NCBI RefSeq assembly: GCF_005406125.1
Contig: NZ_BIXZ01000002.1
Coordinates: 62,001 to 126,000 of the forward strand
Direction of reading: 5' to 3'
From: Haloarcula mannanilytica
GTDB taxonomy: Archaea; Halobacteriota; Halobacteria; Halobacteriales; Haloarculaceae
DNA length: 64,000 nt
Numbering within the stretch: the stretch's first letter is position 1; each line of letters starts with the position of its first letter. The notes beneath the pieces were generated by a model. The model saw only the letters and a list, made by a program, of their open reading frames with translations, was not told where the DNA came from and did not search any database. The position numbers and the translations under genes were made by a program. Below, one piece after another: positions 1 to 64,000 of this stretch.

Positions 1-785
1 GAATCGGCTATCTGCTCGACCGACGGACGCTCGCCGACTACGGGCTGGGGTTGGACCGACAGTGGTGGCGCGACGCGGCCTTCGGACTCGGACTCGGTAT
101 CGGGCTTCCAACACTTGTACTGCTTGTCGAACTGGCCGTCGGATTCGTCGAGGTCAGCGTCGCCCTCGCAACCGTTGACAGCGGGCTGCTTCCCCTGACG
201 GCGTTCGGACCGCCGGTCGCCGTTCTCATTCTCGGGGCGTTCTTCCTCGTCCAGGCGACCGCCGAGGAGGTACTCGTCCGCGGCTACCTCCTGACGAACG
301 CGGCCGAGGGGCTCGTCAGCTGGATCGGCAAGCGACGTGCAATCATCGCCGCGACGGCGCTGACGGGCGCGCTGTTCGGCGTCCTCCACTGGACGAACCC
401 CAGCGCCTCGCTGCTCAGCGTGACCAACATCACCCTCTATGGCCTCCTGCTTGGTGCGTGCTACATCCTGACCGGTCGGCTCGGGGTCGCCACCGGCTTC
501 CACGTCGCCTGGAACTACACGCTCGCGTTGCTCGATTTCCCCGTCAGCGGCCTGCGGATGGGCGTGTCCCTGCTCTCGACTGACGCAACCGGCCCCACGC
601 TACTGACTGGCGGCGAGTTCGGCCCCGAAGGCGGACTCATCGCTCTCCCCCTGCTCGGCGTCGGCGGGGCCGCGCTGTACTGGTGGGTCCGCCGCGAGTA
701 CGGCGCAGTCGAACTGCTGGACGACATCGCCACCCCCGACCTCCGGATTCGGACACGGTCCGATACCGCAAACCAAGACGGCTAA
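1..785 (+). CDS. CPBP-family intramembrane metalloprotease (5' end outside window)
   Basis: The reading frame is open to the left edge, so the N-terminus is missing. The visible first residues (LLDRRTLADYGL) align with an internal stretch of the paralogue at 13484-14494 (LLDRRPIDEYGL), which suggests roughly 85-90 residues lie outside. CPBP proteases (Rce1-like) are membrane enzymes whose glutamates and histidines sit in transmembrane helices. Here the EEVLVRGYLL motif, the later FGVLHW motif and a GFHVAWNY motif supply these residues. Several hydrophobic segments are evident. The aldo/keto reductase follows within about 25 bases. The substrate is unknown; haloarchaeal members are usually annotated only by family. 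Confidence 0.85.
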   Translation, partial: IGYLLDRRTLADYGLGLDRQWWRDAAFGLGLGIGLPTLVLLVELAVGFVEVSVALATVDSGLLPLTAFGPPVAVLILGAFFLVQATAEEVLVRGYLLTNAAEGLVSWIGKRRAIIAATALTGALFGVLHWTNPSASLLSVTNITLYGLLLGACYILTGRLGVATGFHVAWNYTLALLDFPVSGLRMGVSLLSTDATGPTLLTGGEFGPEGGLIALPLLGVGGAALYWWVRREYGAVELLDDIATPDLRIRTRSDTANQDG

Positions 786-809
786 GTGGACAGCGCCGCT
801 ACGTCGGGT

Positions 810-1862
810 ATGGAATACGCGACACTCGGAAACTCCGGCGTCGAGGTCTCAGAGGTCGGCTTCGGTGCCTGGGTCGTCGGCACGGACTGGTGGGGCGACC
901 GCACTCACGAGGACGCCATCGACATGGTCCAGCACGCGCTTGAGGAGGACGTGACGTTCTTCGACACCGGCGACGTGTACGGCCACGGCGACAGCGAGGA
1001 GATCATCGGCGAGGCGCTGGCAGAACACCGCGAGGAAGTCACCGTCTCGACGAAGATCGGGTACGACTTCTACAACAACCCCCAGGCCGGCCACGGCGAA
1101 CTCCCGAAGAAAGTCACGCCGGAGTGGGTCCACACCGCCGTCGACCGCTCGCTCGACCGCCTCGGCATGGACCACGTCGAACTGCTGATGCTGCACAACG
1201 CCAACGTCGACGAGGTCGACGAGGACGTGCTGGAAGCGCTCGACGAACTCCGCGAGGAAGGCAAGGTCGAGGCCATCGGCTGGGCGCTCGGCCCCTCCAT
1301 CGGCTGGCTCGCCGAGGGCGACGCCGCCGTCGCCAACGAGTTCGACGCGCTCCAGACCGTCTTTAACCTCTTCGAGCAGACCCCCGGCCAGCACTTCATC
1401 GACACCATCCGCGAGCAAAACGCCGACACGTCGATTCTCGCCCGTGTCCCTCACTCCTCGGGCCTGCTGAACGAGCAGGTGACCCCCAAGACGGAGTTCG
1501 AGGCCGACGACCACCGCGCGCACCGGCCTACGGAATGGTACGAGACCGGCTTCGAGAAGCTGGAGACCCTGCGGTTCTTAGAGCGCGACGGCGAGCGGAC
1601 GATGGGCCAGGCCGCCATCCAGTGGCTCCTCTATCACGACGAGGTGGCGTCGGTCACGCCGACGTTCCGGACCAACGCCGACATCGACGAGTGGGCCGGC
1701 GCGCCCGACACGCCGCCGCTCAGCGACGAGGAGTACGAGCGCGTGCAGGACCTGTACGCCGACAACTTCGGTATCGACCGCGACGACGGGATGGACGCCC
1801 TGCGCTCGTCGGTCGGCGGTGCGGACCTCGAAGAGACCGGCATGAAATCCGCCGGGGACTGA
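810..1862 (+). CDS. Aldo/keto reductase
   Basis: A 350-residue protein of the aldo/keto reductase (TIM barrel, NADPH-dependent carbonyl reduction) superfamily. It opens with MEYATLGNSGVEVSEVGFG, the typical family start. The catalytic tetrad is visible as D52 and Y57 (FDTGDVYGHGDSEE), K82 (STKIGYD) and H129 (LLMLHNA). The frame is open upstream to a GTG at 786, directly after the preceding stop, but family similarity begins at the ATG at 810. It may be co-transcribed with the CPBP protease gene. Physiological substrate cannot be told from sequence. Confidence 0.9.
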   Translation: MEYATLGNSGVEVSEVGFGAWVVGTDWWGDRTHEDAIDMVQHALEEDVTFFDTGDVYGHGDSEEIIGEALAEHREEVTVSTKIGYDFYNNPQAGHGELPKKVTPEWVHTAVDRSLDRLGMDHVELLMLHNANVDEVDEDVLEALDELREEGKVEAIGWALGPSIGWLAEGDAAVANEFDALQTVFNLFEQTPGQHFIDTIREQNADTSILARVPHSSGLLNEQVTPKTEFEADDHRAHRPTEWYETGFEKLETLRFLERDGERTMGQAAIQWLLYHDEVASVTPTFRTNADIDEWAGAPDTPPLSDEEYERVQDLYADNFGIDRDDGMDALRSSVGGADLEETGMKSAGD

Positions 1863-2284
1863 CGGCGAGGCGTTGTAGCGCCGACACATAGGCCACGACA
1901 GACCGGGCAACTGTGTCCGCCGCTTCAAACGGATTTTCTGCCAAATCATCAGTCCAGCCGACCAGCGACCCGGGACGCTGAAATCTCCAGTCGATACCTG
2001 ACCCCTGAAAGTCACCAGCAACCGGACAGCTATCTGTCGGTTCTCCGGTTGTACCCCTCTGTTTCGACAGGAGATGTCCCGCCGTCCGGCGGTTAGGGTG
2101 GTGGCGTTTCACATTCACTCCGGTCCGTCAGACAGCCGCAAGACGCTGGACGGGAGCGGGTTCGAGGTGAAACGGAGGGGTTCGAAACGCGGGAGCAATC
2201 CACATGCCAGTCTGGATGGTTTGCGAGCAGTGACATGAACCGACGCAGAAAACAGCGGGCGACGGCGGTCCCGACGAATGTAAA
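1863..2284. other. Intergenic gap without a gene
   Basis: About 420 bases between the convergent aldo/keto reductase and radA genes. Open frames here do not have haloarchaeal codon use or family likeness. Around 2151-2196 there is a small repeat cluster: CGGGAGC at 2151-2157 and 2190-2196 flanks two copies of GGGTTCGA (2158-2165 and 2178-2185). It does not fold as a tRNA. Confidence 0.5.
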
Positions 2285-3334
2285 TTACTCGTCCAGCAGG
2301 CCGTCTTCTTCGACGCGCATGACGCCTTCGCCGTCCGGGAGGTTCGGCGCGTCGACGAGCTTGACGATCCGTTTGTTCCCCTTGGACTTGCGGAGGTACA
2401 TCCGGAACGTCGACGTGTGGCCGAGGATGTTGCCACCGATAGGCTGGGTCGGGTCACCGAAGAAGGAGTCGGGGTTGGAGGCGACCTGGTTGGTGACGAC
2501 GACGGCAGTATTGTTGAGGTCGCCCACCCGCATCAGGTCGTGGAGGTGCTTGTTGAGCTTCTGCTGGCGGTCGGCGAGTTCGCCACGGCCGACGTACTCG
2601 GCGCGGAAGTGCGCAGTCAGCGAGTCGACGGCGAGCAGTCGGACGGGGAACTCCTCGTCCTGGCTCTCGCTGGCGATCTCCTGGGCCTTCTCAGCCAGGA
2701 GGATCTGGTGGTTAGAGTTGAACGCCTTCGCGACGTGGATCTTCTCCAAGACGGAGGCGACGAGGTTATCCAGCTGGGCCTCGTCGGTTGGGTCCGCGTC
2801 GTCCGCCTCCTCAACGATACCGTGGAGGACCAGCGTGTCGGCCAGTACCTCGTCGTCGAGGCCCTTGACCATCTGTTCGATACGCTCGGGTCGGAACGTG
2901 TCTTCGGAGTCGACGAAGATAGCGCTGCCTTCCAGCCCGCCGTGTTCGGCCGGGAGCTGGACGTTGACCGAGAGCTGGTGGGTCACCTGGGACTTGCCAG
3001 CCCCGAACTCGCCGTACACCTCGGTGATGGACTGGGTCTCGACGCCCCCGCCCAGCAGGTCGTCTACCTCGTCGACGCCCCAGGAGAGCTTCCCGATCTG
3101 CTCGCGGCGTTCGAGCACCGTTGAGCCGGTCTCGAAGCCGCCGATGTCGGCCGCCTCGCGGGCCGCGTTGATGATGTCGGCCGCCGACGACTCGCCGATG
3201 TCGGCCGTGTTCGACAGTTCCCCGGGGGAGGCGACCGCAATACCCTGGTAGGAGTCGTAGCCGTTCTCTTCGAGTTTCTCTGCTGTCGCCGGACCGACAC
3301 CCGGCAGCTCTTCGAGGTCCTCACTTGCGGACAT
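2285..3334 (-). CDS. radA: DNA repair and recombination protein RadA
   Basis: Archaeal RecA/Rad51 recombinase of 349 residues, which forms filaments on single-stranded DNA and catalyses strand exchange. Residues 8-60 are a helix-hairpin-helix DNA-binding domain ([12 protein letters not shown]). The Walker A motif GEFGAGKS lies at about 108-115 and the Walker B segment [12 protein letters not shown] follows. The C-terminus ends [11 protein letters not shown]. Two in-frame ATGs exist (3340 and 3334). The TATA element at about 3359-3364 sits 27 bases before 3334, which favours the second as a leaderless start. Confidence 0.97.
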
Positions 3335-3356
3335 GGACATGCCTTGTGCGTCCGGG

Positions 3357-3366
3357 GGTATAAAGC
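3357..3366 (-). promoter_or_regulatory. TATA element of radA
   Basis: On the minus strand the sequence reads GCTTTATACC. It is centred about 27 bases before the ATG at 3334, the spacing seen for leaderless haloarchaeal transcripts. Confidence 0.6.
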
Positions 3367-3586
3367 CTCGTTAACACCAGAGTGAAAGTGAAAGTGCCGG
3401 ACAGCAATGGGATGGTACGGGACGGAATCGGGAGTTTTAGAAGTGAAGGGTATCGGAATGCGGTGGAAAGGGGCTCAGGTCGGCCGAGGTAGACGAGCAG
3501 GAGCGCCCCGACGAGGGTGGGGCCAGTCAGCGCCGCCCTCGTTCGGCCGAACGTGGTCACTGACGGCGACGCCGCCGTCGGTCATC

Positions 3587-4204
3587 TCACTCCCAGGGAT
3601 GGTAACCGGGGCGGTCGGGCCACAGCGGGTACCAGTACTCCTTGTCGTCCTCGACGGTGATTTCGTCGCTGAGGTTGCTGTCCAGTTTGAACTCGGCGGA
3701 CGTGTTGCGCTCGTGGCTGTCGTGGGGGTCCGGCGCGAACGGGTAGTACGCGCCCCGGCGGAAGGAGTACACCCAGTAGACGGTCTGGTCGTCGCGCGCA
3801 TGCTCGAACGCGAACAGGGCAGCGAGCAGGCGTGAGCCATAGCGCCGCTCGACAAGCGTGTCCGCGGCGAAGTGAATCGACGTGAGCAGGTCCTCGAAGT
3901 CGTCGTCGTGGAGGACGACCCACTGGTAGCCGTGGTCGTCAGTCTCGAAGGTGGCCCGTGTGCCCGTCTCGACCATCCCGGCGTCGAGGATGGATTCGAC
4001 TTCGTCGACGGCGTCCTGGAAGTCCGTGCTGTCCACGTCGGCGAAACACAGCGCCGCCTCGCCGGTCGACTCGTACCCCAGGTCGGCCTCCATCGTGATG
4101 TAGGCGGTACTCATCCCGAACAGGTCGTCAGGGTCGGCATCGCGCGTCGCGTCGGCCTCGGCTTTCACCCCGAGGACGCTCTTGAGTCCGTCGAGCAGTC
4201 CCAT
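3587..4204 (-). CDS. pspAB: PspA-associated protein PspAB
   Basis: A 205-residue soluble protein beginning MGLLDGLKSVLGVKAE. It matches the PspAB family: short amphipathic N-terminus, then FGMSTAYITMEADLGYESTG and a mixed alpha/beta body ending PLWPDRPGYHPWE. PspAB proteins are linked by genome context to the PspA membrane-stress system and to HtpX. Here htpX lies immediately upstream on the same strand, about 380 bases away, which supports the call. Biochemical function is unknown. A longer in-frame extension to 4345 exists, but it lacks coding character, so the ATG at 4204 was chosen. No pspA gene is in the window. Confidence 0.75.
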   Translation of the reverse strand: MGLLDGLKSVLGVKAEADATRDADPDDLFGMSTAYITMEADLGYESTGEAALCFADVDSTDFQDAVDEVESILDAGMVETGTRATFETDDHGYQWVVLHDDDFEDLLTSIHFAADTLVERRYGSRLLAALFAFEHARDDQTVYWVYSFRRGAYYPFAPDPHDSHERNTSAEFKLDSNLSDEITVEDDKEYWYPLWPDRPGYHPWE

Positions 4205-4586
4205 ATGCGAGTCCCTACGGGCCGGGGACCAAGGTGGTTTGTGTCTCGAGTAGTTGATGGGGTTGTGTCCGAAGACAAGGACAACTGTTCTAACGGCCAG
4301 AAAGCCCCGTCTGTCTGAACTCGGGGGACTCGCTGCGCGTTTCACTCACTCCGTTCGTTCCAGTGCTTACGTCGTCCGCCATCGTTCAGACAGCCACCGG
4401 GAGACCGGAAATCTCCCGAGCAGTCGGCGCACAGCGCCGACAACGCCCCTTTCAGTCCCGCCCGTAGCCGGTTGGTCAATCCATGCCGGGTGGGACTGGA
4501 GCGGGTTGGGAGCTTTCTGGCTCTGCACAGGAGCTACCACGAGAAGACACACTACGTTATAGCCGACAGTCAGAAAACCAACCGAG
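4205..4586. other. Intergenic gap between htpX and pspAB
   Basis: About 380 bases with no convincing gene. On the minus strand, downstream of htpX, it contains a stretch rich in GAACGGAGTGAGTGAAACG-like sequence (around 4330-4365). This resembles the 3'-flanking repeats found after the thermosome and ahcY genes. The rest has no long hairpin that I could find. Confidence 0.5.
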
Positions 4587-5465
4587 CTAGCGCCCTTCGA
4601 GTTCGCGTTCGAGGTCCTGCAAGCGGTCGATGCGCTTCTCCGTCGAGGGATGCGTGCTGAACAGTTGGCCGATCCAGCCAACCCTGATGGGGATGATGAA
4701 GAAGGCGTTCATCTCCGCCTGGTCGCGCATGTCCTCTTTGGGAACTTTGTCCATCCGGCCGTCGATTTTCATCAGCGCGTTCGCGAGGGCGGCGGGTTTG
4801 CCGGTAATCATCGCCCCGCCGCGGTCGGCGGCGTACTCGCGGTAGCGGCTAAGCGCCCGAATCAGGAGGAAGGAGACGACCCAGACGACCAGCGAGATGA
4901 GGATGGCGACGATGACCGGCACCTGCTGGCCGCCGCGTTCGCGGCCGCCGCTGAACAGCCAGCCCCACCGGACGATAAGGAAGGCAATCGTCGAGAGGAA
5001 CGACGCGATGGTCATCACCATCACGTCGCGGTTCTTGATGTGGGCCAGTTCGTGGGCGAGAACCCCCTCCAGTTCGTCCTGGTCCAGCGTGTCCATGATG
5101 CCCGTCGTCACGCAGACGGCCGAACTGCTCTTGGACCGACCGGTGGCGAAGGCGTTGGGCACCCGGGAGTCGGCGACGGCGACTTTCGGCTTCGGGAGGT
5201 CGGCCTGCTGGGAGAGGCGGTCGACCATCCGGTGGAGTTCGGGGTACTCCTCCGGTTCGACCGTCCGGGCTCCCATCGAGTACAGGGCGAGCTTGTCGCT
5301 GAAGAAGAACTGCGCGCCGAGGAACAGTCCCATGACGACCACGATGAGCGCGAGGTTGCTGAAATACAGCGTGAGCGCTCCGAGGAAGACGATGTACAGC
5401 GCGAACAGCAGGAACATCGTCAGGGCCATGCGGCCGCGGAGCCCCCAGTCTGTTTGCCACTCCAT
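4587..5465 (-). CDS. htpX: Zinc metalloprotease HtpX (M48 family)
   Basis: A 292-residue membrane-bound peptidase for quality control of membrane proteins. Two N-terminal transmembrane helices (about 12-35 and 38-57) precede the protease domain. The zinc motif HELAH is at 138-142 (GVLAHELAHIKNRD), with a downstream EYAADR motif supplying the third ligand. Two further hydrophobic segments lie between about 153 and 205. Length is normal for the family. A minus-strand TATA element at about 5489-5496 places a leaderless start at the ATG used. Pairing with pspAB suggests a membrane-stress module. Confidence 0.95.
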   Translation of the reverse strand: MEWQTDWGLRGRMALTMFLLFALYIVFLGALTLYFSNLALIVVVMGLFLGAQFFFSDKLALYSMGARTVEPEEYPELHRMVDRLSQQADLPKPKVAVADSRVPNAFATGRSKSSSAVCVTTGIMDTLDQDELEGVLAHELAHIKNRDVMVMTIASFLSTIAFLIVRWGWLFSGGRERGGQQVPVIVAILISLVVWVVSFLLIRALSRYREYAADRGGAMITGKPAALANALMKIDGRMDKVPKEDMRDQAEMNAFFIIPIRVGWIGQLFSTHPSTEKRIDRLQDLERELEGR

Positions 5466-5588
5466 ACCCAGTGATAGACGGGCGACACTCTAAAACCTCG
5501 CCATCGTGTGAAAGCGCCACACGGCAGGCGGCCGACCCCGACAGGTGGAACACACGGCTTAAACGGTTCAGTACAGTACAACAGTGTA
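5466..5588. promoter_or_regulatory. Divergent promoter region htpX / nmd3
   Basis: Two outward TATA elements are visible. CGAGGTTTTAGAG on the minus strand (about 5489-5500) lies 28 bases from the htpX ATG. GGCTTAAACGG on the plus strand (about 5557-5566) lies 28 bases from the nmd3 ATG. Both spacings fit leaderless transcription. Confidence 0.55.
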
Positions 5589-6734
5589 ATGAGCCGGTCG
5601 GGAGAGTTCTGTCCACGCTGCGGCGACGAGATACCGGAGGGCACCGACGAGCGCCCGGAGTTAGCGGGTGCTGGCGGTCAGCGCAACTCCGAGCACGTCC
5701 TCTGTGACGCCTGTTACTTCGAGGAGTTCGACCTGGTGGACGCCCCCGACACCATCCAGGTTCGGGTCTGTTCGCGATGTGGCGCGGTCCACAAGGGGAA
5801 CCGCTGGGTCGACATCGGTGCGGAGGACTACACCGACATCGCCGTCGAGCAGGTCAGCGAAGCGCTGGGGATTCACGTCGACGCCCAGTCGGTCGCCTGG
5901 CAGGTCGCTCCCGAGCAACTCGACAAGAACAACATCCGCATGCACGCGGAGTTCTCCGGCGTCATCCGCGGGACGCCGGTCACCGAGGAAGTCACCGTCC
6001 CCGTCCGCATCTCCCGGCAGACGTGCAAGCGCTGCGGGAAAATCGCTGGCGGCTCCTTCGCCAGCATCGTCCAGGTGCGGGCCGACGAGCGCGTGCCGAC
6101 CGACGACGAGCGCGAGCGGGCCGAAGAAATCGCTCAGGAGTACGTCGCCGCCCGCGAGGAGACTGGCGACCGCAACGCCTTCATCACCGAGACAAAGACC
6201 GTCGACGACGGGCTGGACATGAAGATTTCGACCAACCAGATGGGGCTTGGCATCGCCAAGCGCATCACCGCCCAGCTGGGGGGCTCCTACTCCGATTCCC
6301 GGCGGCTTATCTCCGAGGACGAGGACGGCCAGGAGCTGTACCGGATGACCTACGCCGTCCGGCTGCCACGGTATCGCCAGGGCGAGGTCATCGACCCGGA
6401 GGACGGCGACGGCCCGGTGCTGGTCCGCTCGGTCCAGGGGAATCTCAAGGGCGTTCGTTTGACGACCGGCGAGGACTACGAGGCCAGTTTCGAGGAGGGC
6501 GAGACGCCCGACGCCAGACGGCTGGGGTTCCGCGAGGACAGCCAACAGACCACACTCGTCGCCGTCGAGGACGACAACGCCGTCCAGGTGTTAGACCCCG
6601 AAACGTTCGAGAGCAAGACCGTCCCGCGGCCGGCGTACCTCGACACCGACGCCGACGAAGTGCCGGTGCTGAAGAGCCACGCCGGGCTGCACGTCCTCCC
6701 AGCCGATGGGGAGGACACGGATACCGATGAGTGA
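5589..6734 (+). CDS. NMD3-family 60S ribosomal export-like protein
   Basis: A 381-residue archaeal homologue of eukaryotic Nmd3, the adaptor for large ribosomal subunit export and maturation. Its role in archaea is presumably in ribosome assembly. Four CxxC zinc-binding pairs are clustered in the first 150 residues: FCPRCGDE, LCDACYF, VCSRCGAVH and CKRCGK. They are followed by the NMD3 core with SYSDSRRLIS. The ATG at 5589 was chosen from the CPRC-proximal start and the TATA element 28 bases upstream. The last 8 bases overlap the taw2 start, so the two genes form an operon linking ribosome assembly with tRNA modification. Confidence 0.88.
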   Translation: MSRSGEFCPRCGDEIPEGTDERPELAGAGGQRNSEHVLCDACYFEEFDLVDAPDTIQVRVCSRCGAVHKGNRWVDIGAEDYTDIAVEQVSEALGIHVDAQSVAWQVAPEQLDKNNIRMHAEFSGVIRGTPVTEEVTVPVRISRQTCKRCGKIAGGSFASIVQVRADERVPTDDERERAEEIAQEYVAAREETGDRNAFITETKTVDDGLDMKISTNQMGLGIAKRITAQLGGSYSDSRRLISEDEDGQELYRMTYAVRLPRYRQGEVIDPEDGDGPVLVRSVQGNLKGVRLTTGEDYEASFEEGETPDARRLGFREDSQQTTLVAVEDDNAVQVLDPETFESKTVPRPAYLDTDADEVPVLKSHAGLHVLPADGEDTDTDE

Positions 6735-7782
6735 CGACAGTTCCGGCCGCGAGACGGGCGAGACAGACGAGCAGCGCCTCGCCGCTGTCGTCGACAAACT
6801 CCGCTCGCAGGCAGCCATCGAATCCCTGCGGGCCGAGGGCGTCTACGACGACACCAGAAGCGTCACCGAGTGGACCGAGGACAGCGTCGCTATTCCGGTA
6901 ACTGCCCCGCCACAGGAGACCCAGTTCCGGGAGGTCGTCCGGCAGGTCGGCGAGCGCCGCCTCAAGACCCTCGATGACCACCTCCGGGAGCGGGGCTGGA
7001 CCGACGAGGAGATCGCCGCCGCGCCGAGTTCCTGGGCCGTCCTTGGCTCCGTCGTGCTGGTCGACATCGGCGACAGCCCCCGACCGGCAGAGGTCGGCGA
7101 GGCGCTGCTTGCCCTCCACGGCGAGGCCGAAACGGTGCTGGCCCGCCACGGCATCTCCGGCGAGCACCGCGAACCCAGCGTCGAGGTCATCGCCGGCGAC
7201 GGCGACACAGAGACGGTCCACACCGAACACGGCACGCACTACGCGATGGATCTCGCGGAAGTGATGTTTTCGCCCGGGAACAAGGCCGAGCGGGCGCGGA
7301 TGGGAGAAACCGTCGCGGCGGGCGAGCGCGTGCTGGATATGTTCGCCGGCATCGGCTACTTCACGCTCCCGATGGCCCGCGCCGGCGCGCAGGTCACCGC
7401 CGTCGAACGCAATCCGACGGCGTTTCGCTTTCTCGTCGAGAACGTTATGCTGAACGACGTGGACGAGCGAGTTCATCCGTATCGGGCCGACTGTCAGGAA
7501 GTCGTCCCGGGGTTCGCCGAGGAAGGACGGGCCGACCGAATCGTGATGGGCTACTATGAAGCACACGAGTACCTCGACAGCGCGCTCGACGCGCTCGCGT
7601 CCGGTGGCGTCCTCCACATGCACGAAGCGACGCCGGACGCGCTGGTGTTCGACCGACCCATCGAGCGACTGGAGGCGGCCGCCGCCGAAGCCGACCGGGA
7701 AGTAGAGATTCTGGACACCCGACGGGTCAAGGAGTACAGCGAGGGCGTCGCCCACGTCGTCGTCGACGCTCGGGTGCAGTAA
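6727..7782 (+). CDS. taw2: tRNA wyosine synthesis aminocarboxypropyltransferase Taw2-like
   Basis: A 351-residue class I SAM-dependent protein of the Trm5/TYW2 family. The SAM motif is LDMFAGIGYFTLPMA and the following acidic residue lies in VTAVERNPTAF. Trm5 methyltransferases carry an NPP-type motif at the active site. Here the segment is RIVMGYYEAHEYLDSAL, which resembles the MGY-type sequence of archaeal Tyw2/Taw2. The C-terminus EYSEGVAHVVVDARV matches the same branch. Taw2 transfers the aminocarboxypropyl group of SAM to 4-demethylwyosine at G37 of tRNA-Phe. A Trm5 methyltransferase is the main alternative. Confidence 0.8.
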   Translation: MSDDSSGRETGETDEQRLAAVVDKLRSQAAIESLRAEGVYDDTRSVTEWTEDSVAIPVTAPPQETQFREVVRQVGERRLKTLDDHLRERGWTDEEIAAAPSSWAVLGSVVLVDIGDSPRPAEVGEALLALHGEAETVLARHGISGEHREPSVEVIAGDGDTETVHTEHGTHYAMDLAEVMFSPGNKAERARMGETVAAGERVLDMFAGIGYFTLPMARAGAQVTAVERNPTAFRFLVENVMLNDVDERVHPYRADCQEVVPGFAEEGRADRIVMGYYEAHEYLDSALDALASGGVLHMHEATPDALVFDRPIERLEAAAAEADREVEILDTRRVKEYSEGVAHVVVDARVQ

Positions 7783-8084
7783 CCCGACCGGTCGCCGGAC
7801 ACCGACAGTGACGGTGCTGCTGTGCAGAGCTATCATAAGTCTGAACGTTGTCTCCGGCTGTCGATACCGGACCGAGCGGCGGTCCGTGAAAAATGAGTTG
7901 ACAGGTGTATCTTGTTCAAAAGTAGTGTCTGAAGCCCAGTTTTTGCGCTTTCTTCGTCATACCCGTCACCGGAACACTCGTTCACCGGCGAATTTGGGAG
8001 AGAGTTCTGTCGCAGTTCCGCCGAATTAATGTCAGAGTTCGGAAAATTGGTTTAGGGTGGTGGTGTCTCTGTGTAGTCGAAGCC
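7783..8084. other. Intergenic gap before the ferritin-like gene
   Basis: About 300 bases. An open frame of 73 codons is present (7808-8029), but it is basic, cysteine-containing and lacks haloarchaeal composition, so it is not called. A TATA-like TTTAGG at about 8050-8055 precedes the next gene by 33 bases. Confidence 0.5.
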
Positions 8085-9398
8085 ATGAACCCAACCGACG
8101 ATACATCCGACCGGACGCGGCGCGCATTCCTCGGCACGACTGCCACCCTCAGCCTGGCCGCACTCGCCGGCTGTGCGGGCAGTGACAGCGGCTCGAGTAG
8201 CACGGTGACCGAGTCGATGGAGACGGAGGAGATGGAGACGGAGACCATGGAGACCGACACCATGGAGGAGACGGACACGCCAATGCCGCCAGCCGACGAC
8301 GTGCCGATTCTCAACTACGCGCTCACCTTAGAGCACTTGGAGAACGCCTTCTACCGCGAGGGCCTTGAGACGTTCAGCGACGAGGAACTGATGAACGCCG
8401 ACGTGCTCGCGTCGTTCGACGAGCGCGTGCGCATGGAGGTGCCGGAGTACCTGCAGGTCGTCGGCGAGCACGAGGCCGCCCACGTCGCCGCCATCAGCGA
8501 CACCGTCGAGAGCCTGCACGGCACCCCCATCGAAGAGGGGGAGTACGACTTCGGCTACGAGACCCCCAGCGAGTTCCTCGCCGTCGCCAAAGCCCTCGAA
8601 AATACCGGCGTCGCTGCCTACGCCGGTGCCGCGCCGATGGTCGTCGATAACGACATCCTGGGTGCCGCCGCCGGCATCCACAGCGTCGAGGCCCGCCACG
8701 CGAGTTTCCTGAACCTCGTCAACGGCGACAGCCCCTACCCCAATGCCGTCGACGAAGCCAGTTCGATGGAAGAGGTGCTGGAGGTCGCCGGCCAGTTCGT
8801 CACGAGCGAAGTGGACCCGAGCGTCTACGAACTCGATGACGACCGCGCGACCCACGACCGCAAGGCCGACGACGACACCTCCGACGTGGACGTTCTGAAC
8901 TACGCGCTGACGCTCGAACACTTAGAGAACGCCTTCTACCGCGAGGGCTTGGAGACGTTCAGCGACGACGAACTGCTGAACGCCGACGTGCTGTCCTCGC
9001 TCGGCGAGGACCTCCGGATGACCGTGCCCGACCGCCTCGCCACGGCCGGCGAGCACGAGGCCGCCCACGTCGCCGCCATCAGCGACACCGTCGAGCAACT
9101 CGGCGGCTCCCCTGTCGAGGAAGCCGAGTACGACTTCGGCTACGAGACCCCCAGCGAGTTCCTCGCTGTCGCCAAAGCCCTCGAAAACACCGGCGTCGCC
9201 GCCTACAAGGGGGCTGCGCCGACGGTGTCTAACGACAACGTGTTCTCGGCCGCCATCGCCATTCACAGCGTCGAGGCCCGTCACGCCGCCTTCCTCAACG
9301 AACTCAACGACGAGTCGCCGTTCCCGGCCGGCGTCGACGAACCACAGACGATGTCCGAGGTCACCGAAATCGCCGGGCAGTTTATTGTCGAGAGCTAA
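8085..9398 (+). CDS. Tat-exported lipoprotein with two tandem ferritin-like domains
   Basis: A 437-residue protein. The N-terminus has a twin-arginine signal and lipobox (TRRAFLGTTATL then LAGCAG), followed by a Thr/Glu/Met-rich linker (METEEMETETMET). Two copies of a roughly 155-residue ferritin-like four-helix domain follow, at about 70-245 and 265-435. Both carry LNYALTLEHLENAFYREG, EHEAAHVAAISDTVE and YETPSEFLAVAKALENTG, where glutamates and histidines could bind a di-metal centre. The copies are nearly identical over long stretches. It acts outside the membrane, perhaps in metal handling or oxidative stress. The substrate is unknown. Confidence 0.85.
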   Translation: MNPTDDTSDRTRRAFLGTTATLSLAALAGCAGSDSGSSSTVTESMETEEMETETMETDTMEETDTPMPPADDVPILNYALTLEHLENAFYREGLETFSDEELMNADVLASFDERVRMEVPEYLQVVGEHEAAHVAAISDTVESLHGTPIEEGEYDFGYETPSEFLAVAKALENTGVAAYAGAAPMVVDNDILGAAAGIHSVEARHASFLNLVNGDSPYPNAVDEASSMEEVLEVAGQFVTSEVDPSVYELDDDRATHDRKADDDTSDVDVLNYALTLEHLENAFYREGLETFSDDELLNADVLSSLGEDLRMTVPDRLATAGEHEAAHVAAISDTVEQLGGSPVEEAEYDFGYETPSEFLAVAKALENTGVAAYKGAAPTVSNDNVFSAAIAIHSVEARHAAFLNELNDESPFPAGVDEPQTMSEVTEIAGQFIVES

Positions 9399-9455
9399 CG
9401 GTGGTTGGTGACCCAGTCGACGGCCTTAGGTAGGCTGCTTGAGTGGGCCATAGCA

Positions 9456-9737
9456 ATGGAGGCCGTCCTCTGGTACGTGCTCGCGGGGACGCGCGGTGGC
9501 TACAACCGCGCCCGCATCCTGCGCTGCATCGACGAGCGGCCACGAAACCCCAACCAGCTCGCGGAGGACTTAGACCTCAATTACGACACCGTCCGGCATC
9601 ACCTCGACGTGCTGACCGACAACGAGGTGGTGACCGCAAGCGGCGACGACTATGGGGCGGTGTACCTGCCGTCGGAGACGGTCCGTAACCACTGGTCCCT
9701 CGTCGAAGAGATACTCGAGACACTAGACAATGATTGA
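9456..9737 (+). CDS. Winged-helix transcriptional regulator
   Basis: A 93-residue protein, mostly one winged-helix domain. The recognition-helix region NQLAEDLDLNYDTVRHHL resembles ArsR-type regulators and is followed by a wing (EVVTASGDDYGAVYL). An N-terminal MEAVLWYVLAGTRGGYNRARIL precedes it. The frame is open to a TTG at 9405. The ATG at 9456 was chosen because CCTTAGG at about 9424-9430 gives TATA spacing of 29 bases. It is followed by a 20-codon reading frame and a small membrane protein, coupled by overlaps. Similar pairings are seen again at 12445-13410. Confidence 0.8.
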   Translation: MEAVLWYVLAGTRGGYNRARILRCIDERPRNPNQLAEDLDLNYDTVRHHLDVLTDNEVVTASGDDYGAVYLPSETVRNHWSLVEEILETLDND

Positions 9738-9792
9738 GACCCACGACAGCCCCGAGACGACTACCGACCCGCGCAGGGAGGCAAACAGATGA
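9730..9792 (+). CDS. 20-codon coupling mini-ORF
   Basis: ATG at 9730 overlaps the stop of the winged-helix gene by 8 bases. The frame encodes MIETHDSPETTTDPRREANR and ends in ATGA with the start of the next membrane gene. The product has no recognised domain. The tight overlap at both ends suggests it exists to carry ribosomes between the two genes, or encodes a real micropeptide. The evidence is positional only. Confidence 0.4.
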   Translation: MIETHDSPETTTDPRREANR

Positions 9793-10094
9793 GCCTCTGG
9801 CTCGACCTGGCGCGCGTCGCAAGTGCCGCGAACGTGCTGTTGCTCCTCGTCCTCGGCTCAGTGTGGGTGAAGAGCTATCTCCGCCTGCGGTCGAAACATA
9901 CCCTCGGGATGGTGCTGTTCGCGGCGATTCTCTGCATCGAGAACGGGTTCGCGCTGTACGTCTACTTCCTCGACCCGATACTGACAGCGTGGTTCAGCAA
10001 CCAGGTGCCGGACCCCGCGTGGCAGGCGATGGTCGTGTTTCACGCCCTGGAAACGGCCGCCCTGGTGTTTCTGGCGTGGGTCACACTCGACTGA
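9789..10094 (+). CDS. Small multi-pass membrane protein (DUF7521-like)
   Basis: A 101-residue protein with three hydrophobic segments (about 8-27, 38-60 and 80-99). A basic loop KSYLRLRSKHTLGM lies between the first two. The arrangement resembles the two membrane proteins at 12445-13064, which carry RGYRR in the same place. All are adjacent to winged-helix genes. The start overlaps the stop of the preceding 20-codon frame as ATGA. The likely role is as a membrane partner of the regulator, perhaps a sensor; this is inferred from context. Confidence 0.7.
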   Translation: MSLWLDLARVASAANVLLLLVLGSVWVKSYLRLRSKHTLGMVLFAAILCIENGFALYVYFLDPILTAWFSNQVPDPAWQAMVVFHALETAALVFLAWVTLD

Positions 10095-10185
10095 GCGAGT
10101 CGTATGTTGTGACTGGGGATGACAGCTTCTGGGGTAGCAAGGCGGATTTGCCGCTAACTCAAAAAATCCAGAGAATCGGTCGTAA

Positions 10186-10199
10186 CGCCTAATTAGGCG
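10186..10199. promoter_or_regulatory. Perfect palindrome overlapping a putative TATA element
   Basis: CGCCTAATTAGGCG is a perfect 14-base palindrome whose AT core is about 25 bases before the ATG of the small membrane protein at 10217. It could be a symmetric operator covering the promoter. Confidence 0.45.
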
Positions 10200-10216
10200 A
10201 GTACTCAAGAGCAGCC

Positions 10217-10306
10217 ATGGACAGACAACAGATTATCGCTATCATACTGGTCGGCCTGATGGTCGGGTCGTCCGTGGTGTACGGATTAGCCTTCGCCTTC
10301 TTCTAG
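10217..10306 (+). CDS. 29-residue single-span membrane peptide
   Basis: ATG to TAG encodes MDRQQIIAIILVGLMVGSS followed by VVYGLAFAFF, one continuous transmembrane helix with a charged N-terminus. The AT core of a palindrome 18 bases upstream can serve as the TATA element. The stop codon shares CTAG (10303-10306) with the stop of the convergent helicase gene. A comparable small membrane gene lies at 34445-34540. No known function. Confidence 0.6.
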   Translation: MDRQQIIAIILVGLMVGSSVVYGLAFAFF

Positions 10307-12030
10307 TCCCATACGTCCGAAAGCGGGTGGTTTCCGTCTCCCGACCGCGAGCGCGAACGGTCGTGCCGGCGTTTCGTCCCCGAACTGAGTCCCGCAAGCG
10401 CCCGGTCCGGCGCGAACCGCGGCAGGTCGGGTTCCGAGAGCCGGTCGACCTGGGCGCGGAACCAGTCCGGCATGTCGTGCTCGGCGCGGTCAAAGAGGTC
10501 GAGCAGCGACGAGTCCGCGAGATACGTCGCGCCGTGGTCGTTGGGCGCGCGGACGACGCGGCCACAGGCCTGGATGACCGTCCGCAACGCCGTCCGATAG
10601 TACCAGCCCCACTGGTCGTCTTCGAGCCGTCGGGCGACGCGGGAATCGCGGGTGTTGGGATAGGGGGCCTTACAGAGGACCTGCCAGCGACACAGGTCGC
10701 CTTCGAGGTCGAGGGCTTCCTCCATCTTCACCGAGAGGAACACGTCGGGGTTGTCGCTACGCTTCCAGGCGGATAATGCTCCGTCCCGGCCGTCTTTGTC
10801 GTGAGTCCGAACGCGCGCGCCGACGCCGAAGTCGTCGAGCAGGTCCTTGAGTTGTTCCTGAATAGCGTACGAGTGACAGTGGACGAGGCCCTTCTCGTCG
10901 GGGTGGTTAGCCATGATGCGGACGATAGTTCTGGCAATGTCGGGCAGCGTGTCGTCGCGCTGCTCGTAGGTCATCTTCCCCTGGGCCACGTCGTACAGCG
11001 GCCGATTCTCGACGGGGAAGGTGTGGCCCACCTCCACGAGTGCGACATTGCTGGGGTCGAGGCCGACGTTCGCACAGAACGCTTCCTTGTTGAGGATCGT
11101 CGCCGACAGCAGGGCAAAGCGGTTGCCCCGGTCCCAGACAGTGTGTTTGAGGTAGCGCTCGGGGTTCATCGGCTTGATCGTCACCGGCGCGTGCTCGCCG
11201 TCGGCCTGGTCGACGACCCAGGTGGTCGCGCTCTCGGTGTCTGTGTAGTCCTCACGGAACCACCCGAGGTCCTGCCGAAGCGTGTTCAGCGAGTCCCGTT
11301 CAGCAACTTCCTCACCAGTCAACTCCGCCTTCTGTCGCAGTTCCTTCACACGGCGCTCGGCGAGGTGTTCGACGCGCTCGGTGAAGGCAACAGCCTCGTC
11401 CAGCCCATCGATGTCGGGCACGTCGATATCGTTCCACATCGGAATCGACTGCGGCGAGAGGTCGATGGTGGCGTACATCTCGGCCCACTCGCCCAGGCCG
11501 TGGGCCTCGTCAATGACGACCACGTCGCGTTTCCCGAACACGTCGCTGCCGGCGGTCTGCATGAAATAGGCCAGCGTCATCGCGGCGATGCGCCGGTTCG
11601 ATGCGATAGCGCGGTCGGAGAAGTACGGACAGCGGTGTTTGACCTGGCAGTCGAATTTTCGTTCGCGCACGCACGGCGCCTGGTTCACCGGCGTGTCCGT
11701 CTCACCAGGGAGGATGCAGTCGTAGTTGTTCTTCCCGCGGATGACACAGAGGTCCTCCAGCAGGGCGTCCTCGGCCACGTCGTCGAGCTGGGAGACCTGC
11801 GGCGTGGTGTAGTAGGCGTCGATGACCTGCTCGGCGGCGGCCTCGCCTGCGGTCCGAGCACAGCCGGCAATGGCCCGGGCGAGCAGGGACTTGCCGCTGC
11901 CGGTCGGCGCACGAACGAGGACCACGTCTTTGCCGCTCTCGAAGGCCGCACGGATATCGGCCAGGGCCTGCTTCTGATTGCCCCGGTAGGACGGGGCCGG
12001 GAACTCGTCGGTAATCCGCGCGGGGTACAC
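10303..12030 (-). CDS. XPD/DinG-like Fe-S DNA helicase
   Basis: A superfamily 2 ATP-dependent helicase of about 575 residues. Counting from the GTG at 12030, Walker A APTGSGKS is at about 41-48 and the DEAH box (VVIDEAHGLGEW) at about 174-177. Between them four cysteines (about 105, 120, 128 and 134; DCILPGE, APCVRERKF, DCQVKHRC) form the 4Fe-4S motif of the XPD/Rad3/DinG group. The C-terminal region has motif VI-like QACGRVVRAPNDHG. The frame begins at a TTG at 12042, but TTTAGG at about 12055-12061 is properly spaced for 12030. Likely role is in DNA repair. Confidence 0.88.
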   Translation of the reverse strand: MYPARITDEFPAPSYRGNQKQALADIRAAFESGKDVVLVRAPTGSGKSLLARAIAGCARTAGEAAAEQVIDAYYTTPQVSQLDDVAEDALLEDLCVIRGKNNYDCILPGETDTPVNQAPCVRERKFDCQVKHRCPYFSDRAIASNRRIAAMTLAYFMQTAGSDVFGKRDVVVIDEAHGLGEWAEMYATIDLSPQSIPMWNDIDVPDIDGLDEAVAFTERVEHLAERRVKELRQKAELTGEEVAERDSLNTLRQDLGWFREDYTDTESATTWVVDQADGEHAPVTIKPMNPERYLKHTVWDRGNRFALLSATILNKEAFCANVGLDPSNVALVEVGHTFPVENRPLYDVAQGKMTYEQRDDTLPDIARTIVRIMANHPDEKGLVHCHSYAIQEQLKDLLDDFGVGARVRTHDKDGRDGALSAWKRSDNPDVFLSVKMEEALDLEGDLCRWQVLCKAPYPNTRDSRVARRLEDDQWGWYYRTALRTVIQACGRVVRAPNDHGATYLADSSLLDLFDRAEHDMPDWFRAQVDRLSEPDLPRFAPDRALAGLSSGTKRRHDRSRSRSGDGNHPLSDVWD

Positions 12031-12160
12031 GCCAGAAGGCAACGGACGAGGCGGCCTAAACCTTTCTTGTCGTCGGGTGAGCGTCGGCCAGCTATGAGAT
12101 ATTATCGGGATGAGTCGTGTTCACAGGCCCACGGTCGTGGTACTGCAACTCTCGGAACGC

Positions 12161-12170
12161 TTATACATAT
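12161..12170 (+). promoter_or_regulatory. TATA element of cspA
   Basis: TTATACATAT lies 28 bases before the cspA ATG, implying a leaderless transcript. A second AT-rich TACGTATAT follows just upstream of the start (about 12179-12187). Confidence 0.6.
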
Positions 12171-12192
12171 ACCCCCTGTACGTATATTTGCA

Positions 12193-12387
12193 ATGGCAAA
12201 CGGTAAGGTTGATTTCTTCAACGACACAGGCGGTTACGGTTTCATCTCGACTGAGGACGCGGACGATGACGTTTTCTTCCACATGGAAGACGTTGGCGGC
12301 CCTGACCTCGAAGAAGGCGAGGAGATCGAATTCGACATCGAACAGGCCGACAAAGGCCCCCGCGCGACGAACGTCGTCCGCAACTAA
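12193..12387 (+). CDS. cspA: Cold-shock protein, CspA family
   Basis: A 64-residue single cold-shock domain (five-stranded OB fold) that binds single-stranded RNA or DNA. The RNP1-like motif GYGFIS and RNP2-like motif DVFFHM are present. It is more acidic than bacterial homologues (DLEEGEEIEFDIEQADKG), as expected in a halophile. It has its own TATA element and a stem-loop with a TTCG tetraloop just after the stop, so it is probably monocistronic. Confidence 0.95.
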   Translation: MANGKVDFFNDTGGYGFISTEDADDDVFFHMEDVGGPDLEEGEEIEFDIEQADKGPRATNVVRN

Positions 12388-12398
12388 GGCAGATTTCC

Positions 12399-12416
12399 GG
12401 TCGCCTTCGGGCGACC
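12399..12416 (+). terminator. Stem-loop after cspA with TTCG tetraloop
   Basis: GGTCGCC-TTCG-GGCGACC is a perfect 7-base-pair stem closed by a TTCG loop, 12 bases after the cspA stop. A T-rich run TTTGTTTT follows about 12 bases later. It may terminate or stabilise the transcript. Confidence 0.6.
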
Positions 12417-12444
12417 ACATCTGACACTTTGTTTTATCAGACGC

Positions 12445-12738
12445 TCACTCGACGAGCAGCGCGTACAGCACGGCACAGAGCCCTGCAACGGTCACGAGAC
12501 CCCTGACGAGTAACACGACCCCGGTTCCGGCGCCCGCCCAGTCAGCGACGGTGACGGTGGCGTAGACGCCGGCAGTCAGCGACGCAATACCGACGGCGAG
12601 CCACTGCATCTTCGGTGCGTCGTTGCGTCGGTAGCCGCGGTAGGCCAGCGACGCGACGAACAGTCCGACGACGGCCGTCACGGCCCGCGAGAGTTCCGCG
12701 ACGAGACCCGGTGCGAGCAAGTCGAGGACCACCGTCAC
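12445..12738 (-). CDS. Small multi-pass membrane protein (DUF7521-like)
   Basis: About 97 residues with three hydrophobic stretches and a basic loop AYRGYRRNDAPKMQWL between the first two. The frame opens with a GTG at 12765, but an internal GTG at 12738 forms a GTGA overlap with the stop of the upstream gene, so that start was chosen. It is the last gene of a three-gene leftward unit with a related membrane protein and a winged-helix regulator. No enzymatic motif is visible. Confidence 0.65.
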   Translation of the reverse strand: MTVVLDLLAPGLVAELSRAVTAVVGLFVASLAYRGYRRNDAPKMQWLAVGIASLTAGVYATVTVADWAGAGTGVVLLVRGLVTVAGLCAVLYALLVE

Positions 12739-13064
12739 GACGACCCACCCCTGTAAACGGTCCACAGGATTGTTCCGAGTCCCAGCAGTTCGCAGGCGCT
12801 CACGAGGAGCGACCGCCCGACCACGCCGACGCCGGTGGCCGTGGGCAGCGTGATTCGGAGGAGTTCCGGCACGGTCGTGAGCAGGAGCAGCCCGATGGCA
12901 AGCATCAGCATGCTGCTCCGGCCCGGCCCGCGACGGTAGCCGCGGACGAGGACGACGGCGATGGCGGCCGAGAGCGCGACCGAGAGGAGCGAGAGCGCGA
13001 CGACGGCTAGCGCGATTCCCGGCTCGGTTCCGCCCGTTCGTAACTGGAGTAGCGTCGCGAGCAT
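12735..13064 (-). CDS. Small multi-pass membrane protein (DUF7521-like)
   Basis: 109 residues with three hydrophobic segments (about 17-43, 51-68 and 77-103). The loop after the first is RGYRRGPGRSS, closely similar to RGYRRNDAPK in the next gene and related to KSYLRLRSKH in the protein at 9789-10094. The start follows the winged-helix stop by one base. The pattern suggests tandem duplication of a membrane component partnered with the adjacent regulator. Confidence 0.7.
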   Translation of the reverse strand: MLATLLQLRTGGTEPGIALAVVALSLLSVALSAAIAVVLVRGYRRGPGRSSMLMLAIGLLLLTTVPELLRITLPTATGVGVVGRSLLVSACELLGLGTILWTVYRGGSS

Positions 13065-13065
13065 C

Positions 13066-13410
13066 TCAGGACAGTCCCTCGAATAAGTCGGTGAACCGGT
13101 CCGCCGGGTCCCGTGAGGACCGCGTGACCGCCACGTCGCACGTCCCGTCGGCGAACGTGACGGTCACGTCCTCGACGGTCGCCACGTAGCGCTTGTAGTG
13201 GTGACCGTCGGGATCGACGGCCTGCCGTTCGGCGACGAGGCCGGCATCTTCCAGTCGGTCAAGGCGGCGATACGCCGTCGGGTCGGACATCTCACAGGCC
13301 GTACAGAGTTCGGAGACTGACATCGGCCCGGTGGTGAGTTCGGCGATGATGGCCCGTGCATACTCGTCTTCGAGCAGCGCGAGCAGTTCGTCGTCGCCGA
13401 CCGCATCCAT
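13066..13410 (-). CDS. Winged-helix (ArsR-like) transcriptional regulator
   Basis: 114 residues. The helix-turn-helix region is MSVSELCTACEMSDPTAYRRLDRL, followed by a wing (GLVAERQAVDPDGHHYKRYVATV). The frame is open to 13503, but the ATG at 13410 has a TATA element (GTTTTATTG on the minus strand, about 13430-13438) 25 bases upstream. It heads an operon with two small membrane proteins, mirroring the locus at 9456-10094. Two cysteines (ELCTACEM) lie in the recognition region. Ligand unknown. Confidence 0.8.
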   Translation of the reverse strand: MDAVGDDELLALLEDEYARAIIAELTTGPMSVSELCTACEMSDPTAYRRLDRLEDAGLVAERQAVDPDGHHYKRYVATVEDVTVTFADGTCDVAVTRSSRDPADRFTDLFEGLS

Positions 13411-13483
13411 AGTCGGTCCAGCGAGCGGAGCGCAATAAAACGGTCCCACCGGCTTCCACCCCGGAAGCGGTGCCCGCGGTGAT

Positions 13484-14494
13484 ATGCCGGGTCCGTCCGG
13501 CAACCAGGATATGTCTCCTGAACAGAACAGCGGCCGGGCGGCCTCGGGTGTCGTCGGTCAGGTTGCCTCTCGCCTCCTCTGGCCGGTGTGGAACGGAAGT
13601 CACCGCAGGCTCAGAGCACCACTCCGCGCCGTGCTTCCGGCAGTGCTGTCGTTTCTCGCCCTCGCGGCGCTGCAGACCGTCGTTCGAGCGCGGTTCACAC
13701 ATCCCATTCGAGAACCGGTCGAAGCGGCCGGAATCGGAGCGGTGCTCGTCATCACCGTGTTCGTCAGCGCGCGTCTCCTCGACCGTCGACCCATCGACGA
13801 GTACGGCCTGTCACTCGACCGCCGCTGGTGGCGGTCGTTCGCCGTCGGCGGCGCGATAGCGACCGTCGTCAACGCCGGCGCGCTCGCCGTTGCTGTCGGC
13901 GCGGGCTGGGCCACGGTCGTCGGCGTCGCGAAGGGGGCCGGCGACCTCCCGTTTCTGCCGGCGATGGTCGTCGTCTTCACGTACGTCGCCCTCGCGTCGG
14001 CGTGGGAGGAGGTCGTCTTCCGGGGCGCAATGTTGAAGAACCTCGCCGAGGGGGCGGACGGTCCGGTCCCGCGCTGGGCGGCGGTCGGGGTCGCAGTACT
14101 CGCGAGTTCGGTCGTCTTCGCCCTCCTGCACGGGGGCAAGGTCGACCACCCGAGCCAGTACGGCTACTACCTGCTCGCTGGCCTCCTCCTGAGCGGCGCG
14201 TACGTGCTCACCGGTGACCTCGCGCTCCCCATCGGCTTTCACGTCTGGTACAACTTCACTCAGAGCGCGGTGTTCGGTCTCGGTCACTCCCAGCAGACGC
14301 CCGAACTGCTCGCCGTCGAGACCGTCGGCCCGGCGCGCTGGGTCGGCGAGGAAGGAGTCGTCTACTCGCTCTTCGTCGTCGTCGGGGGCCTCCTGGTGCT
14401 GGCATACGTTCGGTGGCGCGACGGTCGTCTCAGAATCGACGAGCGCGTGACACAGTGGACGCCAAGGTTCGAACGGGAGACGCGACGACGTTAG
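13484..14494 (+). CDS. CPBP-family intramembrane metalloprotease
   Basis: 336 residues, probably starting at the ATG at 13484 or the one at 13511; no promoter decides between them. The CPBP core motifs are EEVVFRGAML, a histidine in FALLHGGK and the third motif GFHVWYNF, set among about eight hydrophobic segments. It is a paralogue of the gene at the left edge (LLDRRPIDEYGLSLDRRWW against LLDRRTLADYGLGLDRQWW). Family members cleave or process membrane peptides or prenylated proteins; the substrate here is unknown. Its stop interlocks with that of the convergent zinc-finger gene (TTAG at 14491-14494). Confidence 0.85.
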   Translation: MPGPSGNQDMSPEQNSGRAASGVVGQVASRLLWPVWNGSHRRLRAPLRAVLPAVLSFLALAALQTVVRARFTHPIREPVEAAGIGAVLVITVFVSARLLDRRPIDEYGLSLDRRWWRSFAVGGAIATVVNAGALAVAVGAGWATVVGVAKGAGDLPFLPAMVVVFTYVALASAWEEVVFRGAMLKNLAEGADGPVPRWAAVGVAVLASSVVFALLHGGKVDHPSQYGYYLLAGLLLSGAYVLTGDLALPIGFHVWYNFTQSAVFGLGHSQQTPELLAVETVGPARWVGEEGVVYSLFVVVGGLLVLAYVRWRDGRLRIDERVTQWTPRFERETRRR

Positions 14495-14694
14495 AGGGCG
14501 GCCACGTCCGCCGCCGTCACTTCCCGGTCGTCGGGCAACCGGTCGATGCAGTCATAACAGAGGAAATGCTCCGTGTCGTCGCCGAGTTCGAGCACGATTC
14601 CCTCGGTCGGTCTGGATTCCTGCGACCAGATGTTGGCGATGCCGCCGGCTATGGAAACGTTCGTATCGCACCCGTCGCAGGCTCTAGAAGCCAT
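14491..14694 (-). CDS. Small zinc-ribbon protein
   Basis: 67 residues with CDGCDTN near the N-terminus and FLCYDCIDRL further on, giving two CxxC pairs that should bind one zinc. It matches no function that I recognise, but similar small zinc-finger proteins are abundant in haloarchaea. The longer frame to 14772 includes a palindromic promoter region, so the ATG at 14694 was chosen. Confidence 0.65.
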   Translation of the reverse strand: MASRACDGCDTNVSIAGGIANIWSQESRPTEGIVLELGDDTEHFLCYDCIDRLPDDREVTAADVAAL

Positions 14695-14705
14695 TACGGC
14701 GGATT

Positions 14706-14720
14706 TATACACCGTGTATA
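14706..14720. promoter_or_regulatory. Palindrome TATACAC-C-GTGTATA in a divergent promoter
   Basis: A perfect 7-base inverted repeat with one central base. Its minus-strand TATACA half is about 24 bases before the zinc-ribbon ATG, so it overlaps that gene's probable TATA element. It also lies upstream of the epimerase gene. Confidence 0.5.
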
Positions 14721-14804
14721 CTTCAAGGTAGCTGGCTCCTTCGAACAGTTCAGCACGGTTAACTCTCGACATACTTTTGTCGTGTCCTGAGTTCCTACCA
14801 GGTA

Positions 14805-15791
14805 ATGCAAATACTCGTCACAGGGGGCGCTGGATTCATCGGCGGCCATCTGGCACAGCAGTTCGCCGCCGAGAGCCACGATGTTGTCGTACTTGACAAC
14901 CGCGACCCGTTCTACGATCTGGATATCAAGCAGCACAATATCGATGCGGGACGGGAGGCAGCCCGGACTAGCGACGGGAGCTACGAGTTCATCAACGGCG
15001 ACGTTCGCGACGCGGAGCTGGTGACGGACCTCGTCGCCGACGCCGACTACGTCTACCACCAGGCCGCACAGGCCGGCGTCCGCCCGAGCGTCAAGAACCC
15101 CCGCAAGTATGACGAGGTCAACGTCGACGGGACGCTGAACCTCCTCGATGCCTGCCGCGACGAAGGTATCGAGCGGTTCGTGATGGCCTCGTCGTCCTCC
15201 GTTTACGGGAAGCCGGAGTACCTGCCCTACGACGAACAGCACCCCACGACGCCAGTCTCGCCCTACGGCGCGTCGAAGCTCGCCGCCGAGCGCTACGCTT
15301 GCGCCTACAGCGAGGTGTACGATCTCCCCGCGGTTGCGCTGCGGTATTTCACCGTTTACGGCCCGCGGATGCGTCCGAACATGGCCATCTCGAATTTCGT
15401 CTCCCGGTGTCACAACGGTGAGCCGCCGGTCATCTACGGCGACGGGACGCAGACGCGCGATTTCACCTACATCGAGGATATCATCGACGCGAACATGACG
15501 CTGCTCCACGAGGACGCCGCCGACGGCATGGCGGTGAATATCGGGTCGACGGACAACATCGAAATCAAGACGCTCGCGACGGAGATCCGTGACCAGATAG
15601 ACCCGGGTCTCGATCTCGTCTACGAGGAGCGCCACGACGCCGACGCCGAACACACCCACGCCGCGACCGAGCGAGCCGAGGAACTGCTGGGCTACGACCC
15701 GGACCACACCATCCGGGAGGGCGTCGCGAAGTTCATCGACTGGTACCGGGACAACCGCGACTGGTACGAACCGCTCGTTCGACAGTCCTGA
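14805..15791 (+). CDS. NAD-dependent nucleotide-sugar epimerase/dehydratase
   Basis: 328 residues of the extended short-chain dehydrogenase family. The Rossmann motif GGAGFIGG is at about 7-14. The catalytic region shows SSSVYGK and YGASK (Tyr and Lys of YxxxK). AAQAGVRPSVKNP and YFTVYGPRMRP are typical of UDP-glucose or UDP-glucuronate 4-epimerases. The product likely supplies a sugar for surface glycans or S-layer glycosylation. A TATA-like ACATACTTTT lies about 31 bases upstream of the start. Exact substrate is uncertain. Confidence 0.85.
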   Translation: MQILVTGGAGFIGGHLAQQFAAESHDVVVLDNRDPFYDLDIKQHNIDAGREAARTSDGSYEFINGDVRDAELVTDLVADADYVYHQAAQAGVRPSVKNPRKYDEVNVDGTLNLLDACRDEGIERFVMASSSSVYGKPEYLPYDEQHPTTPVSPYGASKLAAERYACAYSEVYDLPAVALRYFTVYGPRMRPNMAISNFVSRCHNGEPPVIYGDGTQTRDFTYIEDIIDANMTLLHEDAADGMAVNIGSTDNIEIKTLATEIRDQIDPGLDLVYEERHDADAEHTHAATERAEELLGYDPDHTIREGVAKFIDWYRDNRDWYEPLVRQS

Positions 15792-15845
15792 TAGACGACA
15801 CGAACAGACCGCGGTTTTAACCCCGTCCCGTCCCCCAGAACGGGT

Positions 15846-16784
15846 ATGCACGTGCTCGTGACCGGTGCGACGGGGTTTGTCGGGAGCCATCTCGTCCCGG
15901 CGCTCCTCGCGGCCGGCCACAGCGTCCGGGCGCTCGTTCGGGACCCGAGCGAGTACGACCCGCCCGACGGCGTCGATATTGCGACGGGCGACCTGCTCGA
16001 TGCGGGCAGTTTCGACACCGCGCTCGCCGACATCGATGTCGCGTACTACCTCGTCCACTCGATGCGGGCGGGCGACGACTACGCCGAGCGGGACCGCCGC
16101 GCGGCCCGGAACTTCCGTCGGGCGGCCGACGACGCCGGTGTCGACCGGGTCATCTACCTCGGCGGCCTCGGCGAGGAGGACGAGACGCTGTCCGAACACC
16201 TCCGGTCACGCCGGGAGGTCGAGTTCATTCTCAGGGACGGCGAGTACGACCTGACGACGTTTCGGGCAGCCATCATTATCGGTGCGGGATCGGCGAGCTT
16301 CCGGATGATCCGGGCGTTGGCTACGCGACTGCCGGTGCTGGTGACACCGCGCTGGGTGCGGACCGACTGCCATCCCATCGCTATCGACGACGTTATCGCG
16401 TATCTGGTCAGCGTGCTCGACATGCCGGAGACGGCCGGCGAGACCTACGAGATCGGCGGGCCAGAGGTGCTGACATACGCCGAGATACTGAAGCGGACAG
16501 GGCAAGTCATGGGCACCGGAGAACCGAAAATCGTGCCGATACCGGTGTTGACACCGAGGCTGTCGGCGTACTGGGTCGGTCTGCTGACTGACGTACCATC
16601 GAGCGTCGCCCGGCCGCTCATCCACGGGCTGAAGACGCCAGTGGTAGCCGACACTGAGGCGGCCCGAGAGCAGTTCGCCGTGGACCTGACACCGTTCGCG
16701 GATGCGGTCAGGCTGGCCCTCAACGAGCCACAGAGTTACGAGGCGGCGCAGGCGGCCGCGGTCACGGGTGGTGCAGGCAGATGA
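15846..16784 (+). CDS. NAD(P)-binding NmrA/SDR-a5-like protein
   Basis: 312 residues. The Rossmann motif VTGATGFVGSHL is at the N-terminus and YLVHSMRAGDDYAERD follows. The active-site tyrosine/lysine pair of classic SDRs is not evident. The Thr/Arg-rich CHPIAIDDV and YEIGGPEVLTYAEI segments are typical of atypical SDRs related to NmrA and complex I 39-kDa subunits. A TATA element (GTTTTAACC) lies 29 bases upstream of the ATG. It overlaps the next gene by four bases (ATGA), so the two are co-expressed. Could be a redox sensor or an oxidoreductase. Confidence 0.8.
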   Translation: MHVLVTGATGFVGSHLVPALLAAGHSVRALVRDPSEYDPPDGVDIATGDLLDAGSFDTALADIDVAYYLVHSMRAGDDYAERDRRAARNFRRAADDAGVDRVIYLGGLGEEDETLSEHLRSRREVEFILRDGEYDLTTFRAAIIIGAGSASFRMIRALATRLPVLVTPRWVRTDCHPIAIDDVIAYLVSVLDMPETAGETYEIGGPEVLTYAEILKRTGQVMGTGEPKIVPIPVLTPRLSAYWVGLLTDVPSSVARPLIHGLKTPVVADTEAAREQFAVDLTPFADAVRLALNEPQSYEAAQAAAVTGGAGR

Positions 16785-17515
16785 GCGGTGACAGCGCCCA
16801 CCCCGAGTACGGCGAGACGTGGGTCTACGAGAGTATTATCGGCGCACTACCGGGAATTCAAATACCCACGTGGGCAGCGATGGCGATACAGCTGCTCATC
16901 TTCGAGGTTGCCATCGTCGCCCTGTCGTGGTACTACGACGTCTGGAGCGCCGCCATCGCCGGGACAGTCGTCGTGTTCGTCGCCACCATCGGCAGCGCGG
17001 AGATGCTCCGCATCAGCACGCTCATCCGCCGCATCGACGTGCCGCCGACCTACCGCGCGCTGTTGTTCGCCTCGAACGTCGAGGTCGTGCTGTCCGTCCT
17101 CGCGTATGTGGCGTTGCTCACCCACCTGTTCGTCTTCGACCCGCAGGTCAGCTCGATGCCGCTGCTGAACCAGCTGTTCGGGTCAGAACCGCCGGTACTG
17201 GTGGTGTATCTGACGCTGCTCATCCTCTGGGACGTGAGCTACCGTATCGGCACGGGCTGGTGGGCCAGCGTCACCGGTCTCTGGCGGTCGGCACGCTACC
17301 GGTTCGACCCCGAGACGGCGCGGGTGTTCATCCGGGCCGACCTGGAGATATGGGGCTTTGGCATCCTACAGCTCGTGCTCGTCCCGTTCATCCTCGACCA
17401 GCCGGTGCTGCTCGCGGCGCTGGTCGGACACGTGATAGCCGTTACAGTCGTGACCGCCGTCTCTGTCGGGCTGTTACGCTACCGGTCGAGATCGGCCGCC
17501 GTCAGTCAGAGTTGA
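16781..17515 (+). CDS. Multi-pass membrane protein
   Basis: 244 residues with about five hydrophobic segments (roughly 32-52, 58-78, 92-117, 140-157 and 193-235). No known catalytic motif. The start overlaps the upstream SDR stop as ATGA, so it is probably its functional partner in the membrane. The loops are mixed in charge (RISTLIRRIDVPPTYRA). Confidence 0.65.
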   Translation: MSGDSAHPEYGETWVYESIIGALPGIQIPTWAAMAIQLLIFEVAIVALSWYYDVWSAAIAGTVVVFVATIGSAEMLRISTLIRRIDVPPTYRALLFASNVEVVLSVLAYVALLTHLFVFDPQVSSMPLLNQLFGSEPPVLVVYLTLLILWDVSYRIGTGWWASVTGLWRSARYRFDPETARVFIRADLEIWGFGILQLVLVPFILDQPVLLAALVGHVIAVTVVTAVSVGLLRYRSRSAAVSQS

Positions 17516-17675
17516 TCTGCTTGAACTGATCGAGCAGTTCTTCTGTCGACTCGTCGCCGTCGTAGTCGACGCTTCCGTGGTACGTGCTCCGGTCGTCGTC
17601 TTCCGACAGGTCGACCTCGCTGTTCTTGCGCTCACGGCGTTCGTGTTCGTCGTCGTCGTACGCTCCCATCGACAT
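17502..17675 (-). CDS. Small acidic protein of the DUF5786 type
   Basis: 57 residues: MSMGAYDDDEHERRERKNSE leading to SYDG-like acidic segments (STYHGSVDYDGDESTEELL) and ending QFKQINSD. This resembles the haloarchaeal DUF5786 family in length, opening MSMGAYDE and closing residues. Its 3' end overlaps the convergent membrane protein gene by 14 bases. Likely a conserved soluble protein of unknown function. Confidence 0.75.
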   Translation of the reverse strand: MSMGAYDDDEHERRERKNSEVDLSEDDDRSTYHGSVDYDGDESTEELLDQFKQINSD

Positions 17676-17829
17676 AGGTTACCACACTGAAACTTGGCAG
17701 TTAGTCACTATCAATGTAACGGTGGTGCCCGAAGCCGTCCCACACGGCAAGCAGAGCGGTCGAGCGGTCCAAACAGCGGACTCTCGACAGGGCGGAACGC
17801 CCAAGACCACTGACCGTCTATCCGGACCT

Positions 17830-18804
17830 GTGGCTGGTCCCTTACGTCTGCGACAGTCGAACGAGCGATGGAGCGAGAAGCGGGTCCGCAACGACTTGCT
17901 GACGCCGCTGCAGAACACGTTCGGTGCAACCATGAGCGGTCCGTGGTTCGCCCCGCCGGAGGGGTGGGCCGCGCGCCGACTAGAGATGGACAACGGCGAT
18001 TTCGCGCTGTTCTGCTGGAACGGCCAGCGAGCGTACTGGGTCGGAAACACAGAGACCCCGGAGACGCTGTGGCGGACGGAGAAGTACACGTTCGATGAGG
18101 TCCCCGACGACATCAGCGACTGGGTCCAACGTGAGCTGTTCGCCCAGTTAGAGGTGGAGGACCCGTGGCTCACCGAGTACGAGACGCTTGCGCACTTTTT
18201 CCTGCCAGTGTTTCTCTCGAAGGACGGCCGCGAGTCGACTCGGGAGTTCTTCCGGGACCACGCCGGCGGCTTCCCGGACGCCGACCGGGCCGACGGGCTG
18301 GCGTTTTACAACGACTTCCTGGCGACCGGTGCGCTGGACGACCACCGCTATACGATGGCGAGCAAACTCGGGACCAGCGAGGGATTCGACCTCTCGCGGA
18401 TGCGGGCGACGATGGGTGAGTTCAACGTCGCCAAGCTGCTCGTCGACGCGGGCAACGACATCAGACCCGAGGTCGAACTGGACTCTGGCCACTCCGTCGA
18501 CTTCCGAGTCGAGGACACGCTCGTCGAGGTCACCCGGCCGCGGCCACCCTCCCGACGGCAGGTCGACACCGCCGTGGCCGCAGTCAAGGCCTCCGGCGAC
18601 GCCAAGACCCGCGACCAGCTGGCGGCCCACCCCGGCGCAGTCCTCGTGGTCGACTGCAGTTCCTTCCCCGACGACGACTGGCGGCGGGTCTACGGCGAGA
18701 AACCGGACGTGGGCTACTCGCCGACCATCGTGTTCCGCGCCCGACCGGACGGCAGCGTGGAAGGGTACGCCTACGGGTCGGTTCCGTTCCCGCTCCCGTT
18801 TTAA
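17830..18804 (+). CDS. DUF5784-like protein with nuclease-fold features
   Basis: Read from the GTG at 17830 it has 324 residues. The N-terminus VAGPLRLRQSNERWSEKRV looks coding, and WFAPPEGWAARRLEMDNGDF follows. A later ATG at 17932 is the main alternative. Near the C-terminus, FNVAKLLVDAGNDIRPEVEL, then VDFRVEDTLVEVTRP, places acidic residues and a beta hairpin as in PD-(D/E)xK nucleases, although the usual catalytic lysine is replaced by T-R. The AAA+ ATPase gene follows 94 bases later on the same strand. Function unknown. Confidence 0.6.
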   Translation: MAGPLRLRQSNERWSEKRVRNDLLTPLQNTFGATMSGPWFAPPEGWAARRLEMDNGDFALFCWNGQRAYWVGNTETPETLWRTEKYTFDEVPDDISDWVQRELFAQLEVEDPWLTEYETLAHFFLPVFLSKDGRESTREFFRDHAGGFPDADRADGLAFYNDFLATGALDDHRYTMASKLGTSEGFDLSRMRATMGEFNVAKLLVDAGNDIRPEVELDSGHSVDFRVEDTLVEVTRPRPPSRRQVDTAVAAVKASGDAKTRDQLAAHPGAVLVVDCSSFPDDDWRRVYGEKPDVGYSPTIVFRARPDGSVEGYAYGSVPFPLPF

Positions 18805-18856
18805 TCGAACTCCAACCGACGGTCGGTCGCAGTATCTTCCCCGAAATTCGGGGCGT

Positions 18857-18866
18857 AACATATAAC
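18857..18866 (+). promoter_or_regulatory. TATA element before the orphan AAA+ gene
   Basis: AACATATAAC lies about 38 bases before the GTG at 18899, giving a short leader. Confidence 0.5.
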
Positions 18867-18898
18867 GCGCCAGACCGGCAACAATTGGTAAGATAGCC

Positions 18899-19954
18899 GT
18901 GGTAGACGACACAGAGCGATCAGGTGCCGGTAGCGCGGGGCAGTCGGTCTCAGAGGTCATGGACCGGCTCGAATCGCTCCGGTCCGAAGAGGAAGACCGC
19001 GCCGAGAGTGCCGAAGCCGGCGTATTGCTGGACCAGCTACAGGAAGTCGAACAGCGGCTCCTGGCGTTCGGCGAGGCGCTGGGCGGCACGGCCGACACCG
19101 TGACCGACCTCCCGTTCACCGAGGAGGCCGGGCTGGACCACATGCCGGAACCACTGTACGTCCGCCACGACACGGAGATGCTGAACCAGGTTACCTCGTG
19201 GCTCCTCCAGGATCAACACATCGGGTTAGTGAGTCCCTACGGCACTGGAAAGACGGCCTTCCGCGAGATCGTCCTGCGGGACCTCTCGAAACACGAGGGC
19301 TTTGTCATCACGCACCTGGACAATCCGCGCGAGACGACGCCGCGGAAACTGTACCAGACGGTACTGACCGCCGCCTACGCGGCGGGGTTCTCCATCGACC
19401 AGCGCAACTACTCGCAGGTCCGTGACGGGATTCCGTGGGCGACCGCTGAAGCGAAAGACGCCGTCCACGAAATCGTCCGTCGCGTGCGCGACGACGGGAA
19501 GACGCTGCTGCTGGTCGTCGACGAGATCGAGGTGCTGGAGGCGGATCTGCTGTCACCGCTGCAAGTGGCCGGTGACGCCGGCGTTCGGCTGTTTCTCACC
19601 GGGACGCCGGAGGGGAAGCGCCGCGTTGCCGAGATTCGCGGGACGCTCGATTCCCGACTGCGGTACTACGAGGGCATCGAACCGTTCTCGCCGGACGACG
19701 TGGCCGAGTACGCCGCCCGCTCGCTTGCGTATTTCCGGGACGAACCCTACGATGGTCAGGCCCCAGACCTGTTCACGCGGGCTGCAATCGAGGACATCCA
19801 CGAGCGGACCGAGGGCAACCCCCGTGAGGTCCGAATCGAGTGTCGTGAACTGTTCACCAGAGCGGCGTTCGTCTGGTACCGGACTGGGCAGGATGTCTCT
19901 CGCATCCAGATCACGCCGGAACTGCGCCACCGTCGGTTCGGAATGGGCCGCTGA
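18899..19954 (+). CDS. AAA+ ATPase, Orc1/Cdc6-related, without a clear winged helix
   Basis: 351 residues, starting at a GTG. After an N-terminal coiled-coil-like acidic stretch (EEEDRAESAEAGVLLDQLQE), the Walker A motif is SPYGTGKT at about 119-126, with Ser where most P-loops have Gly. Walker B is LLLVVDEIEVLE. LFLTGTPEG is a sensor I-like segment and TLDSRLRYYEGIEPFSPDD supplies sensor II-like arginines. The C-terminal part has no obvious DNA-binding winged helix, unlike true Orc1. Possibly an ATPase loader or regulator for the preceding DUF5784 protein. Confidence 0.75.
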   Translation: MVDDTERSGAGSAGQSVSEVMDRLESLRSEEEDRAESAEAGVLLDQLQEVEQRLLAFGEALGGTADTVTDLPFTEEAGLDHMPEPLYVRHDTEMLNQVTSWLLQDQHIGLVSPYGTGKTAFREIVLRDLSKHEGFVITHLDNPRETTPRKLYQTVLTAAYAAGFSIDQRNYSQVRDGIPWATAEAKDAVHEIVRRVRDDGKTLLLVVDEIEVLEADLLSPLQVAGDAGVRLFLTGTPEGKRRVAEIRGTLDSRLRYYEGIEPFSPDDVAEYAARSLAYFRDEPYDGQAPDLFTRAAIEDIHERTEGNPREVRIECRELFTRAAFVWYRTGQDVSRIQITPELRHRRFGMGR

Positions 19955-19985
19955 GCGGCCCTGAATGGGTATATAAACCACCCAC

Positions 19986-20000
19986 GTGATACGGTATCAC
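19986..20000. promoter_or_regulatory. Perfect palindrome upstream of the thermosome promoter
   Basis: GTGATAC-G-GTATCAC: seven-base arms around one base, about 50 bases before the TATA element at 20051. It may bind a heat-shock regulator or mark a terminator end. Confidence 0.5.
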
Positions 20001-20050
20001 ACTGTCGAGTGTGGCACGCACTAGGGCAATACACCGACCATCACCACAGC

Positions 20051-20060
20051 TTTTATATAG
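20051..20060 (+). promoter_or_regulatory. TATA element of the thermosome gene
   Basis: TTTTATATAG lies about 30 bases before the ATG at 20086. A second AT-rich site, TATATAAA, is at about 19969-19976. Confidence 0.6.
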
Positions 20061-20085
20061 AATCACATTCAATCATCGTTTGACT

Positions 20086-21783
20086 ATGGCTCAACAGCAG
20101 ATGGGCAACCAGCCCATGATTGTACTTTCCGAGGAGTCCCAGCGGACATCCGGAAAGGACGCGCAGTCGATGAACATCACAGCCGGGACGGCTGTCGCCG
20201 AGGCCGTTCGGACGACACTGGGTCCGAAGGGCATGGACAAGATGCTCGTCGACAACTCGGGCTCGGTCGTCGTCACGAACGACGGCGTCACCATCCTCGA
20301 TGAGATGGACATCGAGCACCCCGCCGCCAACATGATCGTCGAGGTCGCCCAGACCCAGGAAGACGAAGTGGGCGACGGCACGACGACGGCAGTCGTCATG
20401 GCCGGCGAACTCCTCTCGAAGGCCGAGGAACTCCTCGACCAGGACATCCACGCCAGCATCCTGGCCCAGGGGTACCGCCAGGCCGCCGAGAAAGCCAAAG
20501 AGATTCTCGAAGACAACGCCATCGATGTCGAACCCGACGACACGGAGACCCTCGAAAAGGTCGCCGCGACCGCGATGACCGGCAAGGGCGCCGAATCCTC
20601 CAAGGACATCCTCGCCGAACTCGTCGTCCGTGCCGCTCAGTCCGTCGTCGACGACGACGGCACCGTCGACACCGACAACATCCAGCTCGAAACCGTCGTC
20701 GGCGGCGCGACCGACGAATCCGAGCTCGTCGAGGGCGTCATCGTGGACAAGGAGCGCGTCCACGACAACATGCCCTTCGCCGTCGAAGACGCCGACATCG
20801 CCCTTCTCGATACGGCTATCGAGGTCCCGGAGACCGAACTCGACACCGAGGTCAACGTCACGGACCCCGACCAGCTCCAGCAGTTCCTCGACCAGGAAGA
20901 GAAACAGCTCAAGGAGATGGTCGACAAGCTCAAAGAAGCCGGCGCTGATGTCGTCTTCTGCCAGAAGGGCATCGACGACATGGCCCAGCACTACCTCGCC
21001 CAGGAAGGTATTCTCGCTGTTCGCCGCGCCAAGAAGTCCGACATCGAAGCGCTCTCGCGATCGACCGGCGCGCGCATCATCTCGAACATCGACGACATCG
21101 AAGCCGACGACCTCGGCTTCGCTGGCTCCGTCGCCCAGAAAGACATCGCCGGCGACGAGCGCATCTTCGTCGAGGATGTCGAGGACGCACGCGCTGTCAC
21201 GATGATTCTCCGCGGCGGCACCGAACACGTCGTCGACGAAGTCGAGCGCGCCATCGAGGACTCGCTCGGCGTCGTCGCCGCCACGCTGGAGGACGGCAAG
21301 GTCCTGCCCGGCGGCGGTGCCCCCGAGACGCAACTCGCCCTCGGTCTCCGAGACCACGCCGACTCCGTCGGCGGCCGCGAGCAGCTCGCCGTCGAGGCCT
21401 TCGCCGACGCCATCGACGTTATCCCGCGCACCCTCGCGGAGAACGCCGGTCTCGACCCGATCGACTCGCTGGTCGACCTCCGCAGCAAGCACGACGGCGG
21501 CGCAGTCACCTCCGGACTGGACGCCTACACCGGTGAGGTCGTCGACATGGAAGAAGACGGCGTCGTCGAGCCGCTCCGTGTCAAGACCCAGGCCGTCGAA
21601 AGCGCAACCGAAGCAGCCGTCATGATCCTCCGCATCGACGATGTCATCGCCGCTGGCGACCTGAAGGGTGGCCAGGGCGACGACGACGAGGACGAAGGCG
21701 GACCCGGCGGCCCAGGCGGCGCGCCCGGCGGCATGGGCGGCGGCATGGGCGGCATGGGCGGCGGTATGGGCGGCATGATGTAG
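20086..21783 (+). CDS. cct1: Thermosome (group II chaperonin) subunit
   Basis: 565 residues, one subunit of the ring chaperonin that folds proteins at high salt and temperature. Conserved ATP-binding motifs are visible: [12 protein letters not shown], the DEVGDGTTT motif, and GGGAPETQL near the C-terminus. The C-terminal tail is a run of Gly-Gly-Met repeats ([18 protein letters not shown]) typical of the family. The ATG at 20086 was chosen over a longer in-frame ORF beginning at 20011 because of the TATA spacing. Stem-loops and a 3' repeat element follow the stop. Which paralogue it is (cct1, cct2 or cct3) cannot be decided from this window. Confidence 0.97.
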
Positions 21784-21818
21784 GGCAGGGCCGAACGTAG
21801 TGAGGGCCTGCCTCAAAA

Positions 21819-21847
21819 GCGAGCGGGGAGCGAAGTGACCCGCGAGC
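21819..21847 (+). repeat. 3'-flanking repeat shared with the ahcY downstream region
   Basis: A 29-base stretch after the thermosome stop matches the minus strand of 54005-54033 (downstream of ahcY) at 26 of 29 positions, by my alignment. Both start GCGAGCGGGG and contain AGTGACCCG. Confidence 0.65.
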
Positions 21848-21849
21848 TG

Positions 21850-21890
21850 CGAGGTTTCGAAGAAACCTCGGCAAGCGCCGGATGCTTGCC
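21850..21890 (+). terminator. Twin stem-loops after the thermosome gene
   Basis: CGAGGTTTC-GAA-GAAACCTCG (21850-21870) forms a nine-pair stem with a three-base loop. It is followed at once by a second hairpin, GGCAAGC-loop-GCTTGCC (21870-21890). Probable transcript end or stability element. Confidence 0.6.
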
Positions 21891-22065
21891 CTACTCGTCG
21901 ATTCGAGCGACAATCACCGCGGTTCTATCTTTTCTGTCTTCAACCCAAATCAGTCACAACGCTGTGTCGGAAGCGGCCTCTGGACAATCGTCAGCGGACC
22001 AGAGAGCCACGAAGCACGTACTCCGAAAGCACCACGGTCAAACCGCTAAAGACCAATGAATCGGT

Positions 22066-22290
22066 ATGGACCTGACAGGGACCGAACGGCGGCTGCTGTG
22101 GACCGGGACAGCGCTGGCGGGCGTTGTTCATCTGCTCGTTCCGGGACTGTTACTGTCGACGGCACAACTGGGCTACCGCTGGGCACTGGCAGTGGAGTTC
22201 GAACCGACGACAGAGTCACGCCGGCGGGTCCGGCTGCTCGGCGTCGCGTTCCTTGGTTTTGCAGCGGTGCTGAAGCGGATACGCAACTGA
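22066..22290 (+). CDS. Small membrane protein
   Basis: 74 residues with one or two hydrophobic spans (LLWTGTALAGVVHLLVPGLL and RVRLLGVAFLGFAAVL) and a basic C-terminus ending KRIRN. Starts ATGGACCTGACAG at 22066, about 15 bases after GCTAAAG, a weak TATA candidate. No recognised family. The stop lies 8 bases before the convergent LOG-like gene. Confidence 0.6.
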   Translation: MDLTGTERRLLWTGTALAGVVHLLVPGLLLSTAQLGYRWALAVEFEPTTESRRRVRLLGVAFLGFAAVLKRIRN

Positions 22291-22297
22291 AAGCGAG

Positions 22298-22759
22298 CTA
22301 CTGCACGGCCGATTCGACATACTCGACAGCGTCGGCGGGCGTGTCGACGTGTTCGATGGCGTCGCCGCCAGCCGCGCTGTCCAGACGGTGCGTTCCGAGT
22401 CCGGCGACGGGCCGGCCCATGTCGAGCGCGTGGCCGAGTTCCGAGAGCGTCCCGGTCCCGCCGTCGACGGCGATAACAGCCGCGCCGTTCATGACGACGA
22501 GGACGTTCCGGGCATTGCCCATACCTGTCGCGATAGCCGTCTCGACGTAGTCGTTGGCCGCAGTGGTTCGCTGGCCCGGGAGAATGCCGATAGTGTGACC
22601 GTCAGCCTCGCTCGCGCCCCGACAGACCGCTTCCATCACCCCGGACAGCCCGCCACACACCACGTCGTGGCCCCGCTCGGCGAGGTGCCTGCCCACCGCA
22701 CGCGCCTGTCGGTACTGTTCGTCTGCGACTGTCGACCCGCCGATGACCGAAACGCGCAT
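22298..22759 (-). CDS. LOG-like Rossmann protein (TIGR00725 type)
   Basis: 153 residues. MRVSVIGGSTVADEQYRQAR is followed by CGGLSGVMEAVCRGA, TIGILPG and DGGTGTLSELGHAL, the pattern of the lysine-decarboxylase-like/LOG fold (PGGxGTxxE-like at GTGTLSE). It lies about 40 bases beyond phaC in the same direction and may be the last gene of the PHA operon. Some LOG-type proteins hydrolyse nucleoside monophosphates, but function here is unproven. Confidence 0.8.
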   Translation of the reverse strand: MRVSVIGGSTVADEQYRQARAVGRHLAERGHDVVCGGLSGVMEAVCRGASEADGHTIGILPGQRTTAANDYVETAIATGMGNARNVLVVMNGAAVIAVDGGTGTLSELGHALDMGRPVAGLGTHRLDSAAGGDAIEHVDTPADAVEYVESAVQ

Positions 22760-22798
22760 AGCTGGACGTGTGCGGGAGAACGGAAAAACGGCCCCGGA

Positions 22799-24214
22799 TT
22801 ACAGCTGGTCGAGCCAGTCCTGGGCGCGGGACTCGGTGGTCTCGGCAATGTCGGCCAGTTCGGCCGCGTTGTAGTCGGCCAGATCCCCAACGGTCTCGAT
22901 ACCGGCGTCGTGCAGCCGGTCTGCATAGGTCGGGCCGATGCCGGAGACGGTGGCAACATCGGCGGGTCCGTCGTCGGCCTCCACATCGCTCTCGGTGTCA
23001 CCGGTCGCGTCAACGTCGATGTCGGTGAGTTCCGACTGGTCGTCATCGTCTTCGGCACCGGAATCGGGGGACTCGACCTCGATGTCCACCTCCTCGCTCT
23101 CGTTGCGCTCGGAGTACCACTCGGCGACCTCGGGCCAGAGGTCGGCATGGGTCGAGGACGACACGGAGAGACCGATGTGGCCCGTCGAGAACTCGATGGT
23201 ACGCGTGTCGTCGCTGGCGATGACCTCGTTGAACGGCTTGGAGGCCTCCGGCGGGATGAGGTGGTCGTACTCGCCCATGAGCTGGAGAACGGGCATGTCG
23301 ATGTTGTTCAGGTCGACGTGTTTGCCGTCGAGCTCCAGCTCGTTCTTGTAGAGCTTGTTGTCCTGGTACACGTCTTCGAGGAACTGGACGTAGGCCTCGC
23401 CGGCCACGTCGATGCCGTCACCGAGCCACCGCTCCATGCGGCCGAAGTTCTCGACGAAGCCCTCGTTTTCCATGTTCTCCGCGAAGCGGATGTACTTCGT
23501 GACGTAGTTCTCGACGGGGTCCATCAGCGCGAAGCCGATGTCAAGCATGTCCGAAGGGACGTTGCCGAACGTATCGACCACGTCTCTCGGGGAGTAGTAC
23601 TCCTCGGAACCCCACTCTTCGAGGACGCCGCCGGTCTGGTCGAAACACAGCCCCGCGGCCATCAGGCCCAGCGCGTTGACTTTCTCCTTGTGGAGCGCGG
23701 TGTACATCACCGACATGGTACCGCCCATGCAGTAGCCCAGGATGTTGATGGCGTCCTGCCCGGAGCGTTCCCGTACCACGTCGACGCAGTTGTCCATGTA
23801 GCGATTGACGTAGTCGTCCAGCGTGAGGTGCTGGTCGAGCCGCGAGGGTTCGTTCCAGTCGATGAGGTACACGTCGTGGCCCGCTTCGAGCAGGCGGCGG
23901 ACGACCGACCGCTCCTCCTGTAAGTCGAGGATGTACGGGCGGTTGATGAGCGCGTAGACGATGAGAATCGGGACGGCCTCTTTGTCCTCCTCAGCGACCT
24001 CGATACCGGCGGCCTCGGCATCGTACTGGAGGAGTTCGAGCTTGTTCTCCTCGTAGACGACCTCGCTTGGCGTCTGGCCGACATCGACGGACTCCATCAG
24101 CTCCAGCCGGTCGCCGGCGATCTGACTGGTCTCGGCGGCGTCGGTCATGTTCTCAAGCGTCTTGCGCTGCCAGTTGAGCGCGGCCTCGAACGGATTGAAT
24201 GGGTTGCTGGACAT
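22799..24214 (-). CDS. phaC: Polyhydroxyalkanoate synthase, class III PhaC subunit, with C-terminal helix-hairpin-helix
   Basis: 471 residues. It polymerises (R)-3-hydroxyacyl-CoA on PHA granules as a PhaE-PhaC complex. The catalytic triad is visible: C162 in GYCMGG, D317 in [10 protein letters not shown] and H346 in FSTGHIGLS. The alpha/beta hydrolase fold ends near residue 365. An acidic linker follows, and the last 50 residues ([20 protein letters not shown] onward) resemble a helix-hairpin-helix, as in RadA. Bacterial PhaC proteins lack this. Starts four bases after phaE ends, so co-translated. Confidence 0.97.
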
Positions 24215-24217
24215 GGG

Positions 24218-24763
24218 TTACTCTTCCAGGTGTTCGAGGATGCGGTCGAGCTTCTGTTCGACCGCGTGCTGGCGGCGCTCCAGTTCGATGAGGCGCTCGC
24301 CGACCTCGTCTACGTCGTCGCGCGTCGGGAAACCGAGCTGTTCTAGGGTGTCCTGGCTCAGGTCGTCGGCCTCCTGTTGCATCTCCATCATCGACTCGAC
24401 AAGCTGGCCGTTGGCGGCCGCGAAGGCCGAGGTACCCATGACGTGCTTGAACGCCTCGTTGGCGGACTGCAGCCAGATGTCACGGAACTCGGCGGGGTCG
24501 ACATCCTCGCCCTGTGCGGCGTCAGTCGAGCGCTCGACCATCTGCTCGGCGGCGTCGATCCACTCCTCGTAGGCGCGGTTGTAGCCGTCCATCCCGTCGG
24601 CAAGGTCCTCCTCCTCGGGGATCGTGTCCTCAACGGCATCGGCCCAGGACTCCACGAAGGCCGCCTGGGCCTTCATGTTCTGCTCCATCGAGTCGGCGAC
24701 CGCGTTGTTCATCTCCTCAACCATCTCCGTCCATTCCTCCTGAATGTCGTTTGTGTTACTCAT
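24218..24763 (-). CDS. phaE: Polyhydroxyalkanoate synthase subunit PhaE
   Basis: 181 residues, the haloarchaeal class III PHA synthase partner, shorter than bacterial PhaE. It is predicted mostly helical, with coiled-coil segments (DEVGERLIELERRQHAVEQK). It has no enzymatic motif of its own but is required for PhaC activity. The ATG at 24763 was used rather than the longer in-frame ORF beginning at 24790, which adds MCARRRGTI. It sits between phaP and phaC in the leftward operon. Confidence 0.93.
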   Translation of the reverse strand: MSNTNDIQEEWTEMVEEMNNAVADSMEQNMKAQAAFVESWADAVEDTIPEEEDLADGMDGYNRAYEEWIDAAEQMVERSTDAAQGEDVDPAEFRDIWLQSANEAFKHVMGTSAFAAANGQLVESMMEMQQEADDLSQDTLEQLGFPTRDDVDEVGERLIELERRQHAVEQKLDRILEHLEE

Positions 24764-24808
24764 AATAGTACCTCGGCGGCGGGCGCACAAAAAAACCGGT
24801 CGTCGTTG

Positions 24809-25366
24809 TTACGCTTCGACGTCGACTGCGTCGGCGGCTTCGGCCTGCACTTCCTCGACTTGCTCCTGAATCTCCTCGACCTGCTCCTGCACTTCTTCGA
24901 GCTGCTCGCCGAACTGCTCGGCGGCTTCGACGGACTGGGATTCGAGTTCCTCGTGGGCCTCGACGAGCATATCGACCTGCTCGTTGACGGCAGTGACGTA
25001 CTCGTCGGTCATCTCGTCGTAGGTATCGACGCCCTCGGAGAGCTCCGATTCGAGGTTGTCGAAGACCTCGGCGTGGTTCTCGAGCAGGAAGTCGAACTGC
25101 TCGTCGACGGTCTCGCGGATCTGCTCGACGGTCTCTCTGGTGCCGGGCACAGTCGCGGCCACGGCGTCGAGGTAGCTGTGGAGCGCGGTCTGTTGCAGTT
25201 CAACGCCGCGACGCTGGGCCGACTCCTGCGTGTCGAGGCTGTCGATAACCGCGTTGTTGACGTTCTTCTGGAAGGAAACGCTCTGTTCGAGCGCCTTCTG
25301 GCTCTGCTCGATTGTGGTACGCTGCATCTCGAACGCTGTCGTAACGGGGGTTGTGTAGTCTACCAT
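24809..25366 (-). CDS. phaP: Phasin PhaP, PHA granule-associated protein
   Basis: 185 residues, almost wholly helical, ending in a strongly heptad-patterned acidic coil (LEEVQEQVEEIQEQVEEVQA). Phasins coat PHA granules and control their size and number. Starts MVDYTTPVTTAFEMQRTTIE. A longer open frame upstream overlaps the AbrB-like gene and is not used. The AbrB-like gene ends 7 bases before this start. Confidence 0.88.
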   Translation of the reverse strand: MVDYTTPVTTAFEMQRTTIEQSQKALEQSVSFQKNVNNAVIDSLDTQESAQRRGVELQQTALHSYLDAVAATVPGTRETVEQIRETVDEQFDFLLENHAEVFDNLESELSEGVDTYDEMTDEYVTAVNEQVDMLVEAHEELESQSVEAAEQFGEQLEEVQEQVEEIQEQVEEVQAEAADAVDVEA

Positions 25367-25373
25367 TGTTGGA

Positions 25374-25673
25374 TTACTCGCTGTTGTTGTTAGTGACCGG
25401 GAGGACGACGGCTTGGACGATGTCGCCTTCGTCGATGCCAAGCGCCTCTCGCTCCGCATCGGGGATGCTGATTCGACCCCCGCTTTGCACGCGGGTCTTG
25501 AACGTCGCCATCTGACTCATGGCGCCGAGCTGATTCATATCGAAACTCGGCATGCCACCGTTGGCGAACATCTGTTTCATCAGCTGCTGTTGCTGTTCCA
25601 TCGCATTCTCGCTCGCCTGTTGCATCCCCTTGAACATCGGAGGCCACATCAGGCCATCATCCTCGTCGGCCAT
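25374..25673 (-). CDS. AbrB/SpoVT-type regulator of the PHA operon (PhaR-like)
   Basis: 99 residues. The N-terminal part is Met/Gln-rich (QQQQLMKQMFANGG). The C-terminal half, TRVQSGGRISIPDAEREALG then EGDIVQAVVLPV, is a swapped-hairpin AbrB domain. Such a gene at this place in haloarchaea is known as PhaR-like and represses its own operon and phaP, being titrated away by PHA granules. A four-half-site operator array lies about 50-80 bases upstream of the ATG, consistent with autoregulation. Confidence 0.85.
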   Translation of the reverse strand: MADEDDGLMWPPMFKGMQQASENAMEQQQQLMKQMFANGGMPSFDMNQLGAMSQMATFKTRVQSGGRISIPDAEREALGIDEGDIVQAVVLPVTNNNSE

Positions 25674-25700
25674 CGGTCAAGTACACATAGACCCTTCAAT

Positions 25701-25710
25701 AATATAAAAC
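25701..25710 (-). promoter_or_regulatory. TATA element of the phaR-phaP-phaE-phaC operon
   Basis: On the minus strand GTTTTATATT, about 32 bases before the regulator's ATG at 25673. Confidence 0.6.
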
Positions 25711-25721
25711 TTCCCCTGAAA

Positions 25722-25754
25722 ACCATTGAGTACCATTGAATGGTATCAAATGGT
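25722..25754. promoter_or_regulatory. Symmetric four-half-site operator
   Basis: ACCATT at 25722-25727 and 25732-25737, then AATGGT at 25739-25744 and 25749-25754. Inner and outer pairs share the centre 25738 and half-sites on each side are ten bases apart, one helical turn. The inner dyad reads TACCATTGAATGGTA. It lies just upstream of the TATA element of the PHA operon, a plausible site for the AbrB-type regulator. Confidence 0.7.
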
Positions 25755-25815
25755 ATGAACCGTTGAGCGGCGGTAAGGACAGCGTTGCGCCCTGCAGCAC
25801 CGATAACTGCAACCC

Positions 25816-25850
25816 TAAACACACGGATGACGCCCGTTAGACGGTGTTTA
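25816..25850. promoter_or_regulatory. Inverted repeat upstream of the MaoC gene
   Basis: TAAACAC (25816-25822) and GTGTTTA (25844-25850) with a 21-base spacer, about 30 bases before the TATA element (TTTAATACTC, 25881-25890) of the hydratase gene. Confidence 0.4.
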
Positions 25851-25913
25851 CCGACAGTTGAGGCGAAACCAACACCAAGGTTTAATACTCGGACCAATAA
25901 ACTACCACAACAG

Positions 25914-26519
25914 ATGAGTTCTGAATCGCATCGGAATCCGCTGTTAGACACATGGACTGAGACATCGTCGCATATGTTCAACAGCGTCGTCGCAGCTAAC
26001 CGGGCAGCGTTCGCCGCGTTCGGCGTCCAGCAGGAGGACGAAAACGGCGTTACGCCCGCAGACCGTATCGAACCGAACGAAGACCTCCCCGAATGGCACG
26101 TCTCGATCTCCGAAGACCACCCGGGCCAGCTCGGCGTCGGCGATCACGTCGATTTCACGAAAACGATCTCGGAGAACGACGTTCGCCAGTTCGCCGCCGC
26201 GAGCGGTGACACGAACCCGCTCCATCTTGACGATGAGTTCGCGGAACAGACCCGCTTCCGGGGCCGCATCGCCCACGGGACCCTCGTCGGGAGCCTCATC
26301 AGCGCAGCGCTCGCGCGCCTGCCGGGGCTGACTATCTACCTCTCGCAGGACCTGGAGTTCCACAACCCGGTCCGTATCGGCGACCGCCTCACCGCCGAGT
26401 GTGAGATCGTCGAGGACCTCGGCGACGAACAGTACCGACTGACCACGCGTGTCCTCGCTGATGACGAAGTCGTCATCGACGGCGAAGCGGTCGTCCTCAT
26501 CGACGACCTACCGGAATAA
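25914..26519 (+). CDS. MaoC-like (R)-specific enoyl-CoA hydratase (PhaJ role)
   Basis: 201 residues with a hotdog fold. The hydratase motif is visible in DVRQFAAASGDTNPLHLDDEFA (Asp/His pair) and GRIAHGTLVGSLIS. In the pathway it would convert trans-2-enoyl-CoA to (R)-3-hydroxyacyl-CoA for PhaC. It is divergent from the PHA operon with regulatory DNA between. The TATA element (TTTAATACTC) 30 bases upstream sets the ATG at 25914 rather than a longer in-frame ORF from 25785. Confidence 0.87.
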   Translation: MSSESHRNPLLDTWTETSSHMFNSVVAANRAAFAAFGVQQEDENGVTPADRIEPNEDLPEWHVSISEDHPGQLGVGDHVDFTKTISENDVRQFAAASGDTNPLHLDDEFAEQTRFRGRIAHGTLVGSLISAALARLPGLTIYLSQDLEFHNPVRIGDRLTAECEIVEDLGDEQYRLTTRVLADDEVVIDGEAVVLIDDLPE

Positions 26520-26520
26520 C

Positions 26521-27363
26521 TCAGCAGAACGCTCGAACGGCCCGGTTGAAGCGGTCGGGATGTTCCCGCGGCGGACAGTGCCCGCAGTCCTCGAAGATTC
26601 TCAGCGTACTATCCGTGACTGCCCCAGCTGCTCGCTCGGACCACCGACGGGGGAGCAGCGGATCGACAGCCCCGTGGACCAGCAGCGTCGGCACGTCTAT
26701 TTCGTCTAATCTGTCGGAGTAATCCGTTCGGAAGCCACACCACTGGAACTCGCTGCGCTGCCAGCGCCGCATCGCCCGGACTGTCTGTCGGTCCACGGCG
26801 CTGTCGAGGTCCTCGACCAGTTGCTGGGGCGGCTCGCCGGGACCCATGCTCCGGAGACTGTTCCGGATTGCCGTCTGGGACGACCCGACGCCCTGCCAGA
26901 GCATGTTTCCGAGAATCGGCGTCTGCAAGACGCTACTGGCCGCTGTGCGCCAGTAGGCGTCGGCTCCCAACCCGTAGCTATCGACTAATACCAGGCGTTC
27001 GACGGGGCCGCCATCGAGCGTGTGGCCGAGTGCGATTGCGCCGCCCATCGAAAGGCCGGCGACTGCCGGTTCCTCGATGCCAAGTGCGTCGATGAACTCG
27101 GCGACAGTCTCCAGATAGTAGTCGGTCGTGTACGCGCGGTCGGGCTTGTCGCTGTCGCCGTGGCCCGGCAAGTCGGGTGCGTACACGGTTCGCTCCGGCG
27201 CGAGTGCAGGCAGTGCATGTCGCCAGGAGACGGTCGCGGCGTCCAGCCCGATACCGTGGAGAAACACCAGCGGCGGCCCCTCGCCGCCGGTCCGGTAGTG
27301 AATGTCAACGTCCTCGCCGTCGACGGACAGTTCGACGCGTTCGGACGTAATCCCTGTAGTCAT
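26521..27363 (-). CDS. Alpha/beta hydrolase
   Basis: 280 residues. The oxyanion region FLHGIGLDAATVSW, nucleophile elbow AGLSMGGAI (serine), acid in HGAVDPLLP and histidine in FEDCGHCPPREHP complete a Ser-Asp-His triad. It belongs to the general lipase/esterase or C-C bond hydrolase group. Its stop is one base from the MaoC stop, converging. A TATA-like sequence lies at about 27395-27405 with an inverted repeat between it and the ATG. Substrate unknown. Confidence 0.88.
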   Translation of the reverse strand: MTTGITSERVELSVDGEDVDIHYRTGGEGPPLVFLHGIGLDAATVSWRHALPALAPERTVYAPDLPGHGDSDKPDRAYTTDYYLETVAEFIDALGIEEPAVAGLSMGGAIALGHTLDGGPVERLVLVDSYGLGADAYWRTAASSVLQTPILGNMLWQGVGSSQTAIRNSLRSMGPGEPPQQLVEDLDSAVDRQTVRAMRRWQRSEFQWCGFRTDYSDRLDEIDVPTLLVHGAVDPLLPRRWSERAAGAVTDSTLRIFEDCGHCPPREHPDRFNRAVRAFC

Positions 27364-27365
27364 CG

Positions 27366-27387
27366 GCGTTCGTTCGGGACCGAACGC
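27366..27387. promoter_or_regulatory. Inverted repeat in the hydrolase leader
   Basis: GCGTTCG (27366-27372) and CGAACGC (27381-27387) flank an 8-base loop, three bases upstream of the start codon on the minus strand. It may be an operator just after the promoter or a leader hairpin. Confidence 0.4.
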
Positions 27388-27509
27388 GTATGAGCCTTTG
27401 TATCCGCCCAGTTATGTCGATGCGCGTTGGGTAGCCTGTCTCTGAACACTGGAAAGCCGTGATGGAAGGCTCGAAAGCCTCGATTGAACACCGAGAAGCC
27501 GCTGCCTGC

Positions 27510-28814
27510 TCACTCGGAGCGCTCGTACGCTCCGTCCTGCTTGAGGCGGGCCTGTTCGCGGACGATAGCCGGTGTCCGACAGCGGCCCGGTTCGCCGGCG
27601 ACCTGCGGAATCGTGCAGTTGTTACAGCTCTCACACAGCGCGTCTTCACCGTCGAGCAGGCGAGCGCCGAGTCGCGGCTCCGCGTAGAAGGGTCGGGCCA
27701 TCCCGACCGCGTCAGCAGCGGGGTTGTCGCCGGTCGTACCGAGGTATCGGTCGCAGTCGGCACGCGTTCGAAGCCCGCCCTCTAGCAGGACCGGCACGTC
27801 GACGCGCTCGCGGACCGCCCGACAGAAATCGGCGTTCCAGCCCGGCTCGTGGCCGAAGCGGCGGGCCTGCAGTCTGTTGAGCAGTTGGACAGCGTGCGCT
27901 CGCAGCCGGCCGCCGAAGACTGCCGCGTAGTCGTCTTGCAGGTCGCTTGCGTCCCAGGCGCGGTCGGGGAACGCGCCGCGGACGATGCTCATGTCCCAGA
28001 ACGGGGACACCTCGACCGGAACGAGGCCGTCGTAGCCGATGGCCGCCGCCCGCTCGGCGATAGCCACGCCGTCCGCCCTGGAGAGATGCCGTCGAACGAA
28101 ACTCGGGGATGGAGTCTCGGCTGGAACCTTCGTGACCAGCGGCACGTCACCAGCATGCTCCCGGACGGCGTCGTGAATCGCTTCGAGGAACCGGACGCCG
28201 TCGCCGAACTCGTCGTCTCGGCGGTTGTAGAACGGCGAGAGGAACTGCTGAACCAGACTCATATTCGCCGCGGAGAGGTGGATGCCGTCGTAGCCCGCGT
28301 TGGCAGCGTAGCCGGCGCATCGACCGAACTGCTCGGCCAGGTCCCACACTTCGCTCGTCGAGAGTACGTCCGGCTGCAGCGAAATCATCCCGGCCCGGTC
28401 GAGCGCCCGGAGCTGCCAGGGCGGACGGCTGACGGCGAGCTGTCGCTGGTCCGGGTGCTGTCGGCGGTATTCAGCGTGCCACGTCGCCATGCTCCGAAGG
28501 CCGCCGTGGGCCAGCTGCAGGAAGACCCGCCCGCCATGGTCGTGGATAGTGCCGGTGAGCCGTTCGAGTCGCTCGACGAAGGTCGGGTCGTGGACGCGCG
28601 TCATGTTCGGTGCGGCACAGCCGCCGCGGTCGGTGACGATACTCGCCCCCTGAAAGAGGAGGCCGACACCGGAGGCTGCCGTCGGTTCGAGTTCGTCGAT
28701 GAGCGTGTCGACGGCGGTCTCGCCGTTGCCGGCACACTCCAGTACCGGTGCACGATACAGTCGGTTGGGGACCTCGACGCCGCCGATTTCCAGCGGCGTC
28801 TCCAGCGCGGTCAC
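27510..28814 (-). CDS. NADH:flavin oxidoreductase, Old Yellow Enzyme family
   Basis: 434 residues, FMN-dependent TIM barrel. VEVPNRLYRAPVLE is the typical opening and GGRVFLQLAHGG, YDGIHLSAANMSLVQQFLSP and GMARPFYAEP are conserved family segments. A C-terminal CESCNNCTIP suggests an Fe-S-binding extension as in 2,4-dienoyl-CoA reductases, but no NAD-binding C-terminal domain follows, so it is short. Starts GTG, overlapping the stop of the DUF5789-like gene as GTGA. Confidence 0.88.
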   Translation of the reverse strand: MTALETPLEIGGVEVPNRLYRAPVLECAGNGETAVDTLIDELEPTAASGVGLLFQGASIVTDRGGCAAPNMTRVHDPTFVERLERLTGTIHDHGGRVFLQLAHGGLRSMATWHAEYRRQHPDQRQLAVSRPPWQLRALDRAGMISLQPDVLSTSEVWDLAEQFGRCAGYAANAGYDGIHLSAANMSLVQQFLSPFYNRRDDEFGDGVRFLEAIHDAVREHAGDVPLVTKVPAETPSPSFVRRHLSRADGVAIAERAAAIGYDGLVPVEVSPFWDMSIVRGAFPDRAWDASDLQDDYAAVFGGRLRAHAVQLLNRLQARRFGHEPGWNADFCRAVRERVDVPVLLEGGLRTRADCDRYLGTTGDNPAADAVGMARPFYAEPRLGARLLDGEDALCESCNNCTIPQVAGEPGRCRTPAIVREQARLKQDGAYERSE

Positions 28815-29098
28815 GACTGCTCGCGCTCGTCGAACGTCGCCTCGGTGCGGGCGCCGTTCTGTGGTGTCACCTGCTGGATGGCCGCCCGGACCTCGGTCGG
28901 TGAGTCGAAGTCGCCGTCGGTGCTCCCCGCAAGTGCGGCCGAGAGGTCCTCGGTGGGCGGGTCGGCGCTGCCGTACTCGTCTGCCAGTTCCTCCACGCGG
29001 ACCGGGTACGCGGCCCCGCCGGTAGTGCGGTCGACCGTCGCCTCGACCCGGCGGGCGCGCTCGCTGGCCCGCTGCCGTGCCGTCCGCTGTGGGTCCAT
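28811..29098 (-). CDS. DUF5789-like small acidic protein
   Basis: 95 residues. A basic N-terminus (MDPQRTARQRASERARRVE) is followed by an acidic region (VEELADEYGSADPPTEDLS). This resembles haloarchaeal DUF5789 proteins, whose LADEYG segment is shared. Starts at 29098; upstream codons to 29125 look noncoding. It is translationally coupled to the flavin enzyme by GTGA. Role unknown. Confidence 0.75.
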   Translation of the reverse strand: MDPQRTARQRASERARRVEATVDRTTGGAAYPVRVEELADEYGSADPPTEDLSAALAGSTDGDFDSPTEVRAAIQQVTPQNGARTEATFDEREQS

Positions 29099-29135
29099 GT
29101 GTGTTACTAACACAGAGGTCGTCAAAATTCTATCG

Positions 29136-29663
29136 CTACTTCTCGACCGGCAGCAGCGCGACGCGTTCCCGAACGGCGTCGGGCAGTCCGCCGGCCGTCG
29201 CGGCGAGTTCGGTGTCCGTCACATCGAAGAACGCCCGGACGCGGTCGGCGTCGTACTCGCCCAGCGTGAGCGTAGGCGTAAGCTGCTCACGAACGTCCTT
29301 CTCGGCCGCTTCAACGCCCTTTCTCTCTTTATTTCTCACGTGAGTATCTTCTCGGTCAGGGTCGGCGATGACGGCGACCACGGGGCAGTCCCCCTCACTG
29401 ACTCCCATCGTCAGGGCGCGGTTGATCTGGCGGCGGCCGGCCGCGTACAGCAGTATTTCGACGCCGAAATCCTCGGCAATGGTGTCACCTCTGTCTTGCG
29501 CCCGAGTTGCGAGTTCGACCGCCAATTCGAGGTGTTCGCGGTCCACGACGTAACGGGCGTCGAACGCCTGCACGGTGACGCCGTGGCGGTCGCCGATGGT
29601 CCCAAGGGTTTCCACGAACGCGCCAACGTCGTCGATGTCGGCAATGCCTTCGACGACCTCCAT
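29136..29663 (-). CDS. cgi121: KEOPS complex subunit Cgi121
   Basis: 175 residues. KEOPS installs threonylcarbamoyl-adenosine (t6A) at A37 of tRNAs; Cgi121 binds Bud32 and recruits tRNA. The sequence (QAFDARYVVDREHLELAVEL and LYAAGRRQINRALTMG) matches archaeal Cgi121. Its ATG overlaps the stop of hel308 (TGATG), so it is translated from the same message as a DNA helicase. No other KEOPS subunits occur in this window. Confidence 0.88.
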   Translation of the reverse strand: MEVVEGIADIDDVGAFVETLGTIGDRHGVTVQAFDARYVVDREHLELAVELATRAQDRGDTIAEDFGVEILLYAAGRRQINRALTMGVSEGDCPVVAVIADPDREDTHVRNKERKGVEAAEKDVREQLTPTLTLGEYDADRVRAFFDVTDTELAATAGGLPDAVRERVALLPVEK

Positions 29664-32071
29664 CAGAAATCACCCAGGCTCGACTGGTCGTCGCTCGCCG
29701 TCGCGTCCTCCGCCCGGTCCATCTCGGAATCGGCATTGAGGTCGACAGACACGTCGGCTGCGGGCTCGACGCCCTCCATCGACGGGTCCCGGTGGCCGGC
29801 GTTCTCCAGCACGTTCTCCGCCGTCTTCCGGCGGCCACGGAGCGCCGCCAGTACGACCGACTTATCGGCGTCCCGCAGTTCTGCACGGTCGGTGATACCG
29901 GCCTGGAACAGCCGGCGGGCGCGCTTGCGCCCGACGCCGCGGACCCCGGCCAGGTCGACCAGTTCCTCGCGGACGCCGTGTTCGACGCGGATGCGGGCCT
30001 CGCTGATGGCGCGTGCGGCGTCCAGGTCGACCTCGCTGGCCAGCGATTCGGCGGCCCCCAGCAGCCACTGGGCGGTCTCGACCTTCCCGCGGATGTCGCC
30101 CGGGCCGACACCGTAGCGCTCCGTGATGGTCGCCTCGTCGACCTCCGTCGCCCAGTCTTCGAGCAGCCGGGCGGTCTTCAGCGCCGAGAGCCAGTCCTCG
30201 AAGCGGCCCTCCTCGAACTCCGACGGCGTCGGGCCGAGCAGTTCGTCCTCGCGCTCGAACAGCTCCATTTCGTACTCCTCGCGGTCGCCCGAACGGAGGT
30301 ACAGTTGGTACATGTCCGGCGTGCGCGAGACGAGGTGGTACAGGCCCAGCGCGGAGATGTCGTCCGGGTCCGCGTCGGCGTCCGCTTCGCCGTCGCCGTC
30401 CGCGTCCTCGGCCAGTTCGCTTGCCGTGGTAAAACCGCTGTCGGCTGGGGGTTCCGCTGGTGTGTCAGCCGGCGATCCCGAAGCCGACGTGCTGTCGCTG
30501 GCCCCCCGTTCCCAGTCGCGGAGGCCGTCGACGATTTCGGCGGCGCTCATCGGGTCCAGGTAGAGCCGCGAGACGGTGTGACCCAGCGAGGTGGCATCGA
30601 GTTCGCCACCCTCAATTTCTAAGAAGTCGTTGCGCTGGAGGTACGTGAGCACGTCGTCGACGACCCGCTCCAGTTGCCCGCTGTCGTCGGTCTGGCTGGC
30701 GTACAACGTCTGTTCGAGGAACTCAAGCAGGCCGTCCCGAGAGCGGGCGAACCCGGAGGCGACGGTCGCAAGGATGTGAGTCCGCAGCGCCGGTTCGGCC
30801 GCGAGTTTCGACCGGACCGGCTCCGGGTCGGCCCAGACGTAGCGCTCAAACAGTTCGTCCACTTCGTCGTGGCTGGACGCGATGAGGACCGCCTCGCCGT
30901 AGGGGTCGAGCCCCGGACGGCCGGCCCGCCCCATCATCTGATGGACTTCCAGCACCGACAGCGGGGCCATGCCGCCGGCCGACCCGTCGTAGCGCCGCCA
31001 GTCCCGGACGACGACGCGCCGCGAGGGCGTGTTGACGCCGGCCGCGAGGGTCGGCGTCGCGCAGACGACCTTCACCAGCCGGTCCCGGAAGGCGTCCTCG
31101 ACGAGTTCCCGGTGGCCCCGCGAGAGGCCGGCATGGTGGAACGCCGCCCCGTCCGCGACGGCGTCCGCGAGGTCATCGCTCGTCTCCGTGTCGCTCACGT
31201 CGCGGATTTCCTCGGCGATGTCGGCCAGTTGGGCCCGCTCCTCGTCGGTGAGGTGGGGCCGAACCGTATTCGCCAGCCGGCCGGCCGCGGCCTCGGCGTT
31301 GCGCCGGGAGTTGACGAACACCAGCGTCGACCCGTCGTCTTCCAGCGTGTCCCGGACGATAGCCGCCGTCTGCTTCTCGTTGTTCTGCACCGAAAGGCGC
31401 TGCTGGCTCCCGTCTTCGAGATGCAGCGCCTGCCCGTAGTGGACCCCCTTCTGGAGGTCGATTGGCCGCCAGTCCGAATCGACGAGGCCCGCATCGAGCC
31501 ACGTCGCCAGCGCCTCCGCGTTGCCGATGGTCGCCGACAGCGCGACGGTCTGTAAGTCGGGGTTGAGCCGGCGGAGCTTCGCCAGCGTCACCTCAAGCGT
31601 CGGTCCGCGCTCGCCGTCGTCAACGAGGTGGACCTCGTCGGTGACGACGCAGGTGAGGTCCTCGATCCAAGGGGCGTCGTTGCGCACCAGCGAGTCCACT
31701 TTTTCGCTCGTGGCGACGACGATGTCCTTATCGGCGAGCCACCCGCCCTCGGATTCGTAGTTGCCCGTCGAGACGCCGATATCGAGGCCGTACTGTTCGA
31801 ACTCCTCGAAGTCGGCCTGTTTTTCACTTGCCAGCGCCCGCAGCGGGACGATGTACAGCGCCTTGCCGCCGCGGGCGACCGAAGAGAGCATCGCTAGCTC
31901 GGCGATGAGCGTCTTCCCGCTCGCCGTCGGAATCGACGCGACCAGGTTCTCACCCTCGGTGACGCCGGCCTCGACGGCCTCGGCTTGGGGCGGATACAGC
32001 TCCTCGATGCCGTCGTCGCGCAGGTGGTCCGGGAGCCACTCGGGCACGCCCGGCAGGTCCGCAACGTCCAT
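29663..32071 (-). CDS. hel308: ATP-dependent DNA helicase Hel308
   Basis: 802-residue superfamily 2 helicase that unwinds lagging strands at stalled forks. Walker A is [10 protein letters not shown] near the N-terminus and the DExH box is [26 protein letters not shown] is motif VI. The C-terminus has a ratchet domain followed by helix-hairpin-helix segments ([20 protein letters not shown]). A glutamate/threonine-rich insertion at about 530-570 ([18 protein letters not shown]) is probably a halophile-specific linker. TATA-like TTTAAATC at about 32096-32103 precedes the start by 29 bases. Confidence 0.96.
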
Positions 32072-32185
32072 TACACCCCGATTGGGTCCTGTCCCGATTT
32101 AAACTGTCGCACTGCAACCGCGGTGTTCGCTTGCGCGTCGAACGCCGAGGGGAACGCCTTTGCCCGCGAGCGGCCAACACCAGGT

Positions 32186-32431
32186 ATGCGAGTCGAGTAC
32201 GACTACGACACCTGTATCGGCATGTTCCAGTGTGTCGCCGAGTGGGACGCCTTCGAGCGCGATGAGGACGCCGGCAAAGCGGTGTTAGCGGACAGCGAGG
32301 AACGCGAGGAAGACGTGTTCGTCCGGGACGTGCCCGACGACGCCGAACTGGACGCGAAGTTCGCGGCCCGGTCCTGTCCGGTCGATGCTATCACCGTCTA
32401 CGATGATGACGGCGAACAGCTCATTCCCTGA
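32186..32431 (+). CDS. Three-cysteine ferredoxin
   Basis: 81 residues: C10 (DTCIGMFQC), C16 and C64 (ARSCPVDAI). The bacterial-type monocluster ferredoxins have C-xx-C/D-xx-C...CP. Here the second position is a methionine (M13), so a [3Fe-4S] cluster is more likely than [4Fe-4S]. The central 40 residues are acidic, as for a halophile. An electron carrier. It ends overlapping the convergent hotdog gene by 11 bases. Confidence 0.85.
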   Translation: MRVEYDYDTCIGMFQCVAEWDAFERDEDAGKAVLADSEEREEDVFVRDVPDDAELDAKFAARSCPVDAITVYDDDGEQLIP

Positions 32432-32843
32432 TTATTCCCTCGACGGTCGCTTCGAGCACGACGGTTCCAGCGGCATCCGGAATGCTCTCAGCTACTGCAT
32501 CGTTCCGGTTGACCCGCCGAACGGTCACGTCGCCGACCAGAGTTACGCCGCCATCCGCACGCGGGTCGACACTCGCCACTTCCATCGTACAGACCAGCGT
32601 CTGACCGGTGTACACCGGGCGCTGGAACTGCAGGTCCATCCGCGAGGCCAAGACTTCCAGGTCGCCGCCGATACTGGTCAGCAGTGACGCGGTGAGCAAC
32701 CCCTGGACCATCCGCCGTCCCTCCCCGTCGGGCTCCGTGTGGCGGGCCTGGTCGTCGCCGGAGAGGGCGGCGAACTGGTCCACGTCTTCGGGCCGGAACG
32801 TCCGCGTCTCGCTGAACGTCTCGCCGACTTCGACGGGAGGCAT
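32421..32843 (-). CDS. MaoC-like hotdog-fold dehydratase
   Basis: 140 residues from MPPVEVGETFSETRTF. VDQFAALSGDDQARHTEP is a degenerate form of the hydratase motif, with DDQARH in place of the DxxPxH pattern. GRRMVQGLLTASLLTSIGGD is the second conserved stretch. It may be a dehydratase, acyl carrier protein hydratase or thioesterase. The upstream frame extends beyond 32843, but the first ATG with family similarity was taken. Confidence 0.78.
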   Translation of the reverse strand: MPPVEVGETFSETRTFRPEDVDQFAALSGDDQARHTEPDGEGRRMVQGLLTASLLTSIGGDLEVLASRMDLQFQRPVYTGQTLVCTMEVASVDPRADGGVTLVGDVTVRRVNRNDAVAESIPDAAGTVVLEATVEGIIRE

Positions 32844-32925
32844 GTGCTGTGCTGTTGGCGCTGTGCCGAAAAAGCCACGCCCTCGTCCGAAACCCACAGG
32901 GGGCTGGACCTCTGAGACCAGGGCG

Positions 32926-34395
32926 ATGTCGAATGGTGGTCCCCTCCGCCGCCTGCTGACTGCGTTCCCTGCGATGCTGGCCAGCGCAGGGCTCGTCGAC
33001 CGCGAGAAGGCGACAGCCGCAACCGACCTCGCCGCGCCGGTGATGGTCACGGGCGGCCTCCGCATCCTTCTCCGACTCGCCGATTTCCTGATGGTCGGCC
33101 TGGCGCTCGGTGACGCGGCCATCGCCGGCCTCGAACTCGGCTTCCAGTACTACTTCGTCGGGTTTGGGCTCTCCCTGGCGGTGTCCTCGGGGACGATAAG
33201 CGTCGTCTCGCGGCTGCAGGGAGCCGACCAGCCCGAGCGGGCGAACCTCGCGGTCAAGCAGTCGCTGTGGATCGCGCTGCTCATTTCCGTTCCGCTGTCG
33301 GCGATCTGCTGGCGCTATCCGGAGCTACTCGTGGGGGTTCTCACCGACGACCCGACGACCATCCGCCTCGGTGCGACGTATCTGGCTATCGTGATGCTGT
33401 CGCTGGCTCCGCGGTTCTGGAGCATGGTCGCCGCCCGCGCGCTGGCCGGCAGCGCCGACACCCGAACGCCGATGTACGTCCGCCTGCTCACGCTGCCGAC
33501 GAACGTCCTGCTCAACGCCGTCCTCATCTTCGGCGTCGGCCCGTTCCCCGAACTCGGTATCGCCGGCGCTGCGTGGGGAACGGCCATCGCGAACACGCTC
33601 GCAGCAGCCATCTTCCTCGCGCTGTTGCTGTCCGGGCGCTACGTCGTCACGCTCCGGCCCGGCGGTCCGCAGTTCGATACCGGGCTCATGCGGGAGATCG
33701 TCCGCGTCGCCCTGCCGCTGTCGGGAATGCGGCTGCTCCAGACGTTCGCCCGGTTCCCGTTCCTGTTCATCCTCGGCGTGCTGGGGACGCCGACGCTCGC
33801 GGCCTACGCCATCGGCCGCCGGGTCATGCTGCTCGCGCTGATGCCGGCGTGGGGCTATGCGACCGCCGCGTCGACGCTGGTCGGGCAGTCGCTCGGAGCC
33901 GGTGACGAGGGGGAGGCGACCGCCTACGGCTGGCAGACGCTCCGAGTCGCACTCGCCGTGCAGCTCGTCGCAGCGTTCTTGCTCGTCGTGTTCGCGCGGT
34001 CTATCGTCTCCCTGTTCGGAACCGCCTACCCCGACCTTGCGGCGACGTTCGTCCGCGTGTTCGGCCTGCTCGTCGCCGGCTTCTCAATCTCTCGGACGAT
34101 GCGGGGCAGCCTGCGTGGGGCCGGCGACACCCGCTGGCCGCTGTACGGAACGTTTCTGGGCAGCTACTGCTACCGGCTCCCGGTGGCTGCCCTCGCCCTC
34201 CCGTCGTCGTTCGTCGTGACAATTCCCGTTCTCGGCATCGCCGTCTCGCCGGGGCTCGGGCTCGGACTGCCGGCTATCTTCGCTGCGCTCGTCGGCGACT
34301 TCTACCTGAAAGCCGCGGTCAACGCGGGCCGGTTCTGGTCCGGCGGGTGGCGTGACGTTGCCAGGCGGTCGGGCGTGGGCACGGCCGACGACTGA
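32926..34395 (+). CDS. MATE-family efflux transporter
   Basis: 489 residues with 12 hydrophobic segments in two homologous halves. Family features include VMVTGGLRILLRLADFLMVG near the N-terminus, ARALAGSADTRTPMYVRL at the middle and GSLRGAGDTRWPLYGTFLGS near the end. MATE proteins export drugs or metabolites using H+ or Na+. Divergent from the MaoC-like gene. The ATG at 32926 (MSNGGPLRRLLTAFPAML) was chosen over the longer upstream reading frame. Confidence 0.92.
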   Translation: MSNGGPLRRLLTAFPAMLASAGLVDREKATAATDLAAPVMVTGGLRILLRLADFLMVGLALGDAAIAGLELGFQYYFVGFGLSLAVSSGTISVVSRLQGADQPERANLAVKQSLWIALLISVPLSAICWRYPELLVGVLTDDPTTIRLGATYLAIVMLSLAPRFWSMVAARALAGSADTRTPMYVRLLTLPTNVLLNAVLIFGVGPFPELGIAGAAWGTAIANTLAAAIFLALLLSGRYVVTLRPGGPQFDTGLMREIVRVALPLSGMRLLQTFARFPFLFILGVLGTPTLAAYAIGRRVMLLALMPAWGYATAASTLVGQSLGAGDEGEATAYGWQTLRVALAVQLVAAFLLVVFARSIVSLFGTAYPDLAATFVRVFGLLVAGFSISRTMRGSLRGAGDTRWPLYGTFLGSYCYRLPVAALALPSSFVVTIPVLGIAVSPGLGLGLPAIFAALVGDFYLKAAVNAGRFWSGGWRDVARRSGVGTADD

Positions 34396-34412
34396 GCCGA
34401 GGCGTTTCTCAA

Positions 34413-34422
34413 GTTTTAATGT
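34413..34422 (+). promoter_or_regulatory. TATA element of a 31-residue membrane gene
   Basis: GTTTTAATGT lies 28 bases before the ATG at 34445. Confidence 0.55.
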
Positions 34423-34444
34423 CCGGCCCGAGATACTCATTGGC

Positions 34445-34540
34445 ATGAGCAAGGCCACGAAAATCGTCCTCGGAACCATCGGCGTGTCAGCACTGCTGTC
34501 GATCGGCATCGTCATCAACCTCGTTCTGTTCTCGGCGTAG
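34445..34540 (+). CDS. 31-residue single-span membrane peptide
   Basis: ATG to TAG encodes MSKATKIVLGTIGVSALLS followed by IGIVINLVLFSA, a single transmembrane helix with a basic N-terminus. A TATA element 28 bases upstream supports it as leaderless. The stop is immediately followed by the ATG of the next gene (34541), so both are probably co-transcribed. Unknown function; comparable in size to the peptide at 10217-10306. Confidence 0.65.
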   Translation: MSKATKIVLGTIGVSALLSIGIVINLVLFSA

Positions 34541-35326
34541 ATGTTCACCGAGCGTTCACTGTCCGGCGAACTGCCGACAGTACGTGAGGCCTACGCCCCG
34601 GACGCGCTCGTACTGGACTGTGACCGCGACTTCGAGACGCTCGACCCCGCAGTCGCAGAAGAGTTGTTGCTGGTGACCGACAGCCTCGATCAGATTTCCT
34701 ACGACGGCGCGTGGCTGCCGACGACGGCCCCGGAAATCCTCCAGGAGTACGTCGGGAACGACCTCACCATCGGGATGCCGGGCGACGGCGGCGTCGCCTG
34801 GACGCGACAGACGGTCCCGCCCTGCGTGTTCGTCAAGCCGCGACTGGAAACCTCGCCGGACGCCTTCGTCTCGTTTCTCATCGCCGAGGCGCTGGTCGAA
34901 GTCAGCCTCGACGAGCCCGAGCATTTCCTGGGTTTCTTCCGCGAGCAGTACCCGGCGTTCGTGACCGCGACCGAGGACTACCTCGACTCGAACGCCCGGT
35001 ACCAGCTCGCAGCAGCCCTTTACACAGCGTATCTCGGACGGCAGACCCGACCAGAATTCGCCGACTGGGCCGACGACTACCCGGACCTGTACGCAGCGTG
35101 GAAGGACGCAGGTGAGCGCCTGCAACCCCGCCTCGAAGACCTTCCGAGCGAGATTGCACAGGGCCAGACAGAGTTCGCCGCGGCCGCCGAACTCGCCTGT
35201 AGCGGTATCAAACACGGGCTTGACCTGCCCGCGCCCTTCGACGCACTCGACACCGACGCCTATCTGGACCACGGCGCGGACTACGCCGTCCAGTGGGCCG
35301 AGACGACCTTCGAGAAGATGGAGTGA
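34541..35326 (+). CDS. DUF7089-like conserved haloarchaeal protein
   Basis: 261 residues, soluble and acidic. Features include TVREAYAPDALVLDCDRDFE, VAEELLLVTDSLD, the central FVSFLIAEALVEVSLDEPEHFLGFF and PDLYAAWKDAGERL. It resembles conserved haloarchaeal proteins of family DUF7089, without a known function. Its start abuts the stop of the 31-residue membrane peptide, suggesting a functional link. Confidence 0.65.
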   Translation: MFTERSLSGELPTVREAYAPDALVLDCDRDFETLDPAVAEELLLVTDSLDQISYDGAWLPTTAPEILQEYVGNDLTIGMPGDGGVAWTRQTVPPCVFVKPRLETSPDAFVSFLIAEALVEVSLDEPEHFLGFFREQYPAFVTATEDYLDSNARYQLAAALYTAYLGRQTRPEFADWADDYPDLYAAWKDAGERLQPRLEDLPSEIAQGQTEFAAAAELACSGIKHGLDLPAPFDALDTDAYLDHGADYAVQWAETTFEKME

Positions 35327-35374
35327 CGCAGGTCCGTTTCGGTGGGTCGGGGGATTACGATTTAATACGCTGTA

Positions 35375-36502
35375 TTACAGCCGCTCCAGCACCGCGTCGG
35401 AATCGTAGTTGAGCGTCAGCTCCCGCGAGCGGCCGCGACCCTCAACGTTGGTGTAGTCGGCGTCGATGATGTCGAGCTGGTCGAGCTTGTTGATTATCTC
35501 GGAGTAGCGGGTGTAGCCCAGGTCCGTCTGCTCGGAGAAGGCGTCGTAGATGTCGCCGGCCTGCTGGCCGTCGTGGGCGGCGATGACCTCCACGAGCGCG
35601 GTTTCCGAGTCCGACAGCTCCCGCAACCGACGGGAAAGGTGGACGTATTTGGACTTGTCGTAGGCCTCCTCGACATCCTGAGTTTCGACCGAGCGTGAGG
35701 CGCGCATCTCGGCGTTCATCCCGGCCCGGCGCAGGAGGTCGATGCCGACCCGGAGGTCCCCGCCCTGCTCCTCGGTCAGTTCGGCGACGCGGTCTAACAC
35801 TGTGGGACCGACGACACCCTCGTTGAACCCCCGCTCGACGCGCTCGCCGAGGATGTCCGCGATTTCGGCCTGGCCGTACGTGTTGAAATACACCTCCTCG
35901 GGGCGGAACACGGACTGGACACGGGTATCGAGCGCGTCGATGACATCCAGTTCGAGGTCCGAGGAGACGCAGATGACGCCGATTTTCGCGCCGGAGTGGG
36001 CTTCGTGGGCACGTAACAGCGAGTACAGCGTGTCGCTGGCCTCGCTCTCGTAGAACAGGTAGTTCACGTCGTCAAGGGCAACGACGAGCACCTCGTCTTC
36101 CTCAACCAGTTTGTCGGTGATCTGGGAGAACAGCTTCTTGAAGGAGATGCCCGAGGACGGCGGCTCGTAGTCGAATATCTCGGCAAAGAGCCGTGAGAAG
36201 ACGGCATAGCGCGTCGAGTCCATCTGGCAGTTCACCCGCACAGTCTTCACGTCCGTCTGGGCGGTCAGTTCGTCGAACAGAATCTGGACGGCCGTCGTCT
36301 TCCCCGTCCCCGGCGGCCCGCGGGCGATGACGTTGAGCGGGCGCGACCCCCGAACGGCCGGCCGGAGCGCATACTTCAGCGTCTCCATCTGGGTGTCCCG
36401 GTGTTTGAACGTCTCCGGGAGCCAGTCGATCTCGAAGACGTGTTCGTCCCGAAAGACGGACTCGTCCCAGCCGAGCATCCGGTCCTCGGGGTCGTCGCTC
36501 AT
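35375..36502 (-). CDS. orc: Orc1/Cdc6-type replication initiator
   Basis: 375 residues with an AAA+ domain: Walker A ARGPPGTGKT, Walker B VLVVALDDVNYLF and a lid region with DLRVGIDLLRRAG. A C-terminal winged helix is present (TDLGYTRYSEIINKLDQLDI). It should bind origins and load MCM. The frame has a GTG at 36511, but a TATA-like GGTTAAGTG at about 36527-36535 is spaced 29 bases from the ATG at 36502. The MutS-like gene is directly upstream. No clear origin repeats are visible nearby. Confidence 0.93.
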   Translation of the reverse strand: MSDDPEDRMLGWDESVFRDEHVFEIDWLPETFKHRDTQMETLKYALRPAVRGSRPLNVIARGPPGTGKTTAVQILFDELTAQTDVKTVRVNCQMDSTRYAVFSRLFAEIFDYEPPSSGISFKKLFSQITDKLVEEDEVLVVALDDVNYLFYESEASDTLYSLLRAHEAHSGAKIGVICVSSDLELDVIDALDTRVQSVFRPEEVYFNTYGQAEIADILGERVERGFNEGVVGPTVLDRVAELTEEQGGDLRVGIDLLRRAGMNAEMRASRSVETQDVEEAYDKSKYVHLSRRLRELSDSETALVEVIAAHDGQQAGDIYDAFSEQTDLGYTRYSEIINKLDQLDIIDADYTNVEGRGRSRELTLNYDSDAVLERL

Positions 36503-36593
36503 CACTTTCACCGAGCTTCGCGGCGCACTTAACCATTTGCCACAGGTTCACGAGCAGTGACAGGTGTGGCGTCGCTCGGTTTCGCTGCTACCA

Positions 36594-38651
36594 CTACTCG
36601 AATTTCCCGAGCAAATCGCTGTAGAAGCCGTCGTTGTCGGCCCCGTCGTCGGCGAGCTTCTCGACGATGAGCTCCGGTGTGGAGCGGGCGAGTTTCCCCT
36701 TCACCGGCGAGCGCTCGACGCGCAGTTCGCCGTCTTCGAGTCCCTTCGCTTCGATGCCGTCGATACTGATGTCGGTTTCGGCGGCCGCGCGGATGTCGCG
36801 TGCGAGGTGCGAGACGAAAATCGCCGTGGCCTGCCGTTCACCGAGCGCTTCGAGGATACCAGCCATGATCTTCGCGCTGGCTCCGGGTTCAGTTATCGAC
36901 TCCAATTCGTCAACCAGCACCATCACCGGGCGGTTTTCGGTCCCGGCCGCTGGCCCATCAGTAGCGGCATCGTCGTCTGGGTCTGGATTGCGGTGGTCAA
37001 CGTCCGCAACGAGGTCTCCGAACTCCCGGAGCGTGGCCTCGAACGCACCAGCGTCGAGCGTCCCCTGTGTCTTGGCGTGGTAGTGGAGTTCCGAGACGCG
37101 GCCGACGCGGGCCGACTCCGCGGGGACGGGCAGGCCCATGTGGGCGAGCGTCGTCACCAGCGCGACGAGGTCAAGCGTCGAGGTCTTGCCACCGCTGTTG
37201 ACCCCCGAGAGGACGGTCACACCCTCGACGGCGTAGTCGACCGGCTCGACGGCCTCGAAGGGCACGTCAAGCAGGGGCGAGCGCCCGCCCTCGATGGCGA
37301 TGCCCTCGGACTCCGTGAGGTCGGGCATCGTGCAGTCGAAGTCCGCGGTGAAGCGGGCGATTGCAAGCTCCACGTCGAGTTCCAGCGCGGCGTCGACCAG
37401 CGCCGCGGCGTCGTCGCGCATCTCGGCGAGATCGTCGGCCAGTTCCCGCTTTCGTCGGGTCGCGCGCTGGTCGCGTGCGGCGGTCAGTTCCTCACGAAGG
37501 CGGCTGACGACATCCTCGCTGTGTTCGACGGGATAGGCCGGCTCGTCGGGGAACGCTCGTCGCGCCGTCGCCTCCATGTCCCGGAGCGCCAGCGCATCGA
37601 CGAGGTGGTCGCGGGCCTTCTCGACGGCGGCGGCGTACTCGTCGGCCAGCTCCCGCTGGAGCAGCGAATCGACGCCCGCGCCGCGTTCGACCAGCGACAG
37701 CAGGTCCGTCCCCTCGATGGTCACGTCCTGTTCTTCGATAGCTTCCCTAAGGTGGTCGTTGGCGACGCTCTCGGCGGTTGACACCGCCGCGTCGAGGTCG
37801 TCGACAGCGGTGGCGAGGCGGTCGAGTTCCTCGTCGCCGCTGACGCTCCCGTCCTCGTCGAGCTGGTCCAGCGCCGACAGAAGCGTGTCCAAATCACATG
37901 GCGCGTCGAGGGCGGCGACGCGGTGGACCTCCGCGGCGGCCCGTATCCGGTCGCGGTTCCGGGCGAAGAAGGTGAGCACGCGCTCGGGGACAACGGATTC
38001 GGGCTCCTCTAGCGCGTTCGGTTCCACGCGCACATCGCCTTCGATGTCGACGCCGGCGAAGGCCTCGTCCAGCGCGACGACGGTCGAGTACGACCGGGCC
38101 AGTTCGGCCAGCTGGCGGGCGTCGTCGACGACCTCGACACTGACCTCCGGAATCGCCGCCTGTGCGTCCGCGTAGCGCTCGGCGTCGCGGGTCGCCAGAC
38201 ATCGGTCCCGGACCCGCACGTCGCCGGGTTCGGAAAGCGGTTCGACGGCCGACAAGGCGTCGAGGACCGCCGCGTCCGGTTCTCGTTCCATCGCCGCCTC
38301 GGCGAAGGCCCGAACTTCCTCGATGCGGCTGCGGACGCCGCTGGGATAGATCGTCTCCAGTCGCTTCGCGGCGTAGTCGGTCACCGTCCGGTCGGTCAGC
38401 AGTGCCAGTGCGTCTTCGTGGATCTCTCTGGCGCGTTTCGTCGCGGTGAACCCGCCGGGGTCGTCGTGTTCGGCCCGGATTGCGCCGCGAGCGATGCGGG
38501 CGGCCCGGCCCTCGCTGATGCCCGGGGCGCGTGCGAGCGACGCCACGTCGCCGTCCCGGAGTGCCGCCTCCGGGTCGTCTAGTTCCCGGAGCGCCGCGGC
38601 TGTCTTTGCCCCGACGCCCGGAACCGATTCGAGCTCCATCTGCCCGCTCAT
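36594..38651 (-). CDS. MutS-like ATPase with N-terminal helix-hairpin-helix
   Basis: 685 residues. Residues 1-55 contain two helix-hairpin-helix motifs (SVPGVGAKTAAAL and APGISEGRAARIA). A long coiled-coil clamp-like region (about 230-440) follows. The ATPase domain at the C-terminus has Walker A GVNSGGKTSTL, Walker B VMVLVDELESITEP and FVSHLARDI. The MutS mismatch-recognition domain is absent, as in MutS2/MutS5-like archaeal proteins. The ATG at 38639 (MELESVPG) is an alternative start spaced about 30 bases from an upstream T-tract. Likely a DNA structure-binding ATPase. Confidence 0.85.
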   Translation of the reverse strand: MSGQMELESVPGVGAKTAAALRELDDPEAALRDGDVASLARAPGISEGRAARIARGAIRAEHDDPGGFTATKRAREIHEDALALLTDRTVTDYAAKRLETIYPSGVRSRIEEVRAFAEAAMEREPDAAVLDALSAVEPLSEPGDVRVRDRCLATRDAERYADAQAAIPEVSVEVVDDARQLAELARSYSTVVALDEAFAGVDIEGDVRVEPNALEEPESVVPERVLTFFARNRDRIRAAAEVHRVAALDAPCDLDTLLSALDQLDEDGSVSGDEELDRLATAVDDLDAAVSTAESVANDHLREAIEEQDVTIEGTDLLSLVERGAGVDSLLQRELADEYAAAVEKARDHLVDALALRDMEATARRAFPDEPAYPVEHSEDVVSRLREELTAARDQRATRRKRELADDLAEMRDDAAALVDAALELDVELAIARFTADFDCTMPDLTESEGIAIEGGRSPLLDVPFEAVEPVDYAVEGVTVLSGVNSGGKTSTLDLVALVTTLAHMGLPVPAESARVGRVSELHYHAKTQGTLDAGAFEATLREFGDLVADVDHRNPDPDDDAATDGPAAGTENRPVMVLVDELESITEPGASAKIMAGILEALGERQATAIFVSHLARDIRAAAETDISIDGIEAKGLEDGELRVERSPVKGKLARSTPELIVEKLADDGADNDGFYSDLLGKFE

Positions 38652-38764
38652 TCGACGCCAGCGAGAAAAAACCCGTCGCCAGTGGTTCCAGCAGCGACAC
38701 GAGCGCCACCCAGCCGAACACCGAACGCGAAGGCGTTTTTGCGCTCCGCCGAGAAGGGAGTCCT

Positions 38765-39646
38765 ATGTCTGCTGTTTCGGAGAAGCTAGCGGCCGCCCGC
38801 GAAGACCTCGAATCGCGTGATGGCGTGCTCATCGCCTTCTCCGGTGGTGTGGATTCGAGTGTCGTCGCCGCGCTGGCCCACGACGCCCTCGGCGACGACG
38901 CCATCGCCTGTACTGCCAAGTCCGAGACGTTGCCCGCCGCGGAACTGGACGACGCCACGCGCGTCGCCGAGGAGATCGGCATCCGTCATGAAATCGTGGA
39001 GTTCTCCGAACTCAGTAGTGATGAATTCATCCAGAACGACGACATGCGGTGTTACCACTGCCGGTCGATGCGGCTGGGCGCGATGTACGACCGCGCCCGC
39101 GAACTCGGCATCGACGTGGTGTGTGACGGGACGAACGCCTCCGACGTTGGCGAGGGCCACCGCCCCGGCCTGCGCGCCGTCGAGGAATTGGACGCCTACT
39201 CCCCGCTGCTGGAGCACAACATCGAGAAGTCCGAGGTTCGGGAGATCGCCCGCGAGTACGACCTCTCCGTGGCCGACAAGCCCTCGATGGCCTGTCTCTC
39301 CTCGCGGATTCCAACCGGCCTCGAAGTTACCGAAGAGCGCCTCTCCCGCGTCGAGAAGGCCGAGCGCCTCCTGCGGACCTGGGGCTTCGAGCAGTTCCGT
39401 GTGCGCGACCACGACGGCCTCGCCCGCATCGAGGTCGGCGAAGCAGAACTCGAAACCGCGCTCGACCCCGACTTCGTCCGCACCGCCCGCGACCACATCG
39501 AAGACTGTGGCTTCGACCACGTGACGCTTGACCTCCATGGCTACGAGACAGGAAGTGTAAGCCCCGAAACCGAGGAGCCTGCGGAAGAAGAGACCGAGGA
39601 CGTGGTCAGCAACGTCTTCGACGCCGACTATCCCTCCGTCGACTGA
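38765..39646 (+). CDS. larE: ATP-dependent sulfur transferase LarE-like
   Basis: 293 residues of the PP-loop ATP pyrophosphatase family. The SGGVDSS motif is at about 26-32. LarE transfers sulfur to a nicotinate-derived pincer cofactor. Three cysteines are conserved: C96 and C99 (RCYHC) and C177 (PSMACLSSRIP). These match the three-cysteine, Fe-S-containing LarE subtype rather than the single sacrificial cysteine type. No larB or larC is near. It could serve another sulfur-transfer pathway. Acidic tail EEPAEEETEDVVS is probably halophilic. Confidence 0.85.
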   Translation: MSAVSEKLAAAREDLESRDGVLIAFSGGVDSSVVAALAHDALGDDAIACTAKSETLPAAELDDATRVAEEIGIRHEIVEFSELSSDEFIQNDDMRCYHCRSMRLGAMYDRARELGIDVVCDGTNASDVGEGHRPGLRAVEELDAYSPLLEHNIEKSEVREIAREYDLSVADKPSMACLSSRIPTGLEVTEERLSRVEKAERLLRTWGFEQFRVRDHDGLARIEVGEAELETALDPDFVRTARDHIEDCGFDHVTLDLHGYETGSVSPETEEPAEEETEDVVSNVFDADYPSVD

Positions 39647-39661
39647 GGGGCGTACCGACGC

Positions 39662-40291
39662 TCACTCCAGCAGGTCGCGCCAGCCGGTCAGTTCTTCCCC
39701 GACCAGTTCCGGGTCGTCACTGTCGAGTCGAATCTCGTTGACGGCGCAGTTGTCCTGTGAGTCTTTGGCCAGCGCCGCGTCGGGATCTCTGTCCGTGAGC
39801 TTTGCCAGCAGGACCTTGATGACGCCGCCGTGGGTGACCACCAATGTCGTCTCGCCCGGACCGGTAGTCGAGACCGCTCGGTCCCAGGCCGACTCGACCC
39901 GCCCGCGGAAGGTCGGGATGCCCTCGCCGCCCTCCGGGGCCGCGTCGAGCGAGATGACGCTCGCCGTCCGGTCGTGGTCGGGGTACTCCGCCAGCAGTTC
40001 CTCGGCGTAGAGGCCCTGGACGGTGCCGAAGCCGCGCTCGCGCCAGTCGGCGTCGAACTCGGGGTCGGGCAGGTCGTCGGCCGCACCGCGGGCCGCGGCG
40101 GCCGTCTCGCGGGTGCGCCGGAGGTCCGAGGCGAGGACGCGGTCTACGTCGTAGCGGTCGTCGAGCCACGTGCCGAGCGCCGTGGCCTGCTTCTGTCCCC
40201 TGTCGGTCAGCCGGCTCGGGGCCCACCCCTGGATGCGCCCGTCGCGGTTCCAGGTCGTCTCCCCGTGCCGGACGACGAGCAGGGTCCCCAC
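39662..40291 (-). CDS. Histidine phosphatase (phosphoglycerate mutase-like)
   Basis: 209 residues. VVRHGETTWNRDGRIQGW is the RHG catalytic motif with the phospho-histidine, and the second conserved histidine is in LVVTHGGVIKVLL. This places it in the broad histidine phosphatase (PhoE/cofactor-independent mutase-like) group. Starts GTG, one base after the stop of tatCo. Substrate unassigned. Confidence 0.87.
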   Translation of the reverse strand: MGTLLVVRHGETTWNRDGRIQGWAPSRLTDRGQKQATALGTWLDDRYDVDRVLASDLRRTRETAAAARGAADDLPDPEFDADWRERGFGTVQGLYAEELLAEYPDHDRTASVISLDAAPEGGEGIPTFRGRVESAWDRAVSTTGPGETTLVVTHGGVIKVLLAKLTDRDPDAALAKDSQDNCAVNEIRLDSDDPELVGEELTGWRDLLE

Positions 40292-40292
40292 G

Positions 40293-41918
40293 TTACGCCT
40301 CCGCGGCCCGTCGCCGCATGACGACGATGCCGACCTCGTAGAGCGCGATGAGCGCGGCGGCGACGGCGACGGCGGCCGTCCGGCCGAGGCTGAACTGGTT
40401 CACCAGGCGGAACAGCGTCGGGTCGGGGCTGCCGAGATAGCCGACGACGATGGCGACGGCCCAGACCGGCAGGCGAGCGGCCCGGAACCCACGCCAGAGT
40501 TTGACCGAGCCGTAGTAGTTCTTGTTCGCGTAGGCTAGCGCCTCGAACAGGACGATCATCCCACCGCCGACGAGCATCGGCGTGGCGTTGCCGAGGCCGG
40601 CGGCCGCCAGCGTGTCGGTGACGGCGGCCGGGAGCTGTTCGTAGTAGCCCGTCGGCACCGGGGCGGGGCTGAGGACGTAGCCGGCGAGGGCGAAGACGAG
40701 CCACGCCGCGGGACGGCGAGCGGCGAGGTCGTCGGCCGTCGGGACCGGCGAGGTGCTACCCGTCCAGCGAAGGAGCAGCAGGGTTCCCTCGAACAGGCCG
40801 ATCATCGTCACGGCGACCATCAGCGGGGCCATCCCGGTCGGGTCCGGGCTGAACAGGAACGCCACAGCGGCGAACCCGCCCCAGAAGTACAGCCGCCGGT
40901 CCTGAAGCCACTGGCGGGTCGTCACGCCCATCATCACCGCGAGCATCACGAACAGCGGAATCTGGAAGATGAGCGCGAACAGGCCGAGCATCAGGATGAT
41001 GAGGTTGAACGTCTCACTCAGGCCGAACGCCAGGTCCGCCGCGCGGTCGGAGTAGGTGATGAAGTAATCGAACATCGCCCGCAGCACGGCGAAGTACGCG
41101 AAGCCGACGCCGACGGCTGCGAGCACGAGGCTGGTCGGGACTGCCGCGAGGTAGTAGCGCCGCTCGCGGGGGTACAGCCCCGGCCGCATGAACAGGTACG
41201 TCTGGTAGACGAACACCGGCAAGGCGGCGATAAAGCCGACTAACGAGGACACCTTCAGTCGCGCCAGAATGAGCGCGAGCGGGTTGTACACGTGCGGGCA
41301 GTCCGCACCGGCGACAGTGCTTCCCTCGGCGTCCGTCACGACCTGGCCGCAAGCTTCGGCGGGTCCGTCGAGGAACGAGTACCACAGGAAGTTAATCAGT
41401 TCGTCGGAGTACGGCAGGGCGATAACGGCAATGACTGCCATCACGCCGACGACGACGAACAGCCGCATCGCCATCTCCTCGACGTGGTCGGCCAGGGGCA
41501 TCTCCTCGTCGTCGGGCGCGCCCTCGTGGAGCACTTCGTCGTCTTGCTCGTAACTTGACGGCGCCGACCCGCCGCCGTGTGTCGGCGTGGCACTGCCGCC
41601 AGCACCAGCCGGCGACGGCGTCGACTTGCCCCAGTCGGTCGGCACGTCCGCCGGCACAGCGGCCGTAACGTCCGATGCGTCCCGGTCGAACAGCCCGGCG
41701 TTAGATTCAGATTCGGTCGGAGCGGCGTGAGAGCCCACAGTGTTCTCGTCGCCGCCGGCCGGTGCGGGAGCGGGGCCGGTTACCTCCTCGGTCTCCCGGC
41801 TGGCGTCGGCCTCAGCCACAGGGTCAGTCTGTGGCGTCGAGTCGTCGGACTCGTCGTCAGACGGTAGTAGCGGCTCTTCGGGCCCGCGACGCTCGTCGTC
41901 CGCGTCACCGTCCTCCAT
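40293..41918 (-). CDS. tatCo: Twin-arginine translocase subunit TatCo
   Basis: 541 residues. The first 140 residues are disordered, acidic and Pro/Ser-rich (AGAGGSATPTHGGGSAPSS), then the TatC core with about six membrane spans: HVEEMAMRLFVVVGVM, VYQTYLFMRPGLYPRERRYY, and later helices. The family motif with FMRPGLYPRERR is conserved. After it additional hydrophobic spans extend to the C-terminus (about eight in total). TatC recognises twin-arginine signals. Divergent from tatCt, each with its own TATA element. Confidence 0.92.
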   Translation of the reverse strand: MEDGDADDERRGPEEPLLPSDDESDDSTPQTDPVAEADASRETEEVTGPAPAPAGGDENTVGSHAAPTESESNAGLFDRDASDVTAAVPADVPTDWGKSTPSPAGAGGSATPTHGGGSAPSSYEQDDEVLHEGAPDDEEMPLADHVEEMAMRLFVVVGVMAVIAVIALPYSDELINFLWYSFLDGPAEACGQVVTDAEGSTVAGADCPHVYNPLALILARLKVSSLVGFIAALPVFVYQTYLFMRPGLYPRERRYYLAAVPTSLVLAAVGVGFAYFAVLRAMFDYFITYSDRAADLAFGLSETFNLIILMLGLFALIFQIPLFVMLAVMMGVTTRQWLQDRRLYFWGGFAAVAFLFSPDPTGMAPLMVAVTMIGLFEGTLLLLRWTGSTSPVPTADDLAARRPAAWLVFALAGYVLSPAPVPTGYYEQLPAAVTDTLAAAGLGNATPMLVGGGMIVLFEALAYANKNYYGSVKLWRGFRAARLPVWAVAIVVGYLGSPDPTLFRLVNQFSLGRTAAVAVAAALIALYEVGIVVMRRRAAEA

Positions 41919-42022
41919 CTGTCCCCGGCTTAGACGGTGGGTGTTGTAAACTTTCTTTTCGAGCAGTGGCTGTCATCGGGATGAATAAATTGATAACGCA
42001 CACTGGGCTAGGCACAGAGAAG

Positions 42023-44224
42023 ATGGCGAGTGCTATCGACGAGGACACCGTCCAGACGGTCCAGAGCGGGCGCGCCACGCTCGGCGCGATGCTCCGCTCG
42101 GCGCAGGTGCACCTCCAGAAGGTGTTCATCGTCTTCGTCATCGGGATGATCGGCACGATCATGGCGCTGCAGTACGGCGTCTGGGACACGCTACGTCAGG
42201 ATCTGCTGTACTCCCAGATGGACCTCACCACCCAGGAGGCCACGAGTATCGTCGCGGTCACGCCCTTCGACGTGATTCTCCTGCAGGTGAAAATCGGCGC
42301 GGTCATCGGGATTCTCATGGCCCTGCCGCTGCTGATTTACTTTGGCCGCGACGGCCTCCGTGAGCGCGGCTGGTGGCCGGCCGAACACATCCCGACCTGG
42401 AAGGGCGCGCTGTTCGTCACGATAAGCCTGGGGCTGTTTTTCGGCGGCGTCGCCTACGCCTACGAGCTGTTCTTCCCGCTGATGTTCGACTTCCTGGCCG
42501 GCGACGCGTACGAGGCCGGCTTCACGCCGCAGTACTCCATCGTCAAGTGGTTCCAGTTCGTCTTCCTGCTTGCCGTCTCCTTCGGACTCGCCGCCCAGTT
42601 GCCCCTCGTGATGACGGTGCTTTCCTACACCGAAATCGTCCCCTACGAGACGTTCCGGGACAAGTGGCGCTACGCGGTCATGGGCATTTTCGCCTTCGGC
42701 GCGCTGTTCTCGCCGCCGGACCCCTTCACGCAGATCATGTGGGCCGCGCCGCTGTGTGGCCTCTACGGCATCAGCCTCGCGTTAGCGAAACTCGCGATGC
42801 TGATTCGCCGCTCCGGTGATCTGGTCAGTACGCGAGCCGTCGCCCGCGAACACTGGAACACGATTCTCGGCGGCGGGGTGCTTGGTGGCGGCGTGGTGTA
42901 CTATATTCTCGGGACCGGGGCGTTCCAGTACGTCCAGCAGTTCGCCGAGGTGTTCCCCTCCGACCGCCTCACCGGGGACATCCAGCCGCCGGCGCTGTTC
43001 GGGCTACCCGTCGAAAGCACGGCGGTGCTCATCGCCGCCGTGTTCGGTGCCCTCGGTGCTGTCGTTGTTCTTTACTACCACGTCCTGACCGCTCTCTCTG
43101 AGAAGGCCGGTCCCGGCCAGGTCGGGGACCCGTCGGCCATCGACATCGGCGAACTCAACGCCTCGGCCGTCGAGGTCGCCCCGCCGGAAGTGTTCGAGGA
43201 GATGGCTGAACACGAGGCGCTGGCCCACGCAGACACCGCTCTGGCGAACGACGACAAGGAGAAGGCACAGGCCGTCCTCAACCGCTGGGACATGGCCCAC
43301 GAGGACGACGTGGAGGGCGAGGGCGAAGCTGGCGAGGGAGCGGACGGGACCGCAGACGGTGAACCAGAGCAGGAGTCCGGCGTGTTCACCTCGACGACCG
43401 CCGGCATGGTCGACGCCTTCACCGAGGACGAGACCACCGAGGACGAGATCGGCGGCTACTACTACGACATCCAGTTCATCCTCAGCGCGCTGGCCTCCCG
43501 GGCGTTCGTGATTCTGGGCATCTTCGGTGCGGTGCTGGCCGCCGCGTTCCTGTTCCTCTATCAGGGCGGTATCGGCGCGATACAGCGGACCTTCGTCAGT
43601 CGACTCCCGCCGGAGATGGCCGCCGACGTGAGCATCGTCACGCTCCACCCCGTCGAGCACCTGGTGTTCATCGTCAAGTTCTCGACGATCCTCGGGGCCG
43701 TTTCTGTTATCCCCGTGGTGCTGTACTTCGCGTGGCCGGCGATGCGCGAGCGCGGCCTCGTCATCGGGAACCGCAACATCCTGGGCATCTGGGGCGGAAC
43801 GCTGTTCGCCGCGCTCATCGGCGGGAGCCTGCTCGGGTTCCTCTACGTGGCCCCGATGACCATCTCCTGGATCGCCTACGACCAACTGAACTCGAACATG
43901 GTCATCGCCTACCGGGTGAGCAAGTTCGGCTGGCTCGTGTTCTTCCTCACCATCGGCATCGGCCTATTGGCTGAGATTCCAGTGACGATGTTCCTGTTCC
44001 ACAAGGGCGGCATCATCCCGTTCCGCCTGATGTACGAGCGCTGGCGGGAGGTCGTCATCGCCATCGTCGCCCTCTCGGCGATTCTCTCGCCGAGCGGCAT
44101 CTTCACGATGTTCATCGTCGGCATCCCGACAGCACTAGCGTACATGCTCGGCCTCGGCATCCTCTGGGTGTACACGCTCGGGGGCCGGCGGACGACGAAC
44201 CGCCGTAGCGAGCCGGCTGACTGA
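42023..44224 (+). CDS. tatCt: TatCt: fused tandem TatC protein
   Basis: 733 residues in which two TatC-like domains are fused. The N-terminal half begins at about 15 with AMLRSAQVHLQKVFIVFVIG and the C-terminal half at about 480-500 (QFILSALASRAFVILGIFG). A soluble acidic linker of about 100 residues (EGEGEAGEGADGTADGEPEQ) separates them. It probably has 14 membrane spans. In haloarchaea TatCt is essential for export of folded substrates. Start ATG at 42023 was preferred over one at 41981 because GAATAAATTGAT (41983-41994) is probably its promoter. A Tat-dependent secretome is present (nirK, ferritin-like, DUF4382). Confidence 0.93.
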   Translation: MASAIDEDTVQTVQSGRATLGAMLRSAQVHLQKVFIVFVIGMIGTIMALQYGVWDTLRQDLLYSQMDLTTQEATSIVAVTPFDVILLQVKIGAVIGILMALPLLIYFGRDGLRERGWWPAEHIPTWKGALFVTISLGLFFGGVAYAYELFFPLMFDFLAGDAYEAGFTPQYSIVKWFQFVFLLAVSFGLAAQLPLVMTVLSYTEIVPYETFRDKWRYAVMGIFAFGALFSPPDPFTQIMWAAPLCGLYGISLALAKLAMLIRRSGDLVSTRAVAREHWNTILGGGVLGGGVVYYILGTGAFQYVQQFAEVFPSDRLTGDIQPPALFGLPVESTAVLIAAVFGALGAVVVLYYHVLTALSEKAGPGQVGDPSAIDIGELNASAVEVAPPEVFEEMAEHEALAHADTALANDDKEKAQAVLNRWDMAHEDDVEGEGEAGEGADGTADGEPEQESGVFTSTTAGMVDAFTEDETTEDEIGGYYYDIQFILSALASRAFVILGIFGAVLAAAFLFLYQGGIGAIQRTFVSRLPPEMAADVSIVTLHPVEHLVFIVKFSTILGAVSVIPVVLYFAWPAMRERGLVIGNRNILGIWGGTLFAALIGGSLLGFLYVAPMTISWIAYDQLNSNMVIAYRVSKFGWLVFFLTIGIGLLAEIPVTMFLFHKGGIIPFRLMYERWREVVIAIVALSAILSPSGIFTMFIVGIPTALAYMLGLGILWVYTLGGRRTTNRRSEPAD

Positions 44225-44314
44225 CAGCCACTCGCACTCGCCACAGCGAATCCGCTGGCCGACACCACGTGGCAGACGAGTATTCTTATACGACTCCCGT
44301 AGTACGCTACGGAT

Positions 44315-44491
44315 ATGCCCAAGATAAGCGTCGAAGTCCCGGCCGAACTGCTGAACGACCTCGACGAACACGTCGGCGAGGACGGAAAGTTCGTCAACCG
44401 AAGCGAGGCTATTCGCGCCTCGGTCCGGAAGACGCTCGACATTCTCGACGACATCGACGAACGGCAGGGGCGACTCGACGATGAGCAGTGA
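44315..44491 (+). CDS. Ribbon-helix-helix (CopG-like) regulator
   Basis: 58 residues: MPKISVEVPAELLNDLDEHV, then NRSEAIRASVRKTLDILDDI. This is the ribbon (ISVEVPAE) plus two-helix dimer fold of CopG/NikR-type repressors. A TATA element (TTCTTATACG) 28 bases upstream supports a leaderless start. It overlaps the transporter gene by 11 bases, so the two form an operon. Confidence 0.82.
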   Translation: MPKISVEVPAELLNDLDEHVGEDGKFVNRSEAIRASVRKTLDILDDIDERQGRLDDEQ

Positions 44492-45179
44492 GCGGTCCGA
44501 AGCAGTCCGCGTCGGTCTCGTCGCGCTGTTCGTGACGGCGCTTGTCACCTCGCAGGTGACCGCCTCGAAGCTGCTCGCGTTCTCGCTACCGTTTTCGCTC
44601 CCGCTTGTCGGGTCGACCCTCGTCCTGCCTGGGGCCGCGCTGGCGTACGCGCTGACGTTCTTTGCCTCCGACTGCTACGCCGAGCTGTACGGCCGCCGGG
44701 CCGCGACAGTCGTCGTCAACGTCGGCTTCGCGATGAACTTCGTCCTGCTGGCGCTGGTCTGGAGCACGATCCTCGCGCCCGGACTGCCCCAAGGGGCACA
44801 AACCGTCGACCTCGCAGCCTTCCGGAACGTCCTCGGAGCCAGTACAGCCATCGTCGTCGGAAGCCTATCGGCCTACATCGTCAGCCAGAACTGGGACGTG
44901 TTCGTCTTCCACTGGCTCAAAGACCGAACGGACGGCGAGAAACTGTGGCTCCGCAACATCGGTTCGACGGCCTCCAGCCAGCTTATCGACACGGTCATCT
45001 TCGTCGGCGTCGGCTTCGTCCTGTTTCAGGGCATGCCGCCGGCCGAAGCGCTGGTACTCATCGTCGGCCAGTACCTGCTGAAGCTCACCATCGCCGTCGT
45101 GGACACGCCGTTTGTCTACGCCGTCGTCGGCTTCGCCCGGCGCAACGATGTCGTCTCGACTCCAGCACGGGCCGACTGA
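44481..45179 (+). CDS. Queuosine/archaeosine precursor transporter, YhhQ family
   Basis: 232 residues with about six membrane spans. LLAFSLPFSLPLVGSTLVLP, the TFFASDCYAELYGRR signature and NIGSTASSQLIDTVIFVGVG match the YhhQ/vitamin-like precursor transporter family. In bacteria YhhQ imports 7-cyano-7-deazaguanine (preQ0), which in archaea is the archaeosine precursor. The coupled CopG-like gene may regulate it. Ligand is inferred from family. Confidence 0.85.
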   Translation: MSSERSEAVRVGLVALFVTALVTSQVTASKLLAFSLPFSLPLVGSTLVLPGAALAYALTFFASDCYAELYGRRAATVVVNVGFAMNFVLLALVWSTILAPGLPQGAQTVDLAAFRNVLGASTAIVVGSLSAYIVSQNWDVFVFHWLKDRTDGEKLWLRNIGSTASSQLIDTVIFVGVGFVLFQGMPPAEALVLIVGQYLLKLTIAVVDTPFVYAVVGFARRNDVVSTPARAD

Positions 45180-45197
45180 AAAACGACTGCCAGCGGC

Positions 45198-45989
45198 TCA
45201 CTCGACCGGTTCCGCGAACGCGTAGCGGGGCTTCACGTCGTCGATCCGCACGTCGACCGTTTCGTCTTTCTCAACATCGCTGACGAACACAGTGAAGTTG
45301 TCTACTTTCGCGATGCCGTCGCCCTCCTCGCCCATGTCGTCGATGGTGACCTCGACAACATCGCCCTCGCGGACCGGTGCAGTGAGGCGGTGTTTGGCGA
45401 CCAGATACAGCTCCGAGGAGGAATCACGTGAGGCGTCGGGGCGAACCTCGCGGACGTACTCGAACTCCGGCTCGATGTCGGCGATGAGGTCATCGAGGTC
45501 CTTCCCGTCGAACACCTTCGCACAGAAGTCCCCGCCGGCGTCGAGCAGGTCCGTCGCCACCTCGAAAGCCTGCCGGACCAGGTGGACCGAGCGGGCGTGG
45601 TCCAGGTCGTACTGGCCGGTCATGTTCGGGGCCATGTCGGAGATGACCACGTCGACCGGGCCGCCGCTGCCGTCGCCCTCGCCGACGATCTCGCGGATCT
45701 CGGCTTTCGTGCTGTCCTCGGTCATGTCGCCGCGAACGTACTCGACGGTCGGCTCGGGGTCTTCTAGCTCGTCGATAGTCTGGCGGTCGACGCCGACCAG
45801 CGTGCCGCGCTCGCCGATGCGCTCGGCCGCGACCTGCATCCAGCCACCGGGTGCGGCTCCGAGGTCGACGACGGTCCGTCCCTCACCGAGGAGGCCGGCC
45901 GTGTCGTCCAGTTGCTGGAGCTTGTAGGCCGACCGGGCGCGATACCCCTCCTGTTTCGCTCTGTTGTAGTAGTCGTCTTTGCCCGACAT
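45198..45989 (-). CDS. rlmE: 23S rRNA 2'-O-methyltransferase RlmE (FtsJ) with TRAM domain
   Basis: 263 residues. SAM motif VVDLGAAPGGWMQVA at about 43-57, then DMAPNMTGQYDLDH and FCAKVFDGKDL for the K-D-K-E catalytic tetrad. The C-terminal 60 residues (LTAPVREGDVVEVTIDDMGE) form a TRAM RNA-binding domain, seen in haloarchaeal RlmE and absent in bacteria. It methylates 23S rRNA 2'-O-ribose. The ATG at 45989 was chosen over an upstream in-frame start at 45998. Confidence 0.92.
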   Translation of the reverse strand: MSGKDDYYNRAKQEGYRARSAYKLQQLDDTAGLLGEGRTVVDLGAAPGGWMQVAAERIGERGTLVGVDRQTIDELEDPEPTVEYVRGDMTEDSTKAEIREIVGEGDGSGGPVDVVISDMAPNMTGQYDLDHARSVHLVRQAFEVATDLLDAGGDFCAKVFDGKDLDDLIADIEPEFEYVREVRPDASRDSSSELYLVAKHRLTAPVREGDVVEVTIDDMGEEGDGIAKVDNFTVFVSDVEKDETVDVRIDDVKPRYAFAEPVE

Positions 45990-46131
45990 GGTTAGCACAC
46001 ACCGCGCTGTGACACGTCTCGAACGCCGAAATGCGGCGAAATCGCAGTCATAGTACGATGAAGGCGGTCAGGGCTGAAATGGATGCCGACTCGGGTTTTC
46101 CGGGTTCCAGACACCCGTATTACCGTCAGGC

Positions 46132-46207
46132 CGAACACGTTCAGTATCGTTCTTACCGAGCAAGAACAGGTCTCAGCGGCTGAGATTGTGCGGTTTGGTA
46201 TATACCT
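46132..46207 (+). promoter_or_regulatory. nirK regulatory region with stacked inverted repeats
   Basis: CGAACACGTTCA (46132-46143) nearly matches the CGAA-N4-TTCG inverted repeat known for the denitrification regulator NarO. GTTCTT (46149-46154) and AAGAAC (46162-46167) flank a 7-base spacer. TCTCAGC-G-GCTGAGA (46171-46185) is a perfect repeat. GGTATATACC (46198-46207) is a palindromic TATA element. All precede nirK within 115 bases. Confidence 0.6.
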
Positions 46208-46245
46208 GTCGCGAGCCGAGTCCCATCTGTAGGAAGTGACCCCCG

Positions 46246-47331
46246 ATGTCAACCATTCCAACGGCGACGCGGAGGCGGGTGTTAGAGGCCCTGGGCGTCG
46301 GCACCGCCGCGCTTGCGGGCTGTGCCAGCGCGCCGGGCGCACAACAGCAATCAACTGAGACGGAAACGACCCCACAGGAGCCAGCCATGAACGCCGCACA
46401 ACAGACCGACGTCGACCGTATTGCCGCAGACCCGACCGCAATCCCGGACCCCATCGACCGGTCGGAGCCAAAGACCGTGTCGGTCGAGATGACCACCAAA
46501 GAGCAGGTCGCGGAGATCGAACCGGGCGTCACCTACACGTACATGACGTTCGGCGACCAGATTCCCGGGCCGATGATCCGGGTCCGCCGGGGCGACACCG
46601 TCGAACTCACCATCACGAACGAGGAGGGGAACTCGATGCCACACAACATCGACCTCCACGCCGTCCGCGGTCCCGGTGGCGGAGCGGAGGCGTCGATGGT
46701 CACCCCCGGCCAGACCAAGACGTTCCGGTTCAAGGCCACCTACCCCGGTGCGTTCATCTACCACTGCGCCGTCCCGAACCTCGACATGCACATCTCCTCG
46801 GGGATGTTCGGGATGATACTCGTCGAGCCGAAAGACGGGCTGCCCGAGGTGGACCACGAGTTCTACTTCGGCCAGCACGAGCTGTACACCACCGGCGACG
46901 CCGGCGAGGAGGGCCACCACGACTTCGACATGGACGCGATGGCGGCCGAGGAGCCGACCTACGTCCTGATGAACGGCGAGAAGTACGCCATCACGCCGGA
47001 CCGATACGGCGCGCCGAGCATGTCGGTCGGCGACACCGCCCGCGTGTACTTCGTGGCCGGTGGCCCGAACCTCGACTCCAGTTTCCACCCCATCGGCTCC
47101 GTCTGGGACGAGGTCTGGCAGCAGGGTTCCATCGCCGGGCCGCCGAACAAGTTCGTCCAGACGACCCCGGTCAAGCCGGGGTCCTGTGCCATCGCAACCC
47201 TCCATGCCGAGGTGCCCGGCCCCATCAAGCTGGTCGACCACGCGCTCTCGCGGGTCGCCCGCAAAGGGATGATGGCAATCATCAACCGCGAGGGACAGGC
47301 CAACCCCGAGGTGTTCGAACCGGAGGTCTAA
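46246..47331 (+). CDS. nirK: Copper-containing nitrite reductase
   Basis: 361 residues; reduces nitrite to nitric oxide outside the membrane. A Tat signal and lipobox-like region (RRRVLEALGVG then LAGCAS) is followed by two cupredoxin domains. Type 1 copper ligands are seen in MPHNIDLH, HCAVPNLDMHISSGMFGM. The type 2 copper site uses His in NIDLH and in FHPIGSVWDEVW. A GGAAGTGA Shine-Dalgarno-like sequence lies about 8 bases before the ATG, unusual in this window where most genes look leaderless. The gene stands alone without other denitrification genes. Confidence 0.95.
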   Translation: MSTIPTATRRRVLEALGVGTAALAGCASAPGAQQQSTETETTPQEPAMNAAQQTDVDRIAADPTAIPDPIDRSEPKTVSVEMTTKEQVAEIEPGVTYTYMTFGDQIPGPMIRVRRGDTVELTITNEEGNSMPHNIDLHAVRGPGGGAEASMVTPGQTKTFRFKATYPGAFIYHCAVPNLDMHISSGMFGMILVEPKDGLPEVDHEFYFGQHELYTTGDAGEEGHHDFDMDAMAAEEPTYVLMNGEKYAITPDRYGAPSMSVGDTARVYFVAGGPNLDSSFHPIGSVWDEVWQQGSIAGPPNKFVQTTPVKPGSCAIATLHAEVPGPIKLVDHALSRVARKGMMAIINREGQANPEVFEPEV

Positions 47332-47395
47332 CCGACCTGACAGCAGCAGTGTAGTCAGCACCGGCCGCTCGCGCGCACGCGGTTTCAATGAGGGA

Positions 47396-47405
47396 CTTTT
47401 TAATG
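47396..47405 (+). promoter_or_regulatory. TATA element of pcn
   Basis: CTTTTTAATG lies about 30 bases before the ATG at 47430. Confidence 0.6.
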
Positions 47406-47429
47406 GATGGGGGCATACTTCGGTTCAAG

Positions 47430-48173
47430 ATGTTCAACGCCATCGTGAGCGCAGACACGCTCCAGGCGACTCTCGACTCTGTGAGCGTGCTGGTGGACGA
47501 ATGCAAGATCCACCTCGAAGAAGACGGGCTGGAAATCCGGGCAGTCGACCCGGCAAACGTTGGAATGGTCGACCTGCGACTCGACGCGGCGGCGTTCGAG
47601 TCCTACGAGACTGACGGTGGACTCATCGGCGTCAATCTCTCCCGCCTCGAAGACATCGCCGGCATGGCCGACGCCGGCCAGCTCGTCCATCTCGATCTGG
47701 ACGAGGAAACGCGGAAACTCCACATCTCTATCGACGGTCTCGAATACACGCTCGCGCTCATCGACCCCGATTCCATCCGTCAGGAGCCGGACCTGCCGGA
47801 TCTTGACCTTTCGGCGAACATCGTCATCGAGGGGAAAGACATCGACCGGTCGGTCACCGCCGCGGACATGGTCAGCGACCACATCGCGCTGGGCGTCGAC
47901 GCCACCGAGGAACTGTTCTACGTCGACGCCGAGGGCGACACGGACGACGTGCACCTCGAACTCACCCGCGACGACCTCATCGACCTCACGCCCGGGGACG
48001 CCCACTCGCTGTTCTCGCTGGATTACCTGAAGAACATGAACAAGGCCATCCCGAAAGACGCCGAGGTCGAGATGGAACTGGGCGAGGAGTTCCCGGTCAA
48101 GATGCACTTCAGTTTCGCCGAAGGACAGGGCCGCGTCACGTACATGCTCGCGCCGCGCATCCAGAGCGAATAG
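47430..48173 (+). CDS. pcn: DNA polymerase sliding clamp PCNA
   Basis: 247 residues, the homotrimeric ring that tethers DNA polymerases to [23 protein letters not shown] and the C-terminal [12 protein letters not shown] are characteristic; [19 protein letters not shown] is the conserved centre. Acidic surface composition is typical of haloarchaeal PCNA. The ATG at 47430 is preferred over the longer in-frame ORF beginning at 47388 because of TATA spacing and family N-terminus. Followed 6 bases later by a hydrolase gene. Confidence 0.97.
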
Positions 48174-48179
48174 CGACGG

Positions 48180-49076
48180 ATGCGGTCCCCGCCGCCGATT
48201 CCGGCCACCGACTGGCTGCCTGGCGACTCCGAGACTGAGACGCTTTCGCTGCCCGACGGCCGGCGGCTGGCCTACACTGTCTACGGCGACGACGACGGCT
48301 CTCCGGTTCTGTTCTGTCACGGCACACCGGGGTCACACGTCATCGCACGACTGCTTGCCACACCGGCGCGCGAGCGCGGCGTGTCCCTCATCGCCCCGGA
48401 CCGCCCGGGAATCGGGAACTCAGCGGACGCCCCGATCACGCTTGCGGAGTGGCCGGACGACGCCGCACACCTCCTGTCGCATCTCGATGTCGACGCGGCC
48501 GGCGCAATCGGCTTCTCCGGCGGCGGCCCGTTCGCGCTGGCCTGTCACCGGCTGCCGGAGATACAACGAATCGCGCTACTTGGCGGTAGCGGCCCGCCGG
48601 CTATCGGATCAACGGGACGCGTCCAGCAGTTCGTGGGGACGCTATCACGACACGCCCCATGGGCGCTCGGCCGGCTGTTTCGGCTGCAGCGGTGGTTCGC
48701 CGTCCGACGGGACCCGTCCTACGCCGTCGGGTTCGTCGCCCAGGAGACGCCCGAGACGGACGCGCTGGCAGCCGACGAGGTGGCCCGTATCGTCCGGGCG
48801 GACATGCTCACCGCGATGGCGCGCGGCCCGAGCGCGATTATCCGCGAGCAGCGACTGCTCTCACAGCCCTGGCCCTTCGCCCTCGAAGACGTGTCCGTTC
48901 CGGTGGCGGTGTTCCAGGGCCGGCGCGACGGGAACGTCGCCCCGTCGACGGGAAAAGCGCTTGCCAAGCAGCTACCGGACGCCTCGCTCGAACTCGTCGA
49001 CAGCGACCATCTCGGGACGCTGACGGCCGCTGGCGACGACGCGTTGGCCGCCGTACAGCGTCGCACGCGCGTCTGA
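48180..49076 (+). CDS. Alpha/beta hydrolase
   Basis: 298 residues. VLFCHGTPGSHVIARLL is the oxyanion segment, IGFSGGGPFALACH the nucleophile elbow (serine), and GRRDGNVAPS and DSDHLGTL supply Asp and His. Co-directional with pcn and starting 6 bases after it, so probably co-transcribed, although no functional link is apparent. Substrate unknown. Confidence 0.85.
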   Translation: MRSPPPIPATDWLPGDSETETLSLPDGRRLAYTVYGDDDGSPVLFCHGTPGSHVIARLLATPARERGVSLIAPDRPGIGNSADAPITLAEWPDDAAHLLSHLDVDAAGAIGFSGGGPFALACHRLPEIQRIALLGGSGPPAIGSTGRVQQFVGTLSRHAPWALGRLFRLQRWFAVRRDPSYAVGFVAQETPETDALAADEVARIVRADMLTAMARGPSAIIREQRLLSQPWPFALEDVSVPVAVFQGRRDGNVAPSTGKALAKQLPDASLELVDSDHLGTLTAAGDDALAAVQRRTRV

Positions 49077-49112
49077 CGTAGCGTTTTGTGGGTCGGGTGC
49101 CAACGGCCCCGT

Positions 49113-49724
49113 ATGGAGAACCTCGGGGACGCGTACGGCGACCGGCGCTGGGAGGGGCGCGACCCACGCCGCGTCGTCGCCGGTGCGACCCTCGGGTTCG
49201 TCGGTGCGCTGGCGGTGGTTGTGGCGATACTCCTAGTGACGACCCCGCTGTCGGCAGTCGTCGGCGCGACAGCGCCCCACGCCGCCGAGAAACTCGGCGG
49301 AACGCTGGGCGGCCTGGGTATTCCCGCGATGTTTCTGAGCGTCGTCGCCGTGCTCCCCTCAAGCCGCCGCGAGCAGGGCGGCGTCGCCGTCGGCGCGGTC
49401 CTCTGTCTGGTCGGTATCGGGCTGTTCCAGGTCGCCTACCCCTACAACTGGACGGTCGGCGAGCAGACGCTGGCGTTCGAGACGACGATGGCGTACTTCA
49501 TCGGGTCCTGCGTGGCCTTCTGGTTCGTTTTCACGGCGATGGCGAGCTTCCGACAGCGTAACAACCCACACGGGACCGTCAAACTGGAGATTTCACACAA
49601 AGGCGAGACCAAGACCGTGCAGGTGTCCCCACAGGAGTACAAACGCTACACGCAGGCGGTCCGGGGTGACGGCGGCACGACCGACGAGGTCATTCAGGAA
49701 CTGGAGTCTCGGATCGAAGACTAA
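49113..49724 (+). CDS. DUF7139-like membrane protein
   Basis: 203 residues. Four hydrophobic segments (about 22-50, 66-84, 89-110 and 128-146) precede a soluble C-terminal domain of about 55 residues (VKLEISHKGETKTVQVSPQE onward). This resembles haloarchaeal DUF7139 proteins. GCGTTTTGTG at about 49081 gives a TATA spacing of 28 bases to the ATG at 49113. Function unknown; perhaps a membrane-anchored binding domain. Confidence 0.7.
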   Translation: MENLGDAYGDRRWEGRDPRRVVAGATLGFVGALAVVVAILLVTTPLSAVVGATAPHAAEKLGGTLGGLGIPAMFLSVVAVLPSSRREQGGVAVGAVLCLVGIGLFQVAYPYNWTVGEQTLAFETTMAYFIGSCVAFWFVFTAMASFRQRNNPHGTVKLEISHKGETKTVQVSPQEYKRYTQAVRGDGGTTDEVIQELESRIED

Positions 49725-49743
49725 AGCGCCTCGGAACGGGCCG

Positions 49744-50613
49744 TTACTCGTCGGCCGTCGTTTCGGTGCGACCCGAGTTCGCCGTCGAATTGCGGGCCGT
49801 TGTCTCGACTTCCGTTTCCTCTTCGTCTTCGTCGACTTCGCCATCGTCCCCGCCGACTTCCTCGACTTCGACATCTTTGCCGGCGACCCCACTTTTCGAA
49901 ATGACCGGCAGGAGGTTGTAGCCGCCGTTCCCCTTCTTGACGACGTTGATGTCGAAGACGAATTCGAGCGATTCGCCGGCGACGACCTCGAAGGATTTGA
50001 CTATCTGGAGCTTTCCGCTGGGAATCTTCACGTCGACGGACTCGCCGTCGACGACGCCGTCGACCGATTCGGCGTACAGTTCGATTTTGCTGTATTGTCC
50101 CTCCTCCAGTTCACCATCCAAAACGCTGATGGCCTTGTCGCCGACAACCTCGGTGAGGTCGACGGTCGCACCGTCGAGTTCGCGGACGACGAAGCCATCG
50201 TCGTCCGATTCTGCCTCGTTTTCCGCCTCCTCGTCATCCATCTCGGTCGGATCGGCTGTCTCTGTCTCAGTCGCGTTGGCCGTTACCGTCTCTGTTGTCT
50301 CGGCCGTGTCCATGCTTTCGGTCTCGTCGCCGTCCTCGGTCGCTGTGGCACCGTCCGCACCGGCGCGGAAGATGCGAGCGCGCGAGAACGACACGTCGAG
50401 CGAGTCGAAGTCGCCAATAGCCGCGGGCTGGTCGCTGATGAGGAGGCGGAACGCACCGACAGCACCGCTGTCGTCCATCGTCGTATCGCCGTCGCTAGTG
50501 CCGTCAGTGCTGGTCCCGTCGCCGCTGCCGTCAGAATCGTTCGACCCGGAACAGCCAGCGAAGAGGCCGACGCCGACGCCAGCGCCCGTCGCGATGAACC
50601 GTCGTCGTCTCAT
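49744..50613 (-). CDS. DUF4382-domain Tat lipoprotein
   Basis: 289 residues. A Tat signal with lipobox (MRRRRFIATGAGVGVGLFAG then C) anchors it outside the membrane. An acidic Thr/Glu linker is followed by a beta-rich domain of DUF4382 type: GAFRLLISDQPAAIGDFDSL, TVDLTEVVGDKAISVL and SGKLQIVKSFEVVAGE. Similar domains occur in archaeal and bacterial surface proteins. A large insertion (TATEDGDETESMDTAETTET) of disordered acidic residues sits inside the domain. Export route matches the Tat genes in this window. Confidence 0.85.
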   Translation of the reverse strand: MRRRRFIATGAGVGVGLFAGCSGSNDSDGSGDGTSTDGTSDGDTTMDDSGAVGAFRLLISDQPAAIGDFDSLDVSFSRARIFRAGADGATATEDGDETESMDTAETTETVTANATETETADPTEMDDEEAENEAESDDDGFVVRELDGATVDLTEVVGDKAISVLDGELEEGQYSKIELYAESVDGVVDGESVDVKIPSGKLQIVKSFEVVAGESLEFVFDINVVKKGNGGYNLLPVISKSGVAGKDVEVEEVGGDDGEVDEDEEETEVETTARNSTANSGRTETTADE

Positions 50614-50765
50614 CGGCCGCGCCCCATCTGTGCTGGTGCTACTGTCGCTGCTGTTGCGAACGTATTCATTCCATAGCGTGGGATGGTACTGGCGCGTATA
50701 TGCCCCGCGATAGGTCAAACGATGTACGCTCCGCTGAACGGAATGAACGATCTGGCCGTATCTGA

Positions 50766-50775
50766 ACGGTTTTAC
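50766..50775 (+). promoter_or_regulatory. TATA element of hjc
   Basis: ACGGTTTTAC lies about 27 bases before the ATG at 50799, fitting a leaderless transcript. Confidence 0.55.
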
Positions 50776-50798
50776 CCCCGTCGCTCCACGTCCTGATA

Positions 50799-51317
50799 AT
50801 GGCAAACTCGAACGCGAAGGGCGACCGCCGCGAGCGCGAACTGGTCAACGCACTCGACGAGGCGGGATTCGCGGTGATGCGCGCGCCGGCGAGCGGCAGC
50901 GCGACCGAGCGGGAACTGCCGGACGTGCTCTCGGGCGACGGCGAGACATTCTACGCCATCGAGGCGAAATCGAGCGCCGGCGACCCCATCTATCTCACTG
51001 GCGAAGAAGTCGAGGCGCTACTCTTCTTCGCCCGGAACTTCGGTGCAAAACCGCGTATCGGCGTCCGGTTCGACCGCGAGGACTGGTATTTCTTCCACCC
51101 GGCTGACCTCCACACGACCGACGGCGGTAACTACCGTGTGAAAAAGGAGAAGGCCCTCTCCGACGGGACCGATTTCGATGAGTTCGTCGGCCACTCCGAG
51201 AAGGTCACACTCGACGACGTGGCCGATGACGGCCCCGACCAGAGCGTGCTGGACGTGCTGTCGGCCTTCGAGCGCGGCGATCTCGACAAGGAGGAAGCGG
51301 CGGCGATGCTGGAATAG
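50799..51317 (+). CDS. hjc: Holliday junction resolvase Hjc
   Basis: 172 residues of the PD-(D/E)xK nuclease fold. Catalytic residues are E12 or E14 ([10 protein letters not shown]), D42 (ELPDVL) and E55/K57 (YAIEAKSSA). It cuts four-way junctions formed in recombination and repair. A C-terminal extension of about 40 residues ([20 protein letters not shown]) is longer than in thermophilic archaea. Divergent from the DUF4382 lipoprotein gene. Confidence 0.95.
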
Positions 51318-51347
51318 CGGCGGAGCCAACCAGTTGTCTGCGGGTGC

Positions 51348-51986
51348 TTACGGGGCAACCAGTTCGGCGTCCTCGACGCGGCGGAGCCGCGACCGGGGAA
51401 AGGCGTACTCTCGCGGGTCGTCCGTGCGAACAGCGTCCGAGAGATACGTCGCCAGCACGACGGGGTCGTCCGGCGGGTAGCCGTCGTTGGTGTCGTAGTC
51501 AGCAACGGTCTCGTCCGTGGCCTCGATAGTCCACTCGCTGGCGCGTTCGTCGGCCACGCGAACGACGACGAGTCTGTTACCTGTCTCGCGGTCCTGTACG
51601 ATGTCGCCGGTCTCCAGTCGGCAGTTGCCACAGAGATGGGGCGCTTCTGCATCCGTGGCGACGAAGGTGACGGTGCCACAGGCGTCGCAGGTCGCCCGTT
51701 CCTTGCCGGGCGGCGCGACCCGCCGCGCGGTGATTTCGATGGCGACGCGACGGAGGTGTTTACAGCGCTCGCCGCGGATGCGGTTGTCGGGACAGGAGCA
51801 GGTCCGCTGTGCAATGTCGACGAGGTACGTGCTGTCGCTTTCGGTCGTCACGGCGTACGTGCTGCCCGCTCGCGGGCGCACGGCCATGTGCTCGGTCCAG
51901 GCGCGGGCGGCCCGGTCCGGGAGGGAACGGAGGTCCGGTGCAAGTGCGGTACTCTGCCGGTCGGCTGTTGGCTCGATGAGCGTCAT
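51348..51986 (-). CDS. SWIM zinc-finger protein
   Basis: 212 residues. The SWIM motif CxC...CxH is visible as RTCSCPDNRIRGERCKHLRR, a zinc-binding element often linked to DNA or protein binding. Two further CxxC pairs lie at CDACGT and CGNCRLE, making a second zinc ribbon. A C-terminal domain (LVVVRVADERASEWTIEATD) is of unknown type. The gene is convergent with hjc, 30 bases apart. The ATG at 51986 was preferred over a TTG at 52013. Confidence 0.82.
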   Translation of the reverse strand: MTLIEPTADRQSTALAPDLRSLPDRAARAWTEHMAVRPRAGSTYAVTTESDSTYLVDIAQRTCSCPDNRIRGERCKHLRRVAIEITARRVAPPGKERATCDACGTVTFVATDAEAPHLCGNCRLETGDIVQDRETGNRLVVVRVADERASEWTIEATDETVADYDTNDGYPPDDPVVLATYLSDAVRTDDPREYAFPRSRLRRVEDAELVAP

Positions 51987-52114
51987 AGGTGCGGACGCGG
52001 CTGTATTTTCCAATGCGTCCAGTTGAAACGTAGGTGCTGTACGGGCGTAAATGTCTCGGCCAGGGGCTCCGGCGCTTCGATACCCTTTTTGCCGGCCCTG
52101 TGAAATCGCAGGAC

Positions 52115-52324
52115 ATGGATATCGGGCGTGAGACGTTCCTACAAATCGTCATCTCGGCGGTCGCCGTCGTGCTGTTCATCAGTGCGGCTGTCACCGTCTC
52201 ACAGACGTACGTGGTCGATTCGAACCTGTCACCAACGGGTGGGTACGCGCTCGTCGGCGCAATCGGGCTGTTCGTCGTGTTCATGACCGCTGCCGGCCTC
52301 TGGCTGGAACGCCAGCAGTTCTAG
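52115..52324 (+). CDS. Small two-span membrane protein (DUF7472-like)
   Basis: 69 residues with two hydrophobic segments (about 8-30 and 42-62) joined by a short loop (SQTYVVDSNLSPTGGY). A TATA-like CCCTTTTTGC at about 52083-52092 is 29 bases before the ATG. It resembles haloarchaeal DUF7472 proteins of unknown function. Its stop shares CTAG (52321-52324) with the stop of priL. Confidence 0.65.
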   Translation: MDIGRETFLQIVISAVAVVLFISAAVTVSQTYVVDSNLSPTGGYALVGAIGLFVVFMTAAGLWLERQQF

Positions 52325-53391
52325 GCGTCGGCTTCCTCGCCGTCTTCCCGCCAGTCGACCAGTTCCTCCTCGTCGGTGTCGTCTAGCTTCTGCTCGTAGT
52401 AGCCCATCGGGTGTGAAATCGTCTCACAGAGGTCGTCCTTGTTGACACAGTCGCCGTACGACTGCATGGTCGAACACGCCGGCGTCGAGTACTCCGTCGG
52501 GCTGGTCTCCCCGCGGATGTGGTCGACCTGATAGCGGGTCGCCTCCTCGCCGAAGCCAGGGTTGACCTGGAACAGGTCGACGATTTCGTCCGTCGTCATC
52601 CCGATGCCAGTGAGAAAGGCCGCGATGGCAAAGCGGGAGTGGTGTTCGAGGTGTTCGCCCTTCTGGACCTGGTCGAGCAGAGCCTTCATGCACGGTGGGA
52701 ACAGCTCCGGGACGACGGTGTCGATCTCGCGGGTGAGTTCCAGTTCCGAGAGGACTTCTTCGAGACGGTCGACTTCGTCTGTCAGTTCGTCGGCGATAGC
52801 GTCGGGGACGTTGAACGGCAGGCCGTCGGTGACCCGATGGCGGATTGCCTGTTTCAGCAGGACGTTCAGCTCCTCGGCGGTGACCCTGACCTCGCCGTCG
52901 GACAGCGGCCGATTGACCAGCCGCCAGGAATCGCCCCGCTGGTCAGCCGCCAGGTCGAGATACGCCCCGACCTCGACGCGGAATCCGTCACCGCGTTGCC
53001 GGACGGCACTCGCGAGGTCGAACTCCGCGAGCAGTTCCGCGCGGTCCAGCGTCTCCCGCTGGGTCGATTTCAGCTCCGTCGTCGTCGCAAACTCCTCGGT
53101 GAACCGCTCGTAGGCCGCCTCGGCCTCCGCCTGTGCGTACTTCCGGGTACAGATGTGTACGTCGACCAGCGACACCAGCACACGGGCGACCGGATATGAC
53201 AGCAGTTCGACGCGGGTCCGCCGGTGTGGTTCGCCCACAGTCCCGTCCGTGATCGCCGATTCGACCCGCTCCAGCGCGCGCGCCGTGACCGCCTCGTCCG
53301 TAGCGACGACCTCGCCGAGGTCCACCGCCGCGGCTTCGACAGCCTCCCGCGACCGCGCCAGAAACGGGTAGCGTGCGTGGAGCGGTTCCAT
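52321..53391 (-). CDS. priL: DNA primase large subunit PriL
   Basis: 356 residues; regulatory subunit of the archaeal primase. N-terminal helical domain (MEPLHARYPFLARSREAVEA) and a C-terminal Fe-S domain. The four cysteines are seen as PPCMKALL, STPACSTM, GDCVNKDD and LCETISHP, the pattern for a 4Fe-4S cluster needed for primer synthesis. The ATG at 53391 fits a TATA (TTTTATTC on the minus strand, about 53417-53424) at 30 bases. priS is not in this window. Confidence 0.95.
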   Translation of the reverse strand: MEPLHARYPFLARSREAVEAAAVDLGEVVATDEAVTARALERVESAITDGTVGEPHRRTRVELLSYPVARVLVSLVDVHICTRKYAQAEAEAAYERFTEEFATTTELKSTQRETLDRAELLAEFDLASAVRQRGDGFRVEVGAYLDLAADQRGDSWRLVNRPLSDGEVRVTAEELNVLLKQAIRHRVTDGLPFNVPDAIADELTDEVDRLEEVLSELELTREIDTVVPELFPPCMKALLDQVQKGEHLEHHSRFAIAAFLTGIGMTTDEIVDLFQVNPGFGEEATRYQVDHIRGETSPTEYSTPACSTMQSYGDCVNKDDLCETISHPMGYYEQKLDDTDEEELVDWREDGEEADA

Positions 53392-53565
53392 TGCCACCAC
53401 CTTTCGGACGGGAGCGAATAAAATTGCCGTCACCGGGACGGCCAGTGTGAGACACCCACAGCCAGATTAGGAGCCCGGCGACCGTGAGGCTATGTGTATA
53501 GGTCGAGTCACTGATCGGTGAATACAGCTAGCGAACAAGCGGATAGCCGACCCTCTCTATTGACA

Positions 53566-53621
53566 GCGTGTGGTAAGGACACGCGGGCCGGTGACTGCCC
53601 GCAGTTCGGTCGGCGAACTGC
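53566..53621 (+). other. Two hairpins in the leader before the small DUF7331-like gene
   Basis: GCGTGT-GGTAAGG-ACACGC (53566-53584) and GCAGTTC-GGTCGGC-GAACTGC (53601-53621), both with 7-base loops, within the 280-base gap between priL and the next gene. The frame here is open, but not obviously coding. They could be leader structures or a small RNA. Confidence 0.4.
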
Positions 53622-53670
53622 ACCAGCGCAGTCGACACGGGAACTGCCAACCGAGACACGGAGCCCACCG

Positions 53671-53823
53671 ATGACACACGAGCACGACACTGAATCACGG
53701 GACGGTATCAGAGCGACCTTCGAAGAGTACGATGTCGGCACGGGCACAGTCGCCCATATCGGCGACCCCGAGAACCCCTCGGCCTGGATTCAATCGACGG
53801 TCACCGTCGACGTGACGGAGTGA
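53671..53823 (+). CDS. Small acidic protein, DUF7331-like
   Basis: 50 residues: MTHEHDTESRDGIRATFEEY, then DVGTGTVAHIGDPENPSAWI and QSTVTVDVTE. The EYD...DPENPSAWIQS pattern recalls haloarchaeal DUF7331 proteins. Starts ATG at 53671, downstream of two hairpins. Role unknown. Confidence 0.65.
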   Translation: MTHEHDTESRDGIRATFEEYDVGTGTVAHIGDPENPSAWIQSTVTVDVTE

Positions 53824-54202
53824 GTTCCGTGTCGCCGTTCGCTCGCGGGTAATTCTACGCGGTATTTTCTGCCTGACTCGCTTCGCTGTGAGTCGGCTGT
53901 ATCAAAACGGATTGTCGATATGGGTGTTCCTGCGGTTGGTCTCGCTACGTCTCACGCTTCGCCGTTCGACGATTCAGTGGTTCGAGCAGGGTGAGAACAA
54001 CTCTGCTCTCGGGTCACTCCGTTCCCCGCTCGCTATCTGGCGATTTTCGGTCGCGAAGCTCACTCAAATCGCCCTCCGACCTCCACGGGTCGCTCCCCGT
54101 TCCGGTTCGAGGCCTCTCTCCGGTCGGCCTCGCTACCGCTCGCGGTTCCCTTCGGTCACCGCTGCGCGTCTGGCGGGCCGCTCCCTGCGGTCACGCCCCG
54201 CC
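53824..54202. other. Repeat-like gap downstream of ahcY
   Basis: About 380 bases with no gene. It is packed with short TCGCT/CGGTC/CTCGC-rich words and partial palindromes such as GGTCACTCCGTTCCCCGCTC. The strand reading from ahcY has a 29-base element shared with the thermosome 3' flank (54005-54033). It may be a transcription-end or chromosomal repeat element. Confidence 0.55.
54005..54033 (-). repeat. 3'-flanking repeat copy
   Basis: On the minus strand it matches 21819-21847 (after the thermosome gene) at 26 of 29 positions. In both places it lies downstream of a gene in the same orientation as that gene. Confidence 0.6.
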
Positions 54203-55480
54203 CTACGTCCCGTGCTGCCAGGAATCCATATACTCGGCCTGGGCGTCCGTCAGCGAGTCGAAGTCGACGCCCTCGGCCTCCAGTTTGATCTCCGCAACTT
54301 CCTTATCGAGTCGGTCCGGGACGGCGTGGACGCCGGCCTCGTACTCCTCCCCGCGCTCAACCAGTTCCCGGACGACGACGGCCTGGATGCCGAAGCTCTG
54401 GTCCATCACTTCGACGGGGTGGCCCAGCGCAATCGGCGTTGCGAGGTTGACCAGGCGGCCCTCGGCCAGCACGTTCAGGCGGCGGCCGTCGGCCATCTCG
54501 TAGGTCCGGACGCCGTCGCGGGATTCGTAGGTGTCGGCGGCGAGGTCCGACAGCGCGTCGAGGTCAACCTCCACGTCGAAGTGGCCGGCGTTGGCGAGCA
54601 GGACGCCGTCCTGCATGGCTTCGAAGTGCTCCTCGACGATGACATCCCGGTTGCCGGTCGTCGTGATGAACACATCGCCCTCGGCGGCGGCCTCGGCCAT
54701 CGGCTTCACGTTGTAGCCCTCCATGTGGGCTTCGAGCGCGCGGCGGGGTTCGACCTCGGTGACGATCACGTCGGCGTTCTGGCCTGCGGCCTTCTGTGCG
54801 ACGCCCTTGCCACAGTAGCCGTAGCCGGCGACGACGACGGTCTTGCCGGCCCACGAGAGGTTCGTCGTCATGGCGATTGAGGCCAGCGAGGACTCGCCGG
54901 TGCCGTGGACGTTGTCGAACAGGCGCTTCATCGGTGTGTCGTTGACCGCGAACACGGGGTAGTCGAGTTCGCCGTCCTCGTCCATCGCCCGCAGGCGGTG
55001 GACGCCGGTGGTGGTCTCCTCGGCCCCGCCGACGATGGTGTCGATGAGTTCGGGGTAGTCCTCATGGATGGCCGCGACGAGGTCCATCCCGTCGTCGACG
55101 GTGATGGTCGGTTTGTGGCCGATGACGGCCTCGATGGCCGCGTAGTACTCCTCGTCGTCGACGCCGCGTTCGGCGTAAGAGGTGACGCCGTCGACGGCGT
55201 CGAGTGCGGCGCTTACGTCGTCGTGGGTCGAAAGCGGATTACAGCCGGTGATAGCGACCTCCGCGCCGCCGATGGCGAGAAGCTCGGCCAGGACGGCGGT
55301 CTTGGCTTCGACGTGCATCGCCATGCCGATGCGTTCGCCGGCGAAGGGCTGGTCAGCCTCGAACTGCTCGCGAAGCGCGCCGCAGATGGGCATGTGCTGG
55401 ACGGCCCAGTCCATCTTGCGGCGGCCAGAGTCGCGAGCCTCGTCGAGGTCGTCGAGTCGCTCGGAAATAGGCGTCGTCAT
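54203..55480 (-). CDS. ahcY: Adenosylhomocysteinase
   Basis: 425 residues. Cleaves S-adenosylhomocysteine into adenosine and homocysteine, removing the inhibitory product of SAM methylation. The NAD-binding motif GYGYCGKGVA is near the middle, and the catalytic region shows MAMHVEAKTAVL, ITGCNPLSTHDDV and VFAVNDTPMKRLFDN. The C-terminus ends AEYMDSWQHGT. TATA at about 55506-55513 is 30 bases upstream. A probable SAH/MTA deaminase gene is about 1.2 kb upstream in the same direction. Confidence 0.97.
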   Translation of the reverse strand: MTTPISERLDDLDEARDSGRRKMDWAVQHMPICGALREQFEADQPFAGERIGMAMHVEAKTAVLAELLAIGGAEVAITGCNPLSTHDDVSAALDAVDGVTSYAERGVDDEEYYAAIEAVIGHKPTITVDDGMDLVAAIHEDYPELIDTIVGGAEETTTGVHRLRAMDEDGELDYPVFAVNDTPMKRLFDNVHGTGESSLASIAMTTNLSWAGKTVVVAGYGYCGKGVAQKAAGQNADVIVTEVEPRRALEAHMEGYNVKPMAEAAAEGDVFITTTGNRDVIVEEHFEAMQDGVLLANAGHFDVEVDLDALSDLAADTYESRDGVRTYEMADGRRLNVLAEGRLVNLATPIALGHPVEVMDQSFGIQAVVVRELVERGEEYEAGVHAVPDRLDKEVAEIKLEAEGVDFDSLTDAQAEYMDSWQHGT

Positions 55481-55524
55481 GTCACGACAGACGGAGAGAG
55501 TTCCTAAAACGCTACCGAAGCCGT

Positions 55525-56505
55525 TCAGTTACCGCGCTCGTCCGGCGGGCCGGCGTCGTCCGGCCGGCCGCGGTCGCCGTCGTCGTCATCGCTATCATCG
55601 TCGCTCTCGTCTTCACTGTCGCTCTCGTCTTCCGACTCCTCGGTTTCGTCTTCCGGCTCTTCGGTTTCGTTCTCGTCGTCTTCGGTTTCGTTCTCCGCGT
55701 CGTCATCGCGGTCCTCGGGCGGCCCCGCGTCTTCGGGCGGGCCGCGTCGGTCGTCGTCCGTCTCGTTTTCGTCCTCGGTCTCGTTCTCGTCGTCATCGCG
55801 GTCCGGACCGCGGTCCTCGGGTGGGCCGGCGTCCTCAGGCGGACCGCGTCGGTCGTCGTTCGTTTCGTTTTCGTCTTCGGTCTCGTTCCCGTCGTCGTCA
55901 CCGAAGATGTCCGCTGGCGGACCCTGTCGGTCGCTGGGGTGGGTCTCGTTGTCAGCGGACTCGTTCTCACCAGTGACATGTGCGGGCGGGCCGGCGTGGT
56001 CCGGCGCGTTGCCGGGGTTGTTCGCCGTCACGAAACTGGCGACGGCCGGGCCGATGCCGCCGGTCCGGTTCTCGTCGCTCAACAGGTCGCTGACGTAGGC
56101 CGACACTTCGAGCCCGAAGGTGTCGAACTCAGTGGCGTTAGTAGCGTTCATCGGCGCGACGGTCAGGTCCGCCGTCGTCGTTGCGGTGTGGTTGTCGGCT
56201 GTCGCGGTCACGTCGACCGTGACGTTCTGCTCGGGCGCGGGCAGTCCGACGGTGCCGTCACCGTCGGTCGTGTAGTTGCCAGTCCCGGCGTAGGAGTCGT
56301 TGTCAGCCGTCTCCACGGCGACAGTGGCGTTCTCGACGCCCGTGTCGTTCTGTGTGACCGATACCGTCGCGCTGCCGTCATCGGACTGGGAGACATCGAC
56401 TGCCACCGAGTTGCCAGCCGAGTCCGCAGCGGCGGCCAGTCCCGGCCCGGCGGCCAGTGCGACCAGTCCGACAGCGGCGTACAGTGCAAAGAGTTTGGTG
56501 CGCAT
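55525..56505 (-). CDS. Secreted acidic repeat protein rich in N-glycosylation sequons
   Basis: 326 residues with a Sec-type signal peptide (MRTKLFALYAAVGLVALAAG). A beta-domain follows (VAVDVSQSDDGSATVSVTQN). The C-terminal half is low-complexity: NETEDENET blocks alternate with RRGPPEDAGPPEDR repeats, two tandem copies of about 33 residues, ending in an Asp/Glu/Ser-rich tail (EESEDESDSEDESDDDSDDD). At least twelve N-x-S/T sequons are visible, several as NET. Probably a surface glycoprotein. Function unknown. TATA-like TTTATCGC at about 56532-56539. Confidence 0.75.
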   Translation of the reverse strand: MRTKLFALYAAVGLVALAAGPGLAAAADSAGNSVAVDVSQSDDGSATVSVTQNDTGVENATVAVETADNDSYAGTGNYTTDGDGTVGLPAPEQNVTVDVTATADNHTATTTADLTVAPMNATNATEFDTFGLEVSAYVSDLLSDENRTGGIGPAVASFVTANNPGNAPDHAGPPAHVTGENESADNETHPSDRQGPPADIFGDDDGNETEDENETNDDRRGPPEDAGPPEDRGPDRDDDENETEDENETDDDRRGPPEDAGPPEDRDDDAENETEDDENETEEPEDETEESEDESDSEDESDDDSDDDDGDRGRPDDAGPPDERGN

Positions 56506-56594
56506 CGTACCCGGTACGTTCGCCGAGAGAGCGATAAACACCCCCTCCCGTTCAACTCGTTCACGCCGTTCGGTGTCTCCGTGAGACTAGCTGA

Positions 56595-56612
56595 AAACGG
56601 TCAATACCGTTT
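56595..56612 (-). terminator. Hairpin after the SAH deaminase gene
   Basis: AAACGGT (56595-56601) and ACCGTTT (56606-56612) form a seven-pair stem with a 4-base loop, about 45 bases after the deaminase stop on the minus strand, followed by a short T run. Confidence 0.45.
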
Positions 56613-56655
56613 ATTTTCTATTCTCGTCGTTTAGTTACCACTTGAGGACAATTAG

Positions 56656-57954
56656 TTACGACTCCGCGCGCTCTACCAGCGCCGCGGCGCGTTCGGCGGC
56701 CCGGTCTCGCACTGCTACCTCGTCGAACACCTCGACCGTTCGGTCTCGCATCAGTACCTCGCCGTCACAGACGGTGTGGCGCACGTCGCTCCCGTGGACG
56801 GCGTAGGCCAGGTGCGAGACGAGGTCGTGAGCTGGCGTCAGGTGGGGGGCATCGAGGTCGATGACGGCCAGGTCGGCGTTCGCGCCGGCCTCGATGCGGC
56901 CGCTATCGAAGCCCAGCAGGTCCGCGCCGTTTGCGGTCGCCATCTCCACGACCGTGCCGGCGTCGACAGCGCTCGCGTCGTCGGCTGCCAGTTTGCCGAG
57001 CATCGCCGCGTCGCGCATCTCGTCGAACATGTCGAGGTCGTTGTTCGACGCCGCGCCGTCGGTCCCGATACCGACAGTGACGCCAGCATCCAGCAGGTCC
57101 TGGACGGGGGCCATCCCGCTGGCGAGTTTCATGTTCGAAGCCGGGCAGTGGGCGACGCCGGTGTCCGTCTCGGCCAGCAGGTCGATCTCGCTGTCGTCGA
57201 CGTGGACGCCGTGGGCGACGTAGGTGTCGCCGTCCAGCAGACCGACATCGTCCGCGTAGGCCAACGGACGCATTCCGTGCTCGTCGACGATGGGTGCCAC
57301 CTCGTCCGCTGTCTCGTTGGCGTGGAGGTGAATCGAGAGGTCCTCATCGAGAGCCTTCGGAACGAACTCACGCAGGTACTCCTCACCGACCGTCGTCAGC
57401 GAGTGCGGTTGAAACGTCGTCCGAACGCGGCCGTCAGCCCTGCCGTCGAGCTTCCGGGCCACGTCGAGACTCTCCTGAAGGTCCGCCCGTGCGCCCTCGT
57501 CGTCCTTGCCGACGGTGACAGCGGTAAAGCCCAGCGCCGCCCGCATCCCGGCCTGATCGACGGCCTCGGCGATCTCCTCGACCTCGAAGTACATGTCCGA
57601 CAACGCCGTTGTCCCCGAACGAATCATCTCGACCAGCCCGAGTTCCGCACCGGCGCGGATGTCCTCGGCGGTCAGTTCCGCTTCGACAGGCCAGATGTCC
57701 TCCTGCAACCACGCGTCGAGGGGTTTGTCGTCCGCGAGGCCGCGAAGCAGCGTCATCGCGACGTGAGTATGGGCGTTGACCAGCCCGGGAATGACGAGTC
57801 CGTTCTCGGCGTCGAGTTCGTCATCGCCGTCCAGCGTACCCGGTTCATCGACAGCCACGATGTCGCCGCTGTCCTGTGAAACCAGTACATCCGCACGCTC
57901 GACGGTCAGGTCCGGCCGGAGGACCTGCCCGCCGGTGACGAGGAGTTCGCTCAT
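56656..57954 (-). CDS. Probable S-adenosylhomocysteine/methylthioadenosine deaminase (amidohydrolase)
   Basis: 432 residues of the metal-dependent amidohydrolase superfamily. Metal ligands: VNAHTHVAMTLL (two His), IHLHANET, VAHGVHVDDS and the final Asp in IGTDGAASNN. The MtaD/SahH-deaminase branch is suggested by AHTHVAMTLLRGLADDKPLD and by the nearby ahcY gene. It would deaminate S-adenosylhomocysteine or methylthioadenosine. A TATA-like ACTAAGAC is 29 bases before the ATG. Guanine deaminase is the main alternative. Confidence 0.83.
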   Translation of the reverse strand: MSELLVTGGQVLRPDLTVERADVLVSQDSGDIVAVDEPGTLDGDDELDAENGLVIPGLVNAHTHVAMTLLRGLADDKPLDAWLQEDIWPVEAELTAEDIRAGAELGLVEMIRSGTTALSDMYFEVEEIAEAVDQAGMRAALGFTAVTVGKDDEGARADLQESLDVARKLDGRADGRVRTTFQPHSLTTVGEEYLREFVPKALDEDLSIHLHANETADEVAPIVDEHGMRPLAYADDVGLLDGDTYVAHGVHVDDSEIDLLAETDTGVAHCPASNMKLASGMAPVQDLLDAGVTVGIGTDGAASNNDLDMFDEMRDAAMLGKLAADDASAVDAGTVVEMATANGADLLGFDSGRIEAGANADLAVIDLDAPHLTPAHDLVSHLAYAVHGSDVRHTVCDGEVLMRDRTVEVFDEVAVRDRAAERAAALVERAES

Positions 57955-58104
57955 GGCGACGGCTTCGCAACCGCGGGTCTTAGTTCGCCGGGTCCAGGAC
58001 GCCGCTGTGGGGCGTGTTGCCACAGCTGTGGACAGTGCCGACGCCGAAGCGGTGCCTGTTCCGTAGGGGTCTTTCCGCTCCGGCGCGTTCGAGAGGGCAA
58101 GAGC

Positions 58105-59310
58105 ATGGCGACGGCAGAGCGCATCCGACAGCGGGTCACCGCCCTGCGACACGGAAGCCCGACCCGGATGCTGCTGGCCGTCGCCGCCGGCTGGTTCCTC
58201 GTTCTCGGGATGCGCTTCGTCGTCCCGGCGATTCTCCCGACGATACGCGAGGAGTTCGTCATCTCGAACGCCCAGGCCGGGCTCGCGGTCACGGTCCTCT
58301 GGCTCACGTACGCGGCGATGCAGTTCCCCGCCGGTGTCCTCATTGACCGAATCGGCGAGCGGACGCTGCTGGTGGCCGCCGCGGTGCTGTCCGGCGTTGG
58401 ACTGTTAGGCTACTTCCTCGCGCCGGTGTTCTCGCTGTTTCTCGTCGCCACGGGCGCGTTCGGCCTCGGGACGGGGCTGTACGGGCCGACTCGCGGGACC
58501 GTCCTCTCGCGGACGTTCGACGCCCGCGAGGGTGCCGCCTTCGGCGTCGTCATGGCTGCCGGCTCTCTCGGGGCGGCCGCTCTACCCGCCGTCGCCGCGT
58601 TCGTCACGACCCGCTACGGCTGGCGGCTGGCGCTCGCCAGCGTCGCCCCGCTGTTCCTGCTCGTCGCCGGGGCACTCTGGCTGTCAGTCTCGGACCGCCC
58701 GACCGTCGAGTCCGAGCGGAGCCTCCGACAGGACCTCCGGACGGTCGTCGCCGGCGTCCGCGACCGCCGACTCGTGCTGTCAGTCTCCGGCGAGACGCTC
58801 ATGCTGTTCGTCTTCCAGGCCGTGACGGCGTTTCTCACGACGTATCTGGTCACGGTCCGGAATCTCTCGCAGGGGACCGCCGGCACGCTCCTCTCGGTGC
58901 TGTTCGTCGGCGGCGCGCTCTCACAGACGGTCACTGGGCGACTGGCCGACCGGTACGGGACGCCGAGTGTCCTGACCGGCGTCGCGCTCGTCAGCACGGT
59001 CCCACTCGCGCTCGTTCCGTCCGTCGAAGGCGTGTTTCCGCTGGCCGTCGTCGCCGGCGCTATCGGGGTTCGGATGAGCGCCGGCCCGCTGGCCAACGCT
59101 TACATCGTCGATACGCTGCCCGATGCCGCCGAAGGCACCGGCTGGGGCCTGCTCCGGACCGCCTTCTTCGCGGTCAGTTCGCTCGGTTCGACGGCCGTGG
59201 GACTGCTCGCTGACCGCGGCCTGTTCGCCCTCGCGTTCTACGGGCTGGCCGGGCTGACGCTGCTGGCCGCGGGCGTTTTCGTCACGCTGCCGCGCCGGGA
59301 CCGGCTGTGA
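58105..59310 (+). CDS. Major facilitator superfamily transporter
   Basis: 401 residues with 12 hydrophobic segments. The MFS loop motif between spans 2 and 3 is GVLIDRIGERTLL and the second-half copy is GRLADRYGTPSVL. LGTGLYGPTRGTVLSRTFD is a typical TM4 region. No substrate-specific motifs are evident. It may export drugs or import small metabolites. Divergent from the deaminase gene. Confidence 0.87.
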   Translation: MATAERIRQRVTALRHGSPTRMLLAVAAGWFLVLGMRFVVPAILPTIREEFVISNAQAGLAVTVLWLTYAAMQFPAGVLIDRIGERTLLVAAAVLSGVGLLGYFLAPVFSLFLVATGAFGLGTGLYGPTRGTVLSRTFDAREGAAFGVVMAAGSLGAAALPAVAAFVTTRYGWRLALASVAPLFLLVAGALWLSVSDRPTVESERSLRQDLRTVVAGVRDRRLVLSVSGETLMLFVFQAVTAFLTTYLVTVRNLSQGTAGTLLSVLFVGGALSQTVTGRLADRYGTPSVLTGVALVSTVPLALVPSVEGVFPLAVVAGAIGVRMSAGPLANAYIVDTLPDAAEGTGWGLLRTAFFAVSSLGSTAVGLLADRGLFALAFYGLAGLTLLAAGVFVTLPRRDRL

Positions 59311-59376
59311 CCACGCCGTTCGCTGGCCCTCGCCGTGAGGGGAAAGACAGTTGCCCCGCGGCCTGCCAGTAGGCGT

Positions 59377-60225
59377 ATGCGAATCGCCGTCCCCAACAAG
59401 GGCCGCCTGCACGAACCAAGCGAGGAACTGCTCGAACGGGCCGGCCTCCACCTGGTCGACGGGGCCGACCGGCAGCTACACGCCGATACTGTCGACCCGG
59501 ACGTGACCGTCCTGTACGCCCGTGCCGCCGACATCCCCGAGTACGTCGCGGACGGCGCTGCCGACGTGGGCATCACCGGCCTCGACCAGGTCCGGGAGTC
59601 CGACACCGACGATCTCGTCGAGCTCCGGGATCTCGATTTCGGCCGCTGTCGCCTCGTTCTGGCCGCGCCCGAGGACAGTCATATCGAGACCGTTCACGAC
59701 TTCGAGGGCGGCCGTATCGCCACGGAGTTCCCCAAAATCACGCGGCGCTACTTCGACCAGGTCGATGTTGACGTGGACGTGACCGAGGTGTCCGGTGCGA
59801 CGGAACTCACTCCGCACGTCGACATCGCCGACGGCATCGTCGATATCACTTCGACCGGGACCACGCTCCGGATGAACCGCCTCGAAGTCGTCGACGAGGT
59901 GCTCGAAAGCTCCGTGCGCCTGTTCGCCCGCGAGGACACCGCTGACGACGAGAAGGTCCAGCAGGTCGACACTGCGCTGGGGTCCGTCCTCGCCGCCGAG
60001 GACAAACGCTACCTCATGATGAACGCCCCGGAGGACGCTCTCGATGACGTGAAAGACGTGCTGCCGGGCATGGGCGGCCCCACCGTGATGGACATCGCCG
60101 GCTCCGACCAGCTCGCCGTTCACGCCGTCGTCGAGGAACGCGCCGTCTTCGAGACGATTAGCTCGCTGAAGGACGTAGGCGCGAGCGACATCCTCGTGAC
60201 GGAAATCGAGCGCCTGGTCGAATAG
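59377..60225 (+). CDS. hisG: ATP phosphoribosyltransferase HisG (long form)
   Basis: 282 residues; catalyses the first step of histidine biosynthesis (ATP + PRPP). [19 protein letters not shown] is the typical N-terminus, [12 protein letters not shown] and [11 protein letters not shown] are family motifs. The C-terminal third ([20 protein letters not shown]) is the ACT-like regulatory domain of the long form, so it does not need HisZ. Start at 59377 from family alignment. No other his genes are near. Confidence 0.95.
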
Positions 60226-60270
60226 TACCTTTTTACTGCGGGGGGTTTCCTCGGCCGCGCTCGGCGTGAA

Positions 60271-60290
60271 ACGGCGGCCAAGGCCGCCGT
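60271..60290 (+). terminator. Perfect hairpin downstream of hisG
   Basis: ACGGCGGCC-AA-GGCCGCCGT is a nine-pair GC-rich stem with a 2-base loop, about 45 bases after the hisG stop, in the gap before the convergent HalOD1 gene. Confidence 0.45.
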
Positions 60291-60469
60291 ATGCTCGCGG
60301 CAGCGGTACGCCGCTTCCGTGTCCGTACGGCCACCGCTTCCGCACCGCTGCTGTTCTCCAAACATACCGACTCGATGTGACCGGCCAACGATACGGCTAT
60401 GTACTCGGTTGGGCCACAACGATACAAATCAGAGACACTGACAAGAAAAATCGTTGCTGGAAGTATGGA

Positions 60470-60739
60470 TTAGCTCGGTTCCGCAAGTGTCTGTGACCGC
60501 TCAACCTGAAGACACCCATCCGCGTGTACCGTGACAACAGAGTCGCTGAACTGGAACGAAACCAGATTCTCTCCGCGAGTGTCACGCGCGCTGTCCGTTT
60601 TAAATAGGCCATCCAGTGCTTCGGGGTTGATAACGTCGTACAGGGACGGGAGCGCCCGTGGGTGACGGTCCTCGACAGTACTCACAGCCCGGACGACAGC
60701 CTCACTCACGGATTCAGCGGGCCGAATTTTGCGCTTCAT
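60470..60739 (-). CDS. HalOD1 output-domain protein
   Basis: 89 residues: SVSEAVVRAVSTVEDRHPRA, LPSLYDVINPEALDGLF and FSDSVVTVHADGCLQVE. This is the stand-alone form of the HalOD1 output domain, common in haloarchaea and otherwise attached to response-type regulators. The upstream region is AT-rich (TTAATTA-like sequences at about 60763-60771), suitable for a promoter. Target unknown. Confidence 0.8.
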   Translation of the reverse strand: MKRKIRPAESVSEAVVRAVSTVEDRHPRALPSLYDVINPEALDGLFKTDSARDTRGENLVSFQFSDSVVTVHADGCLQVERSQTLAEPS

Positions 60740-60837
60740 TACACTATTCCTATAATTCAGGATAGTTAATTAGTTATGGTTTTTATTTTCACACAGATTA
60801 TTTATTATCCGGGTGAATCGTGGAGAGGTTTCGACTC

Positions 60838-61227
60838 TTACACCAACTCGAAGATGTTGTTCAGGGCAAAACCGAGAACGGCGGCAAAGGCGAGATGCAG
60901 CGCCACGAGCGGGGCCGTCGACCGGTTCGAGAGCCGGTAGGTGACGCTAATCGCGATCCCGTCGGCCAACAGTGTGAGCACGAGGACGACCAGCACCCCC
61001 AAGTCTGCCGAGACAATCCCGGCCTCGATCCCCCAACGCTGGAGGATCAGCGAGACGACCGCCGGCGCGACGGCGGCTTTCGCCGCCAGCTGGCTCGGCA
61101 CGTCGCCGATGAAAAACGTCGCGGCCAGGTGGAGCGTGACGGCGTAGAAGAGCCAGGTGACGAGGACGGTAACGAGGACAGCGAAGAGACCGCCACCGGT
61201 CAGGCTGGAGAACCCGGACTGGAGCAT
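60838..61227 (-). CDS. Membrane protein of the DUF7473 type
   Basis: 129 residues with four hydrophobic segments (about 12-37, 47-65, 76-92 and 103-126). Opening MLQSGFSSLTGGGLFAVLVT and ending LGFALNNIFELV. Resembles conserved haloarchaeal DUF7473 membrane proteins with no known role. Divergent from the Trm-G10 gene, 87 bases apart. A longer in-frame extension is rejected. Confidence 0.7.
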   Translation of the reverse strand: MLQSGFSSLTGGGLFAVLVTVLVTWLFYAVTLHLAATFFIGDVPSQLAAKAAVAPAVVSLILQRWGIEAGIVSADLGVLVVLVLTLLADGIAISVTYRLSNRSTAPLVALHLAFAAVLGFALNNIFELV

Positions 61228-61314
61228 ACCCGAGGTTCGGCGGCCGCTCGCTTGTGCGTTTTGTTCCCGGGCGCGACCGGCACGCTCATAGCCGCTCGCC
61301 CACACCGCTCGGGC

Positions 61315-62346
61315 GTGTACGTCCTCGAACTCGGCGGGCAGGACGACGCGTTCGCGCGGCGGGAGGCAGCAAGCGCCGCGAGCGCCGTCGATATGCTCGC
61401 CCCCGGACTGGCGACGACACGGGGCATCAGCGACCGCGTTCGCCACCTCGCGTTCACCCATCGGGCCTGTGACCTGCTCGGAACCGCAGACCCCGACATC
61501 GACAGCGCCGCCGCCATGCTGTCGGCCGCGTCCATCGACCGCGAAGGGAGCGTCGCCGTGCGGGCGGTCGACGTGCGAGCGAGCACCGGAATCGACACCC
61601 AGCGAGCCGAGCGGACGCTGGGCGGCGTGCTCACCGACCGCGGCTTCGCCGTCGACCTCGACGACCCCGACCACGTCCTCTACGCCTATTTTTCGGACCC
61701 CGACGGCGACGAGGAGGGCGGGACCGGCGAGGCCTGCTGTGCGCTGGGCTGGCTCGCCGCCGAGAGCGTGCGGGATTTCGGGGGGCGACAGCCGACGGAC
61801 CGCCCGTTCTTCCAGCCCGGCAGCATGGATCCGCTGGAAGCCCGGGCGCTGGTCAACATCGCCGGAGCCGGCCCGGACACCACGATACTGGACCCGATGT
61901 GTGGCACCGGTGGCCTCCTGCTGGAGGCGGGACTTGTCGGAGCAGACGTGGTCGGCGGCGATGCACAGGAAAAGATGGTCGCCGGCACGCGCGAGAATCT
62001 GACCTACGCACTCGACGGCGACGGCCATCCCGACAGGGACGCCTATCCCGAACCGGGCAACTGGGGGCTGTTCCGCTCCGATGCGTCCGCACTTCCGGTG
62101 GTCGATGACGCCGTCGATGCCGTTGTCTTCGATGCTCCCTACGGCCGGCAGTCTCGTATCGAAGGCGAACTCGCTCCGCTCATCTCTGGCGCGCTCGGCG
62201 AAGCCGGCCGCGTCGCACAGCGGTGCGTGCTGGTCGCCGACCGCGACTGGCGCGAGGCCGCGACCGGCGCGGGCTGGACCGTCACCGACTACTTCCAGCG
62301 TCGGGTCCATCGTTCACTTATCAGGCACGTACACGTCCTCGAGTGA
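61315..62346 (+). CDS. tRNA (guanine(10)-N2)-methyltransferase, Trm-G10-like
   Basis: 343 residues from a GTG (VYVLELGGQDDAFARREAAS). The N-terminal half corresponds to the THUMP-containing region. The Rossmann methyltransferase domain shows LDPMCGTGGLLLEAGLVGADVVGGDAQEKM and the DPPY-like catalytic VFDAPYG. The archaeal enzyme makes m2G/m22G at position 10 of tRNA. The start was chosen from alignment with haloarchaeal members beginning M/VYLLELGG. The zinc-ribbon gene follows with its own promoter. Confidence 0.85.
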   Translation: MYVLELGGQDDAFARREAASAASAVDMLAPGLATTRGISDRVRHLAFTHRACDLLGTADPDIDSAAAMLSAASIDREGSVAVRAVDVRASTGIDTQRAERTLGGVLTDRGFAVDLDDPDHVLYAYFSDPDGDEEGGTGEACCALGWLAAESVRDFGGRQPTDRPFFQPGSMDPLEARALVNIAGAGPDTTILDPMCGTGGLLLEAGLVGADVVGGDAQEKMVAGTRENLTYALDGDGHPDRDAYPEPGNWGLFRSDASALPVVDDAVDAVVFDAPYGRQSRIEGELAPLISGALGEAGRVAQRCVLVADRDWREAATGAGWTVTDYFQRRVHRSLIRHVHVLE

Positions 62347-62398
62347 ACAGATGTCCAACTCGGCTGGACGAATGTCCGTATTCTTCTGTCTATGAGCA

Positions 62399-62408
62399 AG
62401 GTTTATCC
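62399..62408 (+). promoter_or_regulatory. TATA element of the zinc-ribbon gene
   Basis: AGGTTTATCC lies about 32 bases before the ATG at 62436. Confidence 0.45.
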
Positions 62409-62435
62409 CATGACACGTGGTAATGAGTACCAAGT

Positions 62436-62591
62436 ATGCCAACGTGGTCAGACCCCGCCCCATGTGACGACGATGAACAGCTGTTTGAATGTCCAGACTG
62501 CGGGAAGCGGCTCTGTAGCGACCGCTCGACAGTGACCTGTGACCGGTGTGAGACGGAGATGCAGAATCTCAGCGTCCCGCGACCGGAGTAA
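62436..62591 (+). CDS. Rubrerythrin-like zinc-ribbon protein (DUF7129-like)
   Basis: 51 residues: MPTWSDPAPCDDDEQLFECP, then DCGKRLCSDRSTVTCDRCET and EMQNLSVPRPE. CPDC and CDRC pairs form a rubredoxin-type zinc knuckle, as in the haloarchaeal rubrerythrin-like small proteins. Probably soluble, role unknown. It lies just upstream of the convergent dephospho-CoA kinase gene. Confidence 0.75.
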   Translation: MPTWSDPAPCDDDEQLFECPDCGKRLCSDRSTVTCDRCETEMQNLSVPRPE

Positions 62592-62612
62592 ACGCCGTCG
62601 CGGTTCTACAGG

Positions 62613-63149
62613 CTATTCCAAGAACGATAGCGCACGCGCCGTGTCGCCGTCCATCCGCTCCAGCAGGTCTCGAACCCGGTCCCGGGCTGTCTCGTCACAG
62701 TCGACCAGCACCATCCCCTCGTCAGGCTGGCCGTACACGACGCTGGCACCGGCCGGCGCGGCCAGCACTGCGGGGAGCGTGGCGAGGTCCTCCTCGCCAT
62801 CGACATCGAGAAGCGTGGTTTCGTCGCTGTCAATACCATCTCGGAGCGCATCCAGCAGCGCGTTGGTGAGCGTCGCGGCCGGATTGTCGACCGAGAACGT
62901 CCGGTCGAAGCCAGCGATAGCCGCCGACACGTCCGCGTCGACGGCCGAACGCTTGGTCCGCTCGTCGACCAGCGCGAGGTCCGGGACGCGGCCGGCCTCG
63001 ATGAGGTGGTACGTGACCATGTCGCCGACGGCGATAATCGGGTCGCCGGCGTCAGCGAGCAGCGCCGCTGTCTCGGTGTAAATCCGGCCGAGTGGCTCTT
63101 TCAGCTCGTGCCGAAGGTCACTCGGGAGTTCGAGAACAACGTCGGACAC
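62613..63149 (-). CDS. GTP-dependent dephospho-CoA kinase (DUF359)
   Basis: 178 residues. Final step of coenzyme A synthesis in archaea. Family motifs GDPIIAVGDMVTYHLIEAG, PDLALVDERTKR and VVYGQPDEGMVLVD are present. Starts GTG one base after the spt4 stop, so the three genes spt4, this and rpo7 form a leftward operon. Confidence 0.93.
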   Translation of the reverse strand: MSDVVLELPSDLRHELKEPLGRIYTETAALLADAGDPIIAVGDMVTYHLIEAGRVPDLALVDERTKRSAVDADVSAAIAGFDRTFSVDNPAATLTNALLDALRDGIDSDETTLLDVDGEEDLATLPAVLAAPAGASVVYGQPDEGMVLVDCDETARDRVRDLLERMDGDTARALSFLE

Positions 63150-63150
63150 G

Positions 63151-63348
63151 TTAGCGGACTTTCAGCGCGTACTTGCCCGGCTCGGTCACTTCCATCTCTT
63201 TGGCGATGTCGGAGCGCTCCGGATGCGCGATGACGACGTAGCCGGCCCAGTCCTCGGTCAGTGCGGTGCCGCCACAGGCCTCACACTGGCTCTCGATCTC
63301 CGCGCCCTGGACGCGGTGGCAGTCGCGACAGACGAGTCGGTCCGCCAT
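63151..63348 (-). CDS. spt4: Transcription elongation factor Spt4 (Rpo E'')
   Basis: 65 residues with a single zinc ribbon: LVCRDCHRV and SQCEACGGTA. Spt4 pairs with Spt5 (NusG) to increase processivity of RNA polymerase. C-terminus HPERSDIAKEMEVTEPGKYA is characteristic. Its start shares a base with the stop of rpo7, so the two are translationally coupled. Confidence 0.95.
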   Translation of the reverse strand: MADRLVCRDCHRVQGAEIESQCEACGGTALTEDWAGYVVIAHPERSDIAKEMEVTEPGKYALKVR

Positions 63349-63926
63349 CAGCTATCACCGGCTTCCGCCGTGCCTTCGCGGCGCTCGCGCTCCTCCTGGA
63401 GCCAGCCGTGCTTGCCCAGGCCGACCTGTTTCGCCGTCAGGCCGATCTTTGAGTCCCGCGGGTTGCGCTCGTCGATGCTCTTGGTGACGATGCGCGCCCG
63501 GACGGCGTCGCCGACGGTGAGCGTCCGGTTGGACTCCCGTGAGGCGAGTTGCTGGTTCTCCTCGTCGTAGGCCAGATACTCGTCGGAGATCTGGGAGACG
63601 TGGAGCAGGCCATCGACCGGCCCGATGCCGATGAAGGCCCCGAAGTTGACGACTTCGACGACCTCTCCATCGACCACTTCCTGCATCTGTGGATCGAACG
63701 TGAGCGCGTCGAACTCGGCCTCGTAGTAGACACCGGGCTTGTTCGGCAGCACGGCTCCAGTTCCGATGTCGTGGACCTCGATGACGGAGACAACGCTGCC
63801 GACATCCTCGTCCATTCGACCTTCGAGTTTCTCTTGCAGGAGCCGTTTGACCAGCCCCGGACTGACCTCCGCCAGAAAGCGTGGCGGGACTTCGACCGTA
63901 TCGCGTAGGCGTACCCGTTTATACAT
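63348..63926 (-). CDS. rpo7: RNA polymerase subunit Rpo7 (E')
   Basis: 192 residues. N-terminal RNP-like domain MYKRVRLRDTVEVPPRFLAE and C-terminal S1 domain with VVNFGAFIGIGPVDGLLHVS. Rpo7 with Rpo4 forms the polymerase stalk that binds emerging RNA. The acidic C-terminus (RREGTAEAGDS) extends the S1 domain. A TATA element at about 63963-63970 lies 40 bases upstream, giving a short leader. Confidence 0.96.
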   Translation of the reverse strand: MYKRVRLRDTVEVPPRFLAEVSPGLVKRLLQEKLEGRMDEDVGSVVSVIEVHDIGTGAVLPNKPGVYYEAEFDALTFDPQMQEVVDGEVVEVVNFGAFIGIGPVDGLLHVSQISDEYLAYDEENQQLASRESNRTLTVGDAVRARIVTKSIDERNPRDSKIGLTAKQVGLGKHGWLQEERERREGTAEAGDS

Positions 63927-63960
63927 GTGTTATGGTTGAGTGATACCCAGTTTGTTCCGG

Positions 63961-63970
63961 CCCCTTAAAC
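63961..63970 (-). promoter_or_regulatory. TATA element of the rpo7-spt4-DUF359 operon
   Basis: GTTTAAGGGG on the minus strand, about 40 bases from the rpo7 ATG at 63926. Confidence 0.5.
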
Positions 63971-64000
63971 TAATTACTGGAACGCCCGCGTCCAGCAGGC

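Follow-up and report, generated by a model that had tools for sequence, protein, structure and literature searches.

A row of TGGTA-type boxes in 10-bp phase with the haloarchaeal phaR promoter as the likely operator of PhaR

What is the function of the repeated boxes in front of phaR in Haloarcula mannanilytica? Within the 64,000-nt stretch of DNA analysed here (the window), ACCATT at 25722-25727 and 25732-25737 faces AATGGT at 25739-25744 and 25749-25754, with both pairs centred on 25738 and the same-side half-sites 10 bp apart on each side of it. A first-pass annotation had given these coordinates, the shared centre and the spacing, and had read them as a nested palindrome for two AbrB dimers; the sequence bears out the geometry. 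The operator that it placed directly upstream of the TATA element, ahead of an AbrB-type regulator, phaP, phaE and phaC, is likewise supported as a multi-box operator against the BRE/TATA by the arrangement of the locus:

22799..24214, minus strand: phaC, class III PHA synthase
24218..24763, minus strand: phaE, PHA synthase class III subunit
24809..25366, minus strand: phaP (phasin), starting 7 bp past phaR and named from its position and the published haloarchaeal maoC-phaR-phaP-phaE-phaC cluster
25374..25673, minus strand: phaR, encoding a 99-aa protein with a C-terminal AbrB-type domain, the putative binder
25698..25709, minus strand: TATA element TTTTATATTATT of phaR
25711..25719, minus strand: BRE-like region, assigned as BRE from the usual layout of archaeal promoters; a fifth phased slot (25711-25715, GGGAA) overlaps it
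25721..25725, minus strand: box 4, adjoining the BRE, TGGTT in phaR direction (F)
25731..25735, minus strand: box 3, TGGTA in phaR direction (F)
25741..25745, minus strand: box 2, TACCA in phaR direction (R), with the most frequent orientation changes within the genus
25751..25755, minus strand: box 1, furthest from phaR, TACCA in phaR direction (R)
25914..26519, plus strand: MaoC/PhaJ-type hydratase gene, divergent

The choice of unit matters for how the element is read. As pentamers on the plus strand, the boxes are AACCA at 25721, TACCA at 25731, TGGTA at 25741 and TGGTA at 25751, each starting 10 bp from the next, and this step also holds across the inner gap, where the orientation turns. 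The spacing of one helical turn, originally proposed for the half-sites on either side, is thereby supported for all four boxes. In the direction of phaR the element runs TACCA-N5-TACCA-N5-TGGTA-N5-TGGTT, followed by the BRE-like GGGAAG and the TATA element TTTTATAT; with R standing for TACCA and F for TGGTA relative to phaR, the window thus reads RRFF. The hexamer ACCATT/AATGGT was rejected as the unit: its spacing here is 10-7-10, the inner distance of 7 bp masking the regularity, and it is a misfit with orthologues built as direct repeats.

Could the array be a product of chance, or a structural palindrome (a hairpin or cruciform) that acts without protein? The core of the element is self-complementary, its two inner boxes forming a perfect mirror symmetry in the window, and this would suit a structural role. 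Yet window shuffles gave an expected count of 0.00 per window for the spaced half-site pattern. A search for at least three of four TGGNA/TNCCA boxes in 10-bp steps returned this element as the sole match in the window, and nothing in 40 simulated windows. It was also the single match to three-box patterns in the whole 4.2-Mb genome, where no second multi-box site that might mark another PhaR target was found and two-box matches were rare, at about control level. Moreover, orthologous promoters with purely direct repeats cannot make a palindrome, yet they keep the phase. The comparative data already contradict chance or a protein-free palindrome, and we give this explanation practically no weight.

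Of the 146 family genomes, 135 have PhaR, as do 236 of the 392 sampled from the order; the comparison covers 131 phaR promoters from 44 Halobacteriales genera. Retention of the spacing in orthologous phaR promoters had been named at the outset as a test, and it is kept: with starts 10 bp apart, 111 exact TGGTA/TACCA pairs were counted, where dinucleotide shuffles gave 0.1 on average and 2 at most; as the genomes are mutually related, the pairs do not represent independent events. These pairs, which were counted with fixed words and hence independently of any matrix, comprised 73 forward-forward, 19 reverse-reverse and 19 reverse-forward cases, and no forward-reverse case. A four-slot comb of at least 20 bits was present in 80% of the promoters at a step of 10 bp, a level that is somewhat favourable, since these promoters also served to refine the comb matrix, which had been seeded with TGGTA at 10 bp; at steps of 6-9 and 11-15 bp no promoter scored as high, nor did any control stretch lying further upstream. 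From the start of box 4 to the TATA element the distance was 17-18 bp in 82 of 104 promoters, and about one 10-bp step less in 14 more. The comb thus keeps a phase relation to the core promoter, its following slot coinciding with the BRE. Second phaR-phaP loci in two genomes (L264, L265) carry four-box combs of their own, with phaE and phaC undetected nearby. Separately, seven promoters (L026, L028, L029, L076, L083, L087 and L088) have an extra TGGTA box between TATA and start codon, immediately ahead of the latter, which is a possible second point of repression. Three haloarchaeal phaR-type loci (L170, L175 and L212) lie on contigs labelled as bacterial MAGs, which are probably misbinned.

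While phase is conserved, orientation is not. RRFF is the commonest single pattern among the 131 promoters (31), followed by RFFF (26), FFFF (9), RRRR (5) and RRRF (1), most of the others having a weak slot. Is the nested symmetry of the window then functional, with two dimers binding symmetrically about 25738? The exact mirror symmetry of the window and the prevalence of RRFF, an order shared by some 24 of the 30 congeners, would agree with such an arrangement. Against it, related promoters keep the 10-bp phase while the same slots read FFFF, RFFF, RRRF or RRRR. A tree was built from phaR and the sequence downstream of it for the 30 congeners, with two outgroup rows; on it, slot 2 needs four changes of state or more, slot 1 one or more, and slots 3 and 4 none. 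We consequently dropped the nested dyad as an essential conserved feature; the mirrored arrangement seen in the window is one form among several, and what is conserved is the phased comb. Because orientation varies at constant 10-bp phase, two AbrB dimers sitting on a nested dyad do not follow from the array. A functional dyad seems unlikely to us, and a row of phased boxes, each readable either way, fits better.

Within this variety, F rarely stands upstream of R: F-before-R pairs, all from five promoters, were observed 8 times as against 26 expected when orientations were shuffled within slots. Two routes would account for the variation. Single boxes may have reversed where they stand, with TGCCA and TGGCA, which both occur among the boxes, as one-step intermediates that still match the consensus; or the array may have grown and shrunk by 10-bp units around one turning point. 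The R-then-F rule may have no function and be a relic of history, one ancestral turning point having been followed by the gain or loss of units.

What protein reads the comb? In a study of 2015, reportedly, Cai et al. (AEM 81:373) described a negative cis-element of the Haloferax mediterranei phaRP promoter and proposed it as the site of PhaR; this account is known to us through citing papers. Those papers place a negative, semi-palindromic element just upstream of the BRE (PMC6085418) and give it four repeats (PMC9049629). By these descriptions, the window element corresponds in position and layout to the H. mediterranei one: it too lies immediately upstream of the BRE/TATA of phaR-phaP, consists of four repeated units, is semi-palindromic and precedes an orthologous AbrB-type PhaR with its PhaP. 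The H. mediterranei relatives H. mucosum (L148), H. larsenii and H. elongans have the same 10-bp comb, reading RRRF as opposed to the RRFF of the window with its perfect mirror symmetry of the inner boxes. The same literature also agrees with the autorepression by haloarchaeal PhaR that the first-pass annotation stated: H. mediterranei PhaR represses its own phaRP promoter (PMC7137286; also PMC9049629 and PMC6085418), and deletion leads to fourfold promoter activity (PMC7137286). The early guess at function, a site where PhaR shuts off its own gene, is probably right.

Taken as a whole, the element is very probably the operator through which PhaR controls the phaRP promoter. Its four boxes of the TGGTA type follow one another in exact 10-bp steps and in fixed phase with BRE and TATA, which would place them on one face of the DNA. 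PhaR, granule-associated and predicted to carry a swapped-hairpin domain of the AbrB type, would occupy neighbouring boxes, whichever way each of them points, and from this place beside the BRE would impede use of the promoter by TFB and TBP. Repression would hold phaR and phaP low until PHA granules form and take up PhaR, whereupon the promoter would be released. We infer the contact of PhaR with the boxes, its stoichiometry, the interference with TFB and the release by granules; the granule-release view is in line with the higher phaRP expression seen when PHA is present (PMC7137286).

Alternatively, the boxes might be bound by another protein (PspR, a further AbrB-type protein or an upstream activator), with PhaR acting elsewhere or secondarily. 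Sites directly upstream of the BRE can, after all, also be activator sites, and PhaR is conserved in some genomes without the array. ChIP and EMSA place PspR on the H. mediterranei phaRP promoter, where it is reported to bind weakly (PMC10948481). The array, for its part, is found with phaR throughout the order and stands before the second phaR-phaP loci as well; it is single-copy in its own genome, and its boxes match the consensus of AbrB-type proteins. Overall, we regard a different binder as quite improbable.

The genomes without the array deserve a closer look. Loci of Halovenus and of a related MAG (L209, L211, L218, L219 and L225) have phaR without a detected adjoining phaP, and no box array; where it could be read, the AbrB-type domain of PhaR in the array-less Halovenus loci is unchanged, which counts against the boxes being a PhaR operator. 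The five lowest comb scores in the named set all belong to loci without detected phaP. This looked striking, as if phaP and the array were always lost together, but six loci in further genomes of two genera (L233, L242, L243, L248, L249 and L259) lack a detected phaP and keep an array. Because of these, the link is only suggestive, and we treat the joint loss of phaP and array as a lead.

How does PhaR itself relate to known DNA-binding proteins? Its C-terminal stretch FKTRVQSGGRISIPDAEREALGIDEGDIVQ is conserved across the order. Against the AbrB model TIGR01439 it scores 23.2 bits, under the curated cut-off of 28.3, and a Pfam search of PhaR found no domain, for which reasons we call it AbrB-type rather than a curated member. 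A profile of the PhaR family matches the archaeal AbrB-like chain 2glw in two places (E 2.5e-8), and SpoVT (2ro5) weakly (E 0.91); by such profile comparison, PhaR is related to the solved swapped-hairpin AbrB-like chains. The AlphaFold model of PhaR, of low confidence (mean pLDDT 62.9), gave no mechanism. A fold search with this model returned no match at E 0.001 or better, its best match being the dimeric DZBB barrel Ph1 with a probability of 1.00 but an E-value of 0.09.

The boxes recall a bacterial code. The consensus of Bacillus subtilis AbrB consists of TGGNA boxes 4-5 bp apart (PMC8552724), also written TGGNA-N5-TGGNA (PMC11497800). Three of the four boxes of the window match TGGNA exactly, the fourth being TGGTT, and all spacers measure 5 bp; across the compared combs, N is T in 221 of 257 TGGNA boxes. 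Shared with the B. subtilis sites are thus the pentamer, the 5-bp spacer (a 10-bp period), an AbrB-type protein and autoregulation, and those sites, too, can exceed 40 bp. In contrast, B. subtilis AbrB sites are degenerate and number hundreds genome-wide, whereas here four boxes occur at one locus in strict phase with BRE and TATA, and the AbrB-type domain of haloarchaeal PhaR is C-terminal. Bacterial PhaR, for instance that of Cupriavidus, is similarly a granule-associated repressor of the phasin gene. It differs in that it acts on separate promoters of phaP and phaR (PMC9049629), while the haloarchaeal PhaR is AbrB-type and would act on one promoter common to both genes.

Together, this leads us to propose, tentatively and at slightly less than even chances, an operator common to the archaeal order, wherein the bacterial AbrB code (TGGNA-N5-TGGNA) takes the form of a strict 10-bp comb phased with BRE and TATA, with boxes facing either way and no F upstream of R. 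If true, PhaR would assemble as a phased row with no fixed dyad. A box could then change direction through successive point mutations, in the series TACCA-TGCCA-TGGCA-TGGTA, and remain a consensus site at every step. The H. mediterranei phaRP negative element was known already; judging by the papers examined, what is new is the sharper architecture, the order-wide rule and the connection with the bacterial AbrB code. The link of the haloarchaeal phaR comb to that code was not found stated in the literature examined, the primary 2015 account lying outside it. What had been a negative element of a single species thereby becomes an order-wide, base-level rule for a predicted PhaR operator, a rule useful for tuning the expression of phasin and bioplastic in haloarchaea. 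How bacterial AbrB recognises its sites has been described as elusive (PMC4022651). With the comb one can ask directly whether AbrB-type proteins of archaea and bacteria share the TGGNA code, and how such proteins tolerate turned boxes.

Which genes would such an operator control? Ahead of the element, a single PHA operon had been assumed. The gene order stands; the single unit is less certain, since a run of T6-7 followed by GTGCG or a close variant at 24789-24795, between phaP and phaE, is kept in 29 of 29 parsed congeners, and phaEC of H. mediterranei reportedly has its own promoter (PMC13038957). Given this tract, a possible terminator or attenuation point dividing phaRP from phaEC, and the reported promoter, the unit is best named phaRP, and common control of phaE and phaC is in doubt. 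On the opposite strand, the TATA-like element of the divergent MaoC/PhaJ-type gene lies about 120 bp from the array, which probably has no effect on this gene. PhaC, encoded at the far end of the cluster, has a C-terminal helix-hairpin-helix domain at residues 419-471 (HHH_5, E 1e-10), an unusual addition of DNA-binding type for a PHA synthase.
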